Source: Methanolobus sp. WCC4 (GTDB taxonomy: Archaea > Halobacteriota > Methanosarcinia > Methanosarcinales > Methanosarcinaceae). From it: DNA of 64,000 nt. The notes under the pieces were generated by a model, which was not told the origin of the DNA, did not search any database, and saw nothing but the letters and a program-made list of their open reading frames with translations. Within the stretch, counting starts at the first letter, position 1. Every line of letters begins with the position of its first letter. The translations under genes were made by a program, and so were the position numbers. Location of the stretch: the NCBI RefSeq assembly GCF_038022665.1, contig NZ_CP150629.1, forward strand, positions 682,001 to 746,000, given 5' to 3'. Below, in pieces: positions 1-64,000 of the stretch.

Positions 1-651
1 CTCCTCGGGTCCTATCTCTCCTGAACTTGTCCATTCCTTGTCTGCAATGAGCCTTGCATCCATTTCCCTTGCCTTCACAAGTATGCGATAATCTTCAGTG
101 GTATCAACACCTTCATTCTTGAGATAGATATCATTCTGGATGACAACGCCACTGGAGCTTGCTTTCCTTGCTATGAAGTCGATGCCCTCTATCTGGATAC
201 CCGTTTCCTGCTGGTCCGTTGGCAGCCTGTCCAGTCCGGAAATTGTCATCCAGCGGTCGTATCCCATCTCGCCTTCATTTACGATGGTGGTACTGATACG
301 ATAACTTCCGCTTTTTGGAAGCCGTATCATCTGGCTTATTGCCTTCGTTTCATCCTCCTTTATCGGTCCGACATCTGCTTCCTGCTTCAGTTCAAGCAAT
401 CCGGTCTGTTCGCTGAAAGCCTTCAGCATGATCGTTGCATTGCCATCGCTGTCAGCTCCCCAGTTCTCTACATATGTTGTGACATTGAGCCAGACATAGG
501 TGCTTTTGACACTATCCGCTGCCATCTCGATGTCCCTGATCCCCAATTGTGCATCCGGTTCCTCGAACTCACGCAGGCATCCGCTGGATGCTGCTGAGAA
601 CAGGATGATCAGCAAAATGAGGAAAGAATAAACTGAACGTTTCTGTATCAT
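1..651 (-). CDS. Secreted lipoprotein, C-terminus beyond window edge
   Basis: The minus-strand frame is open from an ATG at 651 to the left edge, giving 217 residues with no stop, so the 3' end is missing. The N-terminus is a lipoprotein signal: basic start (MIQKR), a hydrophobic stretch (about 9-21), then a lipobox ending SSGC with the acceptor Cys at 25. The rest is beta-rich and appears to hold two Ig-like or CARDB-like repeats (about 35-120 and 135-217). Such proteins sit on the outer face of the archaeal membrane. I do not recognise a specific function. The upstream region is AT-rich (666-720), as expected for a promoter. Confidence 0.75.
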   Translation of the reverse strand, partial: MIQKRSVYSFLILLIILFSAASSGCLREFEEPDAQLGIRDIEMAADSVKSTYVWLNVTTYVENWGADSDGNATIMLKAFSEQTGLLELKQEADVGPIKEDETKAISQMIRLPKSGSYRISTTIVNEGEMGYDRWMTISGLDRLPTDQQETGIQIEGIDFIARKASSSGVVIQNDIYLKNEGVDTTEDYRILVKAREMDARLIADKEWTSSGEIGPEE

Positions 652-751
652 TATATCCCCGGATGAATAGAAGCGAGGATATTATTTATACATTATTAAT
701 TAATTTGTATATACACAAATTTAGTGAAAAAAGTAAAAATGGGATAGGATA

Positions 752-1039
752 TCAATCCGTACAGATGCACGGATTCTTCTTACATGTGGGACACATGTCA
801 GGATACTTTTCCAGAAAAGCAGCTTCAAGGTCTATATCATAGAGGTTTGCAATTGCACCTATCCATGCAAAACAGTCTGCAAGCTCTTCTCTAAGGTTAT
901 CCATGTCCTCCCTGCGGACGGCCTCTGCAAGTTCGCCGACCTCTTCCACAAGCCAGAGAGTGGTGGCTGCTGCACCTCTTCTCCTGTCATTGTGAGCGTA
1001 GAGGTCATACATCCGTTTCTGGAATTCGGATATTTCCAT
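752..1039 (-). CDS. MazG-like nucleotide pyrophosphohydrolase with cysteine tail
   Basis: This 95-residue protein has the metal-binding signature of the all-alpha NTP pyrophosphatase (MazG) family: E32, E33 and E36 in EEVGELAEA, then E51, E52 and D55 in EELAD. Family members hydrolyse nucleoside triphosphates to monophosphate and pyrophosphate, often as a house-cleaning activity against aberrant nucleotides; the substrate here is unknown. The C-terminus adds four cysteines (C83, C86, C91, C93) that look like a small metal-binding knuckle. The gene lies 31 bp downstream of hisF on the same strand, so the two may be cotranscribed. A role in the histidine pathway (a HisE-like step) is only a possibility from context. 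Confidence 0.85.
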   Translation of the reverse strand: MEISEFQKRMYDLYAHNDRRRGAAATTLWLVEEVGELAEAVRREDMDNLREELADCFAWIGAIANLYDIDLEAAFLEKYPDMCPTCKKNPCICTD

Positions 1040-1070
1040 TTTCCTTCCCTTCCTATGGAGATCAGGTGGC

Positions 1071-1892
1071 TTATAGCCTTACAGGAATGTCCTTTTTCCT
1101 GAGGTGTTCCTTGACGTCCTTTACAGTGTACTCGCCAAAGTGGAATATGCTTGCTGCAAGCGCTGCATCGGCCTTTCCGTTGGTGAATCCCTCGTACATG
1201 TGTTCGGGATTGCCTACACCGCCTGATGCGATGATAGGTATCTCAAGCTCCTCGGAGAGCTTCTTTGTGATAGGGATGTCAAAACCGTCATAGGTTCCGT
1301 CCCTGTCCATGCTGGTGAGCAGTATCTCACCGGAACCGAGTTCCTCTACCTTCTTTGCCCACTGAACTGCATCCAGGCCTGTTGGCTGCCTGCCACCGTA
1401 GATAACGACCTCGTACCATGCAGGTGTGCCGTCCTCAAGTTCAAGGATTGTCTTGTCAGGATTGTTCTCCACGTCAAGGTTCCTTTTGCAGTCGATGGCT
1501 GTGACGATGCACTGGGCACCGAATATCTCTGATGATTCCCTGATGAGTTCAGGGTTCTTAACAGCAGCAGTGTTTATGGAAACCTTGTCCGCTCCTGCTC
1601 TAAGTATCTGGCGTATGTCCTCGATGGAGTTGATACCGCCGCCAACAGTGAGGGGGATGAAAACCTCGTCTGCGGTCCTCTCGATGACCTTTACCATTGT
1701 CCCTCTGCCCTCATGGGATGCGGTTATGTCAAGGAATACAAGTTCATCTGCACCCTGTTCGTTATACTGCTTGGCGAGTTCCACAGGGTCCCCTGCCTTT
1801 CTCAGGTCTACGAATTCTATTCCCTTGACAACAGTTCCGCCTTCCTCATCGAGCGTAACATCAAGACATGGTATGATCCTTTTTGTGAGCAT
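1071..1892 (-). CDS. hisF: Imidazole glycerol phosphate synthase cyclase subunit HisF
   Basis: HisF is a (beta/alpha)8 barrel that uses ammonia from HisH to turn PRFAR into imidazole glycerol phosphate and AICAR, linking histidine and purine synthesis. The 273-residue protein begins [12 protein letters not shown] with the catalytic Asp at 11. The second catalytic Asp is in VTAIDCKRN, and phosphate-binding loops VGGGI and ASGGVG are visible. Length fits the family, slightly extended by an acidic insertion after D11. It is apart from other his genes here, which is common in methanogens. The only his-linked neighbour is the MazG-like gene downstream. Confidence 0.97.
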
Positions 1893-2175
1893 GTGACTTT
1901 TTCCCTTTCACTGCAATTGATTATTGGTGTCTGCCTTGGTAGCTGGCAGATGGTAGTTTGATAAGAAGATATCGAGTTTTTATTTAATACTTCTTGTTGT
2001 GTGGGCGGAATGCAATTACAAATGTATCATTTTCTTACGTGGCGTTCTATTTTTTAGATTATTGTAAAACTAATAAATATGGGACTTAATCAGTAAATTT
2101 TTATACCGCAGGGGAGCTATGAATTACAACTCATATTTTTTCTATGGGTTAATGTTCGTTGGTGAGTTATCAATT

Positions 2176-3603
2176 ATGGCTTCTGATTTTGTAATACGCG
2201 AGAAAGAACTTGATTACACTCTTCCATTAAAGGAAAGTGAGATTCTTGAGTTGAAAAGATCGACCTCTGAGCTCAAAGAGGCTATTATCTCCATTGTTGC
2301 TATGCTGAACAAGCATCAGGAAGGAGAGATTTATTTTGGTGTAAAGGATGATGGAACTGTGCTGGGGCAGGAACTCGGCAGAAAAACATTAAGGGACATA
2401 TCAAGGGCTATAGCTGATAATATTGAGCCTTCAGTTCATCCTTTTGTCTATCAGGTGGAAATTGAAGACAAGAAGTGTATACTTGTGGAGTTTTCAGGCT
2501 CAAATGTGCCATATTTTGCTTATGGCAGGGCTTATGTAAGAGTTGCAGATGAAGACAGACGTCTTAGTATCCATGAACTTGAGAATATGATACTGGAAAA
2601 GAATCGGAACAAGTTGCGCTGGGATACTGAAGTTTGCAAGGATGCTACTCTGGATGACATAAGTGATGAGAAGTTCATTTCTTTTATGAAAGGTGCTGGA
2701 AGGCTGTACAATGATGACCTGTACGGTTCTATGAACAAACTGAAACTTCTTTCAGATGGCAAGCCTACTAATGCGGCAGTCATTCTTTTTGGAAAATCTC
2801 CTGAGGATCTTTTTCCTAACGCAAGGTTGAGATGTGCTGTTTTTGCAAGGGAAGATACGTCTCTTATTGTTGATATGCAGGACTTTTCCGGGAATCTGTT
2901 TTACCTGATAGAACAGGCTGAGAAGTATGTGCTTTCAAATATCCATGTGGGCATGGGACTTGATGGTATGAAACGTGTCGATGTTCCGGAAATTGAAAAG
3001 TACGCACTGAGAGAGGCTATTGTCAATGCTTTCTGTCACAGGGATTATTTCGAGTATGATTCTGTTAATGTGGCAATATTCAAAGACAGGGTTGAGATAA
3101 GGAATAAAGGGCGCCTCTATGGTGGATTGTCAGTTGAATTGATTCGTTCTGGAATGTTCTCAGAGCGCAGGAATGAGCTGATTGCAGATATCTTTCATGA
3201 AGCCGGACTGGTCGAAAAATGGGGTGCTGGCATCCGTAAGATTTTGGATGCAGAGCCGGAAACGACCTTTGAAGAAGTTGGCACACAGTTCATCGTAACT
3301 TTCAAAAGGACTACATCTGAGGTTCTTGAAAGTGAAACAAGAGATTCATTGCATGAAAAGGTCGGTGATAGGGTCGGAGAAAAGGTCGGTGATAGGGTCG
3401 GAGAAAATCTCACACCAAATCAACGAAAGATTATTGACCTTATTTTGGAAGACCCTTTCATTTCTGCCAGATTGTTATCCGGGTCAGTCGGCATCTCCCA
3501 GAGGAAGATAGAGATGAATGTCGCCAAATTAAAGAAAAAAGGTCTTCTCAGGCGTGTAGGTCCAGCAAGAGGCGGCCATTGGGAAGTTATCGATGGTGAA
3601 TAA
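2176..3603 (+). CDS. AlbA-domain / HATPase-like putative DNA-binding regulator
   Basis: The N-terminus (about 15-150) looks like a divergent AAA-4/AlbA_2 domain (ELKRSTSELKEAI, then a glycine-rich IYFGVKDDGTVLG strand). The middle carries a HATPase_c_4-type module (EAIVNAFCHRDY near 280, GAGIRKI near 350). The last 60 residues form a winged helix. Such proteins often sit beside Type I restriction genes, as here (165 bp before hsdR), and are thought to act as regulators or defence accessories; the exact role is unknown. I chose the ATG at 2176 because GGTGAG lies 9 bases upstream; an in-frame ATG at 2119 would add 19 unconserved residues. A 24-bp tandem repeat encodes a GDRVGEKV-like linker near 394-412. 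Confidence 0.85.
   Translation: MASDFVIREKELDYTLPLKESEILELKRSTSELKEAIISIVAMLNKHQEGEIYFGVKDDGTVLGQELGRKTLRDISRAIADNIEPSVHPFVYQVEIEDKKCILVEFSGSNVPYFAYGRAYVRVADEDRRLSIHELENMILEKNRNKLRWDTEVCKDATLDDISDEKFISFMKGAGRLYNDDLYGSMNKLKLLSDGKPTNAAVILFGKSPEDLFPNARLRCAVFAREDTSLIVDMQDFSGNLFYLIEQAEKYVLSNIHVGMGLDGMKRVDVPEIEKYALREAIVNAFCHRDYFEYDSVNVAIFKDRVEIRNKGRLYGGLSVELIRSGMFSERRNELIADIFHEAGLVEKWGAGIRKILDAEPETTFEEVGTQFIVTFKRTTSEVLESETRDSLHEKVGDRVGEKVGDRVGENLTPNQRKIIDLILEDPFISARLLSGSVGISQRKIEMNVAKLKKKGLLRRVGPARGGHWEVIDGE
3358..3408 (+). repeat. 24-bp tandem repeat, about two copies, in coding sequence
   Basis: A 24-base unit containing GGTCGGTGATAGGGTCGG is repeated in tandem and in frame. It encodes the repeated octapeptide GDRVGEKV in the linker between the ATPase-like and winged-helix parts of the upstream regulator. 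Copy number can change by slippage without breaking the frame. Confidence 0.8.
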
Positions 3604-3768
3604 GGCAGTATTTAAATCTACGAACAGTATGTGGAATTATGGTCTAAGGAGTTTTAGGCTAATATATCTTTATTTTTGGTAATCTCTACTAATTAATTTT
3701 TTATATGCCAATTGCATTTTTACGTATGAAGTATTTCATGAAGTACTCGATATTTTTGGGAACGGAAA

Positions 3769-6057
3769 ATGACTGATATTGACAAAAGAAGCCTCAGTGA
3801 AAGAGACATCTGTACTAAGTACATCACTCCTGCAATCAAAAAAGCAGGGTGGAATCTGCATACTCAAGTACGTGAAGAAGTGTTTCTGACAGATGGAAGG
3901 GTTATTGTCGATGGCCAGAAAGTTTCCCGTGGAACAAGAAAACGTGCTGATTATGTTCTTTACTACAAGCCCAACATCCCATTAGCTATTGTTGAAGCTA
4001 AGAAAAATGAATATGAAGTCGGAAAAGGGATGCAACAGGCACTTGAATACACTCAGATGATGGAGTTACCTTTTGCTTTTAGTTCCAACGGTGATGCTTT
4101 TCTTTTTCGGGACAATTCAGGAAACTCTGACCTTGTAGAAAAAGAACTTCCATTGGATAGTTTCCCTTCGCCTGAAGAGTTATGGGAGTCTTATTGTAAA
4201 TGGAAAGGTATCGATGAGATTGAACATACTTCGATAGATCAGGATTACTATTCAGATCTCACAGGTAAAAGTCCGCGATACTATCAGGTGAATGCAATAA
4301 ACAAGACCATAGAAGCTATATCCAAAGGTCAAAACCGTATTTTACTTGTGATGGCTACTGGGACTGGAAAGATGTATACAGCATTTCATATCATCTGGAG
4401 GTTATGGAAATCCAAAGTTAAAAAAAGAATTCTTTTCCTCGTTGACAGGGATGTTCTTGCCAGTCAGGCAAAAAACAAGGATTTCAAGCCTTTTGGCAAT
4501 GCAATGACAAGAATAGATAAACGGAAGGTAGACACATCTTATGAGATCTACCTGTCCCTATATCAGGCTGTTACCGGCTCTGAAGAAGAGAAAAATATCT
4601 ATAAGCAGTTCTCAAAGGATTTCTTCGACCTTATTGTTGTAGATGAGTGTCACCGGGGCAGTGCTGATGAGAATTCGGCATGGAGAGAGATTCTGGAGTA
4701 TTTTGATTCTGCAACCCAGATAGGGATGACGGCTACACCAAAGGAAACGAAGACCGTTTCAAACATTGAATATTTTGGAGAGCCGATTTACACCTACTCA
4801 CTGAAACAGGGTATTGAAGATGGTTTCCTCGCGCCCTATAAGGTCATCCGTATTGACCTTGACAAGGATCTGCAGGGCTGGAGACCTGAAAGGGGGCAAC
4901 TGGATAAGTACGGCAGGGAAATTGAGGACCGCATATACAACCAGAAGGATTTCGATCGCAAAGTTGTTCTCGAGAAAAGGACTGAGATCGTTGCCAGAAA
5001 GGTCACTGAGTTCCTTAAAGCTACCAATCGTTATGATAAGACCATTGTTTTCTGTGAGAACATCGATCACGCCGAAAGAATGAGACAGGCTATTGTTAAT
5101 GAGAATCCCGACCTTGTGGATGAAACTAAATATGTGATGAGGATCACAGGTGATGAAAAGGAAGGTAAAGCTGAACTTGATAATTTCACTCTGCCTGAAT
5201 GCAAATATCCTGTCATTGCCACGACATCAAAACTCCTGACCACCGGTGTTGATGTGCAGACCTGTAAACTCATTGTGCTTGATAAGAGAATCCAGTCCAT
5301 GACCGAGTTCAAGCAGATAATCGGTAGGGGAACTCGTATCCATGAGGAATATGAGAAGCTCTTTTTTACGATAATGGATTTCAAGAAGGCTACGGAATTG
5401 TTTGCAGACCCTGACTTTGACGGGGAACCTGTTGACATTTATGAGGGGAAGGCAGATGTTCCTCTAAAACCGAGTTTACCGGGCCATAAGATCAAACCGT
5501 ACAAGGTTCCTGATGTGGGAGTTTCCATTGTGGCTGAAAGGGTTCAGTATTATGGAACTGACGGGAAGCTTATCACTGAATCGATCAAGGATTATACACG
5601 CAAGACCCTGCTTGATGAATTCGAATCCCTTGATATGTTCCTGCAATACTGGAGTGATAGCGGCAAGAAGATGGCAATAATTCAGGAGCTTGAAGATAAG
5701 GGTTTGATGCTGGATGCCCTTGCAGAGGAGATCGGCAGGGAATACGACCCGTTCGATCTTATCTGTCATGTTGTGTTTGACCAGCCGCCACTGAGTCGTA
5801 AGGATAGGGCGAATAATGTCAGGAATAATGGTTATTTTGCTAAATACGGGGAAAATGCACGTGCTGTTTTGAATGCTCTTCTGGATAAGTATGCGGATGA
5901 GGGCATAAGGAATCTTGAGGATATGGATGTTCTGAGGGTGAAGCCGCTTAACGACCTTGGAACGCCTATGGGGATCATCAAGCTGTTTGGTGGCAAGCAG
6001 AATTTCATTGATGCGGTTTCGGAAATGGAAACACAATTATACATGGCTGAAGCTTAA
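3769..6057 (+). CDS. hsdR: Type I restriction endonuclease subunit HsdR
   Basis: HsdR is the motor and nuclease subunit of Type I restriction complexes: it translocates DNA with ATP and cuts unmethylated DNA. This 762-residue copy is of the short EcoEI-like type. Residues 1-100 hold the nuclease (D61 and E76-A-K78, a PD-(D/E)xK core). The helicase follows: Walker A ATGTGKM (K201), DECH box (292-295), TATP (321-324), and motif [14 protein letters not shown]. The C-terminus matches the EcoEI_R_C region. Walker A has Met at 202 where Thr or Ser is expected, which could weaken ATP binding. It is first in an hsdR-M-S order; the hsdM start is 32 bp after its stop. Confidence 0.95.
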
Positions 6058-6089
6058 TGTAGCAGGAACCGCAGGTTGAAGGTAAAACG

Positions 6090-7539
6090 ATGTCAATTAG
6101 TACCACTATCAAAAGCATACAGGACATAATGAGGAAAGACGCGGGTGTGGACGGAGACGCACAGCGTATCAGCCAGCTCGTATGGATGATGTTCCTCAAG
6201 ATATTCGATGACAGGGAAGAAGAATATGAGTTGATTGAGGAGGATTACGAGTCTCCTATCCCTGAGCATCTGAGGTGGAGGAACTGGGCAAAGAACCCGG
6301 AGGGAATCACCGGGGAAGAGTTGCTTGACCTTGTGAACAATGACCTTTTCAAAACTCTGAAAGACCTTCAGTTCAATCCTGATTCCGACCCACGCGGTTT
6401 TGTGGTGCGCGACGTTTTTGAGGATTCATACAACTACATGAAGAACGGCACTCTGATACGTCAGGTTGTCAACAAGATCAATGAGATCGACTTTAACAGT
6501 TCCAAGGACCGGCACCTTTTCGGTGATGTGTACGAGAAGATCCTCAAGGACCTGCAAAGTGCCGGAAATGCAGGTGAGTTCTACACACCCCGTGCTGTGA
6601 CCGAGTTCATGGTGTAGATGACGGACCCGAAGATAGGTGAGAGTATCCTTGACCCTGCCTGTGGAACTGGAGGTTTTCTCACTTCTTCTATCGAACACCT
6701 GAAAAAGCAGGTAGAAACCGTTGAGGATGAGGATAACCTGCAAAAATCTATCCACGGCGTTGAGAAAAAGCCACTTCCTCACCTGCTCTGTGTCACCAAC
6801 ATGATGTTACACGGCATCAAGAACCCCCTCGCAGATCAAGAGGGATAACTCCCTTGCAAGACCTCTGAGAGATTACAACCCATCTGACAGGGTGGATGTG
6901 ATAATTACCAATCCGCCATTTGGAGGCACGGAGGAAGACGGCATTGAAACAGGTTTCCCGGCATCCTACCGAACAAGGGAAACAGCCGACCTTTTCCTTG
7001 TACTCATCGTTCACCTGCTCAAAGATAAAGGACGAGGCGCAATAGTTCTCCCTGACGGCACACTCTTCGGCGAAGGTGTGAAGACCCGCATCAAGGAGAA
7101 ACTTCTCAACGAGTGCAACCTGCACACCATCGTGCGCCTGCCAAATGGTGTTTTCAATCCCTACACCGGCATCAAAACAAACTTGCTCTTTTTCACTAAA
7201 GGCGAGCCAACCAAGGAGATATGGTATTACGAACACCCATATCCTGATGGCTACAAGTCCTACTCCAAGACAAAACCAATGCGAATTCAGGAGTTCAAAC
7301 CCGAAAAAGCATGGTGGGAAAACCGCGAGGAAAATGAGTTTACCTGGAAGGTCACAATCGACGAGATCAAGGCCAACAACTACAACCTCGATATCAAGAA
7401 CCCCCACGTCACAGACATCGACCACGGCGACCCCGAAGAACTCCTCGCTGACTACAAAACCCTCCTCTCAGAGATCGAAGACACCCGCAACACCCTGAAA
7501 GCAGAACTCATGGCAGCCCTTGAGGGAAAGAACCCATGA
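6090..7539 (+). pseudogene. hsdM: Type I DNA methyltransferase subunit HsdM, disrupted (in-frame UAG and +1 frameshift)
   Basis: HsdM is the adenine methyltransferase of the Type I complex. The parts are clear: an HsdM N-terminal helical domain (6090-6560), SAM-binding motif DPACGTGGF (about 6650), catalytic NPPF (about 6909) and a C-terminal tail reaching hsdS. The frame is broken twice. TAG at 6615-6617 interrupts ...EFMV-MTDPK.... A run of five C (6823-6827) shifts the frame; with four C, the sequence continues K-N-P-S-Q-I-K-R-D-N-S into the downstream frame. Outside these sites it is well preserved. Options are a recent pseudogene, sequencing errors, or UAG read as pyrrolysine (possible in Methanosarcinaceae), though Pyl would not fix the frameshift. 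Confidence 0.85.
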
Positions 7540-9236
7540 ACCCCGATTCCTTTTTCGAGAACTTTTCCCTGCTTGCAGAAACCCCAAACGGTATCCAGAA
7601 GCTGCGCGAGATGATACTGCAAATGGCAGTGCAGGGAAAGCTTGTACCGCAAAATCCAGATGATGAGCCTGCGGAAGTGTTGTTGGAGATGATTAGGGTT
7701 GAGATGGTGAGGTTGGCTAAGGATGGCATCATCAAGAAAAGTGCGAACTTGCCTTCGGTTGAGGTCGATGAAATAGCTTATGAAATTCCTGATAATTGGT
7801 ATTGGACAAGGCTTGGAACAATAGGAATCATAAATCCAAAGAATAATGTATCAGATGATTTGGATGTTTCATTTATTCCTATGACTTTGTTATCTGAAAA
7901 ATATGGTGATGATGTTGTTTATGATACGAGGTCATGGAAAGAAATTAAAAAAGGATATACGCATTTTGCTGAAAATGATGTTGTTGTGGCAAAAATAACA
8001 CCATGTTTTCAGAATGGCAAATCTGCTGTAATGAAAGGATTGAAAAATGGCGTAGGTGCAGGTACTACAGAATTGTATGTATTTAGGTCAATAACAGAAT
8101 ATACCTATCCATATTATGTATTATTGTATTTTAGAAGCCCACAGTTTATTCAAAAAGGAATTACAAAAACAACAGGTACAGCAAATCAAAAAAGAATACC
8201 GCGTGACTATTTTTTGCAAAATCCATTTCCCCTTCCCCCTCTCGAAGAACAAAAACGCATCGTAGCCAAAGTCGACCAGCTCATGGAACTCTGCGACCAG
8301 CTCGAATCCCTACAACAGCAGAAGCAGGAAAGCCGCATTCATCTCAACAATGCTGCCCTCAACAAGATGCTAGAAACTGGCAGCCCGGAGGAGTTTGCAG
8401 AAAACTGGCGGCTCGTATGCGATAATTTCGGGCTGCTCTATGATAATCTGGAAAACGTGGAGAAACTGAGGCAGGCTATTTTGCAGCTTGCGGTGATGGG
8501 TAAGCTTGTGGAGCAGGATGACAGGGATGAGCCTGCTGAAGTGTTGTTGGAAAAGATTAGGGATGAAAAAGAGAAGTTGGTTAAAGAAGGCGAAATAAGG
8601 AATAGCAAACCACTACCATCAATTGAAAAGGAAGAAAATCCTTTTGAGTTACCACATAACTGGAAATGGGAAAGACTAGGAAATTTAGTTTCTTTGTTAG
8701 GTGATGGATTACATGGTACTCCAAACTACTCAGAGCATGGTGATTATTTCTTCATAAACGGGAACAATTTGAAAAACGGGAAAATTATTGTCAAAAGCAA
8801 TACAAAAACAGTATCTTTGGAAGAATTCAATAAACACAAGAAATCATTGAATGAAAATACTGTATTGGTTTCAATAAATGGCACATTAGGCAATGTTGCT
8901 TTCTATAATAATGAAAAAGTAATCTTGGGAAAGAGTGCATGTTACTTTAATTTACTAGGCAATTTGGACAAATTTTATATTAAGATATTAATTGAGACTG
9001 GATATTTTTTGGATTACGCTTTTGAAAATGCTACTGGCAGTACAATCAAGAATGTTTCACTGAAATCTATGAGGTTATTTTTAGTTCCACTTCCTCCTCT
9101 CGAAGAACAAAAACGCATCGTAGCCAAAGTCGATCAGCTTATGGAACTCTGCGACCAGCTCGAATCTAACATAAGGCAGGCGCAGGAAGATGGGGAGAGG
9201 CTGATGGAAGCTGCAGTTAATGATCTTTTAGAATAA
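7536..9236 (+). CDS. hsdS: Type I restriction specificity subunit HsdS
   Basis: HsdS reads the bipartite target sequence and positions HsdM and HsdR. The 566-residue protein has two target-recognition domains (about 85-235 and 375-520), each followed by the conserved helix beginning PLEEQKRIVAKVDQ. Each half also starts with a similar segment (EPAEVLLE near 44 and 332), the usual circular two-fold organisation. The start overlaps the hsdM stop (ATGA), indicating translational coupling. The recognition domains are AT-rich compared with the flanking helices, a sign of horizontal exchange. Two 71-bp near-identical repeats after the two recognition domains could allow recombination. Confidence 0.95.
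   Translation: MNPDSFFENFSLLAETPNGIQKLREMILQMAVQGKLVPQNPDDEPAEVLLEMIRVEMVRLAKDGIIKKSANLPSVEVDEIAYEIPDNWYWTRLGTIGIINPKNNVSDDLDVSFIPMTLLSEKYGDDVVYDTRSWKEIKKGYTHFAENDVVVAKITPCFQNGKSAVMKGLKNGVGAGTTELYVFRSITEYTYPYYVLLYFRSPQFIQKGITKTTGTANQKRIPRDYFLQNPFPLPPLEEQKRIVAKVDQLMELCDQLESLQQQKQESRIHLNNAALNKMLETGSPEEFAENWRLVCDNFGLLYDNLENVEKLRQAILQLAVMGKLVEQDDRDEPAEVLLEKIRDEKEKLVKEGEIRNSKPLPSIEKEENPFELPHNWKWERLGNLVSLLGDGLHGTPNYSEHGDYFFINGNNLKNGKIIVKSNTKTVSLEEFNKHKKSLNENTVLVSINGTLGNVAFYNNEKVILGKSACYFNLLGNLDKFYIKILIETGYFLDYAFENATGSTIKNVSLKSMRLFLVPLPPLEEQKRIVAKVDQLMELCDQLESNIRQAQEDGERLMEAAVNDLLE
8238..8308 (+). repeat. Copy 1 of 71-bp direct repeat in hsdS
   Basis: This 71-base segment, starting CCTCTCGAAGAACAAAAACG, encodes the conserved helix after recognition domain 1. 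It matches 9096-9166 at 69 of 71 positions, by eye. Confidence 0.9.
9096..9166 (+). repeat. Copy 2 of 71-bp direct repeat in hsdS
   Basis: This is the second copy, after recognition domain 2. It differs from copy 1 only by two C-to-T changes, both silent (GAC/GAT and CTC/CTT). Such near-identity at the DNA level goes beyond what protein conservation needs. Confidence 0.9.
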
Positions 9237-9292
9237 AAATTGATAATTCAATGAGCAGGAATTAACAAGATCACACTTTCTACAGTGGTAAC

Positions 9293-9940
9293 ATGGACGT
9301 TAAAGAAAGAATTGCTACAATTGAGTTTTTCATCGACAGCTCAAGATATCACTATGATATTCTCAAACAAAAATTATCAAATTCAAACAAACCTGTAGTT
9401 GATGAAAAGGGGCTTCGTAGTAAAACTGGAAAAGGCAGAATTGAATTTAGAATTCCTGTAGAATTCTCATATCAAAAGGGCTTTGCTGTGGAATTGTATG
9501 AATTCTATTCTTTCATCAGTTCAGTTATGGCATCAATTAATGGTATGATTGATTTAAAATGCAGGATTGTTGATGGTTATGATGCAGAGCATTCATTCTC
9601 TTTTGGTCAATATATGAATAAAAAAGCTATTAGAAAATTGCCGGACTTCAAAGAGTCTTCAATCCACGAATTAATTCTCCAAAATTCAGAGTGGATAGAT
9701 GAAATAAAGGAAGCAAGAAATACAATTCAGCATAAACCAATACAAACATTTTTTCAGGCACAGTTGGTGTTTAAAGCAGGAGTTGACAGTCAAGATCAAT
9801 TTAATGATGACAGTTATGTAGAAATGTATGTTCCTTTAATGCATGAAGAGCCAAAAGAAGTAATTCAATTTTGCAATGATACTTTGATAAATTTGGAAAC
9901 ATTTTGGGAATCCATAAAAATGGAGTGTTTGGACTTATAG
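9293..9940 (+). CDS. HEPN-like protein associated with the Type I R-M locus
   Basis: The 215-residue protein lacks a signal peptide or membrane segment. The C-terminal half is predicted helical and contains R142-N-T-I-Q-H147, an Rx4H motif preceded by an acidic helix, as in HEPN domains. Many HEPN proteins are RNases in toxin-antitoxin, CRISPR or abortive-infection systems; others are inactive. The gene is AT-rich, follows hsdS by 56 bp on the same strand and is bounded by the convergent DUF1614 gene, so it looks like the last gene of the defence island. It ends in TAG. HEPN assignment rests on the motif and context only. Confidence 0.7.
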   Translation: MDVKERIATIEFFIDSSRYHYDILKQKLSNSNKPVVDEKGLRSKTGKGRIEFRIPVEFSYQKGFAVELYEFYSFISSVMASINGMIDLKCRIVDGYDAEHSFSFGQYMNKKAIRKLPDFKESSIHELILQNSEWIDEIKEARNTIQHKPIQTFFQAQLVFKAGVDSQDQFNDDSYVEMYVPLMHEEPKEVIQFCNDTLINLETFWESIKMECLDL

Positions 9941-9959
9941 TTGTTAATTATCTGATAAG

Positions 9960-10667
9960 TCATACCAACAACACCGCAATAACCCCAGCCAAAAACACCC
10001 CATCGAACGTCCCCGCACCGCCAATACTAACTACAGGTGCTCCCAGCTTAGTGATCGCGCGCATGTTCAGCAGGTCGGCTCCTATCAGGGTTCCCAGGGT
10101 GCCGCTGACATAGGCTACTGCAAAGATGAGTTCATGCTGTACGTGTCCCATTGAGACTACGAGGATCGAGCTCAGGGCTGCTGCAACAGGTGGGAGCAGG
10201 GCAGGGGTGACGATTCCCACACCTTTCACGGGTCTGGCAATCAGCTTTGTGACTATTGCCACCATGAGGGCGGCGTAGAAGGCATGTATCGCGGAATCGG
10301 GGAAGAGGCTCAGCAGGTAGAGGGAAACGATGGTCGGGATAAGTGCTCCGCCTACGTTGATGGCCACCGTTGTCTTCATGATGTGATTCTTTTTGAAGGG
10401 TACGCGATATGAGACCCCGAAGACCTTCACATACTTGTGGTCCTCGATCGGTACCTTTGACTCTATCGTTCTCAGGGGGATATTGATATGGCTTCCGATA
10501 AGCGAGGCAAGGAGCAGGATAAGGGCATCCTCCCATGAGAAACCTATCCTTGCAAAGGCGGTGCTCACAACACCGAAGAAAAGCAGGGATATGCTGAACG
10601 CCAGCACAAAAGTGAGTATCAGCGTGAAAATGAAATTAAAAGGATTATAGAATATCCGATGCCTCAT
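9960..10667 (-). CDS. DUF1614 family multi-pass membrane protein
   Basis: This 235-residue hydrophobic protein has about six or seven transmembrane segments, starting near residue 14. It resembles the DUF1614 family: a conserved GSHINIPLRTIES loop after the second segment, then glycine- and alanine-rich segments including SGTLGTLIGADL and SIGGAGTFDGVF near the C-terminus. The family is common in archaea and its function is unknown. The gene converges with the HEPN-like gene (19-bp gap). On the other side it follows the DUF151 gene on the same strand, separated by 185 bp containing hairpins. Confidence 0.85.
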   Translation of the reverse strand: MRHRIFYNPFNFIFTLILTFVLAFSISLLFFGVVSTAFARIGFSWEDALILLLASLIGSHINIPLRTIESKVPIEDHKYVKVFGVSYRVPFKKNHIMKTTVAINVGGALIPTIVSLYLLSLFPDSAIHAFYAALMVAIVTKLIARPVKGVGIVTPALLPPVAAALSSILVVSMGHVQHELIFAVAYVSGTLGTLIGADLLNMRAITKLGAPVVSIGGAGTFDGVFLAGVIAVLLV

Positions 10668-10737
10668 AGAATAAAGTCCTGACCGACACTATATACTTTT
10701 TTGGGTCACCGGGTATTTCATTCAATGCAAAAATCAA

Positions 10738-10820
10738 TTATCTGTGTGCATCTGCGTTACCTGCTGAACAAATGTTTAGCAGGCACTCAGCTCCGTAGGA
10801 GATGAGTGTATCTGTGGCTT
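10738..10820. repeat. Composite intergenic repeat with two adjacent hairpins
   Basis: Two inverted repeats stand side by side: CCTGCT...AGCAGG (10760-10783, with inner AAC/GTT pairing) and CACTCAGCTCC-GTA-GGAGATGAGTG (10784-10808, 10 of 11 pairs). They are flanked by ATCTGTG-containing segments (10740 and 10809) related to the palindrome at 38651-38710. It could terminate the DUF151 transcript or be a dispersed repeat. Confidence 0.6.
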
Positions 10821-10852
10821 GAATTAGAGAGGATTTCTACAGACCAGTATAC

Positions 10853-11335
10853 CTATTCAAATCCTGTTATCGCCTTTGAGCCGGTGAAATTATCCTTGCT
10901 GATAGCATCACAGTTGAAGACCTCCTCGCTGATCATTATCGAGGCATCGTTCCTCAGTGCGATGGCGATGCAATCGCTGGGTCTGGCATCGAACTCCATA
11001 GTGGCGCCATCCTTTTTCAGTGTCATCCGAGCATAGTAGATATTGTCCACCTTGTCATCTATCAGCACCCTCTCCACTTCCGCATCAAGTCTTGAGAGCA
11101 TAGCAACGATGAGGTCGTGTGTCATAGGTCGTGGCATGGTCTCTCCTTTAAGCACCGAATTTATCGACAGCGCCTCTGCCTGACCGATGTGTATAGGCAT
11201 TATCATCCCTTCCTCATCCTCAAGCATCACCGCAGGTACAGCCTTTCCGAAGATGTTGATCATGAACACCCCCTTTACACTGACCGCCTTGATATCGTTC
11301 CCTTTTTCAATATTCTCGTCTGCACTATCATCCAT
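10853..11335 (-). CDS. DUF151 (bifunctional nuclease family) protein
   Basis: The protein matches the DUF151/BFN family: a central beta-sheet domain with IHIGQAEA near the middle, then PRPMTHDL and the conserved ARPSDCIALA-like stretch (ARPSDCIAIALR). Plant and Thermotoga relatives have been described as nucleases, but the role in archaea is unclear. I chose the ATG at 11335 because AGGTT lies just upstream; TTG at 11359 and ATG at 11350 are alternatives. That gives 160 residues, near family length. It ends in TAG. The gene is 47 bp after the oxoprolinase gene on the same strand and may be cotranscribed with it. Confidence 0.85.
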   Translation of the reverse strand: MDDSADENIEKGNDIKAVSVKGVFMINIFGKAVPAVMLEDEEGMIMPIHIGQAEALSINSVLKGETMPRPMTHDLIVAMLSRLDAEVERVLIDDKVDNIYYARMTLKKDGATMEFDARPSDCIAIALRNDASIMISEEVFNCDAISKDNFTGSKAITGFE

Positions 11336-11382
11336 TTTTTGTAACCTCATCTCGTCCAATGATGCTTAAGTGGTATCCTTAC

Positions 11383-14300
11383 TTAACACTTTTCTTTTGA
11401 TTCTTCAGACGGTGAACCAAACCCTCCTGCTCCCGGTGTCTCCACCACGAACAGATCTCCTTCATCCATCTCAACAAGTTCCCGTCCACCGAGTTCCTCA
11501 ACGTCCCCGCTGTTCCTCACAATATAATTATGTCCGGTCTTTCCGTCCTCTCCACCGTTCAATCCCTTCGGAGCGAACTTTCTGTGACTGGAAATGATGG
11601 CTGCTCTCATGGGTCTGAGGAACCGTATCTTCCTAACGACGCCATTTCCTCCGGCATAAGCTCCCATGCCACCGCTTCCTTTCCTGACCGAGAACTCCTC
11701 GAGTCTCACCGGGAATCTCCATTCCAGTACCTCGGGGTCCGTTATCCTGGAATTCGTCATGTGCGTCTGAACAGCGTCTGTACCATCGAAACCTTCACCT
11801 GCACCTGAACCGCCGCATATGGTCTCATAATACTGGAATTCCTCATCCCCGAATGTGAAATTGTTCATGGTGCCCTGTGAACCTGCCACAACTCCCAGCG
11901 CTCCGAAAAGTGCATCAACGATATACTGCGAGGTCTCCACATTTCCTGCCACAACAGCAGCAGGATACTCAGGATTGAGTATGCTCCTCTCAGGGATGGT
12001 GATATCAAGCGGCTTCAGGCATCCCTCATTGAGTGGTATATCCTTCTCAACAAGTGACCTGAAAACATAGAGCACAGCCGCCTTGCAGACAGCCACAGGA
12101 GCATTCAGGTTCCCCGGATGTTGTCCCGAAGTTCCGGTGAAGTCGATATGTGCCTTTCTCCTCTCACGGTCAATGCTCACTTTTACGTGAACAACGGTCC
12201 CGTCATCAAAGGAAAGTGAGTATTCCCCACCTTTAAGCACCTGTATAACCCTTCTTACCGATTCTTCCGCATTGTCCATCACATGCTTCATATATGCCTT
12301 AACCGTCTGCATGGAAAAATGACCCACAAGCCTCTCCAGATCCCTGGCTCCCTTTTCATTAGCAGCCACCTGAGCCTTCAGGTCAGCGATATTCTGGAAA
12401 GGATTGCGTGCAGGATACTTTCCCGAGTTCAGCCATGTGTGAACCTCCTCCTCAAGGAATCTTCCCCCAGAGACTATCCTCTGCCCCCCGGTAATCACGC
12501 CTTCCTCCTCGATATGCCTGCTCTCAGGCGGTATCGATCCCGGTGTAACCCCTCCGATGTCAGCATGGTGTCCTCTTGAGGCGACGTAGAATGCAACCTC
12601 TCCCGCATGGAAAACAGGAGTGATTACTGTGATATCAGGCAGGTGTGTCCCTCCCTCGAACGGGGAATTGAGCATGAAGACCTCCCCTTCTTCCATATCA
12701 GTGAACTTCCCGATGATAGCTCTCACACTCTCTCCCATGGAGCCGAGGTGAACAGGTATATGGGGTGCATTGGCTATGAGGTTCCCTTCACGGTCGAAAA
12801 GCGCACATGAGAAATCAAGTCTCTCCTTGATGTTGACAGAATAAGCGGTATTCTGAAGTGTATATCCCATCTGTTGTGCAATGGACATGAACCTGTTATT
12901 GAAGATCTCAAGCATCACCGGGTCGGCTTCGGTACCGATCGCTTCCCTCTCTGGCAGCGGTACGATCCTTTCAAGAACAAGTTCATGGTTATCGGTCAGC
13001 TCTGCCTGCCATCCCGGCTCGATGACAACGGTGGTGTTGGCTTCAACAATGACCGCAGGTCCTTTCACCTTCCTTCCGGCAAGTGCTTCCCTTCTGTGGA
13101 CCGGTGTCCTGTGATGATTCCCGCAGGTGAAAATGGTGGTCTCGGGCAGTTCATCAACCACTTTATTCTCATCATCTGCTATTATGGACCCCTGCATCTC
13201 CTCCCCTGCACCTATTATCTCAGTAGAGACCGCCTCGATGACCAGTTCCTTGTTCTCCATGATAAAGCCAAAACGGCTTTTGTGTTCACTCTCAAATGAC
13301 TTCCTGATCCCTTCCTCATCACTGAGGGTGACAACCATGGAGGTCCCTGCATCCTCATACTTTACATGGACCTTATGCAGCGCACTGATCTCTTCATCAG
13401 GCACACCCTGCATTCGCATCTCTTCCCTGCCGCTATTTTCCAATCCTGCAGCAATATCCTTCAGTTCAGGGATAAGCTCTCTCTCCAGTTTCTTCTCCAC
13501 CGCATGTTCCTTAATTATACGCTGGTCTGCAAGCCCCATGCCGTATGCGGAAAGCACTCCTGCCAGGGGATGTATCAGTATCTTCCTGATGCTCAGTGCA
13601 TCTGCAACACCACAGGCATGCTGCGCCCCTGCTCCTCCGAAGCAGCAGAGTACGTAGTCCTTGGTGTCGTATCCACGCTGGATGGATATCTTCTTGATAG
13701 CGTTGGCCATGTTCTCGATGGCTATCTTCAGGAATCCCTCAGCAACCTGTTCTGCACTGTGCTGTTCTCCTGTGAAGTCACTCACTTCCTCTGCAAGTGC
13801 AGAGAATCTCTCCTTCACGACATCAGCATCAAGTGGCATGTCTGCGCTGTGTCCGAAAACATGAGGGAAATACTGCGGATCTATCTTCCCCAGCATCAGG
13901 TTACAATCGGTGATAGTGAGCGGTCCACCTTTGCGATAGCAGGCAGGTCCCGGGTCAGAACCAGCGGAATCAGGCCCAACTGTGAATCTGCCAGCCTCGA
14001 AATGAATAATAGACCCGCCACCTGCAGCCACGGTATGTATATAGAGCATGGGTGAGCGCAGGTGAACTCCCGCGATCTCGGTCTCAAAGCTCCTTTCATA
14101 TTCCCCGCTGAAGTGGGCCACATCGGTGGAAGTCCCTCCCATATCGAAGGTCACCACCTTCTCAAAACCTGCCAGCATGGAGGTTTCCACAGCTCCAACG
14201 ATACCGCCGGCAGGCCCGGAGAGGATACAGTCCTTGCCCCTGAACTGTGCAGCTTCCACCAGTCCTCCGTTGGATTGCATGAACATCAGTTTTGTGTTCC

Positions 14301-15012
14301 CTCCTCCTGCTTCAAGGGTTCCTGCTACCATATCGATGTACCTTCGCAGCACCGGGGAGAGATATGCATCCACAACGGCCGTCTCACCGCTGCTTATCAG
14401 CTTCATAAGGGGACTTACCTCGTGTGACAGCGAGATCTGGGTGAATCCAATGTCCTCTGCGATTCCCCGGAGCTGAAGCTCGTGTTCAGGATAACGGTAG
14501 GCATGCATCAGAACGATAGCCACAGAACGGATACCCTGTGAGTATACCTTTTCCAGTTCCTTTCGTGCATTCCCGGTATCAAGTTCGATAACTTCTTCAC
14601 CGGATGCGCTGTAACGCTCCTTTACTTCGACGACCTCTTCATAGAGCAGGTCCGGCAGTTCTATGTTCAGTGCAAATATATCGGGCCGGTTCTGGTAACC
14701 TATTCTCAGTGCATCCCTGAAACCTTCGGTGATGACAAGCGCGGTGGGTTCACCTTTGCGTTCAAGTAAGGCATTGGTTCCCACAGTTGTTCCCATCTTG
14801 ATGGACGATATGATCTCAGTGGGAAGTGCGTCCTCCGGCCTGATGTCGAGTATCTTCCTTATACCGTGCATGGCTGCATCAGCATAATGTTCAGGGTCAA
14901 CCGACAGGAGCTTGTGTGCAAGCAATTGTCCGTCAGGTTTACGGGCAACGATATCGGTGAATGTGCCTCCCCTGTCTATCCAGAATTGCCATTTCTCATC
15001 TATTGAGGACAT
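11383..15012 (-). CDS. Fused hydantoinase A/B family enzyme, probable 5-oxoprolinase (ATP-hydrolysing)
   Basis: This 1,209-residue protein fuses the HyuA half (about 1-690) and the HyuB half (about 700-1209), as in eukaryotic and bacterial 5-oxoprolinase. The HyuA half has the ASKHA-fold phosphate motifs DRGGTFTD (13-20) and DMGGTSTD. The HyuB half has [19 protein letters not shown] and a C-terminal glycine-rich GAGGFGSP. 5-oxoprolinase opens 5-oxoproline (a spontaneous glutamine/glutamate product) to glutamate with ATP; some relatives act on hydantoins or acetone. Substrate is inferred from the fused architecture. The protein is cytosolic. Neighbours give no pathway hint. Confidence 0.9.
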
Positions 15013-15097
15013 ATTTTTCCTGCCGTGTATCGGTAATTGTAAGATATGCTACGCTCAATGTTCATGATATTAAAAGTAGTTTCGCAGTTAGTAGCCT

Positions 15098-15766
15098 TTA
15101 CTTCTTTCCTCTCTGGCTGTCGTAGGGATTGAAACCATAATGTCCTATCAGTGGGACGAAGATAACTCCTCCCCAATCCTGTTTCGTGACCTCTCCATCC
15201 CGGGATTTCCTGATTATGTAAAGGCGTTGGTATCCTTCTCCTTCAGGCAGGACCATGATACCACCGGGTTTTAGTTGTTCAATAAGTGGAAGCGGCGTAT
15301 CCGGTGCAGATGCGGTCACACATATCCTGTCATAAGGTGCATTGTCAGGCCATCCGAGTGACCCGTCCCCGAGTATGACCTCTACGTTAGAGTATCCTGC
15401 TCTTTCCAGATTGTCATGTGCAAAGACCGCCAGTTTGTCAAGGCGTTCAATAGAATAGATCTTCCCCTTTTTCCCGATGATCTCTGCCATTACTGCTGCA
15501 TTATAGCCTGACCCGGCACCGATCTCAAGTATACTGAGTCCTTCTTCAAGTTCAAGAAGGTCACACATCATAGCTACCATATGCGGCGCTGATATTGTCT
15601 GTGCATGGCCTATGGACAAGGGGGTGTCCACATAGGCACTTGATGCGTGTATGGAAGGTACGAAAAGATGTCTCGGTACCTTCTTCATTGCTTTAAGGGT
15701 TCTTTCGCTGACTCCCTGTTCAGCAAGTGACCTAACTAATATCGCCCTTTCCCTTTCATACTCCAT
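15098..15766 (-). CDS. pcm: Protein-L-isoaspartate O-methyltransferase
   Basis: Pcm methylates isoaspartyl residues in damaged proteins so they can revert to aspartate. The 222-residue protein has the family hallmarks: VPRHLFVP, IGHAQTISAPHMVA (substrate loop), SAM motif I EIGAGSGYNAAV, then motif GDGSLGWP and a C-terminal LKPGGIMVLP. The ATG start lies inside the 3' end of the zinc-finger gene upstream (31-bp overlap), so the two are probably translated together. Confidence 0.96.
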   Translation of the reverse strand: MEYERERAILVRSLAEQGVSERTLKAMKKVPRHLFVPSIHASSAYVDTPLSIGHAQTISAPHMVAMMCDLLELEEGLSILEIGAGSGYNAAVMAEIIGKKGKIYSIERLDKLAVFAHDNLERAGYSNVEVILGDGSLGWPDNAPYDRICVTASAPDTPLPLIEQLKPGGIMVLPEGEGYQRLYIIRKSRDGEVTKQDWGGVIFVPLIGHYGFNPYDSQRGKK

Positions 15767-16386
15767 TGGGTTTTCCCATCTCCCCAGCTTTTCATGTAGA
15801 CTTCCTCCGCAAATATCCTCTTGATGAATTTTGCCGGCACAGCGATACCGGTGCGTGATTCAAGGCTCCCATCCCTGATCTTGATCTTCTTTATCCTGAC
15901 ATTCTTCCGGTCGACCTTCTCTTCCTTCCCGATAATGAACTCATATCCACCGGGAACTCTCTTCTGAAGGGCGTCCGTGCTTCTCCCATGATGGACTGCG
16001 ATCTTAACTGATACCTCATCGATAGCCCTGCCCCAGATGGTGTCTATCTCCGAAGCCTTCGCCATCTTAGGCCTCTTGTCTCCTGATTCTATTGCAGTGA
16101 CAAGGATCGGGTATACTTCATCAGATTCACCGTCATCGACTATTATCTCATCTTCGATCCTCAGTTCCTCTTCTGATGTCATCAGGGTGGTCTTTGTAAA
16201 GGACTCATCTCCCTTGCTGATAATAACCTTTATGCTGAATGTCTTCGTTTTTTCTACTTCTGCCGGATGGACGTTCCCACATTCCTGGCACTGGACGACC
16301 ATATTCTGTCCGGACTTCAGAACATCATGCATCACACTCATCTTTGGTGAGCAGGATGGACATACTACTTCTATTTCATCGTACAT
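15736..16386 (-). CDS. HVO_0476 family zinc finger protein
   Basis: The 216-residue protein starts with a zinc ribbon, CPSC at 9-12 and CQEC at 33-36, followed by a domain of about 170 residues rich in beta strands. This layout matches the archaeal HVO_0476 family, a conserved euryarchaeal group of unknown function. Its 3' end overlaps the pcm start by 31 bp. It ends in TAG. An RNA- or DNA-binding role is suggested only by the ribbon and by phylogenetic breadth. Confidence 0.85.
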   Translation of the reverse strand: MYDEIEVVCPSCSPKMSVMHDVLKSGQNMVVQCQECGNVHPAEVEKTKTFSIKVIISKGDESFTKTTLMTSEEELRIEDEIIVDDGESDEVYPILVTAIESGDKRPKMAKASEIDTIWGRAIDEVSVKIAVHHGRSTDALQKRVPGGYEFIIGKEEKVDRKNVRIKKIKIRDGSLESRTGIAVPAKFIKRIFAEEVYMKSWGDGKTQWSMKGKGRY

Positions 16387-16587
16387 ATTCTCAAATATCC
16401 ATTGTCTGGAGCAGGTAAATAATTATCTGTGAGTGTGCTGTTCTTAAGCAACTTCACCTGAATACAATGCAAAACTTAATTTACCAGGCATGCAATAATT
16501 TCTTTGTATTGTGGGAATATATTGATGTGCATCACTTGCACTGTTATATAGTTTGGTGCATAAAATTGATTATCTCTGTTAATTCAA

Positions 16588-18906
16588 TTGTATGGGAATG
16601 ATCGTCTGTTAAAACCAGTGGTATTTGTGGTCATGAATGGGTCTGATAGAAAAATTCCATTCAAGGCTATCATCGAGAAGGATTTCAATGTTGTAGAGGT
16701 GAGCCCATGCGCTTCTCTTATGAAAAAGCTTGAGATCATGATACCGGACATCATAGTCATCGATGGTTCCATCCATGACCCGGATACATATGAGGCATGC
16801 CAGGATGTCAAGTTCTCCGACAAATACCATTTCATTCCGGTGATCTTTACAGGACCTTCTCTCCCATGGAAGCACAAAGTGAGACTTGTAGAGTCTGGTG
16901 CTGACGATTATCTTGAAGAAGCCTTTGATAATGAAGACACTATAGCTTACCTGAAGGCCCTTGTTGACAAAAGGAAGAATTTCAAGTGTCTGGATGACAG
17001 GCATAATGAACTTAAAAAAGAAGTCTCCGGTCAGGAGGCTGGTGCGTCTGTAGGTCTGAAACCTGAAGACGAGGATCTGTTCAAAGTCTTTTTCCAGCAG
17101 TCAGCAGTAGGTATTGCCCGGTTGACAGTAGAAGGTAATTTCCAGAAGGTCAATGAACGTTTTTGTGATATAGTAGGTTATAGCCGGGATGAACTCTACT
17201 CCATGAACTTCATGGATATCACATACCCCGATAGTAGCGGGATCGAAGAGGAAATGATGATTAAGGTTCTTTCAGGGGAGACCGATTCCTTCGAGATCGA
17301 GAAGCGATACGTCCATAAAGAAGGACACATCGTATGGGTAAGGCTGTATGTGAATGTGATCAGGGATGGATCAGGGGATATTAAATATGCCTTTGCAATA
17401 GTGGCAGATATCTCAGCTCGAAAGAAAACCGAGTCCTTGCTTTATGAAAGTGAGGCAATTTTCAGGTCAATGTACGAATCAAGTGGTATCGGTATTACCC
17501 GGATGTCCGTTAAAGAAAAAAGAATACTACAGGCAAATGATGCATTTTGCAAAATGCTGGGCTATACTGAAGAGGAGTTGGTGGGTAAGCTCCTGAAAGA
17601 TATCAGTTATTTTGAGGACCTCCCAAAGAACATCGAACTACAGAATCAGTTGGTTGCAGGGGATATAAGTTCTATTCAGATGGAAAAAAGGTATACTCAC
17701 AAAGATGGTCATCCTGTTTGGGGATATCTAAATGCCAATCTGATATTCGATGAGGCTGGGAATCCATTATACTATATTGGCAATGTTATTGATCTCTCTG
17801 AAATGAAAAAATCCCGGCAACTGCTTGAACAGAGTGAAGAAAAATACCGTACTTATGTAGATTATTCTCCCTATCCAATTTTTGTAGCTGATGCTAGCGG
17901 GAAGTACGTTGATGTCAATCCTGCAGCATGTATCATTACAGGGTATACAATGGAAGAGATGCTGGAGATGAATATTACAGACCTTTGTGCCCCTGAGTAT
18001 CTGGGAGCAGCGAGGGAGCATTTTAGAGCGGTAAAGGGTCAGGGATATGCATCAGGGGAGCTCTTATTCATCAAAAAGGATGGAACTCCTTTTTTCATGC
18101 AGGTGGAGGCTGTCATACTTGATGAAGACACTTTTATGGGGATATGTGTTGATACCACTGAGCACAAGATGGCCGAGAAACTGCTGATCGAAGCAAAGTT
18201 ACTCGCAGAGGATGCATCCATGTCAAAGAGCGAGTTCGTGGCGAATATCAGTCATGAACTGCGTACGCCACTGAATATAGTCATAGGATATTCCGATATC
18301 CTGTTAAGTGAGATGTCAGGAAAGCTCAATGAGAAGCAGATGAAGTATGCAAATAGTGTAAAGAATGCAGGTTCCAATCTCCTCGAGATAGTCAATTCCC
18401 TAATATATATAGCTGAGATCGAGGCAGGTGACTGGAATGTTCATCTGTCCCAATTTGAGATCCTTCCTATCATTGACGAGATGAGGAAGGTCACAAGGAC
18501 CAGCACTGCTAAAAAGAACATATCTGTCGACTTCAAGGTGAAGGATGATATTGATCATATTGTTGCTGACAGATCAAAATTCCTGCTGATACTTCATCAC
18601 CTGATAGGCAATTCTATAAAATTCACTCCTGATAGCGGTTCGATTAATATCCTTGTCGAACGTTCGGGGACGGACCTTCGTGCGTCTGTAACAGATACGG
18701 GTATCGGTATTCCTGAAGAGAAACAGGAACAGTTGTTCGATCCTTTCGTTCAGATAGATTGGTCCCATGCCCGCAGGTATTCAGGTGTAGGTATTGGTCT
18801 TTCACTTGTGAAAGAGCTTGTCGAGATGCATGGTGGCAGTATCGGTCTGGAGAGTAAAGTGGGTGAAGGTACCAGAATATGGTTCACGATCCCTCAGGAA
18901 GAATGA
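16588..18906 (+). CDS. Multi-PAS sensor histidine kinase with degenerate receiver domain
   Basis: The 772-residue cytosolic kinase has, in order: a receiver-like domain (1-130) with D59 at the phosphoacceptor position but lacking the N-terminal acidic pair; three PAS/PAC domains (about 160-285, 290-410, 415-530); a HisKA dimerisation helix with H556 in SHELRTPLN; and HATPase_c with DTGIGIP and GVGIGLSLV. No membrane segment is seen. The input signal is unknown. No partner response regulator is adjacent. The frame opens with TTG at 16588 without a clear ribosome site, so the start is uncertain; ATG at 16633 would truncate the receiver. Confidence 0.93.
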   Translation: MYGNDRLLKPVVFVVMNGSDRKIPFKAIIEKDFNVVEVSPCASLMKKLEIMIPDIIVIDGSIHDPDTYEACQDVKFSDKYHFIPVIFTGPSLPWKHKVRLVESGADDYLEEAFDNEDTIAYLKALVDKRKNFKCLDDRHNELKKEVSGQEAGASVGLKPEDEDLFKVFFQQSAVGIARLTVEGNFQKVNERFCDIVGYSRDELYSMNFMDITYPDSSGIEEEMMIKVLSGETDSFEIEKRYVHKEGHIVWVRLYVNVIRDGSGDIKYAFAIVADISARKKTESLLYESEAIFRSMYESSGIGITRMSVKEKRILQANDAFCKMLGYTEEELVGKLLKDISYFEDLPKNIELQNQLVAGDISSIQMEKRYTHKDGHPVWGYLNANLIFDEAGNPLYYIGNVIDLSEMKKSRQLLEQSEEKYRTYVDYSPYPIFVADASGKYVDVNPAACIITGYTMEEMLEMNITDLCAPEYLGAAREHFRAVKGQGYASGELLFIKKDGTPFFMQVEAVILDEDTFMGICVDTTEHKMAEKLLIEAKLLAEDASMSKSEFVANISHELRTPLNIVIGYSDILLSEMSGKLNEKQMKYANSVKNAGSNLLEIVNSLIYIAEIEAGDWNVHLSQFEILPIIDEMRKVTRTSTAKKNISVDFKVKDDIDHIVADRSKFLLILHHLIGNSIKFTPDSGSINILVERSGTDLRASVTDTGIGIPEEKQEQLFDPFVQIDWSHARRYSGVGIGLSLVKELVEMHGGSIGLESKVGEGTRIWFTIPQEE

Positions 18907-19065
18907 TATTTTTTACTCTCTAATTAATGTATTTTCCTTTCTGTCATTCTTCGATCGTTCGAAGCTTGTATCAATATTCGATGTCTGTACCAGAATCATT
19001 AATATAAGCCAGCCCAATTTTCAATTAGAGACTTTTCTGTCCGGAGGAGAAAAGGGAGGCTTAAT

Positions 19066-19890
19066 ATGAAAAATAAAATGCTTAGAAATATTGTGGTGCT
19101 TCTCATAGGGGTTGCACTGATCATGGTATCCGGTTGTACGGATACATCGTATTCAGAGGAAACGCCTGAAGAAGATATGGTTGAAGAGGAAACTGCTGAT
19201 GTGGATGCAGAAGTGCCTGAAGACATTCCCGAAGATGCTATGGAAGAGGAAACAGATGAAGTATCGGATTCCGTAATAGACCCTGCAGATTTCACTGATC
19301 CTGTTGGCAATCCATACTTCCCGCTGGAAGTTGGTACAACCTTCATTCTTGAAGGCGAGTCCGATGGTGAGGACATCAGGGTAGAGATGTATGTCACCGA
19401 CCAGACAAAGGAGATCATGGGAGTTATGACCATGGTCATCAGGGAAAGAGAATGGGAAGACGGTGAGCTTGTGGAAGATACATTCGACTGGTATGCCAAT
19501 GACAATGAAGGCAATGTATGGTATTTCGGTGAGGATTCCAAAGAGTATGACGACGGCAAGCTAGAGAGCACTGCGGGATCATGGGAAGCAGGTGTTGACG
19601 GTGCAGAACCGGGTATATTGATGAAAGCGGATCCGCAAGTAGGCGATATCTACCAGCAGGAATACTATGAGGGTGAGGCAGAGGATATGGCTGAGGTGCT
19701 GAGTCTTGATGCATCCGTGACAGTGGAATATGGCTCGTTCGATAACTGTCTCCAGACAAAGGAGTGGACACCGCTTGAACCGGGGGTAGAGGAAAACAAG
19801 TACTATGCCAGCGGCGTTGGTATCCTTAAGGAGGAGGCTGTTGTCGGAGGCGATGAGGTGCTTGAGCTTGTGGATATCACAACCGAATGA
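19066..19890 (+). CDS. Acidic lipoprotein
   Basis: The 274-residue protein has a lipoprotein signal with lipobox VSGC (Cys at 24). A very acidic Glu/Asp/Thr linker follows (about 30-75), then a domain of about 195 residues starting NPYFPLEVGTTF with repeated Trp and acidic residues. The linker is typical of surface proteins that span the S-layer space. The folded domain resembles bacterial proteins starting FPL..G..w.Y, but I cannot name a function. GGAGG lies before the ATG. A TATA-poor 160-bp gap separates it from the kinase. Confidence 0.85.
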   Translation: MKNKMLRNIVVLLIGVALIMVSGCTDTSYSEETPEEDMVEEETADVDAEVPEDIPEDAMEEETDEVSDSVIDPADFTDPVGNPYFPLEVGTTFILEGESDGEDIRVEMYVTDQTKEIMGVMTMVIREREWEDGELVEDTFDWYANDNEGNVWYFGEDSKEYDDGKLESTAGSWEAGVDGAEPGILMKADPQVGDIYQQEYYEGEAEDMAEVLSLDASVTVEYGSFDNCLQTKEWTPLEPGVEENKYYASGVGILKEEAVVGGDEVLELVDITTE

Positions 19891-19949
19891 AAGGAGGACA
19901 AGCATCCTTCTTTTGCTTCATTTTTAATTCTAAGAGGTGATGGGCCTAC

Positions 19950-20231
19950 ATGGGAATGGAAATCGACAATGTGATAGTCCTGCTTTCAAGTATACTGGCA
20001 CTGGTATTGTTCACCATATCCCTTGCTGCGTATCTGAGAGAACGCAGAAGGAAACTATTATTGGTCACTGCAGCTTTCTTCTCTTATTTCCTGATGGGGT
20101 TCCTGGATTCGACGGAATCTTTCTTTCCGATGATAGGGGATAGTCTGGAAGTATGGGGTAGTGTCCTCAATTTTGTGGTTTTGCTGCTGTTCTTCTTTGC
20201 CATGGTGACAAAAGAGCAGATTAGGGATTGA
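19950..20231 (+). CDS. Small three-helix membrane protein
   Basis: The 93-residue protein has three predicted membrane helices (about 8-25, 35-52, 65-83) separated by a basic loop (RERRRKLL). Family not recognised. GAGGTG precedes the ATG, and a second ATG lies two codons on. Its stop touches the next gene, which encodes a two-domain winged-helix protein, so the two form a likely operon. Such pairs can be a membrane sensor plus cytosolic regulator, which is inference. Confidence 0.7.
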   Translation: MGMEIDNVIVLLSSILALVLFTISLAAYLRERRRKLLLVTAAFFSYFLMGFLDSTESFFPMIGDSLEVWGSVLNFVVLLLFFFAMVTKEQIRD

Positions 20232-20236
20232 ACGGA

Positions 20237-20788
20237 ATGGGACCTGAGCTCGAGCTTGATACCAGGAAGAGGATATTCGATACTATCCACAGTTCGCCCG
20301 GGATACACCTGCGTGAACTTGAAAGACATCTTGGTATAGCAGTGGGAAATCTGCAATATCATCTTCACTACATGGAGAAGAAGGGCCTTGTCTCAATACT
20401 TCGGGACGAACAGTTCGTCCGCTATTTTGTGAAGGACAGAGAGCTGAGTGATAATGACCGGATGATCCTTTCATTTTTAAGGAAAAAAGCCTGCAGGCAT
20501 ATCCTGATGGATCTTATGGAAGAACCGGGAATGAACAACAAGGGTATCTCATCCAGTGTGGGTCTTTCTCCTTCCACGGTCTCATGGCATCTTAACAAGA
20601 TGGTAGCATCGGGTGTCGTCAGCAAGACTGTTCATGGAAGAGAGAGCAACTTCGAGGTAGTGGACCCTGAGACCGTTGCAGGGTTAATGATCAGCTATAA
20701 AGGCAGTTTCTTCGATAAACTGCTCGATAATTTCATTGATATGTGGGAACTCGGATCAGCATCAGAAAATGAAAAGCATTACAAGTGA
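20237..20788 (+). CDS. Double winged-helix transcriptional regulator
   Basis: The protein has two winged-helix modules. The first (about 10-75) includes PGIHLRELERHLGIAVGNLQ and reads as MarR/ArsR-like DNA binding. The second (about 85-150) includes MNNKGISSSVGLSPSTVSW. This two-HTH layout is common in methanogen regulators. The ATG at 20237 is preferred (AGGGA 9 bases before); a TTG at 20228 overlapping the upstream stop is possible. It is translationally coupled to the small membrane protein and converges with speB (2-bp gap). Confidence 0.85.
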   Translation: MGPELELDTRKRIFDTIHSSPGIHLRELERHLGIAVGNLQYHLHYMEKKGLVSILRDEQFVRYFVKDRELSDNDRMILSFLRKKACRHILMDLMEEPGMNNKGISSSVGLSPSTVSWHLNKMVASGVVSKTVHGRESNFEVVDPETVAGLMISYKGSFFDKLLDNFIDMWELGSASENEKHYK

Positions 20789-20790
20789 GT

Positions 20791-21660
20791 CTATCTCTCA
20801 CTTGCAGCGTGTGCCGCGATGAACTCCCTGAGGAGTTTTGTTCCAAGCAGTGCACTTATGCCGTTATCGTACTCAGGTGCGATCTCCATTACATCAAAAC
20901 CAACGGATATCGGTGCAAGTTCACGTATAACCTCACGTACATCGATATCTGTGAGTCCGAATGGTTCCGGTGTGCCAAGACCGGGTGCGTAAGCCGGGTC
21001 AAGTGCATCCATGTCCAGTGACAGGTAGATCTTCCTGTCGCCCAGGTATTCCTTCACTTCGGTAATGACGTCTTTTATACCCACCTCACGGACATCATCT
21101 GCGGTGTAGTATTTGACTCCCGTTTCTTTTGCATAGACCCATTCTTCCTTTGGTCCGCTGCGAACACCTATTGTCACGTATGTGTCTGTGATATCATCGC
21201 GTATGTGTCTGGAAACACATGCGTGGTTGTTCCTGATACCTCCGTATTCCTCACGGAGGTCGAAGTGAGCGTCAAGTACAACGAATCCAATATCCTCGTC
21301 CGATCCTTCGGCACATGCCTTCACACATGGATACGTAAGTGAGTGCTCCCCTCCCATCATGATTGGGATCTTGCCATCCTTTACTATGGGTCTTACTGCA
21401 TAGTAGAGGTCTTCCAGTGTCTCGTCCACGGAAGAATAGGGTTCAAGGTTGCCTGCATCATGGATGAGCAGGTCCTGGAAGTCGATATCGAAATGCTGGT
21501 TGTATGTCTCAAAATTAGCAGAGGCCTTCCTCATTGCATCAGGAGCCCAGCGGCTTCCGGACCTGTAAGAAGATGTAGAATCAAAAGGAACGCCGAATAT
21601 AACATACCTTGCTTCATCATAGTCTGCAAGGGCATCCATCATATCAGGTTTATAGAACAT
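20791..21660 (-). CDS. speB: Agmatinase / arginase family ureohydrolase
   Basis: Agmatinase hydrolyses agmatine to putrescine and urea. The 289-residue protein carries the binuclear manganese ligands of ureohydrolases: GGEHS, DAHFD and SLDMDALDP. N-terminal PFDSTSSYRSGSRWAPDAMR fits archaeal agmatinases. It lies 43 bp downstream of the aIF5A gene on the same strand. aIF5A needs a polyamine-derived hypusine modification, so the pairing links the modification precursor with its target. It ends in TAG. Confidence 0.95.
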   Translation of the reverse strand: MFYKPDMMDALADYDEARYVIFGVPFDSTSSYRSGSRWAPDAMRKASANFETYNQHFDIDFQDLLIHDAGNLEPYSSVDETLEDLYYAVRPIVKDGKIPIMMGGEHSLTYPCVKACAEGSDEDIGFVVLDAHFDLREEYGGIRNNHACVSRHIRDDITDTYVTIGVRSGPKEEWVYAKETGVKYYTADDVREVGIKDVITEVKEYLGDRKIYLSLDMDALDPAYAPGLGTPEPFGLTDIDVREVIRELAPISVGFDVMEIAPEYDNGISALLGTKLLREFIAAHAASER

Positions 21661-21703
21661 GATCCTGTGGATGAAAAATAAGAAAAGGAAGTTTGGGGTT
21701 CGA

Positions 21704-22087
21704 TCATCTGAGATCGAACTTCATCCTGCCCATTGCGGTAAGGTAGGAAACCTCTTCACCCTCAATGATCCTTTCCTTGTATTCGTCAGGAATGGTCATC
21801 TCGAATGTTGAGAAATCGCCCATGTCCATGAGCTGTGCGACATCACCAGCGACGGAGAGTACCTGTGCGTTCTTTCTCTCGACCACAGGAACGTAGATCT
21901 TATCGGAAACAGGGCTTACGAATGACCTCTTCTGCTTGTCGAAAAGTCCGATGACATCTACTCTTGCCTTTGCTGAACCGTGTTTACCTGGCTTTGATTT
22001 GGATATGCTCTTGATAACGCAGGCCTCATCGTCCACAACGACGTATTTGCCTTCTTTGAGTTCTTTAACTTCAACTTGTACTTTCAC
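21704..22087 (-). CDS. eif5A: Translation initiation factor aIF5A
   Basis: aIF5A rescues ribosomes stalled on proline-rich sequences. The 127-residue protein has an N-terminal SH3-like barrel with the hypusination loop PGKHGSAK (modified Lys at 35) and a C-terminal OB fold. Length is normal. It is first of a probable two-gene unit with speB downstream. Confidence 0.97.
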   Translation of the reverse strand: MKVQVEVKELKEGKYVVVDDEACVIKSISKSKPGKHGSAKARVDVIGLFDKQKRSFVSPVSDKIYVPVVERKNAQVLSVAGDVAQLMDMGDFSTFEMTIPDEYKERIIEGEEVSYLTAMGRMKFDLR

Positions 22088-22264
22088 TTGAAATCCTCCA
22101 TAATCGTAACAATAAGTTATGAGTTTAAAAGGTCTATTGGTATAATTCCCAATGCTATATAATAAATTTACCTTTGGTTCCCGTAGTAGTGGGGGGTTAT
22201 AATTGAAAGTACCCGTATATATGTATTAGTATATCCAGATCATCCAGCAGAACAAAGGATAGTC

Positions 22265-23986
22265 CTATCTCTTCACAGCAATACCCAGTTCCTTCAGTTT
22301 CCCTTCAGTGGGAACCCCATCATCATCCCATCCCCTGAAATGATAATAATCCGATATCGCCTTCTCGAACTCTCCCCTGTCGATACCATCCTCGCCAAAG
22401 AATCTCTCCGGGAGAGTGTCATCCTTCCATGTGAATCCTGCTCTCAGGTTGAACATCCTCTCAAGGTTGAATATCCTTTCACCTGCCGTAAGCATTTCTC
22501 CGGCAGAATAATCGTTTCCTGTCACATGGGCGAGCATCGAGGCAAGTTCCACTTCTCCTACAGCAAGCATGGAGAACGGACACATGACCATTGAGTCTAT
22601 CACTGCGCTGAGGTTCTGGAAATGTCTTACAAGGGCGGCTTTCCCGTCGAAGGACCTCCTGTCAAGCAGGAAAGGTTTTCCCATTATCTCAGGAGCCACC
22701 ATGAAAGCGCTGAGATGCGACCCTCCGGTATTAGAAGTTGCATAGGCTATTGCCATCCCTGCCATCTCTCTGGGGTCGTAACCCGGAAGTTCCAGTCCCT
22801 TCACCGAGGTGCTGTATTCCTCCTTATCAACAGAGCAGAGGTAGGCATGTGAACCCCTGCAAACATCATGTTCTCCGCTTCCTATCTCAATGAGCATTCC
22901 CTTCACTTCATCCATTTCCATCCATGGGTTCACTTCCATGTATGCAGCAATGGCTGCACCGCATGAGAGAGGGTCCAGTCCGTAGTCGAAACAGAGCCTG
23001 TCCATCTCCATGATAAGTTCCATATCATCGTTGCCGATGTTAGGTCCGAAGGCCCAGATCGAATCGAAATCGGGTATGGGGCTGCCATCCTCTGTAGTTC
23101 TTCTGCATCCGATGGGGCATGCATAACAGGGTTTTTGTTCTATCTTATGATCCGTGTTAAGTTTCTCAGCGGAGAGTTTTCCGGCACTTCTATCTCCCCT
23201 TTCACTGAAATTGCGTGCAGGAAGCGTTCCTGTATGGCTTAGGAGGTCTGATATGACCGAACTTCCATATTTCTGTAGTCCTTTTGATGCAGGCGGGTTT
23301 GCCACAAGGAGTTTATTTACTTTTTCCACATCCTCCTCAAAAGCCTCAGGTTCAGCTATCTGGACCCTGTTCGTACCCCTGACGACAATGGCCTTCAGGT
23401 TCTTTGAACCTGCAACCGCACCGTGTCCTCCGCGACCACTGGAATAGATGCTGTCGTTGACGATGTTCGCCATGCTGATAAGTCTCTCCCCGGCTTTGCC
23501 AATGCATGCGACCTTACTTTTCCCTTTATCCTTTTTTGCAAATATTGCGGTGGTCTCCGACGTGCTCTTTCCCCAGAGGTGCCCTGCATCCAGTATTTCC
23601 ACATCCTCATCGTAGATGTTGAGGTACACTGGTCTTTCTGCTTTCCCAATGATCACAAGGGCATCTATGCCTGCGAATTTAAGCTCGGCCCCGAAGTGTC
23701 CTCCTGCATTGGAACTGAATATGGTCGAGGTAAGTGGTGATCTGCATGTGACTGCAAAATGTCCTGACATGGGAGCCGCTGTTCCGGTAAGCGGTCCGGT
23801 GGTGAAGATGAGCGGATTCTCAGATCCCAGCGGGTCGACTGTTGGATCTGCAAACTCCTCCATCAGCCGGCACCCCAGCCCCCTGCCTCCGATGAACTGT
23901 TCTGCAAATGCTTTTCTGGTCCTGGTCTCTGTAACCGAACTCTCCCCAAGGTCAACGATCACTGTCCTTCCTGTCCATCCGAACAT
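22265..23986 (-). CDS. Aldehyde ferredoxin oxidoreductase family tungsten/molybdenum enzyme
   Basis: This family oxidises aldehydes to acids with ferredoxin using a bis-pterin tungsten cofactor. The 573-residue protein starts GWTGRTVIVDLG, has the N-terminal pterin loop FIGGRGLGCRL and GPLTGTAAPMSGHFAV, and binds 4Fe-4S with CYACPIGC plus a C-terminal Cys (MVMCPF). Length is a little under that of AOR. The substrate (aldehyde, 2-oxoacid-derived aldehyde or aromatic) is undetermined. It stands alone, separated by 177 bp from the aIF5A gene, and ends in TAG. Promoter-like AT-rich sequence precedes its ATG only weakly. Confidence 0.95.
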   Translation of the reverse strand: MFGWTGRTVIVDLGESSVTETRTRKAFAEQFIGGRGLGCRLMEEFADPTVDPLGSENPLIFTTGPLTGTAAPMSGHFAVTCRSPLTSTIFSSNAGGHFGAELKFAGIDALVIIGKAERPVYLNIYDEDVEILDAGHLWGKSTSETTAIFAKKDKGKSKVACIGKAGERLISMANIVNDSIYSSGRGGHGAVAGSKNLKAIVVRGTNRVQIAEPEAFEEDVEKVNKLLVANPPASKGLQKYGSSVISDLLSHTGTLPARNFSERGDRSAGKLSAEKLNTDHKIEQKPCYACPIGCRRTTEDGSPIPDFDSIWAFGPNIGNDDMELIMEMDRLCFDYGLDPLSCGAAIAAYMEVNPWMEMDEVKGMLIEIGSGEHDVCRGSHAYLCSVDKEEYSTSVKGLELPGYDPREMAGMAIAYATSNTGGSHLSAFMVAPEIMGKPFLLDRRSFDGKAALVRHFQNLSAVIDSMVMCPFSMLAVGEVELASMLAHVTGNDYSAGEMLTAGERIFNLERMFNLRAGFTWKDDTLPERFFGEDGIDRGEFEKAISDYYHFRGWDDDGVPTEGKLKELGIAVKR

Positions 23987-24019
23987 TTTCTTCTCTCCTC
24001 ATGGATATCTGTCGTAGTA

Positions 24020-24397
24020 TTATTCATCCTTTTCCTCAGAGATCTTGATGGCTTCCATCTCCAGCATCCTTCTTTTCAGATCCACCTTCTCACCACAGGT
24101 CTCTCCGCAAAATCCGCCGATCCCCGAGGAGGAGACTACCCGGTGGCATGGTACTATTATGGGATACGGGTTCCTGGCGACCGCAGTTCCAACGGCTCTG
24201 GCAGCACCCTCTTTTCCTATGCGACAGGCAAGTTCCTGGTATGTCACTGTTTCCCCGTAAGGTATCTTCCTCACTTCTTCAAGGACCGTTCGCTGAAAAT
24301 CTGTGAGAACGGACAGGTCCACCTCATGGTCAGAGAAGTCTATAATTTCCCCTCCAAAGTATCTCAGAATGGCCTGGTATATCGTCATATCAGTCAT
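24020..24397 (-). CDS. ogt: Methylated-DNA--protein-cysteine methyltransferase
   Basis: The protein removes alkyl groups from O6 of guanine in DNA onto its own cysteine, in a single-use suicide reaction. The catalytic PCHRV motif is present, with the preceding helix-turn-helix (GETVTYQELACRIG, then the arginine-finger region RAVGTAVARNP) and the C-terminal GGFCG. It is short (about 125 residues) because the N-terminal domain is minimal, as in some archaeal Ogt proteins. The start is uncertain: ATG at 24397 overlaps the metalloprotease stop and has GAGAGG upstream; ATGs at 24433 and 24388 are alternatives. It is translationally coupled to the upstream gene. Confidence 0.92.
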   Translation of the reverse strand: MTDMTIYQAILRYFGGEIIDFSDHEVDLSVLTDFQRTVLEEVRKIPYGETVTYQELACRIGKEGAARAVGTAVARNPYPIIVPCHRVVSSSGIGGFCGETCGEKVDLKRRMLEMEAIKISEEKDE

Positions 24398-25115
24398 CCT
24401 CATCCTCTCCGCCTGTGTCGTTGAAGACATCATCTTCGAGTTCCCTTCTCTTTTTCCTGTAGTGGAGCCAGCCTGTCCCGTGGTATGATATCACGATTAT
24501 GGCACCGATGGTCAGGACCAGAAGTATGGGCCATGTTGAGCGGAGCAGAAGGGGGTTGAGACTCTCTCTGCGGTCATATGTGGGGTACATGATATCGTCC
24601 CGGTCGCTGCTGTGCCCAAGTCCCAGTGCATGTCCCAGTTCGTGAATGGCTATGTCCTCCATTGCAGTATCGCCATATTGGTTCCATGAGTAACCCTGGT
24701 AGTTCCCGGTCTCAAGCACAATGTCGATACGCTTGAACCGCCCGTTGACAATGTACGGTCTTGTGAATCCTGCAACGCTGTCCTGTGCACCTGTATCTTT
24801 CTCAAGGTTGTCCACCCACATTATCAGTATGTCCGCATTGTCAACGTCGACTATCTCAAAGTCTGCTTCATATGTCAGTTGTCCGTTGCCACCACTATCC
24901 CAGTATTCCAGTGCCTTCTCCACATCTTCCCTGTAACTGGGGCTATAGTGTTCAGGAACATCCCTTTCATCTATATAGACGGTTATAGGGCTGTGGTCCC
25001 AGGGTTCGAATAGGATCACAGGATCCTCAATGTCCGAACGTTTCATATTCTCAAAGGCAAAGGAAAGTGCGATAAGTATTATCAGGGCAATAATTATTCG
25101 GTTGATCCTGGTCAT
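24390..25115 (-). CDS. Membrane-anchored matrixin-type zinc metalloprotease
   Basis: The 241-residue protein has an N-terminal membrane segment (about 5-21), an extracellular zincin domain, and a C-terminal membrane helix (about 193-212), then a highly acidic cytosolic tail. The active site is HELGHALGLGHSSD, an HExxHxxGxxH motif (H158, H162, H168), followed by the Met-turn DIMYP. This is the matrixin/metzincin pattern. Substrates are unknown. It overlaps the ogt gene, an unusual pairing, and its start is divergent from the HAD gene at 25234. Confidence 0.92.
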   Translation of the reverse strand: MTRINRIIIALIILIALSFAFENMKRSDIEDPVILFEPWDHSPITVYIDERDVPEHYSPSYREDVEKALEYWDSGGNGQLTYEADFEIVDVDNADILIMWVDNLEKDTGAQDSVAGFTRPYIVNGRFKRIDIVLETGNYQGYSWNQYGDTAMEDIAIHELGHALGLGHSSDRDDIMYPTYDRRESLNPLLLRSTWPILLVLTIGAIIVISYHGTGWLHYRKKRRELEDDVFNDTGGEDEDD

Positions 25116-25233
25116 AGCACCTGCCTGCTATCAGAGACTTGTAGTTGTTCGCATATTAGTCATTTGGCATGCTCTCTTTCAAAGGATGGGATCCATGATC
25201 AGACATATATCCGATAAATACCGACTATCCTCT

Positions 25234-26052
25234 ATGGAAAAACGTGTTGCTGTTGTCTTTGACAGTGCCGGGACACTGTTGCATATGTATCGTGTTGCAA
25301 AGGAAATGAGCACCGGCTCTATTATCGAGGATGTGCAGACAACCCTTCTGGTGGCACAGGAGAAATACCGGGCGCTGGTCGTTCTTCGCACAAGTCTTGA
25401 TGAACTTGGAGGGTGTGAACCGGATATGGAGCTCCATGAGTTCATCAACACATATGGTATCGATCTTGGGATCAGTTGTTCAAGCAGTCCTTTCCACATT
25501 GATGATGTCTATGATATCATCAGGAAGAACCGCACAAAGGTGAGTGATATCAATGACGTTGTAGGTCTTGTAAGAGGGCGCTGTCCTCATGTGTTCTATC
25601 TCGCCGCAGGACTTATCGTGGATTCCCGGGAGGATATGGTGCCCTACGTGCTCAGCACAGGAGGACAGGTGTATTCCAACACTTCTGAGACGATCAGGAT
25701 TCTGAGGGAACTGGGGGCTGATATCTACATAGCTTCCGGGGATGATGCCCAAAATCTCAGCACCCTTGCATCTTCTCTTGATATTTCTATGAAGGACGTT
25801 TTCCCGGTTGCCACAACCCGTGATAAGGAGCGCATAGTAAGGGATCTCAAAAAGAGTTATGATAAGGTTCTTATGGTGGGGGATGGCATGAACGATATAC
25901 TGGCTCTGAGGGCTGCTGATGTGGGAATTCTTACCTCACAGCAGGGGGATGAAAGGCCGCAGGTACTCAGGGATGCCGCAGACATCAATATATCTAATAT
26001 CATCGATGTAGTGGACATAATAAAAAAAATAGACGATTTCATAACATTGTAA
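25234..26052 (+). CDS. HAD-superfamily hydrolase resembling soluble P-type ATPase domain
   Basis: The protein begins MEKRVAVVFDSAGTLLHMYR. DSAGT is HAD motif I with Ala where the second Asp usually sits, like the DKTGT of P-type ATPases. Motif II is in ASGDDAQN, and motif IV is VGDGMNDILAL. About 272 residues fit a soluble HAD without membrane helices. I chose ATG 25234 because the longer frame (from 25030) runs back through the opposite-strand protease. ATG at 25186 or 25195 is also possible. It lies 248 bp upstream of the A2 gene on the same strand. Possible phosphatase; substrate unknown. Confidence 0.85.
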   Translation: MEKRVAVVFDSAGTLLHMYRVAKEMSTGSIIEDVQTTLLVAQEKYRALVVLRTSLDELGGCEPDMELHEFINTYGIDLGISCSSSPFHIDDVYDIIRKNRTKVSDINDVVGLVRGRCPHVFYLAAGLIVDSREDMVPYVLSTGGQVYSNTSETIRILRELGADIYIASGDDAQNLSTLASSLDISMKDVFPVATTRDKERIVRDLKKSYDKVLMVGDGMNDILALRAADVGILTSQQGDERPQVLRDAADINISNIIDVVDIIKKIDDFITL

Positions 26053-26300
26053 AATCAATATCTAGCGCTCTTTTGTGGAGTTAACACCGCGAAGCAGATG
26101 CGTTATGTTTATGTATTGAGTTCAATAATCCAACAGTAAATCTTTAAAAAGATCGCTAAAAACTTGTTATCAGGTCTGCATGGGTTCCGGCAGAACTAGT
26201 TTTGTACGCAATCTGCATAACCGTTAAGTAATTTGAGTAGATATGCATATCATTATTAGTGCAACAGGACTCCTATGCACCCCTGGACGGAGGTAATCAA

Positions 26301-27917
26301 ATGGCATTATTCATTGAAGTCAAAAACCTGACACTTGAATTTGATGGTGTCAAAGTTCTCAAAGATATAAACCTGACGATCAACGAGGGAGAAGTTCTTG
26401 GAATCCTTGGTAGGAGCGGTTCGGGTAAGACAGTATTGATGCACGTCCTGCGTGGTGTTGAAGAGTATGAAGGTATCAGTGGCGAAGTAATATACCACCT
26501 CGCAAGATGCGATAAATGTGGACACATAGAGCCACCTGGCAAAGCAGGACAGCAGTGCCCTGCATGTGAGCAGGATACCCTTAAGCCCTTTGAAGCTGAT
26601 TTTATCAAACTTTCATTACATGATAATGACAGGCGTGAGATCACAAAGAGGATCGCTATCATGCTTCAGCGTACATTCGCCCTCTATGGTGATGACAGGG
26701 TCATTACCAATGTGGTGAACTCACTTACTGAGATAGGTGTCAGCAGCGAGACTGCTCTTTCCCGTGCTGTGGAACTTCTTGAGAAGGTTCAGCTCTCACA
26801 CCGCATGATGCATGTTGCACGTGACCTCAGTGGTGGAGAGAAACAGAGGGTGGTACTTGCACGTCAGCTTGTAAGGGACCCAATGCTTCTTATTGCAGAT
26901 GAGCCAACCGGTACACTTGATCCCAGGACCGCAGAGATCGTCCATGATGTAATTGCAAAGGCTGTCAAGGACTACAACATGACAATGGTCATCACCTCAC
27001 ACTGGTCTGAGGTAGTAGAGGACCTTGCTGACAAGGCTATCATCCTTGAGGATGGCTCAATTGTAAAGGAAGGAGATCCTTCCGAGGTTGCAAATGAGTT
27101 CATGGAGATGATCTGCACTGTTGAAAAGAAGTGCGATGTCGTTGTAGGTGACCCATTGATCAAGGTCGATAATCTTGTCAAGAAGTACATCTCCGTGAGC
27201 AGGGGTGTTGTTTACGCCGTTAACGATATCTCCTTTGAAGTGAAAGAAGGAGAGATATTCGGACTTGCGGGTACAAGTGGTGCAGGAAAGACCACAACAT
27301 CCGAGATACTTATGGGAATCGTGCAGCCTACAAGTGGTGAGGTCCAGGTGCGTGTCGGAGAAGAATGGGTGGACATGAAGAAGCCTGGTCCTGAATGCAG
27401 GGGTCGTGCTGTCAAGTACATGGGTATCCTTCATCAGGAGTACGGACTCTACACTCACAGGACGATCATTGACAATCTCACAGAATCAATAGGTGTGGAC
27501 CTTCCATACGAGCTTGCTGTCAGAAAGGCGATAAACACCCTGAAGGCAACAGGATTCACAGAGGAGAAGGCAAAATCTATATTATCGAAGATGTCAGATG
27601 AGATTAGCGAAGGTGAGAGGCACAGGGTTGCACTGGCTCAGATACTTATGAAGGAGCCGAATATCGTTGTAATGGATGAACCAACGGGAACAATGGACCC
27701 GTTCACCAAGAAGGATGTCACAAAGTCCATCCTGGAAGCACGTGAGAAGATGGGTGATACATTCGTCATCGTTTCACATGACATGGACTTCCTTGAGGAG
27801 ATATGTGACCGCGTAGCTCTTATGAGAAATGGTAAGATAGTCAGTGTAGGGGAACCGGCTGCCGTCCTGTCACAACTTACCGATGAAGAGCGCATAGAAG
27901 CGGCAGCAGAACCATGA
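26301..27917 (+). CDS. atwA: Methyl-coenzyme M reductase system component A2
   Basis: A2 is an ABC-type ATPase that couples ATP to reductive activation of MCR, whose nickel F430 must be Ni(I). The protein (538 residues) has two nucleotide-binding domains. The first has Walker A GRSGSGKT, a CxxC zinc-ribbon insertion (CDKC...CPAC), signature LSGGEKQR and ADEPTGTLDP. The second has GTSGAGKT, ISEGERHR and MDEPTGTMDP. GGAGGT 6 bases before ATG 26301 sets the start (a 14-codon longer frame exists). It heads the operon 26301-33679. Confidence 0.97.
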   Translation: MALFIEVKNLTLEFDGVKVLKDINLTINEGEVLGILGRSGSGKTVLMHVLRGVEEYEGISGEVIYHLARCDKCGHIEPPGKAGQQCPACEQDTLKPFEADFIKLSLHDNDRREITKRIAIMLQRTFALYGDDRVITNVVNSLTEIGVSSETALSRAVELLEKVQLSHRMMHVARDLSGGEKQRVVLARQLVRDPMLLIADEPTGTLDPRTAEIVHDVIAKAVKDYNMTMVITSHWSEVVEDLADKAIILEDGSIVKEGDPSEVANEFMEMICTVEKKCDVVVGDPLIKVDNLVKKYISVSRGVVYAVNDISFEVKEGEIFGLAGTSGAGKTTTSEILMGIVQPTSGEVQVRVGEEWVDMKKPGPECRGRAVKYMGILHQEYGLYTHRTIIDNLTESIGVDLPYELAVRKAINTLKATGFTEEKAKSILSKMSDEISEGERHRVALAQILMKEPNIVVMDEPTGTMDPFTKKDVTKSILEAREKMGDTFVIVSHDMDFLEEICDRVALMRNGKIVSVGEPAAVLSQLTDEERIEAAAEP

Positions 27918-27985
27918 TATCTTGATAAGTTACGGAGGAGTTTGGCACGAGTGGCGAAATAACGGTAGAGATCAACGGACAGGAA

Positions 27986-29494
27986 TTGAAATTACCACAA
28001 GGTTCGACCCTTGAGGACGCCATCAAGGTGTCAAACGCACCTTATAAGAAAGGAACAGCAGTCGGAATACTCATTGAGAGGGAGGATACTAAGTCACAGG
28101 CCTCTGTGGAATATGTCGTTAATACCTCTAAGGGTGAGTTCAAGATCGAACTGCTGGATGAATCCTCCCCATCCTCTAAAAGATGGGTCTCTCTTTTTAA
28201 TGGACTTTCCGACCTGTCGGTTCGCTGGACAAGCAGGGATGCGCTGGCTTTCGGACCATTCCCTACGGATATGGAACCGGCTCGTGGCAGTACTGATATG
28301 GAAAGGTTCACTTTACTTTTCGGTGCAGGTGGCGGTGATGCTGCAAACACCCATATCATCATCAGTAAGGCAAAACATACCTCAGAGTACGGAGCACCTG
28401 AGGACGGGGTCTTTGCAAGGCTCATAAGCAGCAAACATGTCCTTCCCGAACTTGTGAAAGGTGACAGGATATTGTCCGTGGAACCTGTCATTGAATGGGA
28501 AAAGGCAGGCGACCATATATCGACCACAGACCTTTCCCTTAAGCTTGAGGATGGCTCGAAGATCTTCACATACGTTGAGATAGAGATCGACCCTCTTGCA
28601 CCTGAAGGCGCTGAATTCTTCTTTTCTGTCACCAGGGATAGCACTTTCCATGTGGATCTCGGCTCGACATCATTCATATCGGACCACAGGTTCCAGGGGG
28701 AACTTGTCACTTACGAGAACTTCGAATCACGCTCAACAGGTTCCGTCTTTGTAAGGACAGTAGGTTATGGTGCCGGTAAGCTGTTCATATCAACGGATGA
28801 CCGCACGTCATCTATCATGCATTCTGTCATCGGGCATGTGTTAAAGGGCATAGAACTTGCAAGGATGGCGGAGAAGGGACAGAAGATCATGGTGGAATCA
28901 GTTCCTGACCGGATAATGCTTCTTGGAATGACCAACAGCGAAGCCGAAGATGCAATGAGCTCAGAGGGTATCGAGATGATCAGGGAAGGATACACGGAGG
29001 ACGACGGTTTCATTGTCAAACAATCACCTTCCACGACCATAGAGATACTACATGAAAAGAAGGTCACGGTACAGGGAGTAGACCCTGAGATGCTTGTGGA
29101 GATCGAGCTTTATGATGACCTTGCGCCAAAGACCCTTGATTTCTTCAGGCATGCGGTCGGCCTGCAGTACAATCCTGTAGGCATCCTTCCCGTAATGATG
29201 ACCTACGAGAACACCTATATCTTCAAGGCTGAGAAACCGGCGGAATCATACAAGGAGATCTTCCCTGAGAACTCTCCTAAGATGACCGTGGCCGGTGAGA
29301 TAGGTGTTACCAACCAGTCAGCGAAAAGGGCCGGTATGGTGGGTGTGAAGACAACAGATGATGACCTTTTCGGACCTACGGGTGAGAAGTTCGGAAATAC
29401 CAATATCATAGGAAAGATCCTTGATATAGAGAAACTCAAACATTTCAAGGATGACGATCTAATGTATATTCTGGAGCGCAGCAGGGAGGAATGA
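27986..29494 (+). CDS. mmp3: Methanogenesis marker protein 3 (MCR activation complex), start probably frameshifted
   Basis: Mmp3 has been reported as a member of the MCR activation complex with A2, McrC, Mmp7 and Mmp17. The 502-residue frame shows the conserved core (FGAGGGDAANTHIIISKAKH, and a C-terminal FGPTGEKFGNTNIIGKI). As read, it opens with TTG at 27986. Upstream in the same frame the sequence is conserved-looking (E-I-T-V-E-I-N-G-Q-E-L) but has no start. In another frame GTG 27951 encodes V-A-K before TAA. One added A in the AAA at 27957-27959 would join them, with GGAGGAG 10 bases before. So a base is probably missing. Confidence 0.93.
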   Translation: MKLPQGSTLEDAIKVSNAPYKKGTAVGILIEREDTKSQASVEYVVNTSKGEFKIELLDESSPSSKRWVSLFNGLSDLSVRWTSRDALAFGPFPTDMEPARGSTDMERFTLLFGAGGGDAANTHIIISKAKHTSEYGAPEDGVFARLISSKHVLPELVKGDRILSVEPVIEWEKAGDHISTTDLSLKLEDGSKIFTYVEIEIDPLAPEGAEFFFSVTRDSTFHVDLGSTSFISDHRFQGELVTYENFESRSTGSVFVRTVGYGAGKLFISTDDRTSSIMHSVIGHVLKGIELARMAEKGQKIMVESVPDRIMLLGMTNSEAEDAMSSEGIEMIREGYTEDDGFIVKQSPSTTIEILHEKKVTVQGVDPEMLVEIELYDDLAPKTLDFFRHAVGLQYNPVGILPVMMTYENTYIFKAEKPAESYKEIFPENSPKMTVAGEIGVTNQSAKRAGMVGVKTTDDDLFGPTGEKFGNTNIIGKILDIEKLKHFKDDDLMYILERSREE

Positions 29495-29931
29495 AGATGG
29501 CCGAAGATAATGAGGATGTCATAACAAAACTTGTAGTTACAAGTTCGGATAGCGTGCTGCCTATCGATGCTGCCATGAAGATATACGAATCCAGTACTGA
29601 TATAGTTATTAAGGAAACATGTTTCGGGACCATGGTAACAGGCCCCAGGGAATCTGTGAACAAAGTGGTTAAAGAGATAGTCGATCTGGACCGGAACCAT
29701 ATATTCGTAAAAGAACGAGGTTTCCCTCCCGGAGATGAGAGGCGATGCCGTGCTTCCCGTGGAGGAGGGTCAAGACCTGGCTTCTATTTCCTCAAGGAAG
29801 AGGCAATGATGCTTCCGATGATCGGCAAAGCCCTGGACAAATATGACCAGCATGTTCCTCTCAAGGAAACAGAACACAAGAAAAAACTTGAAGTGAAAGA
29901 ACTTCAGGATCTGATAGAATCCAGCTTATGA
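29491..29931 (+). CDS. mmp6: Methanogenesis marker protein 6
   Basis: The 146-residue protein matches Mmp6 by context and by its ITKLVVTSSDSVLPIDAAMKIYESS start and the conserved FGTMVTGPRESV and SRGGGSRPGFYFLKEEA segments. Its ATG overlaps the mmp3 stop (ATGA). Found only in methanogens and methane-oxidising archaea; a role in MCR maturation is assumed, not proven. A GGAGG site is inside the end of mmp3. Confidence 0.93.
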   Translation: MKMAEDNEDVITKLVVTSSDSVLPIDAAMKIYESSTDIVIKETCFGTMVTGPRESVNKVVKEIVDLDRNHIFVKERGFPPGDERRCRASRGGGSRPGFYFLKEEAMMLPMIGKALDKYDQHVPLKETEHKKKLEVKELQDLIESSL

Positions 29932-29940
29932 GGCAATACA

Positions 29941-30402
29941 ATGGCTAAAGTTATCATATACCCTACAAACAGTCTGATCCTTTCTGACCTGGTGCAGAGG
30001 TTCGGCCATACACCCCTGGCAATGATGGAAAAGATAAAGGAAAAGGTCACTACTGTCGGTGTTGATTCACCACCTATGAACATCACTGCAGAGGAGCCAA
30101 AGCACGGGCTTAAGTATGCGGCAGTGGAGGTCCCTGCAGGTGTGAGGGGCAGGATGGCTCTGGTGGGCCCGATGATAGAGCAGGCAGAGGCCGGTATCAT
30201 TGTAGGTGAATCACCAATGGCGTTCGGTTGCATGGGCTGTGCACGTACCAACGAGCTTACAAAGTACCTCATAAGAAGCCGTGACATGCCTCTCCTTGAG
30301 CTGGACTTCCCGGAATCTGATGATGAAGGGCAGGAATTCGTCTACACCATCGCAGAATTCCTGAAGTCATTACCTGAGAGTAGCGGGGAGGATGAAGAAT
30401 GA
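29941..30402 (+). CDS. mmp5: Methanogenesis marker protein 5
   Basis: The 153-residue protein is identified by operon position and Mmp5 features: start [18 protein letters not shown], glycine-rich centre, and [11 protein letters not shown] with two closely spaced cysteines. Cysteines could bind a metal or thiol. It follows mmp6 by 9 bp and its stop overlaps mmp15 (ATGA). Confidence 0.93.
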
Positions 30403-31640
30403 ATGAAGAAGCTGTTGTAAAGGTGGCTCTTGTCTCATGTGGTTCCGAATACGCAGGTGTCCACGGTGAGCTTGAATCAGTTGCAGCGAGCGTTAACGCA
30501 AAACTGGTTTATCCCGAGGTAGAGATCGATCTCCTTGATGATATCGGTAAGGACTTCGGTATCGAAGCTGCAAGTCCTGACCTTCGTCTCATGATGGCAA
30601 GGGCAAAGGCCGTTGTAGAAGGGATCACGGATGTTGACGGAGTATTCATCACTTCATGTTTCAGATGTGCAGAGGCTGCCATTGTCAGGAACGAGGTACG
30701 TCGTTACATTAACAAACATTCCGAACTTCCGGTTATCAGTTATTCTTTCACAGAGCGTACAACTGCAGCAACACTGCTGACCCGTATGGAAGCCCTTACA
30801 ACCATCGCAAGACGCAGACACCTGCTTGCAAGGGAGAAGCAGAGCGGGCTTACTGCCGGTATCGACTCAGGTTCAACCACCACAAAGGCAGTTGTCATGA
30901 GGGACAACGAGATCATAGGTTCAGGATGGGTCCCTACCATCAAGGTCATTGACAGTGCCACGGAAGCTTTCAACCAGGCCCTTGAGGAGGCCGGTGTCAA
31001 ACAGGAGGATATCCAGGCGATCGGTACAACAGGTTACGGTCGTTTCCTGATAGGTGAACACTTTGATGCCAGACTCATCCAGGAAGAGATCACTGTCAAC
31101 TCAAAGGGTGCTGTATATCTTGCAGATTCCCAGAAGGGCCATGCCACTGTGATCGATATCGGTGGAATGGACAACAAGGCCATATCAGTTGATGACGGGA
31201 TTCCCGGAATGTTCACAATGGGAGGTATCTGTGCTGGTGCATCAGGACGTTTCCTTGATATGACCGCAAAGAGACTTGGTGTTGATATCACGGAGCTCGG
31301 TGCCCTTGCTGTGAAAGGCATGGAGCAGAATGTGGATATGAACAGTTACTGTATTGTTTTCGGTATCCAGTCGCTTGTCAACTCACTTGCAAAGGGATCG
31401 ACACCTGAGGATGTTGCTGCTGCTGCATGTCACAGTGTCGTAGAGCAGATATTCGAACAGCAGCTTCAGGAGGTCGATGTGAAGGAACCATTGATCCTTG
31501 TGGGAGGTTCATCACTTATCGAAGGTGTGCCAAAGGCCCTTGGTGAGCTGCTCAAGATAAATGTTCTTGTACCACCGAACTCTCATCTCATCGGTGCTGT
31601 AGGAAGTGCTTTACTGGCATCAGGATACGTGGAGGAGTAA
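30399..31640 (+). CDS. mmp15: Methanogenesis marker protein 15, ASKHA-type ATPase
   Basis: Mmp15 resembles the ATPase activators of 2-hydroxyacyl-CoA dehydratases (BcrA/HgdC). The 413-residue protein has ASKHA phosphate motif [12 protein letters not shown], the DIGGMDNKA second motif, and [12 protein letters not shown], whose Cys in relatives binds a bridging 4Fe-4S. An N-terminal 150-residue extension includes SCFRCAEAA. By analogy it may energise an electron transfer; the partner is presumably in MCR activation. Coupled to mmp5 by a 4-bp overlap. Confidence 0.95.
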
Positions 31641-31644
31641 TTCT

Positions 31645-32241
31645 ATGGATGCCCTTGAGACTTTCATTGTAGAGTCCACTGTCCAGTCAGAAGCAGATGC
31701 GTACAAGAGCATAGTCGCTGATATAATCACAGAACTGGTACTCGGTGGCGCCATCGGCAGGATAAAGGTAAGAGTAAGGCCTGAAGATTCCCTTTACCTC
31801 ATGGCCGTGATCCTGAGAGGTAGCCAGCCTAAAGTGAAAGTATCTGATATGGGCAGCGTTGATATTACCAACCAGATCACAAAAGAGGTCACTATCTCGA
31901 TAGAACAGGAGAAATATCTGCCTGAATTACTTGAACAGCTCTGGGCAAAATACGGACGTGCAGGGGTACGTCAGCCGGAAAGGAAGACCCTCATCATGAC
32001 CGTGGAGGACCTGGACAATGATGTGGAAGAACTGCGGAACATAGTTGTCGCTGATCCGCAAAAGACCCTACAGTCAAGACTTGTAGAGATGGCTATCAGG
32101 TCCACTCCGGAAGGTTTCAGGGTTCGCTATCATTCACTTGATGGTCACAGGTTCGTGTTCGCAGCCAGTGAGGACATCCTTAAACCTGAGTGGATACAGG
32201 AAGCCCGTAACATTGCCGAAGAGCTAATGGAGGATGAATAA
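31645..32241 (+). CDS. mmp17: Methanogenesis marker protein 17
   Basis: Mmp17 is a methanogen-specific protein reported in the MCR activation complex. The frame can begin upstream, but ATG 31645 is preferred because GGAGGAG precedes it and the protein then starts MDALETFIVEST. That gives 198 residues, as usual. No catalytic motif is obvious; it is probably a structural component. The stop codon overlaps the mmp7 ATG (TAATG). Confidence 0.94.
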   Translation: MDALETFIVESTVQSEADAYKSIVADIITELVLGGAIGRIKVRVRPEDSLYLMAVILRGSQPKVKVSDMGSVDITNQITKEVTISIEQEKYLPELLEQLWAKYGRAGVRQPERKTLIMTVEDLDNDVEELRNIVVADPQKTLQSRLVEMAIRSTPEGFRVRYHSLDGHRFVFAASEDILKPEWIQEARNIAEELMEDE

Positions 32242-33179
32242 TGGCAGCGATACTGGAGCCCTATATCTACGAGGGTGGTATACACCAGCACACCCTCATC
32301 ACCGAACTTCTGGAGGACCTTGGAGGCTATCTTATACAGAAGGTGCCTGCAGCTACAGAGGTCACTCTTGTCATGCTCATCCCAAGGGACGATGTCCATC
32401 TTATCGAGGAACTGGGGAAAAAACTCCTTGGAAAGCTCGAACGTGCACCACTCACAGGTACTGAGATCGCTGTGGTCTCCCCTACACTTGCGTCCCACCA
32501 CCTGCCACACTCTGCATGTGATGTGGCGGAGTTCATGCGAAGGGGAGGCTCCAATACCAATATGATCGGTCTTGCGAGGGGTATGGGCAGAAGGGTCTCA
32601 CTTTCCGATAATTATGAGAGGAAGCTGATCAATGAACATGACCTTGCTGTATTTTCCTTCGGTACTTTCAGTGATTGTATAAAGAACAAGAAGCCAAAGC
32701 TCCTTGAAGGTGTCACCATTCCTAAGATCGTCACCGGTGGTCCTCTTGATATTAAGACCGAGGATGTGGAGAATGCCGACCTTTATGTCGGTGGCGTTGG
32801 AAGGGTAGCTCATCGAATGAGAAAACCCGGTGAACTCAGTGCACTTGACATACTGCTTGAAAAGGTAGTTGAAGTTGTGGAGAAGATGCGTGAGGACCTT
32901 GCAAAGGACCCTCTGGCCGTGCTGCCTCCAAGGGTCATGAAAGAGATCCATGAGCAGATACCTGAGATATTCGATGTGTACTCGCCTGCTCCGGTCACTC
33001 TCCAGCTTGACGGCCTGCGTGTTAAACTCCCATACGATGAGTTCCATGAAAGGGTGGAGAACCTTGAATTCGACGAGGGTGTAAGGCTTTCTGATATGGC
33101 TTCGATCACGAGGTCCAAAATGAAAAATTATATATTGGTCAAGATCAAACGTGAATCAGAGGTAGGCTTTACCGCCTGA
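32241..33179 (+). CDS. mmp7: Methanogenesis marker protein 7
   Basis: Mmp7 has been reported in the MCR activation complex. The 312-residue protein begins MAAILEPYIYEGGIHQH, with a conserved FRRGGSNTNMIGLARGMGRR-like segment (here FMRRGGSNTNM...) and TGGPLDIK. It has no clear enzymatic motif. It is coupled to mmp17 by a one-base overlap, and is the last marker in the row before a carboxymuconolactone decarboxylase-like gene 29 bp on. Confidence 0.95.
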   Translation: MAAILEPYIYEGGIHQHTLITELLEDLGGYLIQKVPAATEVTLVMLIPRDDVHLIEELGKKLLGKLERAPLTGTEIAVVSPTLASHHLPHSACDVAEFMRRGGSNTNMIGLARGMGRRVSLSDNYERKLINEHDLAVFSFGTFSDCIKNKKPKLLEGVTIPKIVTGGPLDIKTEDVENADLYVGGVGRVAHRMRKPGELSALDILLEKVVEVVEKMREDLAKDPLAVLPPRVMKEIHEQIPEIFDVYSPAPVTLQLDGLRVKLPYDEFHERVENLEFDEGVRLSDMASITRSKMKNYILVKIKRESEVGFTA

Positions 33180-33208
33180 TATCCTGTTAAAGACCACATG
33201 AGGTTATT

Positions 33209-33679
33209 ATGGAACTTGAAAAAATAAAAGAGATCCTTGACAAGGAGCCGGAAGAGGCTGTTGAAGATATTCTGGCCGACGTTGAGAAACGATATGGTGA
33301 GATCCCTTACATAACTAACTTCATGAAGGATATGCCTGAGATCTTCATATCACGCATGATCTACGAGAACAGCGTCATGCGGGAGTTCAAGCGCATGGAC
33401 CCAAAGACGGTTGAACTCATCAGCATAGCTGTGGCATCGGCACTGCGCTGTGAGCACTGTATGAAGACCCATGTCAGGGTTGCAAAGAGACTTGGTGTCT
33501 CAAGGGAAGAGATATTCGATTCAATTCTCATAGCAAGCAGTGTATCGACCGCAGCGGTCCTTGCGGAAGGCACCCGTGCCGTGGACACAGAGTTCGATGA
33601 TCCCGATAACTGTCTTTCCGACTCCAACTGTTCTATATGTAATATCAATTCCAATTCCGAGCTTCCGGAAGAGGATTAA
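33209..33679 (+). CDS. Carboxymuconolactone decarboxylase / AhpD-like protein at end of MCR operon
   Basis: The protein (156 residues) is in the CMD family. It has the redox motif RCEHCMKTH (CxxCxxxH), typical of AhpD-type peroxidase or disulfide reductase. The C-terminus adds a cysteine-rich tail (CLSDSNCSICNINSN). It follows mmp7 by 29 bp and is likely cotranscribed. A hairpin terminator follows at 33688-33703. A thiol-redox function for MCR maturation is possible but inferred. Confidence 0.9.
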   Translation: MELEKIKEILDKEPEEAVEDILADVEKRYGEIPYITNFMKDMPEIFISRMIYENSVMREFKRMDPKTVELISIAVASALRCEHCMKTHVRVAKRLGVSREEIFDSILIASSVSTAAVLAEGTRAVDTEFDDPDNCLSDSNCSICNINSNSELPEED

Positions 33680-33687
33680 AAGTAAGG

Positions 33688-33703
33688 ACCGGCTATTGCC
33701 GGT
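33688..33703 (+). terminator. Hairpin terminator after MCR operon
   Basis: ACCGGC-TATT-GCCGGT is a perfect 6-bp inverted repeat followed by a T-rich tail. It lies between the convergent CMD gene and presenilin gene and could serve both. Confidence 0.65.
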
Positions 33704-33745
33704 TATTATTTTCAATGTTACTTTTGGTTTTATTTTAAAAAAAGA

Positions 33746-34672
33746 TCAGTAGAAAGGAGTTCCGGCCCCGGAGGCCAGTACACCCACTATGTATCCCAGT
33801 ATGACACCACTGTTCAGGAATGGTAATCCTGCCTGTGGCTTTCCTTTCATGACCAGCACACTGAGTGCTATGAATCCTATGACAGTTCCTATCATTGCAC
33901 CAAGGGCAGGGTAGGATATGAATCCGATGTAGCCCAATGATTCAGCTTTCTGCACAAGGAACACATTTGCCGAGACCACGAGGATCGTTGGCATGATAGC
34001 ATCACCCAGTCCCATGAAGAAAGCTTCCTTCTCCTTGCCTTCTTCCTTATTGAAAGAGTCCTCAATGAATGAGTACCTCAGATGTTTGGGGATCACAAAG
34101 AGGATGGGTAAACGCAGGTCCATGACACCTTCCGCGAGGTCGATCATGTGCTTTGTCTTGTAAACGGATATCGCATCATATATTGCAAGCAATGCAAGGA
34201 GCACCAGTACCGGAAGTATTGACAGGGATATTCCGAATATCGCACTTGCCCCTGCTCCTATGATAAGTCCCACTGTGTCTATAACATACCATTCCGGGAA
34301 CTTGTAGAGTAATATGGTCAGCACGGCAGCTACAACTGCGGAAATGATGTTGTTTGTCATCTCTGCGATGTCTGCAAGTGACAAAAGGGCGAAGAACACA
34401 TAGAACATGGTAGCACCCACGGCAAGCAATATGGTGAGCTGTATTATCCATTCCATGTTCTTCTTGATCGCCATCAGCAGGAAGAACGTGAATACAAGGA
34501 TGATACCTATATAGTAGATACTGTTCGCAGTGGAATCCGGATCTTCGAACGCCTGCATACCGCTATCGTTCATAGGTGTGGCTAAAAGCAATGCTGTGAT
34601 CTGTACTACCAGTATTATGCCTGCCATCACAAGCATTGGTATATAGTCCTTTATTCCCGTCTCCGAACTCAA
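33746..34672 (-). CDS. Presenilin-family intramembrane aspartyl protease (PSH)
   Basis: The 308-residue protein has about nine membrane helices. The catalytic pair is Y165-D166 and G221-L-G-D224, plus the PAL motif (255-257). Those are the signature of presenilin/signal peptide peptidase and of archaeal PSH, which cleave within membranes. The start codon is TTG. Substrates are unknown. Its promoter region (34680-34715) is AT-rich (TATATAAATT), so the gene may be leaderless. Confidence 0.95.
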   Translation of the reverse strand: MSSETGIKDYIPMLVMAGIILVVQITALLLATPMNDSGMQAFEDPDSTANSIYYIGIILVFTFFLLMAIKKNMEWIIQLTILLAVGATMFYVFFALLSLADIAEMTNNIISAVVAAVLTILLYKFPEWYVIDTVGLIIGAGASAIFGISLSILPVLVLLALLAIYDAISVYKTKHMIDLAEGVMDLRLPILFVIPKHLRYSFIEDSFNKEEGKEKEAFFMGLGDAIMPTILVVSANVFLVQKAESLGYIGFISYPALGAMIGTVIGFIALSVLVMKGKPQAGLPFLNSGVILGYIVGVLASGAGTPFY

Positions 34673-34772
34673 TGGTTCAACTCCAATTATATAAATTAAC
34701 GAATATTATATAAATATAGTAAAGGTATGGTTCAGTATTTAAGTGATTCTCTTTTGAAAATTGCAAGCTTTT

Positions 34773-35126
34773 TTATGCTCGATCTTTCCTGTCTTCCCCA
34801 AAGAGATCGAGCACCGGGCTGACGTCGATACTTAGCCGATAGTACTTCCATTTTGACTGATTATAGGATTCAATTATTCCATTTTTCTTCATAACTGACA
34901 GGTGATGGGATATCAGGTTTTGTTTTTGCTCGATCTTATAGATAAGTTCACATACACAATGGTCTCGTTCAGACAAAAGGTATGCTATCCGAAGGCGTGT
35001 GGGATTTGCAAGTACTTTCAGGTACTGGCATATACTTTCAACTGCTTCAGGGGACATTACCTTTTCCTGCTCCATCTCTTCTTCCCACATAAGTCTTATC
35101 ACAGGATCTTCCGGACAACATCGCAT
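34773..35126 (-). CDS. ArsR-family winged-helix regulator
   Basis: The 117-residue protein has an ArsR fold: helix-turn-helix LIYKIEQKQNLISHHLSVM, preceded by the dimerisation helix and LANPTRLRIAYLLSERDHCVCEL. Cysteines C37 region (HCVC) and an N-terminal Cys pair could sense metal or thiol oxidation. It is divergent from the AhpD-like gene at 35320, sharing about 190 bp, so it probably controls that gene and itself. Confidence 0.9.
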   Translation of the reverse strand: MRCCPEDPVIRLMWEEEMEQEKVMSPEAVESICQYLKVLANPTRLRIAYLLSERDHCVCELIYKIEQKQNLISHHLSVMKKNGIIESYNQSKWKYYRLSIDVSPVLDLFGEDRKDRA

Positions 35127-35319
35127 AATTATGACAACTTCTGTTTAACATAAGTAATTTATTGATGATCAGGGGACCAGCCTGTAATTCTAACATGGGC
35201 GATCTGATCTTGTTTATTCCTGTACTCATCAGTGATCTTTCTGTTAATATCAACATTTTTTGATTTGCACATCATGCATATTTGTGCTATGGTGTCTCTG
35301 GAATGTACGAGGTCTGTAT

Positions 35320-35658
35320 ATGTCATTCTTAAATGAACAATTGCCTGAAACGGCTGAATATTTTGCAAAGATGCGTGATTCCATATTTGGAGAAACTTCT
35401 CTTGATGTAAGAACAAAGGAGCTTATTGCTGTTGCAACATCCGTTCTGATGAGATGTGAGTACTGTACTGAAATTCATTCAAAAAGGGCGATCTCCAATG
35501 GTTCTAACCAGAAAGAAATTGCAGAAGCGATCGCTGTTGCAATGTTCGTTGCAGGTGGTTCCCAGTTAGGGTGGACAAAGGTGTATGACAATATCTTCAC
35601 CGATATCAGGGACAAGGATAGTGAAAAGAACAACTTGTGTTGCGGGAACCCAAAATAG
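35320..35658 (+). CDS. AhpD-like carboxymuconolactone decarboxylase family protein
   Basis: About 112 residues, in the CMD/AhpD family with the redox motif RCEYCTEIH (CxxCxxxH) and a second CC near the C-terminus (NNLCCGN). ATG 35320 is preferred to an upstream in-frame ATG at 35260 because the extra residues look unrelated. It is divergent from the ArsR gene. It may reduce peroxides or disulfides. Confidence 0.9.
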   Translation: MSFLNEQLPETAEYFAKMRDSIFGETSLDVRTKELIAVATSVLMRCEYCTEIHSKRAISNGSNQKEIAEAIAVAMFVAGGSQLGWTKVYDNIFTDIRDKDSEKNNLCCGNPK

Positions 35659-35710
35659 GATACTTCTGCATCAATAGGCTAATATGAAGATAATATGAGA
35701 GGTGATCAGG

Positions 35711-36508
35711 ATGATGGATCCCACTATGAAGATCAAGTGTGTGAGCAATGCCATGTCAAACGTTACCAGAAGAAAGATCATGGGTCTGCTCAATGAGGAC
35801 AACAGGTCAAAGAAAGAGATCGGCGAGGCAGTCGGACAGTCTATGCTGGACTATCATTTGCAACATCTGCAACAGGCAGAAATGATAGTCGTTAAGGATA
35901 AGATGGTAGAAATTACAGATCTGGGCAGGAGTTTTATGGCGTCCGGGACCAGCAAGCTGGCAGAGAAAAAGAATGATCTGTCCGGGGCCAGACCAATTGA
36001 TGTTGTGGAGATTAGGCAGCTCCTTCCATGTATTGCAGACTCGAGCAAATACAGGATCATTGCCCGTCTGGAGCCACCACTGGAAAGTGCTCTTAAGTTG
36101 ATGGAACCACTTTTCCCGAGGTCGAGATATTCGGAGAAACTCGGGGTATTGATCATCCAGAAAGGTGTTAGGATGATCACCCTCTATTCCACCGGTGCTG
36201 TCACTTTGACCATGGTCGATGATCAGGAAGAGGCACTGCAGATACTTGATGACCTCAAGGAAACCATAAATGAGGCGATCAAAAAAGGCATTACACCTGC
36301 TACAAGGGAAAAGATAAGGGTAGATCATGCAGAGATCTATAAGTATCTCCCGAAAACCAATTGTCATATATGTGGTGAACAAAGCTGCTACTCATTTGCT
36401 ATTCGACTGGTAGCCGGGGAAACAACACTGGGCAGATGTACAGTGTTGCAAGATAACAAATATTCAGTGAATCTCGAGCATCTTCGGGTTCTTATGGAAT
36501 ATCTTTAA
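35711..36508 (+). CDS. Winged-helix regulator with C-terminal Fe4-type iron-sulfur motif
   Basis: The N-terminal 80 residues are a winged helix (TRRKIMGLLNEDNRSKKEI). A middle domain of about 110 residues follows (IADSSKYRIIARLEPPLES). The C-terminus carries C-x2-C-x4-C-x16-C (CHICGEQSC then C), the 4Fe-4S spacing of the Fe4/PF04060-type domain found in CdhD/CdhE and related proteins. So DNA binding may respond to redox or oxygen. The start is taken at ATG 35711, with GAGGTG upstream; GTG 35702 is possible. It is 52 bp after the AhpD-like gene. Confidence 0.88.
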   Translation: MMDPTMKIKCVSNAMSNVTRRKIMGLLNEDNRSKKEIGEAVGQSMLDYHLQHLQQAEMIVVKDKMVEITDLGRSFMASGTSKLAEKKNDLSGARPIDVVEIRQLLPCIADSSKYRIIARLEPPLESALKLMEPLFPRSRYSEKLGVLIIQKGVRMITLYSTGAVTLTMVDDQEEALQILDDLKETINEAIKKGITPATREKIRVDHAEIYKYLPKTNCHICGEQSCYSFAIRLVAGETTLGRCTVLQDNKYSVNLEHLRVLMEYL

Positions 36509-36813
36509 TGATAACTGGTTGAGGATGTCCGGCATTGTTCTCACAGGCGGGAATAATGCGGCATCGTTCTCTATTTCACAGGGAGTACCTATATCCACAG
36601 GTGTCATGCATTCTTTTTTTCTTTAATGCCACGTGCTAAGAAAAGTTCCTGTACGATGAGTCCCTCCTGAGATACTTTTCTACAGAGCCGGGGAATTAGT
36701 AAGCTTTTAACTATATGGTTTGATACTGGATAATAGTAAAGCATTCTCTATCTAAAACTAGACTTATATAATATTAATAGCAAAACAGCCATATCAAATA
36801 GAGAGGGATCAGA
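36509..36813. other. 305-bp intergenic region
   Basis: No gene is recognisable. It contains a partial direct repeat (GGCATTGTTCTC and GGCATCGTTCTC, 36530-36570) and a TATA-like box just before the next gene. Confidence 0.5.
36762..36773 (+). promoter_or_regulatory. TATA-box-like sequence
   Basis: ACTTATATAATA lies about 45 bp before the ATG of the small membrane protein and is a good archaeal TATA element. Confidence 0.5.
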
Positions 36814-37137
36814 ATGGAAATCAGGGACATAATATTCTCAGTTGTAATGGTAGTTTCTTCATTTGTGTTGACATATGAATGGCTTGGAAGGTTCAAATAT
36901 AGCCCGGCGAATGCCTTGATAATACTGGCTGCCATGGTCATGGTGGGAGCCCTTGCTGCGATGATCCTTTCTGTCGACATGCGTCTGCGCAAACTTGATA
37001 ATATGCTTGAGGCAAAGGAACGTTCATTGAGGATAAATGTCCAGAGTGTAGAGAATACCCTTGATTCCCGTGTGCACGAGGTCCTTTTAAGAATGGATGA
37101 CGTCATTGAGGCACTGGACAGGACAAGATACAGATAA
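36814..37137 (+). CDS. Two-helix membrane protein with coiled coil
   Basis: The 107-residue protein has two membrane helices (about 5-24 and 35-55) and a charged C-terminal helix of about 50 residues, likely coiled coil and cytosolic. GAGAGGGAT precedes the ATG. I do not recognise the family. It is transcribed toward the next small gene, 110 bp on. Confidence 0.75.
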   Translation: MEIRDIIFSVVMVVSSFVLTYEWLGRFKYSPANALIILAAMVMVGALAAMILSVDMRLRKLDNMLEAKERSLRINVQSVENTLDSRVHEVLLRMDDVIEALDRTRYR

Positions 37138-37247
37138 TAATGATGAGATTCTGACACTTCATTCTAATCCGCAAACCATATTAATCAGAGTGTTGTAGGG
37201 TATTGGGTAATATCGATTAAATATCTCTATCTATAAGAGGTGCGTAC

Positions 37248-37562
37248 ATGCGCATTAATTTAGAACCGATAGGAATTATAAAAAAAGCCGGAAAATGCTC
37301 TGAGATCCTTATCTATTCCGACTTTGAACAACTTGTGAAGAACATGATGTCAAAGTTAGGTGGGCAAAATGGTGACGAGCATAGTCTTGTGGTGGTCCAC
37401 AAGAACAAAGTATCGGATGACCTGCACCAGGTGCAGATAACCAAAACACATTTGATCGACAGGGTAGGAAATATCCTCAAGGTAGGAAAGATAGACGCAA
37501 ATGACGATTCTGTCATTGATGTAAGACTTGAATGTAACGGACTTATAACACGCGAGGCCTGA
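37248..37562 (+). CDS. Conserved archaeal protein of unknown function, upstream of FEN1
   Basis: The 104-residue protein begins MRINLEPIGIIKKAG. The EPIGIIKK start recalls the first strand of TsaA/TrmO tRNA methyltransferases, but the rest does not follow that family and the length is too short. No cysteine cluster or membrane helix. GAGGTG precedes the ATG and the FEN1 gene begins 39 bp downstream on the same strand, so cotranscription is likely. Confidence 0.8.
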   Translation: MRINLEPIGIIKKAGKCSEILIYSDFEQLVKNMMSKLGGQNGDEHSLVVVHKNKVSDDLHQVQITKTHLIDRVGNILKVGKIDANDDSVIDVRLECNGLITREA

Positions 37563-37601
37563 AAGGCTGAGCTTCTTCACATACTTTCTATGTGGTCTTA
37601 A

Positions 37602-38618
37602 ATGGGTGTTGATATAGGAGAGCTTCTTAAGAGAAGCACGATCGAGGTATCTAACCTTTCTTTAGATGTAGTAGCGATAGACGCCTACAATACACTTTAC
37701 CAGTTCTTAAGTATCATCCGGCAGAGAGATGGCACTCCCCTTAAGGATTCACAGGGAAATGTCACATCGCATCTGTCAGGCATCCTCTACAGGATGACCA
37801 ATATCGTGGAAGCAGGAGTGAAACCTGTCTTCGTTTTTGACGGTAAGCCACCTGAGTGGAAATCAGGCACAATACAGAAACGTACCGAAACCCGCGAGAA
37901 CGCAAAGGTGAAATGGGCCGAGGCAAAGGAAAAAGGGCTTGCTGAAGAGGCATACAAATATGCCCAGGCATCTGCAAAGGTGGATGCAACTATCGTCGAG
38001 GATTCTAAAAAGTTGCTAACTGCAATGGGTATCCCTTTTGTCGATGCCCCTTCTGAGGGAGAGGCACAGGCATCCTACATGGTTAAAAAAGGTGATGCGG
38101 ACAAGATAGCATCACAGGATTACGATTCCCTTCTTTTCGGTTCCCCTGTGGTCGTGAGGAACCTTACTGTTTCAGGTAAGCGAAAGCTTCCGAAGAAGAA
38201 CATCTATGTGGATGTGAAACCTGAGATTATCAACCTGAAAGAGAACCTTGATGAACTGGGTGTCAGTCATTCACAACTTATCGACATTGCTCTTTGTGTG
38301 GGTACAGATTATAATGATGGTCTTGAGGGTGTGGGTCCAAAGACGGCCCTCAAACTCATAAAGGAACACGGTTCCATAGAAAAGGTGCTTGAGGTGAAAG
38401 GTCTTGAGATCCCGAACCTTGAGGATATCAAAGGGTTCTTCACTTCCCCTCCGGTTACTGATGACTATTCTCTCAAATGGAACAAACCCGACTCACAGGC
38501 AGTTATCTCTTTCTTATGCGGAGAACATGATTTCTCAGAGGACAGGGTCACAAAGGCCCTGGAACGCCTCGAAGAATCTTCAGGAAGCGGCCAGAGCACT
38601 CTGGATAAATGGTTCTGA
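37602..38618 (+). CDS. fen: Flap endonuclease 1
   Basis: FEN1 removes 5' flaps during Okazaki-fragment maturation and repair. The 338-residue protein has the N and I nuclease regions ([33 protein letters not shown]) and helix-hairpin-helix [11 protein letters not shown]. The C-terminal PIP box QSTLDKWF contacts PCNA. Length is normal for archaeal FEN1. Confidence 0.97.
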
Positions 38619-38650
38619 TATTTTGGATTATTAGGAATCCTTTCTGTGAT

Positions 38651-38710
38651 CTTAACCACAGATGAACGCAGATAAAAAAACAGTTATCTGCGTCTATCTG
38701 TGGTTTTAAG
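38651..38710. repeat. Long imperfect palindrome, possible terminator
   Basis: Arms of about 25 and 27 bases (CCACAGATGAACGCAGATAA against TTATCTGCGTCTATCTGTGG) enclose a short A-rich loop. It sits between the convergent fen and gpmI genes. Similar short words occur at 10740. Confidence 0.75.
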
Positions 38711-38757
38711 TATGTAAGTGATTTCTGCAGGGGCTATATTCTATCTTCAGTTCAATT

Positions 38758-40299
38758 CTATTTTCTGATAAGTGACATTCCTGTCATCTTCTCAGGTTTG
38801 TCGATTCCCAGGATCTCCAGCATTGTAGGTGCAAGGTCTGAGAGTTTTCCGTCCTGTAACTCCATTCCATCCCTTCCGTTCACAAGAACGCACCTTACAG
38901 GGTTGGATGTGTGTGCAGTGTGTGGCTTTCCGGTATCGTAATCTATCATCTTCTCAGCATTGCCGTGATCAGCGGTGATAAGGGCTGCCCCGCCTTTCTC
39001 AAGCAGTGCATCGATTATCCTTCCAGTGCATTCATCCACTGTCTCGACGGCCTTTATCGCTGCATCGATGATGCCGGTGTGGCCTACCATGTCCATGTTG
39101 GCAAAATTGAGTATGATTACATCATAGTTGTCAGAGCGAATCTTCTCCACAAGTTCGTCTGTGACCTCAAAGGCGCTCATCTCGGGTTTCAGGTCATAGG
39201 TGGCAACATCAGGTGATCGTACAAGACATCTGTCCTCACCTTCATTCTCCTTTTCAACGCCACCGTTGAAGAAGAATGTCACGTGAGCGTACTTCTCGGT
39301 CTCCGCTATACGGAGCTGCTTCATGTTGTTCTTGCTCAGGACCTCTCCAAGTGTATCCTTTATGGTCTCCGGTGGGAATGCGATAGGTACGTCGAGCTTC
39401 TCATCATACTCTGCCATGCAGACATAATGTACATTGGGTCTGACCTTTCTCTCGAAACCATCAAAGGTATCTTCAACAAAAGCGTATGTCATCTGTCTTG
39501 CCCTGTCCGGACGGAAGTTGAAGAAGATGACCGAATCCCCGTCCATCACCGTTGCAACAGGTTTGCCTTCTCCATCTGTCACCACGGTAGGTTTGACGAA
39601 TTCATCGTTCTCTCCTCTTTCATATGCCTGACTGACCGCTGAAACAGCATCATCTGCAAGGATACCTTCACCAAGGGTCAGTGCATCGTAAGCCAGCTTT
39701 GTACGTTCCCAGCGCTTGTCACGGTCCATTGCATAATACCTGCCGGAGATGGTTGCAGTTTTAGCTATGCCTGTTCTTTTGCAGAACTCTTCGTGTGCTT
39801 TCATGTCATCAAGAGCGGTCTGAGGTGGTACGTCCCTTCCATCAAGGAAGGCATGGATGTACACTCGCTCAACTCCTTCCTTCTTTGCCATTTCCACAAT
39901 TGCTCTCATATGGTCCATGTGGCTGTGAACGCCACCGTATGAGAACAGTCCCATAAGGTGAAGTGATGAATCACTCTTCTTTACGTTCTCCATTGCTTCA
40001 AGGAGAACCTGATTCTCGAAAAAGGCACCTTCTTTGATGTCCTTGTTTATGCGTGTGAGGTCCTGGTAGATGATCCTGCCTGCACCTATGTTGAGATGTC
40101 CGACCTCGGAGTTTCCCATCTGTCCTTCAGGAAGTCCGACACCTTCTCCTGAGACCTGTAGCAGGCATGAAGGATATTTCTCTACAAGAGAGTCAAGTAC
40201 AGGTGTATTCGCGGCCATTACCGCGTTTCCCTGTTCTTCGGTGGTGTGACCCCAACCGTCAATTATCATCAGTAAAAGTGGTCCGTTCTCATATGACAT
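38758..40299 (-). CDS. gpmI: 2,3-bisphosphoglycerate-independent phosphoglycerate mutase
   Basis: It interconverts 3- and 2-phosphoglycerate in gluconeogenesis/glycolysis using two manganese ions. The 513-residue protein has the alkaline-phosphatase fold: MIDGWG, catalytic Ser in [20 protein letters not shown], and C-terminal metal ligands in ADHGNAE and HTSNPV. Full length. It is convergent with fen across the palindrome and divergent... its start faces the MATE gene, which is on the same strand 57 bp upstream. Confidence 0.97.
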
Positions 40300-40356
40300 G
40301 GTTCCAGAATTGTCCTGATGGTTTTTAAATGCGTTGTATTACGCATTCAATAGGTC

Positions 40357-41796
40357 TCAGGAGGCATTTTCGCCCATTACTGAAAGTGCCCTGAACTCCC
40401 TGAGTACCATCACAAGTGTGAGCATGAAAGAAAGACCATCAGATAACGGGAAAGCCATCCATACACCGGTCAGATGGAAGAAATGTGGCAGTATCAGTAC
40501 CAGGGGTATGAGGAAGAGCAACTGCCGGCTCATTGCCAGCAGGAAGGAAGGACGTGCTTTGCCTATTGCCTGGTATAGTGAGGCACCGACCACCTGGAAT
40601 CCAACAAGTGGTAGTGCCAGTACCATGATACGTGTTGCGTATTTCCCGGATGAGATCAGCTGCTGGTCGCTTGTGAATATGCTGAACAGCTGTTCCGGGA
40701 AGATGATAAGCAACATGAATCCTGCGACCGACATGGTCGATGTAACGAGCATGGAGAGCTTCACCGAATCCATCACACGGGAAAAGTTCCTTGCACCGTA
40801 ATTGAATCCTACTATGGGTTGCAATCCCTGCACTATTCCGTACATTGGCATGAAAGTGAACATGAAAAGGCGGTTGACAACACCGAAGACAGCAATGGCA
40901 ACATCTCCTCCGCCATAGGCTATGAGTATGTTGTTCAGAACGATGACAACAAGGCTGCTTGAGGCATTTCTTGCAAGTGGTCCCATTCCTATTGAGATAC
41001 TTTCCTTCATGATATCCCATCTGGGTCTCAGGTTCCTTGTGTGGAATCGAAGGGTGGAACTGCCTGATGCAAAGTACCATATGAGGAACAATGCTCCAGT
41101 GGTCTGTGCAAGGACGGTTGCTATGGCTGCTCCTTTAACACCCATTCCCAGACCATACACGTACAACGGCTGGACGACGATCCCGAATTTGTCTGCAAAG
41201 AAGGTGAACTCGACATATCCTGAACTGAAGATGAAGAACGGGTCAAGTATTATGTTCACAATGGCTGAGATGACCATGGTGTACATGGCCACATTTGCAT
41301 TCCCTTCCGAACGCACGACATTGTTCATTGCCAGTGCGAACATGAAGAATATGGACCCGTATAGTATGATGCTGAGATAATCCGTAGCATAGGGCATGAT
41401 AGTATCAGTAGCACCGAAAAGCTGCAATACAGGTGTTATGAATATGCTTCCCAACACGCAGATGAGAACGCTCGTTATCAGTACCATGGAGAGTACGTTT
41501 CCCATTACGTTCTCAGCCCTGTCCATGTCCCTTTCGCCAAGACTGCGGGATATCATGGATGCTCCTCCGATACCTATGGCAAGTGCTGTTGCCATAACTA
41601 TCATCATGACCGGGAAAGCAACAGATATGCCGCCTATGGCCTGTATGCTGTTCTCTCCCAGTGCCTGTCCTACAAAGGCGGTATCCACCAGGTTATACAG
41701 AGCCTGGACTAACATTCCCACTGTGGCAGGAGCGGATAGTTTGAAAAGGAGCTTGCCTATGCTCTCATCAGCCAGGAGTTTACTTCGTTCGTGCAA
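40357..41796 (-). CDS. MATE family efflux transporter
   Basis: This 479-residue protein has twelve predicted membrane helices in two related bundles (start SIGKLLFKLSAPATVGMLVQALYNLVD; second half similar SIGMGPLARNASSSLVVIVLNN). MATE transporters export drugs and metabolites with H+ or Na+. The start is TTG at 41796, with an AAGG-rich stretch upstream. Its substrate is unknown. It may share a transcript with gpmI. Confidence 0.95.
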   Translation of the reverse strand: MHERSKLLADESIGKLLFKLSAPATVGMLVQALYNLVDTAFVGQALGENSIQAIGGISVAFPVMMIVMATALAIGIGGASMISRSLGERDMDRAENVMGNVLSMVLITSVLICVLGSIFITPVLQLFGATDTIMPYATDYLSIILYGSIFFMFALAMNNVVRSEGNANVAMYTMVISAIVNIILDPFFIFSSGYVEFTFFADKFGIVVQPLYVYGLGMGVKGAAIATVLAQTTGALFLIWYFASGSSTLRFHTRNLRPRWDIMKESISIGMGPLARNASSSLVVIVLNNILIAYGGGDVAIAVFGVVNRLFMFTFMPMYGIVQGLQPIVGFNYGARNFSRVMDSVKLSMLVTSTMSVAGFMLLIIFPEQLFSIFTSDQQLISSGKYATRIMVLALPLVGFQVVGASLYQAIGKARPSFLLAMSRQLLFLIPLVLILPHFFHLTGVWMAFPLSDGLSFMLTLVMVLREFRALSVMGENAS

Positions 41797-41914
41797 TTAG
41801 TGTGCCTTCTTCCCTGAGGAGGGATGCAACTAATTGACCGGACAGGTTATTATCCTTTTCTGACATGATAATTAGTGCACAATCCATGCATTCACAGGTT
41901 GCACGCGTTCCTTT

Positions 41915-42244
41915 TCAAGCTGTTCTTATGTGTTTGAGCATAAGGTTGAACAAAAGCAGGAGGTTACTTTCAAAAAAGATGACATCACTGCTGATCCTGT
42001 CACTTCTGGTTGCATTAAGGAGAGTGAACTCAAGGTCCTTCTCGGCTTCTATGCGAATTCTCGAGTAAGGGTCAGAAGTCTCCCTTCTTTCGATAGATAT
42101 GACCCTTGCAACTGAAAAAGGGTCCAGGTATTTGTTGACCCAGCAATTGAGCTCTTTCCTGTATCCTGGAGAAAGGCCCATGTTCTTTATCCTCTTCAAT
42201 GCGCTCTGCTTATTGTCTTCATAGTATGCGATCCAATCCGACAT
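41915..42244 (-). CDS. Hypothetical protein, 109 residues
   Basis: No recognised family. The protein is charged, with predicted helices at the N-terminus (SDWIAYYEDNKQSALKRIKNMG) and a beta-rich end (SSDVIFFESNLLLLFNLML). No membrane segment or signal peptide. GGGG precedes the ATG. It is separated from the MATE gene by 118 bp and is divergent from msrB. Confidence 0.65.
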   Translation of the reverse strand: MSDWIAYYEDNKQSALKRIKNMGLSPGYRKELNCWVNKYLDPFSVARVISIERRETSDPYSRIRIEAEKDLEFTLLNATRSDRISSDVIFFESNLLLLFNLMLKHIRTA

Positions 42245-42474
42245 TCAAATTCCCCTTTGAACTAATCGATCACGAATATCCCAAAATCTCAATTCTTCCC
42301 AAATAATTGAGCTGATCCCATTCATTTATTTGTCAGTTCAACAATATAAAGTTACTCTACAATTTATTTATATTTACTAAAATATTTAATTTTTAGTGAT
42401 AGCTGATATGGAATAATTCATAAAACGTCACCTATTTATCTCAATATGGACCACCTTTTATGGGGAGCTTAAAA

Positions 42475-42873
42475 GTGGAAGAACAAATAAAGAAGTCAGA
42501 TGACGAGTGGAAAGAGATACTGAGCAAGGAGCAGTTCATAGTATTACGTCAGAAAGGTACCGAGGCAGCTTTTACAGGAAAGTACTATGCTAACAAGGAG
42601 AAAGGCACCTACCTCTGTGCTGCATGTGGACAGGAGCTCTTTAGCTCGGATACCAAATATGATTCAGGCACTGGCTGGCCCAGCTTCTTCAAGCCCATCT
42701 CCGATGACAGGGTTGCACTCAAGAAGGATATCAGTAATTTTATGGTAAGGACAGAGGTTGTTTGCAGTCGATGCGGAAGTCATCTGGGTCACGTGTTCGA
42801 TGACGGACCTGCACCTACTGGTAAGAGGTTCTGTATGAATTCCATATCACTGGACTTTAAAAAAGAGGAATAA
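42475..42873 (+). CDS. msrB: Peptide-methionine (R)-S-oxide reductase
   Basis: MsrB reduces the R epimer of methionine sulfoxide in proteins. The protein has two zinc CxxC pairs (CAAC and CSRC), the conserved [20 protein letters not shown] and catalytic Cys in RFCMNS. GGGGAG 7 bases before GTG 42475 suggests that start; ATG 42460 is in frame but lacks a site. That makes 132 residues, which suits the family. Confidence 0.95.
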
Positions 42874-42890
42874 ACATTCTATTAAATGAG

Positions 42891-42909
42891 ATGAGGCAAT
42901 AAGCCTCAT
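42891..42909 (+). terminator. Hairpin terminator between convergent genes
   Basis: ATGAGGC-AATAA-GCCTCAT is a perfect 7-bp inverted repeat followed by T. It ends at the edge of the next gene, so it could terminate msrB and the convergent gene. Confidence 0.6.
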
Positions 42910-42910
42910 T

Positions 42911-44386
42911 TCAGTTGACTGTGACTTTTAGTGTCATGTAAGGGGTGTCTTTTACACTGAATGTGTAGGTCCCACTTTTGTCAAAAGTATAGTCGAAAGC
43001 ATCGTTGGAGTACATTTCCTGGTCTTCAAAAAGTCCGTCATCACTGACAAGGATGTAGGTCTCTTGTGGCTTGTAATTTCTCCAGGCTATGGCGTCACCT
43101 CTGTTTATTTCAATTTCAGAAGGTATCATCTTGCCATAATATTCCATTCTTACACTATAGTCTGTCGTTGTTGTATAAGCAACGGCTGTATCTGAATTAG
43201 AAGATTTAGGTTCATCAGCATTTATTACTTCACTTTCTGTGTATTTATATATTTCTTCATTGTAATTTACGTTTTCGATGCTTAGAGTCTCATTTGACGT
43301 TTCGAAATTGCCTGCTAAATATGGCAATCCTAAAAAGTATCCTCCAACTAAAAATATCAATACTATAGGTATAATTATTCTACTTTTTATTCTAGTGAAT
43401 TTACTTTTAGTATTAGATAGTTTAACTTTGTCTGTCAGTGTTTCTGAATTTGTTTGTCGCAAGTAGAATTCATCGATAGAATTTGTTTCATTTTTAAAAT
43501 CAGAAATATTCTCTGCTTTCTCAATAATACTGGTAGATTTTTGACCAGCTGAATTAATCGCACTTCGTTGAACAATTGATCCTTCAATATTAACTGCTGC
43601 TCCTCCATTAGATGAAAATGAGGTTCTTTGGACGACAGAATCAATAATATTTATTATGTGCTCATGTTTTACATATCCTATTTCTTTTGCCGTATTTACT
43701 GTATTAATCAGTTGTTTAAATTCAGATACAATTTCATCTAAAAACCCATATATTCCATATCTTTTGTCTGAAGTGGCTCTGAACATAATTGAGGTAAAGC
43801 CTTCTGAATTTTCTTCTATAACTACTGTAAGTAAATAGTATGCTTTTTCATCGATTGCTTCACTTGAGAAATAATAAATTCGATTGTTATTTATAGAGTA
43901 TTCATCTACTTTATAAAACCGATTAGTGCAAAGTAGCGTTAAAAAAGAACCTAACTGCAATGCTTTAATGCCCTGGAAATTAAATCCAGTTTCTGTAGTA
44001 TATCCACTTTTTGCGAAATCAAGGAAATCTCTTTTTTGAAGTGGTTTTGCTTTCAAAAAAGGATACACACAGTGTATCTCTTTAGGTTTTATCTGTTTTA
44101 CATGCTTTATCCATTTAGAATCACGATATCTAACATCAGCCTCTATATGTTGTTTATGAACACATGCTATGGGTTTAAGTATAAATTTCGCAGTTTTTGC
44201 CGTCTTGGGTGGTATATTCCCAATATTTTGAATTTTATTTCCATCTAAATTGAACAAAGTTTCGTTGTAGTCAAGAATAACATCTACTTCAGATATTGTA
44301 AACTCTGTACTGTTAGTTATTCTGATTCCAAATCTGACGCTATTATCAGGAAGAACCTCATATCCACGATGTATTTCAATTACCAT
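42911..44386 (-). CDS. Chimeric membrane protein with external cupredoxin-like domain
   Basis: The 491-residue protein has an N-terminal beta-sandwich (about 10-110), a mixed domain (about 120-255), then a linker, a membrane helix (about 337-358, basic residues before it, so C-terminus outside), and an outer domain (about 410-491). That outer domain is closely similar to the lipoprotein encoded at 44513-44923 (shared NRGDAIAWRN, SDDGLFE, SGTYTFSV). The rest is AT-rich compared with neighbours, as if acquired. No copper ligands (His, Cys, Met) are evident in the cupredoxin-like part. Function unknown. Confidence 0.8.
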   Translation of the reverse strand: MVIEIHRGYEVLPDNSVRFGIRITNSTEFTISEVDVILDYNETLFNLDGNKIQNIGNIPPKTAKTAKFILKPIACVHKQHIEADVRYRDSKWIKHVKQIKPKEIHCVYPFLKAKPLQKRDFLDFAKSGYTTETGFNFQGIKALQLGSFLTLLCTNRFYKVDEYSINNNRIYYFSSEAIDEKAYYLLTVVIEENSEGFTSIMFRATSDKRYGIYGFLDEIVSEFKQLINTVNTAKEIGYVKHEHIINIIDSVVQRTSFSSNGGAAVNIEGSIVQRSAINSAGQKSTSIIEKAENISDFKNETNSIDEFYLRQTNSETLTDKVKLSNTKSKFTRIKSRIIIPIVLIFLVGGYFLGLPYLAGNFETSNETLSIENVNYNEEIYKYTESEVINADEPKSSNSDTAVAYTTTTDYSVRMEYYGKMIPSEIEINRGDAIAWRNYKPQETYILVSDDGLFEDQEMYSNDAFDYTFDKSGTYTFSVKDTPYMTLKVTVN

Positions 44387-44512
44387 CTACAAACCTTAGG
44401 AAGAAATTACTCTTTTGTTATAAAGTCACTTCGAATGAAAAGGAAAACTAATCTTTAGTGTCAATAATAAATGGAAAAAAAGTTAAATTTGGACTAGATT
44501 AATGCCTTAATT

Positions 44513-44923
44513 TTATCTCACTGTAACGGTAAGTGTCATGTTAGATTCATCTTGGACACTGAATGTGTAAGTTCCGCTGGTCATGAATGTGTATTCATAT
44601 GCATCGTTATTGTCCATTATCTGGTTTTCGAATAGTCCATCATCACTGATAAGAGTATAAGTTCCCTGTGGCTTCCCATTTCTCCATGCAATGGTGTCGC
44701 CTCTGTTCAATTCAAGTTCATCGGGATTCATCTTGCCGAACCATTCCATTTTTACGCCATAATCTATTCCCTCACCTATGGTCTCAACTTCTTCTTCCGT
44801 GTCTTCAGTTGTTGTCTCTTCTATCTCATTTTCTGCAGTTGTGTCCGCATTGTCAGTACATCCGCTGACGAGTACACCTGCAAGCATCAATATTGTTATC
44901 AATATCATCCATTTCTTTGTCAT
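44513..44923 (-). CDS. Cupredoxin-like lipoprotein
   Basis: The 136-residue protein has a lipoprotein signal with LVSGC lipobox. A threonine/glutamate-rich linker follows, then a domain of about 85 residues with the beta-sandwich pattern of a cupredoxin-like fold (LELNRGDTIAWRN, SGTYTFSVQD), but with no visible copper ligands. GGGTGG precedes ATG 44923. It lies about 125 bp from the chimeric gene on the same strand and is its likely domain donor. Confidence 0.85.
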   Translation of the reverse strand: MTKKWMILITILMLAGVLVSGCTDNADTTAENEIEETTTEDTEEEVETIGEGIDYGVKMEWFGKMNPDELELNRGDTIAWRNGKPQGTYTLISDDGLFENQIMDNNDAYEYTFMTSGTYTFSVQDESNMTLTVTVR

Positions 44924-45033
44924 TTGAACCACCCGCTCATGAATATCAATGATCCCAGAAGTTCTCCCCGGATGAGTGAAAGAGGTACTGATAAGTATTT
45001 CCGGGAAATATTTATACGCTATCTGGTGAAATA

Positions 45034-45333
45034 ATGGCTATGACACAACCCTTTATATTCTTTGCGTATTTGCTGCTTGTGAATCTGGTGGCTTTTGCTC
45101 TTATGGGTATAGATAAGAGGAAAGCAAAAAAGAATAAGTACAGGATATCTGAAAAGACCCTTTTCATGTCTGCTATCGTGGGTGGAAGTGTCGGTTCTCT
45201 TATCGGTATGTACTTTTTCCGACACAAGACAAGGCATCCGCAATTCCAGATAGGGATGCCTCTGATCCTGCTTATCCACATCTATATTCTGATCAGGTTC
45301 CTTATGCCACTGTTTGTAATATATATGACCTGA
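45034..45333 (+). CDS. DUF1294 family small membrane protein
   Basis: The 99-residue protein has three predicted membrane helices and the family motif MGIDKRKAKKNKYRISEK, with conserved Asp-Lys and Arg after the first helix, and GGSVGSLIGMYFFRHKTRH. DUF1294 is widespread and of unknown function. A second ATG (45040) is equally good. It converges with the CMD gene at 45347. Confidence 0.9.
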   Translation: MAMTQPFIFFAYLLLVNLVAFALMGIDKRKAKKNKYRISEKTLFMSAIVGGSVGSLIGMYFFRHKTRHPQFQIGMPLILLIHIYILIRFLMPLFVIYMT

Positions 45334-45346
45334 TATGGACTGGGGT

Positions 45347-45715
45347 TCAGAACTCCAGCCTTTCCATTTCTTCAAGTATCTTAGGTGTAAAGTTAGTAAA
45401 GTTCTGTATCCCACCGGTCCACGCGGCCAGCATCATGACATCTTTGATCTCCTGTGCAGTTGCATCGTACTTCTTCAATCTCTGAAGGATCTTAACAGCA
45501 CTGTCTGTCTTCTGGCTGGCACAGGCAATAGCGAATACCATCAAATGCTTCTGTTTCTTGGAAAGACCTCCCTCTTTCTCTTCCCATACGGAACTATAGA
45601 ATTCTGCCACAGCTTCTGAGAAGCCCTCGTCCAGCTTCTTTGCATAGACAACGGCCCTTGGCTTGAAACCTTTCACATCCTTTGCATCATTCGTATCTTT
45701 CATATTCTCTGGCAT
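45347..45715 (-). CDS. Carboxymuconolactone decarboxylase-like protein lacking the CxxC
   Basis: About 122 residues with the CMD fold (KQKHLMVFAIACASQKTDSAV, then AAWTGG). It has only one cysteine at the usual CxxC site and no following His, so an AhpD-type redox reaction is unlikely. I chose ATG 45715 (MPENMKD) because a longer frame would overlap the GIY-YIG gene on the other strand. It is divergent from that gene with a 60-bp gap. Confidence 0.85.
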   Translation of the reverse strand: MPENMKDTNDAKDVKGFKPRAVVYAKKLDEGFSEAVAEFYSSVWEEKEGGLSKKQKHLMVFAIACASQKTDSAVKILQRLKKYDATAQEIKDVMMLAAWTGGIQNFTNFTPKILEEMERLEF

Positions 45716-45775
45716 AGTTATCAACAGGGATTTGACAGGTAAATGATTTAATGTTTTCTTTGGAGAGTATATCCT

Positions 45776-46258
45776 ATGTATGACAGGCAGGTCAGGGGCA
45801 GTTTTCCGGATATATCTGAAAAAGGAGTTTACTGCCTTGTATTCAAAAATGAGGACCATATTCCTGATACCGGCCGTTTTGAAGGGATAAGGTTCAGACA
45901 TGGATATCATGTATATGTGGGCTCTGCACTGGGTTCGGGAGGGCTTAAAAGACTGAAACGCCATGTGCTGCTCTCACTGATGAAAGATAAAAGACCACGC
46001 TGGCATGTGGATCACCTTTCGTTGTCTTCAAGGTTCGATCTGGTATGTGTTGTCTATGCCGTGGTGGATGAGCCAATTGAATGTAAGCTTTCAGGTAAGC
46101 TCAACGAGGCGCTGTCAGGTGATATCATACGGGGATTCGGTTCAAGTGACTGTAAATGTCCTTCTCACCTGTTCCATAGTGATGGCTGCCCACTTTATGT
46201 TATCAAGGACGTCTTCATTAGATCGGGTTTAGGGCCCAATGGCATCTGTTTTGAATGA
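45776..46258 (+). CDS. DUF123 / GIY-YIG-like family protein
   Basis: The 160-residue protein belongs to the DUF123 group related to GIY-YIG nucleases: GVYCLVF and YHVYVGSALG are the GIY and YIG strands, and WHVDHL lies further on, plus CKCPSHLFH near the C-terminus. Archaeal members are often conserved beside DNA-repair genes; activity is uncertain. Confidence 0.9.
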   Translation: MYDRQVRGSFPDISEKGVYCLVFKNEDHIPDTGRFEGIRFRHGYHVYVGSALGSGGLKRLKRHVLLSLMKDKRPRWHVDHLSLSSRFDLVCVVYAVVDEPIECKLSGKLNEALSGDIIRGFGSSDCKCPSHLFHSDGCPLYVIKDVFIRSGLGPNGICFE

Positions 46259-46313
46259 GCATCGTTCTCTACAAATAGAAAACTTTTAATTCAGAGGCAG
46301 AGTAAACTTCATC

Positions 46314-47351
46314 ATGTCTCTTGAAAATTACGGGGTCCTGAAAGGCAGACCAAAGGACTGCAAATGTGGGAAGGGTAAAAGTTCCCATTACCAGATACTT
46401 GTGCACGACGGGAAGAATGAACACCGTATCGCTGTCAATATCAGTTCAAAGGTTCCTCCTTCCGAGCTGCTCTATTTTGTAGATGACAATTTTACCCACC
46501 CTGTAACTGAGAAGCTCGAAGACCTTGGGTTGGGATACAAGAGACTTGATAATACTTCACATGACATATGTCTTGACTATGTACGTGGCGGACTCTTCGA
46601 TGTGTCAGACATGCTACCTTTGCCATGTGATGTCCCGGGTCCTTCAAATGACCTTAATGAGCTTATCCAGAAATATGTGAAGAAGGCCATCGGAATGAGT
46701 GGCAGCACGATCTATGCCTTTGGTGAGAGATGGGGACCGGAAACATTCCTGCCTGATAGTTTCTTTGGTTTCAGGCCGGGAAGTGGGATTCATGATATTC
46801 ACATGAATCAGGGTAATTCAAAGAAATGGCAGGGCGATGATGCACCGGATCAGGATGGTGCTCTTCTTATCCATCTGCCCGAGGAGAACAGGTGGATAGC
46901 TATCTTCCTTGCTTTCCAGTCTCAGTGTTTCAACACTGATGGTTCAACAGGACACTGTATGTCCAACGGACACAGGATGGGTTCAAAAGCATGTGATGAA
47001 ACAGAAGATGTTTCTGTCACAGAGGTTCCCGAAGGTTCAGTGAAGATAGTCGGGGCACTCGCAGACCCCAAAGGTGTGGATTCAGGAAAGGAGACTATCA
47101 CCCTTTTCAATGCCTCTCCAAAAGATATCAACCTTGATGGCTGGTCCCTTCAGGATGGTCCGGGAAGACGTTCATTGCTCAAAGGTGAAATAAGTGCAGG
47201 TTCAGGTACCCGCATAGTTCTTTCAGGGAAAGGTATCATACTTGCGAACAGCGGTGGTCAGATCTCTCTCTATGATGCTCAGGGCAGACTGATGCACGAG
47301 GTAAAATATTCAGCAAAGGATGTGAGGTCCGGCTGGACCATTGTATTCTGA
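46314..47351 (+). CDS. DUF2278 (YukJ) family protein with C-terminal lamin-tail-like domain
   Basis: The first ~220 residues match DUF2278: NYGVLKGRPKDC, QILVHDG and FGFRPGSGIHDIHMNQG, where His-rich and Asn residues might bind metal. The last ~100 residues resemble a lamin-tail (LTD) beta sandwich (ETITLFNAS, LDGWSLQDG, GTRIVLSG). No signal peptide is seen. The function is unknown. It begins about 55 bp after the GIY-YIG-like gene. Confidence 0.88.
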   Translation: MSLENYGVLKGRPKDCKCGKGKSSHYQILVHDGKNEHRIAVNISSKVPPSELLYFVDDNFTHPVTEKLEDLGLGYKRLDNTSHDICLDYVRGGLFDVSDMLPLPCDVPGPSNDLNELIQKYVKKAIGMSGSTIYAFGERWGPETFLPDSFFGFRPGSGIHDIHMNQGNSKKWQGDDAPDQDGALLIHLPEENRWIAIFLAFQSQCFNTDGSTGHCMSNGHRMGSKACDETEDVSVTEVPEGSVKIVGALADPKGVDSGKETITLFNASPKDINLDGWSLQDGPGRRSLLKGEISAGSGTRIVLSGKGIILANSGGQISLYDAQGRLMHEVKYSAKDVRSGWTIVF

Positions 47352-47580
47352 TCCTTTATCCTTTTCTTTTCTCATTTTTAGCATACTGCTTATGTTTCTG
47401 CTCATCTGGATGATCTTCTATTGTATGGTCGTAAAATAAGCAAAACTGTTTTATATTTAACGATATATATTCAGGAAGTGTGAAGGAAGCTTCACTTACT
47501 GATATTGTCGTCTTATGAAGATGACTATGTTCTCACATTTCCGTTGCTGTTTGATATTGGTTGGGCAAGGAGAGATAAAA

Positions 47581-48021
47581 ATGAGTGGACAAATAGAGAC
47601 TACAGATATGAACAGCTTGATGAACTCTGTACAGAACGATATCATGGGACACATTGGTATTGATAATTCTCAGCTGGCAAAGCTAATCGACCTTTCCAGT
47701 GAGGAAGTACTTCTTGGAGGTACCAAAGATATCACTTTCAAGCTTCCAATTAAAAATGGAAAGGGCCATCAATCTGCTTCCCAAACGACATTTGGTATCA
47801 CTATAAGTGGTGATTTCGAAATAACATCTCCTTCCGAAGGAACATGGGATATTGTAGTCAAGGATGGGAACAGTACTATCCTTAATAAGAAAGGAGTGAA
47901 AAAAGGTGAAAAGATCAGCTTCAAGCACAAGACCGGTTTTAAGGCCAATATATCCCTTGATGCAAAATGGAGTGAGAGCAAGGATACAACACTGATGGCA
48001 AAGATACATGCAAGCTATTGA
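47581..48021 (+). CDS. Conserved hypothetical beta-rich protein
   Basis: The 146-residue protein starts MSGQIETTDMN after AAGGAG, which fixes ATG 47581 rather than the upstream ATG at 47515. It is beta-rich (about 45-140) with alternating Lys and Gly and no cysteines. The C-terminal KWSESKDTTLMAKIHASY has no known match in memory. No signal peptide. It may be cytosolic or a small ligand-binding protein. I cannot assign a function. Confidence 0.7.
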   Translation: MSGQIETTDMNSLMNSVQNDIMGHIGIDNSQLAKLIDLSSEEVLLGGTKDITFKLPIKNGKGHQSASQTTFGITISGDFEITSPSEGTWDIVVKDGNSTILNKKGVKKGEKISFKHKTGFKANISLDAKWSESKDTTLMAKIHASY

Positions 48022-48086
48022 GGATACGAGCTATATCTCGTAATTCCTTTTTTTATTCGACCATCATCCAGCTTTTCCTCTCTTTT

Positions 48087-51000
48087 TTACGTTGTCAGTC
48101 TCTTATACACCAGAGGCAACGTCTCAGGTAACATAAGTGCATCATCGATGATGGTGTATCCGACATCTGAGAAGATGTTGTCCAGATATTCTCCCGGGTT
48201 CTTATCCACAGTAATGCAGAAGAAATGCATTCCCTTGTTCCTGCCTTCACTGATGGCAACCCTTGTATCCTCCTGTGCGATATCGCCCTGATATGCATCC
48301 TCTCCCCTTGACCTGTCATAGGGTTCGCCATCAGAGAGCAGTACCATCATCTTCGTATTTGCACCTGCATGTTCCAGTTTTTTGATAGAATGGCGTATGG
48401 CCGGTCCCAGACGGGTATTGGATGCAGGTTGTAGTATGCTTATCCTGCGTGCAACATCGTCGGAGAGCTTCTCATCGAAATCCTTGATCACGAAATATTC
48501 CACTGCTTCCCTGCTCTTTCCCGAAAAAGCGTATATGGCATATTTGTCCCCGATGCTCTCCAGTGCCTGGCTCATTATGATCAGCGCATCCTTCTCCACA
48601 TCCATTATACTCCTGCCGTCGGCACCGAGTATCTTGCGTGTGGATGCGCTCACATCCATCAGGAAAAGGGTTGCTACATCCCTTTCGTGTTTATCCCATC
48701 TGATATACAATCTGTCATCCGGGTTGACACCGCATTTCCTTGCGATGAGGGATTCCGTGAAAGCATCGATGTCTATCTCGGTCCCATCATTCTGTTCCTT
48801 CATGCGGTGGAAGGCCTCGGGTCTTATCAGTCCGAACGTGTGCCTGAGAAGTGATATCTCATTACTGTAGCGTTCCATTGCCCTGTCATAGTAGGCTGTA
48901 GTTCCGCCGATGGGTTCTATCTCATTTATGGTGCTCCACTCCGATCGGTAGTCGTTGATCGTGGTGTCCCATTCGTCGTATTTGTACCTGCCAAGAAGCC
49001 TCCAGTTATTTTCCATGGCCTGTGTGGGTCTGTCAGTGGCCTGCTCCTTCTGTCTTTCCTCATCGGCCGTAAGGTCGGTCTCAGTCTCAGGGATGAAGTT
49101 CTTGATCACGTTCTCTATCGTTCTTGACATCATCGGGTCTGTGGGCCCGGTGGCACCGACGTCCATACCGCGATAGCCGATGTTTCGGATCATCCTGTAC
49201 TCGATCTCTTCAAGTGGTCCCAACACATCATCAAGCATGGAGTATATCCCAAAGGCCAGTTCAAGTGATGAGAATGTGGTCGAATCCACACTGAAGATCC
49301 TGTGATCGATCTCTTCCCGGGTTCTTTCAAGGACGATCCTGAAAGCTTCATTTATTCCGAATTCAGGCTCATGTCCTGTAGTTATCCATAATAGCGCCTC
49401 CATGAAGCTCTCAAGTTCATCCTCCGGCACAGGTCTCAGGAGCAGCATCCTGTGCCTTACATCCTCAAGATCGATGCGGACGCCCTTGTATTGGTCCATT
49501 ACCAGGTACTCGATACGTGCATCTTCCAGCAGTCCGAATATGGTTGCAGCCAGTATCTGGTTTGGAAAAAGTGAGAGCAGATCGATGGGTCCACTGTCCT
49601 CTTTGTTCGGGCCAGATGAATGTGCTTTATCTCCATCTTTGACCGGATATCTTCCGAGTATTCTCTCTTCGAGTGAGTCAACCTCTTCCTGTGCTATATC
49701 CGGTGTGGTGAAACGTACGTGTCCCACCTCATGCATCACACTTAGCTTGTATATCTTGAAATTGTCCTCGGGCTCCTGATAGACCCCCATCTTCGGTGCA
49801 AGGTAGATGGTGTTACCTGCTATGACAGGGTTCATCCCCTCTGTTTCAAACTGATGCGGGAGCGATGACATGGAGCGTATCACGAAATTGCTGCCTGATA
49901 GTCCAAGTGCATAGAATCGCAATACATTGGCCACTTTTTTGAGGGCTATCGCACCCGTGAGCTCCTCCACGAGTTCCCTGGAGCCTCTGGATTCAAGTGA
50001 GAAATAGGCCTTTCCGGCAGGCTCCTTCGTCTCTGCAGCCTCAAGTCCTTTCAGGGTCCACTCTTCAAGCTCTTCCATGTCCATTCTTTCAAGTAGTGCA
50101 GGCGAGTTTGAGAAATAGTCCAGTGCGAGTTTCCTGTCCTTTGCATATACCTTCAGTCCGATATCGGCCCACTTTGATGCATTCTCCGGTTCTTCCCTGT
50201 CGATAAAGAGAATGAGGTATTTAAAGAAAACACCGAAGATGGCTCCTTCTTTCGTAAGAAGCACATTTGCGATCCTGAATATTTCCTCATGTTGCTGTGG
50301 GTCTATCTTATCCAGGGCTGCGATGGAATCCCCGTAATAGTCGGAACCGACCTCAGGGTCCTGTATGGCGATCCCATCTCCCGTTCCGGCCCATTCTTCA
50401 AACATTTCAGTGCTCAGGATATTGTATGCCTGCGAAGCGTTCTCAAAATAGCTACGGACGCATTCGGGCTGTATATCTGCAGATATTATACCCCGGTCTA
50501 TAAGCATGGACCGGACATCTTTGTTCGTGTCATCATAGTGATCACCCAGTGAAAGAACCGATGGGATGAAGGACCTGAGTGCCGGTTTGTTATTCAGGAA
50601 TGAAGCTATTCCCCTGTCTTTCCACTCCTCTACCTCGCTCATTTCCAGTATACTGAGATATTTAGGGATGGTCTCAAGGAACGACTTCGCACTTTCATTG
50701 TCAATGGCTGCAATGTCCATTGCAATTTCCATGAGGTTTGTCAGTTCCTTCTCATCAGCCTTTTTCAGAATTTGTCCCGCATTCCTTAACAGTGCCATTG
50801 CAGGTGCTTCACCGAATTCCACAATGTTGTCGATCGCGGTGAGCAGTTCCTGCCTTCTGGATGGAGGGACATCGGGTAGTACTTTCACTGCTATGTTTAT
50901 GAGTTCTATTGAGGTGAGCCAGTGGACATTGATGACCTTCTTCGTTATATGGCAGAAGGATTCGAAGTTCTCTGCCGTAAGCAGGTTCTTAAGCTGATAC

Positions 51001-51560
51001 AGGTGCTCGAAATAGGCTTCTGCGACCTTGACGTTGACCTTTCCGATATTCTTCCCGTTATTGACCAGTTCACTGAACCTTTCCGGTCCGGTGGATATGA
51101 TCACCTGTCCTGTATGTTTGAAGTAGGCTATTGCCATCCATTTGTTCTGTTCGGACAGGGCTATGCCTGTATCGGTCCAGCTTCTCAGAAGTTCGAGTCC
51201 ACCTTTTTCGATGATCGCCAGTGAGGAGTCGAAGAATCCTTCACAGCAGGAAACGCTCAGTTTGGATATCTCTCTTGCAAGGGCAAGCCAGCTCTCGAAC
51301 TCATCCTTGCCAATCTTTTTGTAAACATGGGGAGCAGAACCCAGATAGGCTATAAGCACTCTCATCCCGCGTTTGAGTGCACCTTTTCCTGCATGGAGGA
51401 TTGCTTCCAGCTCATCCTTATGTAATTTCTCAAACCCTGCTGAAGCTCCGGTAATTTCAGACCTGTCAAGTTTCGGAAAATGCTCTGCTATCAGTTCTTC
51501 TATCTTTCCGTTAGTGACAGGTTCATTGTTCCCTGTTTCTGCTGCCACGTGCAGTTTCAC
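48087..51560 (-). CDS. NorD-like VWA protein with helical repeats and HExxH motif
   Basis: The 1,157-residue protein has an N-terminal helical-repeat region (about 60-540) built of units such as A-x-x-YF followed by L-x-x-W. The middle has HEVGH (about 610) and LEDARIE (about 682), a zinc-like HExxH plus downstream Glu pattern seen in NorD/CobT relatives. The C-terminal VWA domain (about 960-1150) has MIDAS DVSAS and SDGEPYD. NorD/CbbO proteins work with MoxR-type ATPases to insert metals or activate metalloenzymes. Start is GTG 51560, overlapping the NorQ stop (GTGA), so the pair is coupled. Target enzyme unknown. Confidence 0.9.
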
Positions 51561-52387
51561 TCCATTATGGCCGCGATGATCTCGTCTATACTCTTCTGAA
51601 GGTCAGGATTGTCTGTTATCGGTTTTGCCATGGCTATCCGGCAGGCTTCCTTTGGCTCGATGCCCTCTTGAATGAGCTTTCCGGCGTAGATAAGCAGACG
51701 TGTGCTGACTCCCTCCTCGAGTCCGTGGTGTTTGAAGTTCCTGATGCTCTGGCCTATCTCAACAAGCCGGGTGGCTGTAGTCTCATCTACCTGACTCTCG
51801 TGTGCGACGATCTGCTTTTCCAGTTCGGCAGGAGGATAATCAAAATCAATGGCAACGAATCTCTGTCTGGTGCTCTGTTTCATGTCCTTGACGATGCTCT
51901 GGTATCCGGGGTTGTATGAGACCGAGAGCATGAACTCCTCCGGTGCCTTAACGACTATCCCGAGCTTGTCGATGGGTATGATACGCCTGTCATCAGTGAG
52001 AGGATGAATGACGACTATGGTGTCCTTCCTGGCTTCCACGACCTCATCGAGGTAACAGATAGCTCCGGCCCTGACCGCCTTTGTGAGAGGTCCGTCACTC
52101 CACTCTACATTATCTCCTTTTATCAGGAAACGTCCCACAAGGTCCGTTGCCGTAAGGTCCTCGTGGCAGGCAATGGTTATCAGAGGACGCTGTAATTTCC
52201 ATGCCATGTATTCCATGAAACGTGTCTTACCACATCCTGTAGGCCCTTTGAGGTTGACCGGAAGCATGTTCCTGTAAGCGGCTGTGAATATCTCCACTTC
52301 GTTGCCTACCGGTACGTAATAAGGCTCTTCTGTTATCAGATATTCATCCACCGGCAGTTCCTCGGATAAAGCGCATTTCATTGCCAT
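51557..52387 (-). CDS. NorQ/CbbQ-like MoxR AAA ATPase
   Basis: The 276-residue AAA+ ATPase has Walker A GPTGCGKT (K54), Walker B YLDE (D114, E115) and a C-terminal CbbQ_C-like helix bundle. NorQ/CbbQ proteins remodel target enzymes such as nitric oxide reductase or Rubisco together with NorD/CbbO. Rubisco or a hydrogenase-like target is not in view, so the role here is unknown. GAGGAG precedes the ATG. Overlaps the VWA gene by 4 bp. Confidence 0.93.
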
Positions 52388-52486
52388 AGCTACTCCTCTT
52401 ATGATAGTAATCTATTCTTTTTTAGTTTAAATGTGCTGTGCAGGGGACATTGGTCCATTCTCCGGGCATGAATGGATATGAGGGTC

Positions 52487-52569
52487 GAGGTGTGCACTTT
52501 GTTTTAAAAATGGATGTGGTATTTAGGTGGTATTTATATGGTGGTTGGGGGTGGTTGGGTGCACACCTC
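52487..52569. promoter_or_regulatory. 11-bp inverted repeat around a G-rich repeat, upstream of norQ
   Basis: GAGGTGTGCAC (52487-52497) and GTGCACACCTC (52559-52569) are perfect inverted repeats about 60 bp apart. Between them are GTGGTATTTA copies and a G-rich segment (GGTGGTTGGG twice) that could form a two-tetrad quadruplex. It may be a regulatory element for norQ or for the small membrane gene. Confidence 0.5.
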
Positions 52570-52651
52570 ACAAACCACTATTATTGGCCTGCTAATATAA
52601 GTTCATTTTGATTAAGATGATCCGTGTTTTAGGTCTATGATCCCGGTTAAG

Positions 52652-52957
52652 CTACTTTTTTTTGATCATATCGCTGATACTCTGCATAGTAAGCTTTTCT
52701 TTTGAAGAAGTTGAATCTGTGAACGATCCTATAGTTCCTGTAAGGATGCCGGATATTATTCCTAAATGTATCCAGTTCATCCCAATAAAAGATATTATCA
52801 CTAAAACGAGTACTATCAGCGAAAAAAGACCCGTCATCATCCCTTCTTTGATGCTCCTAGATCTGGAATAATGAATGAGGAAAGCTATGAAGAATGCAAG
52901 TAAAGGTGGGAGTATGAACAATTCAAAAAGGTCATAGGTAGTAGGCACATCTGTCAT
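52652..52957 (-). CDS. Small membrane protein
   Basis: The 101-residue protein has three predicted membrane helices (about 10-27, 40-58, 62-80), then a charged tail (SSKEKLTMQSISDMIKKK). Family not recognised. It is divergent from the VIT-VWA gene. Confidence 0.7.
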   Translation of the reverse strand: MTDVPTTYDLFELFILPPLLAFFIAFLIHYSRSRSIKEGMMTGLFSLIVLVLVIISFIGMNWIHLGIISGILTGTIGSFTDSTSSKEKLTMQSISDMIKKK

Positions 52958-53136
52958 TTTCTAAAACCGATGAATTATTTAACATCAACTACTTAAATTT
53001 AATTAACGGACACAGTGTTTTTAATAATATGTGAATTGGTCAACAATATTATTTTGAGTTGCGGCCACAACACTTTTTATACTCAATGTATAACATCATA
53101 AAGTACTGAGAATTCCAGTTGGGATAAGTGGTTATC

Positions 53137-55062
53137 ATGGATTTTAAAAAAAGCTCTGCAAGGGCTATGGTTCTATTGCTTTTATTCTTAGCATGTGTAT
53201 CGTTGATGATGCCTTCCATGGCACAATCGAATATAGGGTCCGACTATATGGACATAGATATCAGGATCCACGATGGTTATGCAATAACCACCGTTGAGGA
53301 AAAACTTGACAACACGGGTAATACTTCTGTAACGGATAAGTTCCAGTTCCTGATTCCTGAGGGCGCTTTCATGTCGGCGTTCTCCATCACTATAGATGGA
53401 GTGGAGTATCAGGCCGACATCCTCGAGACTGAAGAGGCTGAGCAGAGATTCGCAGAGGCTGTATCAAGCGGAAGGACGGCCGGTCTGCTGGAAACAAGGG
53501 ATACCGAACTGTTCTCCTATTCACTGAACTTCGAGGCGAACCAGAGCATCATTGTTAAACTCACCTACGAGCAGGCTCTTTCAAGGACCATGGACGAGTA
53601 TGAGTACTTACAATATCTTCAGAGCAATCATGTAGTGGAAGACCTGAGCGTTACCGTGGATATCAGTTCATCCACAGATGTCCTTAGTGTTGAGACACCG
53701 GGACTTGAGACAGATATCTCCTATCCATCCACCGACACTGCAAAGGTGGAATACACTTCAGAAGGCATGCCGGGTTCGGATATGACCGTTGTCTTCGAAA
53801 CAGAGAACACTGACATGGACGGTGAGATGCTGTTCTATGAGATAGATGGAACAGGATATTTCATGCATATATTCTCACCAACTGCAGAAGAGCTGGGAAC
53901 GTCCCCGCTTAACAAGGACATCATCTTTGTGGTCGATAAGTCCGGTTCCATGTATGGTTTAAAGATGGAGCAGGTAAAGGAAGCATTCTCCAGCATCATA
54001 GCCGAACTGCCTGAAGGTGACCGTTTCAATATCGTGTTCTTTGATTCAGATTCCATGCCATATAGTGCGGAGATCCTTATGGCAAACGAGGACAATAAGG
54101 CTCAGGCAGTAGCAGAAGTTCTTGTCACAGAGGCAGGTGGTGGTACAAACATCAACTATGTGTTGATCGAAGCACTTGGTATGTTCTATAATGAAAGCGA
54201 GAATGTTCCAATCGTGGTGTTCCTCACGGATGGTGAACCGACAGGAGGCGTCACTTCCACTGCGGTGATAAGGCAGAACGTGCTGGAAGCAAATGATGTG
54301 GATGCGGCTATATTCTCCATAGCTTTTGGTGATGAATACAGTTACGATTTCAATTTCCTGCAGGCCCTGAGTCTGGAGAACAAAGGTATAGCGGTCTATT
54401 TCGAGGAGAATTCCGAGGCATCGGCTGGTATCAGTGACTTCTATGAGACCATTTCAACACCACTTGTAACGGACCTCATGTTCACCTATGATGGAGGCCG
54501 CAATGTGATTCTCACAGGAAAGGACCATCTTTTCGTGGGATCAGAGGCAATCATCCTTGGTAATTATGAGATGGGTACATCAACTGTTACTGCAAGGGCA
54601 GATGGTAACACAAGGGACGGGGTTTATGATTCAGAGAATGTGTTCTCTGTCCTGACATCCGATTCAAATGACTTCATCCCGCGTCTCTGGGCCTACAACA
54701 CCATCAGGGACAAACTCGACATGATGAAGGTCGAAGGCGAGACTGAAGAACTGGTCTCTGAAGTGACCGCTCTCTCACTTGAATACGGTTTTGTCACTCC
54801 ATATACATCTTTCTTCGTGGAGATCCCACAGCCGGAAGAACCGGAAGAAGATGTGTCTGATTCTGCGGAGTATGCCGAGGAAACAGCGATGGATGTATAT
54901 CCGGCAGAAGAAATGGTTGTGGAAGAGGAGATGCCCATAGAGGAGCCTGAGGAAGAAGCGATGGAAGAATATGCAGAAGAGGAATCTCCCGGATTCGGTC
55001 TGATGCTTGCTCTTTCCATGTTCGGACTTGCTATGCTTGCTTTCAGGAACAGGAAAGAATAG
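53137..55062 (+). CDS. VIT-VWA surface protein with PGF-CTERM anchor
   Basis: The protein has a Sec signal (MDFKKSSARAMV..., cleaved near MPSMAQS), a VIT domain (about 40-160) and a VWA domain (about 265-430) with MIDAS DKSGSM and TDGEPT. The C-terminus has an acidic stretch, then PGFGLMLALSMFG and a basic end (FRNRKE), i.e. a PGF-CTERM tail processed by archaeosortase. The layout recalls inter-alpha-trypsin inhibitor heavy chains. ATG 53137 is preferred; GTG 53128 is in frame. A surface adhesion or matrix role is likely, though not proven. Confidence 0.92.
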   Translation: MDFKKSSARAMVLLLLFLACVSLMMPSMAQSNIGSDYMDIDIRIHDGYAITTVEEKLDNTGNTSVTDKFQFLIPEGAFMSAFSITIDGVEYQADILETEEAEQRFAEAVSSGRTAGLLETRDTELFSYSLNFEANQSIIVKLTYEQALSRTMDEYEYLQYLQSNHVVEDLSVTVDISSSTDVLSVETPGLETDISYPSTDTAKVEYTSEGMPGSDMTVVFETENTDMDGEMLFYEIDGTGYFMHIFSPTAEELGTSPLNKDIIFVVDKSGSMYGLKMEQVKEAFSSIIAELPEGDRFNIVFFDSDSMPYSAEILMANEDNKAQAVAEVLVTEAGGGTNINYVLIEALGMFYNESENVPIVVFLTDGEPTGGVTSTAVIRQNVLEANDVDAAIFSIAFGDEYSYDFNFLQALSLENKGIAVYFEENSEASAGISDFYETISTPLVTDLMFTYDGGRNVILTGKDHLFVGSEAIILGNYEMGTSTVTARADGNTRDGVYDSENVFSVLTSDSNDFIPRLWAYNTIRDKLDMMKVEGETEELVSEVTALSLEYGFVTPYTSFFVEIPQPEEPEEDVSDSAEYAEETAMDVYPAEEMVVEEEMPIEEPEEEAMEEYAEEESPGFGLMLALSMFGLAMLAFRNRKE

Positions 55063-55082
55063 AACAATTCTGTCTGAAATGT

Positions 55083-55102
55083 TGGGAGCCTCTGTGGCTT
55101 CC
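55083..55102 (+). terminator. Hairpin with T-rich tail
   Basis: GGGAGCC-TCTGT-GGCTTCC (one G-T pair) followed by ATTTTATCTTTTTC. It is 20 bp after the VIT-VWA stop and is a likely terminator. Confidence 0.6.
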
Positions 55103-55219
55103 ATTTTATCTTTTTCTCTTACTTTTTTGCAGACCTCAGGAAAGATGGTTCCTGTTTTCACAAAGAAAGCTGCCACTAAATGGTGACCGGTATGCTTCTA
55201 TCCTGATATCTGAAAATTA

Positions 55220-55330
55220 TCATTTGAGATTCATGTATCCTGCAGCCAACCCCATGAAAAGTATCATTGCTACATACAGTAAAATTACAAGCATTATCCT
55301 CATGGTGCTTGAACTATTGTTATCATTCAT
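55220..55330 (-). CDS. Possible small membrane protein (about 36 residues)
   Basis: The minus strand reads M-N-D-N-N-S-S-S-T-M-R, then a hydrophobic helix (LVILLYVAMILFMGLAAGY) and ends M-N-L-K-stop. A second ATG at 55339 would add three residues. A TATA-like ATATATAT (55360-55369) lies upstream on the same strand, and no ribosome site is seen, so it would be leaderless. The gap of about 430 bp between genes otherwise holds only this and the hairpin at 55083. Moderate evidence only. Confidence 0.4.
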   Translation of the reverse strand: MNDNNSSSTMRIMLVILLYVAMILFMGLAAGYMNLK

Positions 55331-55492
55331 ATGTACCATATAAATGGAGGGTTGTGTTGTATATATATCTTGTCAATTTTTCTCGCCCTAAAATACAAGG
55401 AGGGTATCTAGTGCCACAAAAATCTTTATAGTTGCCGGACAGACCTTCTAATAGGGTTCGATCAGCAAATGATCTAACAGGGAGTGGAAACT

Positions 55493-55801
55493 ATGGTCAC
55501 AGAGGAAGAAGTAATGGACGTCCTGCGGGAGTGCTATGACCCTGAGATCCCCATCAACATAGTGGATCTGGGTTTTGTCAGAAGTATAGATATAGAAGAT
55601 GAAAAAGTACGCATCAAACTCACCCTGACAACACCCGGATGTCCTATGCACGGTGCAATAGGTGATGATGTCAGGAAGAAGGTTCTGGGTATTGAGGGTG
55701 TAAAGGATGTTGAGGTAAAGTTCGTATTCGATACCCGGTGGACCCCGGATGAGATGTCCGATGAGGCAAAGAAGAGAATGGGTTTTGATGATAACCAATG
55801 A
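55493..55801 (+). CDS. SufT / MIP18-type (DUF59) iron-sulfur assembly protein
   Basis: The protein (about 102 residues) has the DUF59 signature: DPEIPINIVDLGFV and the cysteine motif TTPGCPMH, plus a C-terminal RWTPDEMSDEAKKRMG-like segment. Relatives aid Fe-S cluster assembly. ATG 55493 is chosen because GGGAG lies 8 bases upstream; GTG 55484 is in frame. Confidence 0.93.
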   Translation: MVTEEEVMDVLRECYDPEIPINIVDLGFVRSIDIEDEKVRIKLTLTTPGCPMHGAIGDDVRKKVLGIEGVKDVEVKFVFDTRWTPDEMSDEAKKRMGFDDNQ

Positions 55802-55888
55802 CCAGAAGATATACTCATTTTGAGTTACTGTAAAAATAGAAGAAAGGTTGTTCCAGAAAGATACTGGAACTACATAGCATCTTTTAGT

Positions 55889-56347
55889 TTATCTTTTTCT
55901 TTTCAGGTATGCGACTGATACTATTCCTGCAATTGCAAAGACTATCTCAAATCCGGGAGCTTGACTCTCCGATGTTTCTTCGCTGACAGGTTCCTCTTCC
56001 ATGTCCTCAGCTTCAGCCTCTTCTTCTTCCATCATTGTTTCAGGATAGTCATCAGGATCTCCAGGAGATGTCAGGGCATTGATCTCTTCTATGTTTGTAA
56101 ACCCATCTTCATCTGAATCGTCATCCTCTATTGATGCAAGATCCAATCCACTTGCCAGTGCATCCATACCATAAGGTGTCAAAGCTGCTTCTCCATGACA
56201 TATGCCACAAGAATCAAGTGCTGTGCCTTCTACACTGTAGGTTTGATTGAAGACACCCTGGGCATCGGTTGTTGCTGACGTGACAGTTATACCTGCTAAA
56301 GTTACCACTACTAACATTAATGAAATGCTTACTAGTCTATGTTTCAT
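55889..56347 (-). CDS. CxxCH surface protein with calcium-binding-like repeat and PGF-CTERM
   Basis: The 152-residue protein has a Sec signal (about 1-27), then DSCGICHGEAAL, one CxxCH haem-c motif (C47-x2-C50-H51). A DxDxDG-type acidic repeat follows (DDDSDEDGFTNIEE, like thrombospondin type 3), then an acidic linker and a PGF-CTERM tail (APGFEIVFAIAG...RKR). If haem is attached, it would be an extracellular monohaem cytochrome on the cell surface; if not, it is a metal site. It is convergent with sufT. Confidence 0.88.
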   Translation of the reverse strand: MKHRLVSISLMLVVVTLAGITVTSATTDAQGVFNQTYSVEGTALDSCGICHGEAALTPYGMDALASGLDLASIEDDDSDEDGFTNIEEINALTSPGDPDDYPETMMEEEEAEAEDMEEEPVSEETSESQAPGFEIVFAIAGIVSVAYLKRKR

Positions 56348-56565
56348 ATTAGACCCCCATTATTTAACTATTAAACTTTTGCTCTTCTATTATTTATTCA
56401 TTTGGTCATACAAACTTACTAAATACCTATACTTTTTTAACCAGAGAGAGTGACAGTATTGGTTTGTATTCTCTTTGTAGAATATCTCCATCGAGCCGTA
56501 TTTTTACAAAAATATCAATATGACCTGTAATTAGCACGACTATCCGTATGCTGGAAGGGTCCTGG

Positions 56566-57699
56566 TCATACAAATCCGGGAGCTGATGAGAACAGGGACC
56601 ATCGTCTGTAGGTCATAGCCTTTTTAACTCTCTTAACTGCAAGTTCCATTGCAACATCTCTGGGAACCATTCCGGTGCAAGCCACCCTTTCAAGTATTTC
56701 CCTGGTATTGCACCGTAGTTTCGCTTCTATTGTCTGGAATGCGGCTGCTTCACATGCTCCCTGATATTCCATGGCCGCACAGATCACACCACCGGCATTG
56801 GCAATGAAATCCGGGATGCACAGGACTCTTTTTTCGTGAAGGTATTTTTCGGCTTCATGAGTGATGGGAATGTTTGCTCCTTCTATCACCAGTTTGGTCT
56901 TGAGACGGTGCACATTATCCTCATCAATGATATCAGGTCTGGCTGCAGGGATCCATATCTCACATTCTATATCTATCACAGCCTCGATATCACGTACTTC
57001 AGCACCCGGGTAATCCACCACGCTCATGCCGTTCTCCTTCAAATGGATCAATTTATCGATATCAAATCCTTCCGGCTTGTAGGCAGTTCCCCTGGAATCG
57101 GCCACTCCTATCAGTATAGCACCTTTTTCTGAGAGGAAACGAGCCGCATGTTTTCCTACTGAACCAAAACCCTGGACCACCATCCTTGCACCTTCCATGC
57201 AAAAATCACAGTACTCGAGTGCAACCTCGGCCGCATGGCTCACTCCCCAGCCAGTAGCTCCTATCTCGTCAAGGGGAATGCCTCCTATTTCACGTGGCAA
57301 CCCTACCGCTCTTCCTATCTCATCGTGTACACAGGCCATACACAGTTCATCGGTACCCATATCGGGACCGAAGATATATTCCTGTACATCACGCAAGGAT
57401 GAGGCAAGGGCCCGAATAAGTCTCTCTTTGTTCTCCTGCGGCATTTTAGGGTCGCCGTAGATGACCGCTTTCCCGCCACCATGGGGCAATCCGGCCACTG
57501 CATTCTTCAGGGTCATGGCACGGGCCAGTCTGAAGCACTCCTCGGTACTCACATCCGGTGCCATACGCACGCCGCCTATGGAAGGACCTACAGCTACATT
57601 ATCAACCACCAGGACAGCCTTTAGACCAACTGAAGGCTCGTAGACATGAATTACTTTAGCTGGTCCAAGTTCATCTGCAAATCTAAAGATATCTTCCAT
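56566..57699 (-). CDS. Glu/Leu/Phe/Val dehydrogenase family amino acid dehydrogenase
   Basis: NAD(P)-dependent oxidative deamination of an amino acid. The 377-residue protein has GPSIGGVRM and LPHGGGKAVI in place of the glutamate dehydrogenase GPYKGGIR and PYGGAKGG; this and length favour a Leu/Val/Phe-type enzyme. Rossmann motif GFGSVG is present. Divergent from the 2-oxoacid oxidoreductase operon by 189 bp, suggesting a shared pathway. GGGGGTT precedes the ATG. Confidence 0.92.
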   Translation of the reverse strand: MEDIFRFADELGPAKVIHVYEPSVGLKAVLVVDNVAVGPSIGGVRMAPDVSTEECFRLARAMTLKNAVAGLPHGGGKAVIYGDPKMPQENKERLIRALASSLRDVQEYIFGPDMGTDELCMACVHDEIGRAVGLPREIGGIPLDEIGATGWGVSHAAEVALEYCDFCMEGARMVVQGFGSVGKHAARFLSEKGAILIGVADSRGTAYKPEGFDIDKLIHLKENGMSVVDYPGAEVRDIEAVIDIECEIWIPAARPDIIDEDNVHRLKTKLVIEGANIPITHEAEKYLHEKRVLCIPDFIANAGGVICAAMEYQGACEAAAFQTIEAKLRCNTREILERVACTGMVPRDVAMELAVKRVKKAMTYRRWSLFSSAPGFV

Positions 57700-57847
57700 A
57701 GATAACCCCCTTCAATAAAACTTACTCCAATATTTATTATGTCTCTATGCATTAAAATTGCTTTTGTAGGGACCATTTATTCAAAAGAGAGGTCTGTATC
57801 CTCAATTGGTTCATTTGAATGATGATCGTTGCTTATGAGAAGCAGCA

Positions 57848-57856
57848 TATTTATAC
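57848..57856 (+). promoter_or_regulatory. TATA-box for 2-oxoacid oxidoreductase operon
   Basis: ATATTTATA lies about 33 bp before the ATG at 57889, preceded by an AGCAGC purine-rich BRE-like stretch. Confidence 0.55.
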
Positions 57857-57888
57857 TGGAGTGATCCATAAATTAATATGGGGAGATA

Positions 57889-58803
57889 ATGCTCAAATTA
57901 AGATTCCATGGCAGGGGTGGCCAGGGAGCGAAGGTTGCCAGCCGTACGGTCGGAACAGCGGCATTTATGGAGGGATGTAATGTTCAGGATTTTCCTTTGT
58001 ACGGTGCCGAAAGGAGAGGTGCACCTATCAGTGCCTTCACACGGATAGCCAGAGGACAGATCATGGAGAGGGGAGTTATCCCTGATCCGGATGTCATAAT
58101 AGTAATGGACCATACACTTTTGTCTGATCCGCAGGCTGCACCTCTTTCCGGATCAAATAAAGGTGGTGTGGTATTCGTCAATACTCCAGAGAGTCCTGAA
58201 CAGTTAAAAGCTGATTATGATATTGATGCTCTGGTCATAACCCTGGACTTAACAAAGATAGGTCTTGATATGGTGGGGAGCTCTATCCTCAGTACTCTTG
58301 CAGGAGCCGTGGCCTCAAGGATCATTGGGATCGGAGAGGATTCTCTTAAGGATGCTGTGGAGAAGGAATTATCCGGCATCATAGCAGACCGGGAGCTGCT
58401 GGAGAAGAATATAGAGGCTGCACTTTATTGTTTCAGGTCCCTGGAACCTGTTGAGATGAAAACACTTCAAAGTGAACATGGTAAAAGTACTGTTATAACC
58501 ATGCCCTTTGAACGTGCAAGGATATCGAGCCCTGCTATAAATGCAGCTGCCAGCAGTATCTTAAAACAGACAGGGAACTGGAAGGTATTCAGGCCTTTCT
58601 GGGACTACGATGTCTGCAACAAGTGTATGATATGTGTATCAAGATGTCCTGAGGGCTGTATCTCATTGAATGAAGAGGGCTTCCCTTCTGTGGATAATGA
58701 ACATTGCAAAGGCTGCCTGATATGTGTGGAGGAATGTCCTAAAAAGGCTATAAAGGCTGTCAGGGGTCCGGTTCCCGATCAGGTGGAGGTGACTGGGGAA
58801 TGA
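57889..58803 (+). CDS. 2-oxoacid:ferredoxin oxidoreductase, fused gamma-delta subunit
   Basis: The 304-residue protein fuses a gamma domain (GRGGQGAKVASRT near the start) with a C-terminal ferredoxin-like delta domain holding two 4Fe-4S motifs (CNKCMICVSRCP and CKGCLICVEECP). Such enzymes decarboxylate 2-oxoacids to acyl-CoA, reducing ferredoxin, or run in reverse. The neighbouring amino acid dehydrogenase suggests a branched-chain or aromatic substrate. The stop overlaps the alpha gene (ATGA). Confidence 0.95.
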   Translation: MLKLRFHGRGGQGAKVASRTVGTAAFMEGCNVQDFPLYGAERRGAPISAFTRIARGQIMERGVIPDPDVIIVMDHTLLSDPQAAPLSGSNKGGVVFVNTPESPEQLKADYDIDALVITLDLTKIGLDMVGSSILSTLAGAVASRIIGIGEDSLKDAVEKELSGIIADRELLEKNIEAALYCFRSLEPVEMKTLQSEHGKSTVITMPFERARISSPAINAAASSILKQTGNWKVFRPFWDYDVCNKCMICVSRCPEGCISLNEEGFPSVDNEHCKGCLICVEECPKKAIKAVRGPVPDQVEVTGE

Positions 58804-60017
58804 AGAGAGAGATGCTTACCGGCAATGCTGCAGCAGCGTGGGGAGTCCGGCTGGCTGAGGTGGATTACGTTCCTGCTTTTCCGATAACCCCTCAGACGGA
58901 GATCATCGAGACCCTTTCCGGCTGGATATCAGACGGGGTAATGGATACAAGGTTCGTTACAATGGATTCTGAACATTCGATGATCACTGCTGCGGGAGCT
59001 GCTTCTGCCACAGGGGTGAGGGTCTTTACTGCCACATCCAGTCAGGGTCTGCTGTATGGTTTTGAAATGATATATACCGTGGCTGGCTGGAGGGTACCGC
59101 TGGTGCTGATCAATGTTTCCCGTGGTCTGTCTTCTCCTATTACACTGGGTCCGGATCACAATGATGTCCTTGCTACAAGGGACACAGGATTCCTTCAGAT
59201 ACATTGTGAGAACTGTCAGGAGGTTCTGGATTCAGTCCTTATGGCATACAGGATGGCCGAGGATGAAAGGGTACTCCTGCCTGTGATCGTGAATATGGAC
59301 GGTTTTTACCTTTCCTTTACCAGGGAACCGGTAGAGATCCCGGATGTTGAAGAGGTCCGAAGGTTCCTGCCAGCTTACAACCCATCACATGCCTACTTTA
59401 AAGCAGGTCATCCCATGGCGCAGGGAGTGGCGGTTCTTGGAGGTGAGTACTATTCCTATTTCAAATACCAGATGCATCTGGCAAGCAAGAATGCACTGGA
59501 TGTCTATAAGAAAACATGCAGGGAATTCGAGAAGGAATTTGGCCGTAAATACGATACTATCGAGGAATACAGGCTGGATGATGCGGAATACGTGCTTATC
59601 ATGATCGATTCATTTTCCACTATGGGAAAAGCCGCTGTTGACAGGGCCAGAGAGCAGGGAATAAAGGCCGGACTCCTGAGGCCGAGACTCCTGAGGCCGT
59701 TCCCGGAGGAGGATATCAGGAAGGCACTGAATGGAAAGAGGAGTGTGGCTGTGATAGACCAGAATATCAGCATGGGAAAGGGGGGTATTCTTTATTCTGA
59801 GCTTGCCGGTTGCCTGTATAACGAGAAAAACAGGCCATTCCTGTTGTCTTTTATTGGAGGACTGGGAGGTAAGAACATAAGCCCGGAGGAATTCACCTTC
59901 ATCTTCGACCAGCTGGTCCGGGGAGAAGAGGCTGAAGTAGAGACACCACACCTGCTGTATACAGAGCAGGAATGGGAAGGAATGCAAAAACTGAAAGATA
60001 TCGCAGGAAAGGGGTAA
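58800..60017 (+). CDS. 2-oxoacid:ferredoxin oxidoreductase alpha subunit
   Basis: The 405-residue protein has the alpha-subunit features AFPITPQTEIIE, MDSEHSMITAAGAASATGVR, TATSSQGL and the C-terminal VIDQNISMGKGG. It forms part of the thiamine diphosphate and CoA site. Start overlaps the gamma-delta stop by 4 bp and the beta gene begins 2 bp after its stop, giving a tightly packed operon. A 15-bp tandem duplication encodes LLRPRLLRP, near residue 295, consistent with family sequence. Confidence 0.95.
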   Translation: MKREMLTGNAAAAWGVRLAEVDYVPAFPITPQTEIIETLSGWISDGVMDTRFVTMDSEHSMITAAGAASATGVRVFTATSSQGLLYGFEMIYTVAGWRVPLVLINVSRGLSSPITLGPDHNDVLATRDTGFLQIHCENCQEVLDSVLMAYRMAEDERVLLPVIVNMDGFYLSFTREPVEIPDVEEVRRFLPAYNPSHAYFKAGHPMAQGVAVLGGEYYSYFKYQMHLASKNALDVYKKTCREFEKEFGRKYDTIEEYRLDDAEYVLIMIDSFSTMGKAAVDRAREQGIKAGLLRPRLLRPFPEEDIRKALNGKRSVAVIDQNISMGKGGILYSELAGCLYNEKNRPFLLSFIGGLGGKNISPEEFTFIFDQLVRGEEAEVETPHLLYTEQEWEGMQKLKDIAGKG

Positions 60018-60019
60018 GA

Positions 60020-60937
60020 ATGAGCACTGAACCGATCAGGTCTGTGAAGGACCTTCCTCAGGAGGAGAATCTGTTTCCCGGTACGGCTGCATGTGCTGGT
60101 TGTGGAGGACTTCTTACTCTGAGACACTGTTTGAAGATGTTGGGTGAGAATGTTGTTATTGTCAATGCTGCAGGCTGTTTCACCCTGCTTTCCATCTATC
60201 CTTTCACCCCGTTCAGGAGTTCGTGGCTCTACACTGCAATGGCATGTGCTCCCGCAGGAGCCCAGGGTGTGAGGGATGCACTGGATATACTGCTGGAAAA
60301 GGGAAAAATAGACCCGGAGGATAACCTCAAAGTGGTAGTGTTGACGGGTGACGGAGCTGCCTATGATATGGGACTTTCTTCCACATCAGGTGCCATCTAT
60401 CGTAACCTCGATTTCTATTATATCTGCTATGACAATGAAGCCTACGGGAATACAGGATTCCAGGAATCGGCATCCACTCCTTTTGCATCACGGACCAAGA
60501 CCTCTCCCGCAGGAAAGGGGTCTGTAAAAAAGGACCTCTTCGGGATATGGAACAGTCATAAACCTCCCTATCTTGCCACAATTTCCCCGGCCTATCCTGT
60601 TGATCTGGCTAACAAGTTCAAAAAAGCAGAGCAGTATAAAGGTCCGAAGCTCTTTATATCCCTGATCCCCTGTCCACCGGGTTGGTCTACCGACCCTTCC
60701 CACACTTTCAAGCTTGCAAAACTGGCAGTTGAAACAGGGTTCTGGGCTTTGAAGGAATCTGTTTTCGGTGAGGTAGAACACACGTATGTTCCTGAGAGAT
60801 TCAAACCGGTTGAGGAATACCTGAAAGAACAGGGCAGGTTCTCCCATCTCTTCAGTCCTGTGAGGAAGGAAGAGCAGTTAGGAAGGGTCCAGGAGATGGT
60901 GAATGAATACTGGGAAAGGTTTGGGATCCTTCTTTGA
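60020..60937 (+). CDS. 2-oxoacid:ferredoxin oxidoreductase beta subunit
   Basis: The protein (305 residues) has the thiamine diphosphate motif GDGAAYDMG followed by DNEAYGNTG, and a CAGCGG cysteine pair for Fe-S. AGGGGT precedes ATG 60020; an upstream start at 59972 lies inside the alpha gene. Its 3' end overlaps the acyl-CoA synthetase gene by 35 bp. Confidence 0.95.
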   Translation: MSTEPIRSVKDLPQEENLFPGTAACAGCGGLLTLRHCLKMLGENVVIVNAAGCFTLLSIYPFTPFRSSWLYTAMACAPAGAQGVRDALDILLEKGKIDPEDNLKVVVLTGDGAAYDMGLSSTSGAIYRNLDFYYICYDNEAYGNTGFQESASTPFASRTKTSPAGKGSVKKDLFGIWNSHKPPYLATISPAYPVDLANKFKKAEQYKGPKLFISLIPCPPGWSTDPSHTFKLAKLAVETGFWALKESVFGEVEHTYVPERFKPVEEYLKEQGRFSHLFSPVRKEEQLGRVQEMVNEYWERFGILL

Positions 60938-62282
60938 TCCTCGATCCATTGCTATTATCGGAGCCTCTCCATCCCCGGAAAAAGCTTCCCATGTGATCCA
61001 GGAGAACCTTGGAAAGGCTGGTTATAATGGCACCATCTATCTGGTGAATCCGAAATATGAACATATAGATGGTATCAAATGCTACGGTTCGATCGCTGAG
61101 ATAGGGGAGCAGATAGATGTGGCTGTATTCGTGCTTCCTGCATTGAAAGTTCTGGATATCCTAAAGGGACCTATTGACAATGTCCGTGGAGCTGTCATCG
61201 TAAGTTCAGGTTTCAGGGAAGTGGAAAATGGGGAGTTCCTTGAAGGGGAACTGAAAAGGGTTGTTGAGGAAAAAGGTATCAGGATAATAGGGCCGAACTG
61301 CCTGGGTATATATGATGCCATTCATGGGGTAGATACTTTCATGGTCCCTGCGAAGCATGTGAAGAGGCCAAAAAAGGGTGGTTTGTCGATACTTTCCCAG
61401 AGTGGTTCCTTTGCGGTCCTTATCATGGACGAGATGGCGACGGAAGGTATAGGTGTCGCGAGGATCGTGAGCTATGGGAATAAGGTCGATGTTGACGAGA
61501 TAGATTGCCTTGATCATCTGGCAGAGGATAAGGATACCAGATATGTCCTGTTGTACATCGAATCGGTGGAAAAAGGAAGGGAATTCGTGGATGCAGCTTC
61601 CCGTTGTACGGCAAAGAAACCGGTGATTGCCATAAAGGTAGGCAGGGGCGAGGCAGGAATGCATGCCGCCAGGTCTCATACAGGGGCCATGGGCGGGAAA
61701 TATGAGATATACAGGGCTGCTTTCAGGAAGGCAGGGATCATAGAGGTGGACGGATATGAGGGACTGAAGGATGCCTGCAGGGTTCTGGAGGCATATGAAC
61801 CTGTGGATGGCAACAGGGTCCTGATCATAACAGATGGTGGTGGGATCGGGGTGAGCATGGCAGATGACTGTGAGGACTTTGGACTGGAGGTAAAAAGACT
61901 CACACAGCATTCAAAAGAACGTCTGAGTTCAAGGATCCCTGCATTCTCTGCAACGGATAATCCCATAGACCTGACCGCCAGTGCCAAGGATGAGGATTAT
62001 CTCGCTGCCCTTGAAGAGGGTTTCATGGAAGGTTATGACCTTGCCATTGTAACGGTCCTCTGGGGTCCGCCAACACTCACTGCCGGGGTCATTGACAGGA
62101 TAGATGAGGTTAGGACCAGATACGGGAAACCCGTGATCATATGCAGTCCGGGAGGGGAGTTCACAAGGAATATGTACGGATCGTTCGAGGAAAAGGGAAT
62201 GCCGGTTTTCTCAACCCCCGAAGCTGCGGTAAGGGCTGCGGCTGTTCTGACCGGTCACGGGACTGTGCGGGATAAAAAGTGA
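60903..62282 (+). CDS. NDP-forming acyl-CoA synthetase, alpha subunit
   Basis: ADP- or GDP-forming acyl-CoA synthetases make NTP from acyl-CoA in archaea. The 459-residue protein has a CoA-binding Rossmann domain (DPRSIAIIGASP) and a succinyl-CoA-ligase-like part. The catalytic His is in ARSHTGAMGG. The ATP-grasp part is on the separate beta gene 13 bp on. Substrate (acetyl-, isovaleryl- or aryl-CoA) cannot be told from sequence alone. The start ATG 60903 overlaps the beta-subunit gene. Confidence 0.95.
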   Translation: MNTGKGLGSFFDPRSIAIIGASPSPEKASHVIQENLGKAGYNGTIYLVNPKYEHIDGIKCYGSIAEIGEQIDVAVFVLPALKVLDILKGPIDNVRGAVIVSSGFREVENGEFLEGELKRVVEEKGIRIIGPNCLGIYDAIHGVDTFMVPAKHVKRPKKGGLSILSQSGSFAVLIMDEMATEGIGVARIVSYGNKVDVDEIDCLDHLAEDKDTRYVLLYIESVEKGREFVDAASRCTAKKPVIAIKVGRGEAGMHAARSHTGAMGGKYEIYRAAFRKAGIIEVDGYEGLKDACRVLEAYEPVDGNRVLIITDGGGIGVSMADDCEDFGLEVKRLTQHSKERLSSRIPAFSATDNPIDLTASAKDEDYLAALEEGFMEGYDLAIVTVLWGPPTLTAGVIDRIDEVRTRYGKPVIICSPGGEFTRNMYGSFEEKGMPVFSTPEAAVRAAAVLTGHGTVRDKK

Positions 62283-62295
62283 GAGGAACGGGACC

Positions 62296-63003
62296 ATGAG
62301 CATGGAAGAGGTCGACAGGATAATTGACAATGCCCTTAACGAGGGAAGGCATTCTCTGCTTGAAACAGAGGCCAGGGCTCTGATCAGCCATTGGGATATC
62401 CCTGTTCCCGGCTCGGTTCTTATAACAGGGTCCGAAATTCCAGAGTTCAGCATGGCTGGGTTCGACCCGCCTTTCGTACTCAAGGTGATATCGAGGGACA
62501 TCCTTCATAAAACAGAAGTAAAGGGTGTGATAACGGGTCTCAGGGACAGGGATGATGTAATGAATGCCCTCATCCGCATGAAAAGGGACCTTGAGGAGAA
62601 TGCCCCGCAGGCAAGGATAGAAGGCTTCCTTCTGGAGGAGTTCGTCCCCCGGGGAGTTGAGGTGATCATTGGGGGGATGAGGGATCCTCAGTTCGGTCCT
62701 GTGGTCATGTTCGGTACGGGGGGGATCATGGTAGAACTGATGAAGGATGTGAGTTTCAGGCTTGCACCTCTGGATAAGGGTGAAGCCATGGCAATGATGG
62801 AGGATGTGAGGGGCTATCCTCTCCTGACAGGATACCGGGGTTCAAAGCCGGTGGATAGGGAAATGCTTGCGTCTGTGATAGTAAAACTCTCTGATATCAT
62901 AACGAAGATAGAAGTGATCCGGGAAATTGAGATCAATCCGCTTTTTGCTTATGAGGATGGGGTAATGGCAGTGGATGCCAGAGTCATATTAGAAGAAAGG
63001 TGA
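62296..63003 (+). CDS. NDP-forming acyl-CoA synthetase, beta (ATP-grasp) subunit
   Basis: The 235-residue protein is the ATP-grasp partner: LLETEARALI at the start, PFVLKVISRDILHKTE, GGMRDPQFGPVVMFGTGGI, and the C-terminal EIEINPLFAYEDG. It binds the nucleotide and pairs with the upstream alpha subunit. Confidence 0.95.
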   Translation: MSMEEVDRIIDNALNEGRHSLLETEARALISHWDIPVPGSVLITGSEIPEFSMAGFDPPFVLKVISRDILHKTEVKGVITGLRDRDDVMNALIRMKRDLEENAPQARIEGFLLEEFVPRGVEVIIGGMRDPQFGPVVMFGTGGIMVELMKDVSFRLAPLDKGEAMAMMEDVRGYPLLTGYRGSKPVDREMLASVIVKLSDIITKIEVIREIEINPLFAYEDGVMAVDARVILEER

Positions 63004-63047
63004 AGATGTGGGTTCTGTTGAGGGCTACACATTCAGGGGTGTGTGAA

Positions 63048-64000
63048 ATGGGAAACGAGACAAATGTATTCGATTATGAAGAGGAGAGGGCTAATTTCAA
63101 CTGGGATATTCCGGCTGACTATAATTTTGTTGATGTTATCAGAAAATGGGCAAAGGACCGAACAAAGCTTCTGGCGATAATTGAACATCCTGATGAGGAG
63201 GTTGAAAAGGCCACATACCGTGAGGTATGGGACGATGCCATGAGGTTCGGGAACATCCTCAGGGATTCAGGTATCCATAAAGGTGACAGGGTAATGATAT
63301 TATTCCCCAGGGGATTGGATGTGTATATTGCGAGTATCGGTATATGGGCAATAGGGGCTGTCGTCGTTCCGGGAACGGTAATGCTCAGGAGGGATGATAT
63401 AGAATACAGGCTCCTGAACGCCGGGATAAAAGCGCTGGTCACGAACGATATGATGGTGGCTGATGAGATGGATTCTATAAAGGATAAGGTTCCAGATGTC
63501 AGGCTTTTCTTTTCAAGTTATATGGCGGGTTGGAGTGATTACCGCTGCGAAATGGATTCGGCATCAAGAAGCCTGGACCGCGAAGAACTTATTGCCAGTG
63601 ACCTTCTTGCTATCAACTATACATCGGGTACGACGGGTGCACCAAAAGGTGTGTTGCATACCCATTCACAGATGTATTGTTTTGAAAGGCTTAACAGGCA
63701 TTACTGGTGGAACACCCGGCCTTACGAACTCTGCTGGGCCACCACTGAGCCTGGATGGGCAAAATGGTACTGGGCTCCGTTTGGAGCGATCCTGAATGGT
63801 GGTGCCACCAATTTCCATTACACTGGCAGGTTCGAGCCTGAGAAATGGTTCGAGCTGCTTGATAAATGGAGGGTGAACAGGGCGTGTATGACCGCAACGG
63901 AACTCAGGGCCATGGCAGCGATCGATGGTGCGGACAGGAGATACGATCTGGAAGAACTGAAAGTGATTCTGACCGCCGGGGAACCATGCACACCCGGGAT
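63048..64000 (+). CDS. AMP-forming acyl-CoA synthetase (3' end beyond window)
   Basis: The frame is open to the right edge, giving 317 residues without a stop. It has the adenylation motif INYTSGTTGAPKGV, TEPGWAKWYW and a LTAGEPCTPG near the end, as in acetyl-/medium-chain acyl-CoA synthetases that use ATP to AMP plus pyrophosphate. Start ATG 63048 is preceded by AGGGGTG; ATG 63006 is in frame. Found in the same operon as an NDP-forming synthetase, so the two energetic modes of acid activation may act on one pool. Confidence 0.9.
   Translation, partial: MGNETNVFDYEEERANFNWDIPADYNFVDVIRKWAKDRTKLLAIIEHPDEEVEKATYREVWDDAMRFGNILRDSGIHKGDRVMILFPRGLDVYIASIGIWAIGAVVVPGTVMLRRDDIEYRLLNAGIKALVTNDMMVADEMDSIKDKVPDVRLFFSSYMAGWSDYRCEMDSASRSLDREELIASDLLAINYTSGTTGAPKGVLHTHSQMYCFERLNRHYWWNTRPYELCWATTEPGWAKWYWAPFGAILNGGATNFHYTGRFEPEKWFELLDKWRVNRACMTATELRAMAAIDGADRRYDLEELKVILTAGEPCTPG

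What the first reader, a model, noticed from the sequence alone, without database searches (positions are those of the whole stretch)
9293..9940. HEPN-like gene tied to a Type I restriction locus
An Rx4H motif (142-147) in a helical C-terminus, AT-rich composition and position right after hsdS suggest an RNase-type effector guarded by, or backing up, the restriction system. With the modification gene damaged, such a backup would be notable. I do not recall this exact gene order as a named system.
Basis: inference. Interest (0 to 1): 0.6.

Follow-up and report, generated by a model that had tools for sequence, protein, structure and literature searches.

The report
Solitary HEPN gene beside restriction genes
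A methane-producing archaeon carries a small gene that probably encodes an RNA-cutting HEPN protein of an unnamed family, sitting as an accessory next to a DNA restriction system; pairing these two kinds of gene is already a known theme, and restriction genes are broken or missing at all three places where it sits beside them.

Summary
Five copies, this one included, exist in the archaeal phylum sample; R142, H147 and a polar residue after R are kept in all. AlphaFold predicts HEPN-like order: long helices 3-27, 62-93, 132-145 and 187-213, with Rx4H at the end of helix 3. HepT/HEPN structures lead the structural matches (Z about 10). So 'HEPN-like' is well supported, as an unclassified family.

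The restriction link is partly right. In three species of the genus, the hsdS 3' end plus this gene is one conserved DNA block at two chromosomal sites. Two family-level homologues are not beside hsdS; one follows a viperin gene. Fifteen related hsd loci lack the gene; some hold Hachiman, Septu or HepT/MntA near that position.

The 'guarded by the RM system' idea is not supported. In all three hsdS-linked loci different hsd genes are broken, yet the HEPN gene is intact and constrained (dN/dS 0.16-0.21). Best reading: an autonomous HEPN RNase defence cargo. New member of a known kind; the HEPN-RM theme was published in 2013.

The parts
9293..9940 (+). HEPN-like gene, 215 aa; predicted metal-independent RNase, unclassified HEPN family
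9716..9733 (+). R142-N-T-I-Q-H147 (Rx4H) predicted active site at the end of helix 3
9551..9565 (+). D87-L-K-C-R91, invariant acidic/basic pair in helix 2, possible counterpart of the superfamily's Ex3[KR] motif
9755..9829 (+). predicted beta-strand insert (residues about 155-179) between helix 3 and helix 4, low confidence
7536..9236 (+). hsdS, 566 aa; its 3' end plus the HEPN gene is one conserved block in three species
6090..7539 (+). hsdM, broken: in-frame TAG after codon 175 and a one-base insertion near 6820-6824
3769..6057 (+). hsdR, 762 aa, intact
2119..3603 (+). Schlafen AlbA_2 / HATPase_c_4 / wHTH protein upstream of hsdR; not part of the conserved block

Best explanation
The gene encodes a small solitary HEPN-fold protein of an unclassified family. 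It most likely works as a homodimeric, metal-independent RNase with R142 and H147 as catalytic residues, and it is carried as an autonomous anti-virus or dormancy effector in a cargo position 3' of hsdS. It would be held inactive by itself or by a factor not seen here, and be set off by infection, cutting host or viral RNA. It was picked up by the hsd locus in one genus and travels with the hsdS 3' end, but does not need a working restriction system. Shown: the ORF, motif conservation, predicted helix order, linkage block, broken RM genes, selective constraint. Inferred: RNase activity, dimer, trigger, defence role.
For: R142, N/D143 and H147 kept in all five copies. The published HEPN signature has a polar residue (mostly N, D or H) after R, and the motif at the helix 3 end (PMC3710099). 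Model helices 3-27, 62-93, 132-145, 187-213. About 14 of the first 19 VIA-align rows are HepT/HEPN entries, best Z 10.6 over 127 residues, rmsd 3.1. Three of the eight weak Pfam matches are HEPN families. hhalign puts RNTIQH on the ApeA RN(x3)H motif in register. No MNT or other partner gene is adjacent. Continuous block hsdS 3' end-HEPN at 80-82% nucleotide identity in G008 and G007, G008 at another chromosomal site. dN/dS 0.16-0.21 among the three. Sister loci carry Hachiman, Septu or HepT/MntA near the same position. The G148 homologue follows a prokaryotic viperin gene.
Against: No HEPN library model reaches its cut-off. The model has mean pLDDT 72 from only five sequences, and a model of the G096 homologue is poor (pLDDT 52). 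Z near 10 is within the range unrelated helical bundles can reach, and Foldseek gave no match at E<=0.001. RNase activity and any defence role are untested. Only five copies, all in one archaeal family.
Confidence: 0.62

Rival explanations
1. A PrrC-like guard: the Hsd complex holds the HEPN RNase inactive, and loss or inhibition of the RM system frees it to kill the cell.
For: Directly 3' of hsdS in three species of the genus; the hsdS-HEPN block moves as a unit; the PrrC-PrrI precedent and its extension to other HEPN clades (PMC3710099).
Against: hsdM is broken in G000, the hsdR N-terminus is replaced in G008, hsdS is truncated beside a transposase gene and hsdM/hsdR are missing in G007, yet all three HEPN genes are intact. 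Two homologues lie away from hsdS. No ABC ATPase domain.
Confidence: 0.12
2. Toxin of a toxin-antitoxin pair, with an antitoxin that is a small RNA or a protein encoded elsewhere.
For: HepT is the closest structural neighbour; toxins with unusual or remote antitoxins exist (own knowledge).
Against: No recognisable MNT, RHH or HTH antitoxin gene next to any of the five copies; in G007 an ImmA-like and a DUF4411 gene lie nearby on the other strand but are absent from the other loci.
Confidence: 0.13
3. A non-catalytic HEPN-fold RNA- or nucleotide-binding protein with a regulatory role, for example on the hsd locus.
For: Some HEPN families are non-catalytic (PMC3710099); no toxicity has been shown.
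Against: Both catalytic residues and a polar residue after R are kept in all five copies, whereas non-catalytic families tend to lose the motif.
Confidence: 0.08
4. Not a HEPN protein: an unrelated helical protein with a chance Rx4H.
For: No family model over cut-off; Z about 10 is not decisive for helical bundles.
Against: Several signs agree: motif type, place at the end of helix 3, conservation, HEPN-rich structural neighbours, in-register ApeA alignment.
Confidence: 0.05

Closest known systems
HepT of the HepT-MntA (HEPN-MNT) toxin-antitoxin system
   Same: closest solved folds (6m6w, 7bxo, 6m6u; Z 10-10.6); Rx4H type active site
   Different: 215 aa instead of about 130; long stretch between helices 1 and 2 and a beta-strand insert between helices 3 and 4; no MNT partner gene; no Pfam match
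PrrC with the PrrI Type I RM system
   Same: HEPN RNase type gene associated with hsdRMS
   Different: no ABC ATPase domain; the RM genes here are broken while the HEPN gene is intact; not always near hsd
ApeA-type HEPN (PF18739)
   Same: motif RN(x3)H aligned in register; ApeA also occurs in RM loci (PMC3710099)
   Different: sub-threshold match only (12.1 against a cut-off of 24.4 bits); the archaeal ApeA matches found here lie in open frames of 478-541 codons
Genes embedded in RM clusters (such as tgvAB in Vibrio cholerae, PMC11411939)
   Same: independent defence cargo lodged in a Type I RM cluster
   Different: TgvAB is a GmrSD-like DNA restriction pair, not a HEPN protein

Membership tests
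HEPN superfamily | Rx4-6H motif with a polar residue after R, conserved in the family | tested here: met
   RN/RD-x3-H in all five copies; signature as described in PMC3710099
HEPN superfamily | two alpha-hairpins, motif at the end of helix 3 | tested here: met
   predicted helices 3-27, 62-93, 132-145, 187-213, R142-H147 at the helix 3 end; a prediction at pLDDT 72
HEPN superfamily | significant structural match to solved HEPN domains | tested here: inconclusive
   HepT/HEPN entries lead at Z 10-10.6, but this is in the range of unrelated helical bundles; Foldseek best E 0.19
HEPN superfamily | metal-independent RNase activity | not testable with these tools
   needs a biochemical assay
Any named HEPN family in Pfam, NCBIfam or PADLOC | score over the curated cut-off | tested here: not met
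   best HEPN match in Pfam is HEPN_Cthe2314 at E 0.042, below cut-off; no PADLOC or NCBIfam HEPN match
PrrC/PrrI guard system | ABC ATPase fused to the HEPN nuclease | tested here: not met
   215 aa single domain, no such Pfam match
PrrC/PrrI guard system | linked to a complete hsdRMS | tested here: not met
   one or more hsd genes broken or missing in each of the three linked loci
HepT-MntA toxin-antitoxin | adjacent MNT nucleotidyltransferase gene | tested here: not met
   none seen next to any of the five copies

The most novel reading that the evidence does not exclude
A new stand-alone HEPN RNase defence family, confined so far to one family of methanogenic archaea, that swaps with Hachiman, Septu and toxin-antitoxin genes in a cargo position next to hsdS and outlives the restriction system that carried it.
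Probability: 0.4. Interest if true: 0.45.

Novelty: new member of a known kind. Interest (0 to 1): 0.3.

Why it matters
It adds an unclassified HEPN family to archaeal defence genes, where few systems are characterised. The three loci also bear on a published proposal, that HEPN proteins linked to RM systems are held in check by them: here the HEPN gene persists intact beside three differently broken RM loci. The exchange of cargo genes next to hsdS gives a simple place to look for further archaeal defence genes.

Tried and rejected
Homologue searches in plasmids and viral contigs gave nothing; phages gave only a chance-level hit (E 0.5), and two genome-contig scans gave no relative. The contig scans use short patterns suited to close relatives, so distant bacterial homologues are not excluded. 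PHROGs: no meaningful match. PDB by sequence: nothing. A phylum-wide profile search gave only fragmentary matches beyond the five; the best, E 5.8e-4 over 54 positions in a 62-codon frame with a TAG, was not pursued. PF18730 (Cthe_2314) was not found in 148 genomes, but the control rang nowhere, so this says nothing. Foldseek against BFVD gave no match at E<=0.001. The second model (G096 homologue) was too poor to use. The KwaB Pfam match (E 0.013, one member) was judged chance. Reading the hsdM TAG as pyrrolysine was considered, since the genome has PylS; it would not remove the frameshift.

Full report
Observation. The window is a 64 kb piece of a single-contig 2.85 Mb archaeal genome that carries PylS. 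ORF 9293-9940 (+) encodes 215 aa and begins 56 bp after hsdS. R142 and H147 are present as stated. The bare Rx4H pattern occurs in 17% of shuffles of this protein; the HEPN-type form R[NDH]x3H in 2.3%. The motif alone is therefore weak evidence; its conservation and place in the fold carry the case.

Homologues. A 60-genome search found three copies and a 393-genome search five, including the window; a profile search of 112 genomes of the family gave the same five, so the gene is sporadic. Identity to the window copy is 79, 73, 52 and 48%. R142, Q146, H147, P149 and D87-x3-R91 are invariant, and residue 143 is N or D. About a third of all columns are invariant, so invariance of two residues is supportive, not proof. 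Phylum-wide profile matches beyond these five are fragmentary, E 5.8e-4 at best over 54 positions.

Fold. The AlphaFold model (pLDDT 72, pTM 0.72) has long helices 3-27, 62-93, 132-145 and 187-213, with low-confidence strands at about 155-179. R142-H147 lies at the end of helix 3, as described for HEPN domains in PMC3710099. VIA-align ranks HepT 6m6w first (Z 10.6, rmsd 3.1, 127 aligned), and about 14 of the first 19 entries are HepT/HEPN proteins; p130Cas, metavinculin and a designed binder are mixed in at similar Z, so the fold match alone is not decisive. Foldseek itself gave no significant match. Pfam gave only sub-threshold HEPN_Apea, HEPN_Cthe2314 and HEPN_Swt1 among eight weak families. 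hhalign against archaeal ApeA sequences aligned RNTIQH with the ApeA RN(x3)H motif (P 0.023).

Restriction locus. Three same-genus copies (window, G008, G007) directly follow hsdS. The hsdS 3' end, the intergenic stretch and most of the HEPN gene form one continuous nucleotide match at 80-82%. Window and G007 share a chromosomal site next to DUF1614; G008 has the block elsewhere, so the block appears to have moved as a unit. In contrast the G148 copy follows a prokaryotic viperin (PADLOC E 2e-77), and the G096 copy lies far from that genome's hsd locus. Fifteen loci fetched around hsdM relatives (73-89% identical to the G008 HsdM) lack the HEPN gene. Downstream of hsdS they carry, for example, Hachiman HamAB (G028) or Septu PtuAB (G449) on the same strand, a HepT/MntA pair on the other strand (G185), or nothing clear.

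State of the RM genes. Window: hsdM has an in-frame TAG and a one-base insertion; it is the only N6_Mtase match in the genome. G008: HsdR residues 1 to about 69 are replaced by a PAS-kinase-like N-terminus. G007: hsdS is truncated next to a transposase gene, and no HsdM or HsdR of this family is found. G005 keeps at the same site only a short hsdS 3' fragment. The HEPN gene is intact in the first three and constrained (dN/dS 0.16-0.21, about 120 synonymous sites). This average covers the whole divergence, so it does not prove constraint after each RM lesion, and the hsdM frameshift could be a sequencing error.

Interpretation. A strict guard, in which loss of the RM system frees a killer, fits poorly with intact HEPN genes beside three different RM lesions. 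An autonomous RNase effector carried as cargo fits better. PMC3710099 already reports at least 16 HEPN clades linked to RM systems and proposes the guard model; embedded independent defence genes in Type I clusters are also published (PMC11411939). The family here appears unnamed in the libraries searched, so it is a new member of a known kind.

Noticed in passing
window 6090-7539: hsdM carries an in-frame TAG and a one-base insertion; the genome encodes PylS, so the TAG alone might be read through, but the frameshift remains.
   Followed up: partly
L004:5649-8759: In G008 a PAS-kinase-like N-terminus is fused in frame to HsdR from about residue 70, removing the start of the nuclease domain.
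   Followed up: partly
L056:7723-11191 and L058:1879-4129: Hachiman HamAB and Septu PtuAB sit directly 3' of hsdS in related hsd loci, suggesting a cargo position.
   Followed up: yes
L061:7909-8576: HepT-like and MNT-like genes lie on the opposite strand just past hsdS in G185.
   Followed up: yes
L008:10322-12818: Prokaryotic viperin gene and an unclassified 557-aa gene just upstream of the G148 homologue.
   Followed up: partly
L009:8627-9604: A 325-aa gene upstream of the G096 homologue has no Pfam match but contains a YNNLKHG stretch reminiscent of HEPN-like proteins.
   Followed up: no
L096 near 8362-8497: G005 keeps a short hsdS 3' fragment between DUF1614 and HisF, at the same site as the window's hsd locus, without the HEPN gene.
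   Followed up: partly
window 2119-3603: Schlafen AlbA_2 protein gene upstream of hsdR.
   Followed up: no
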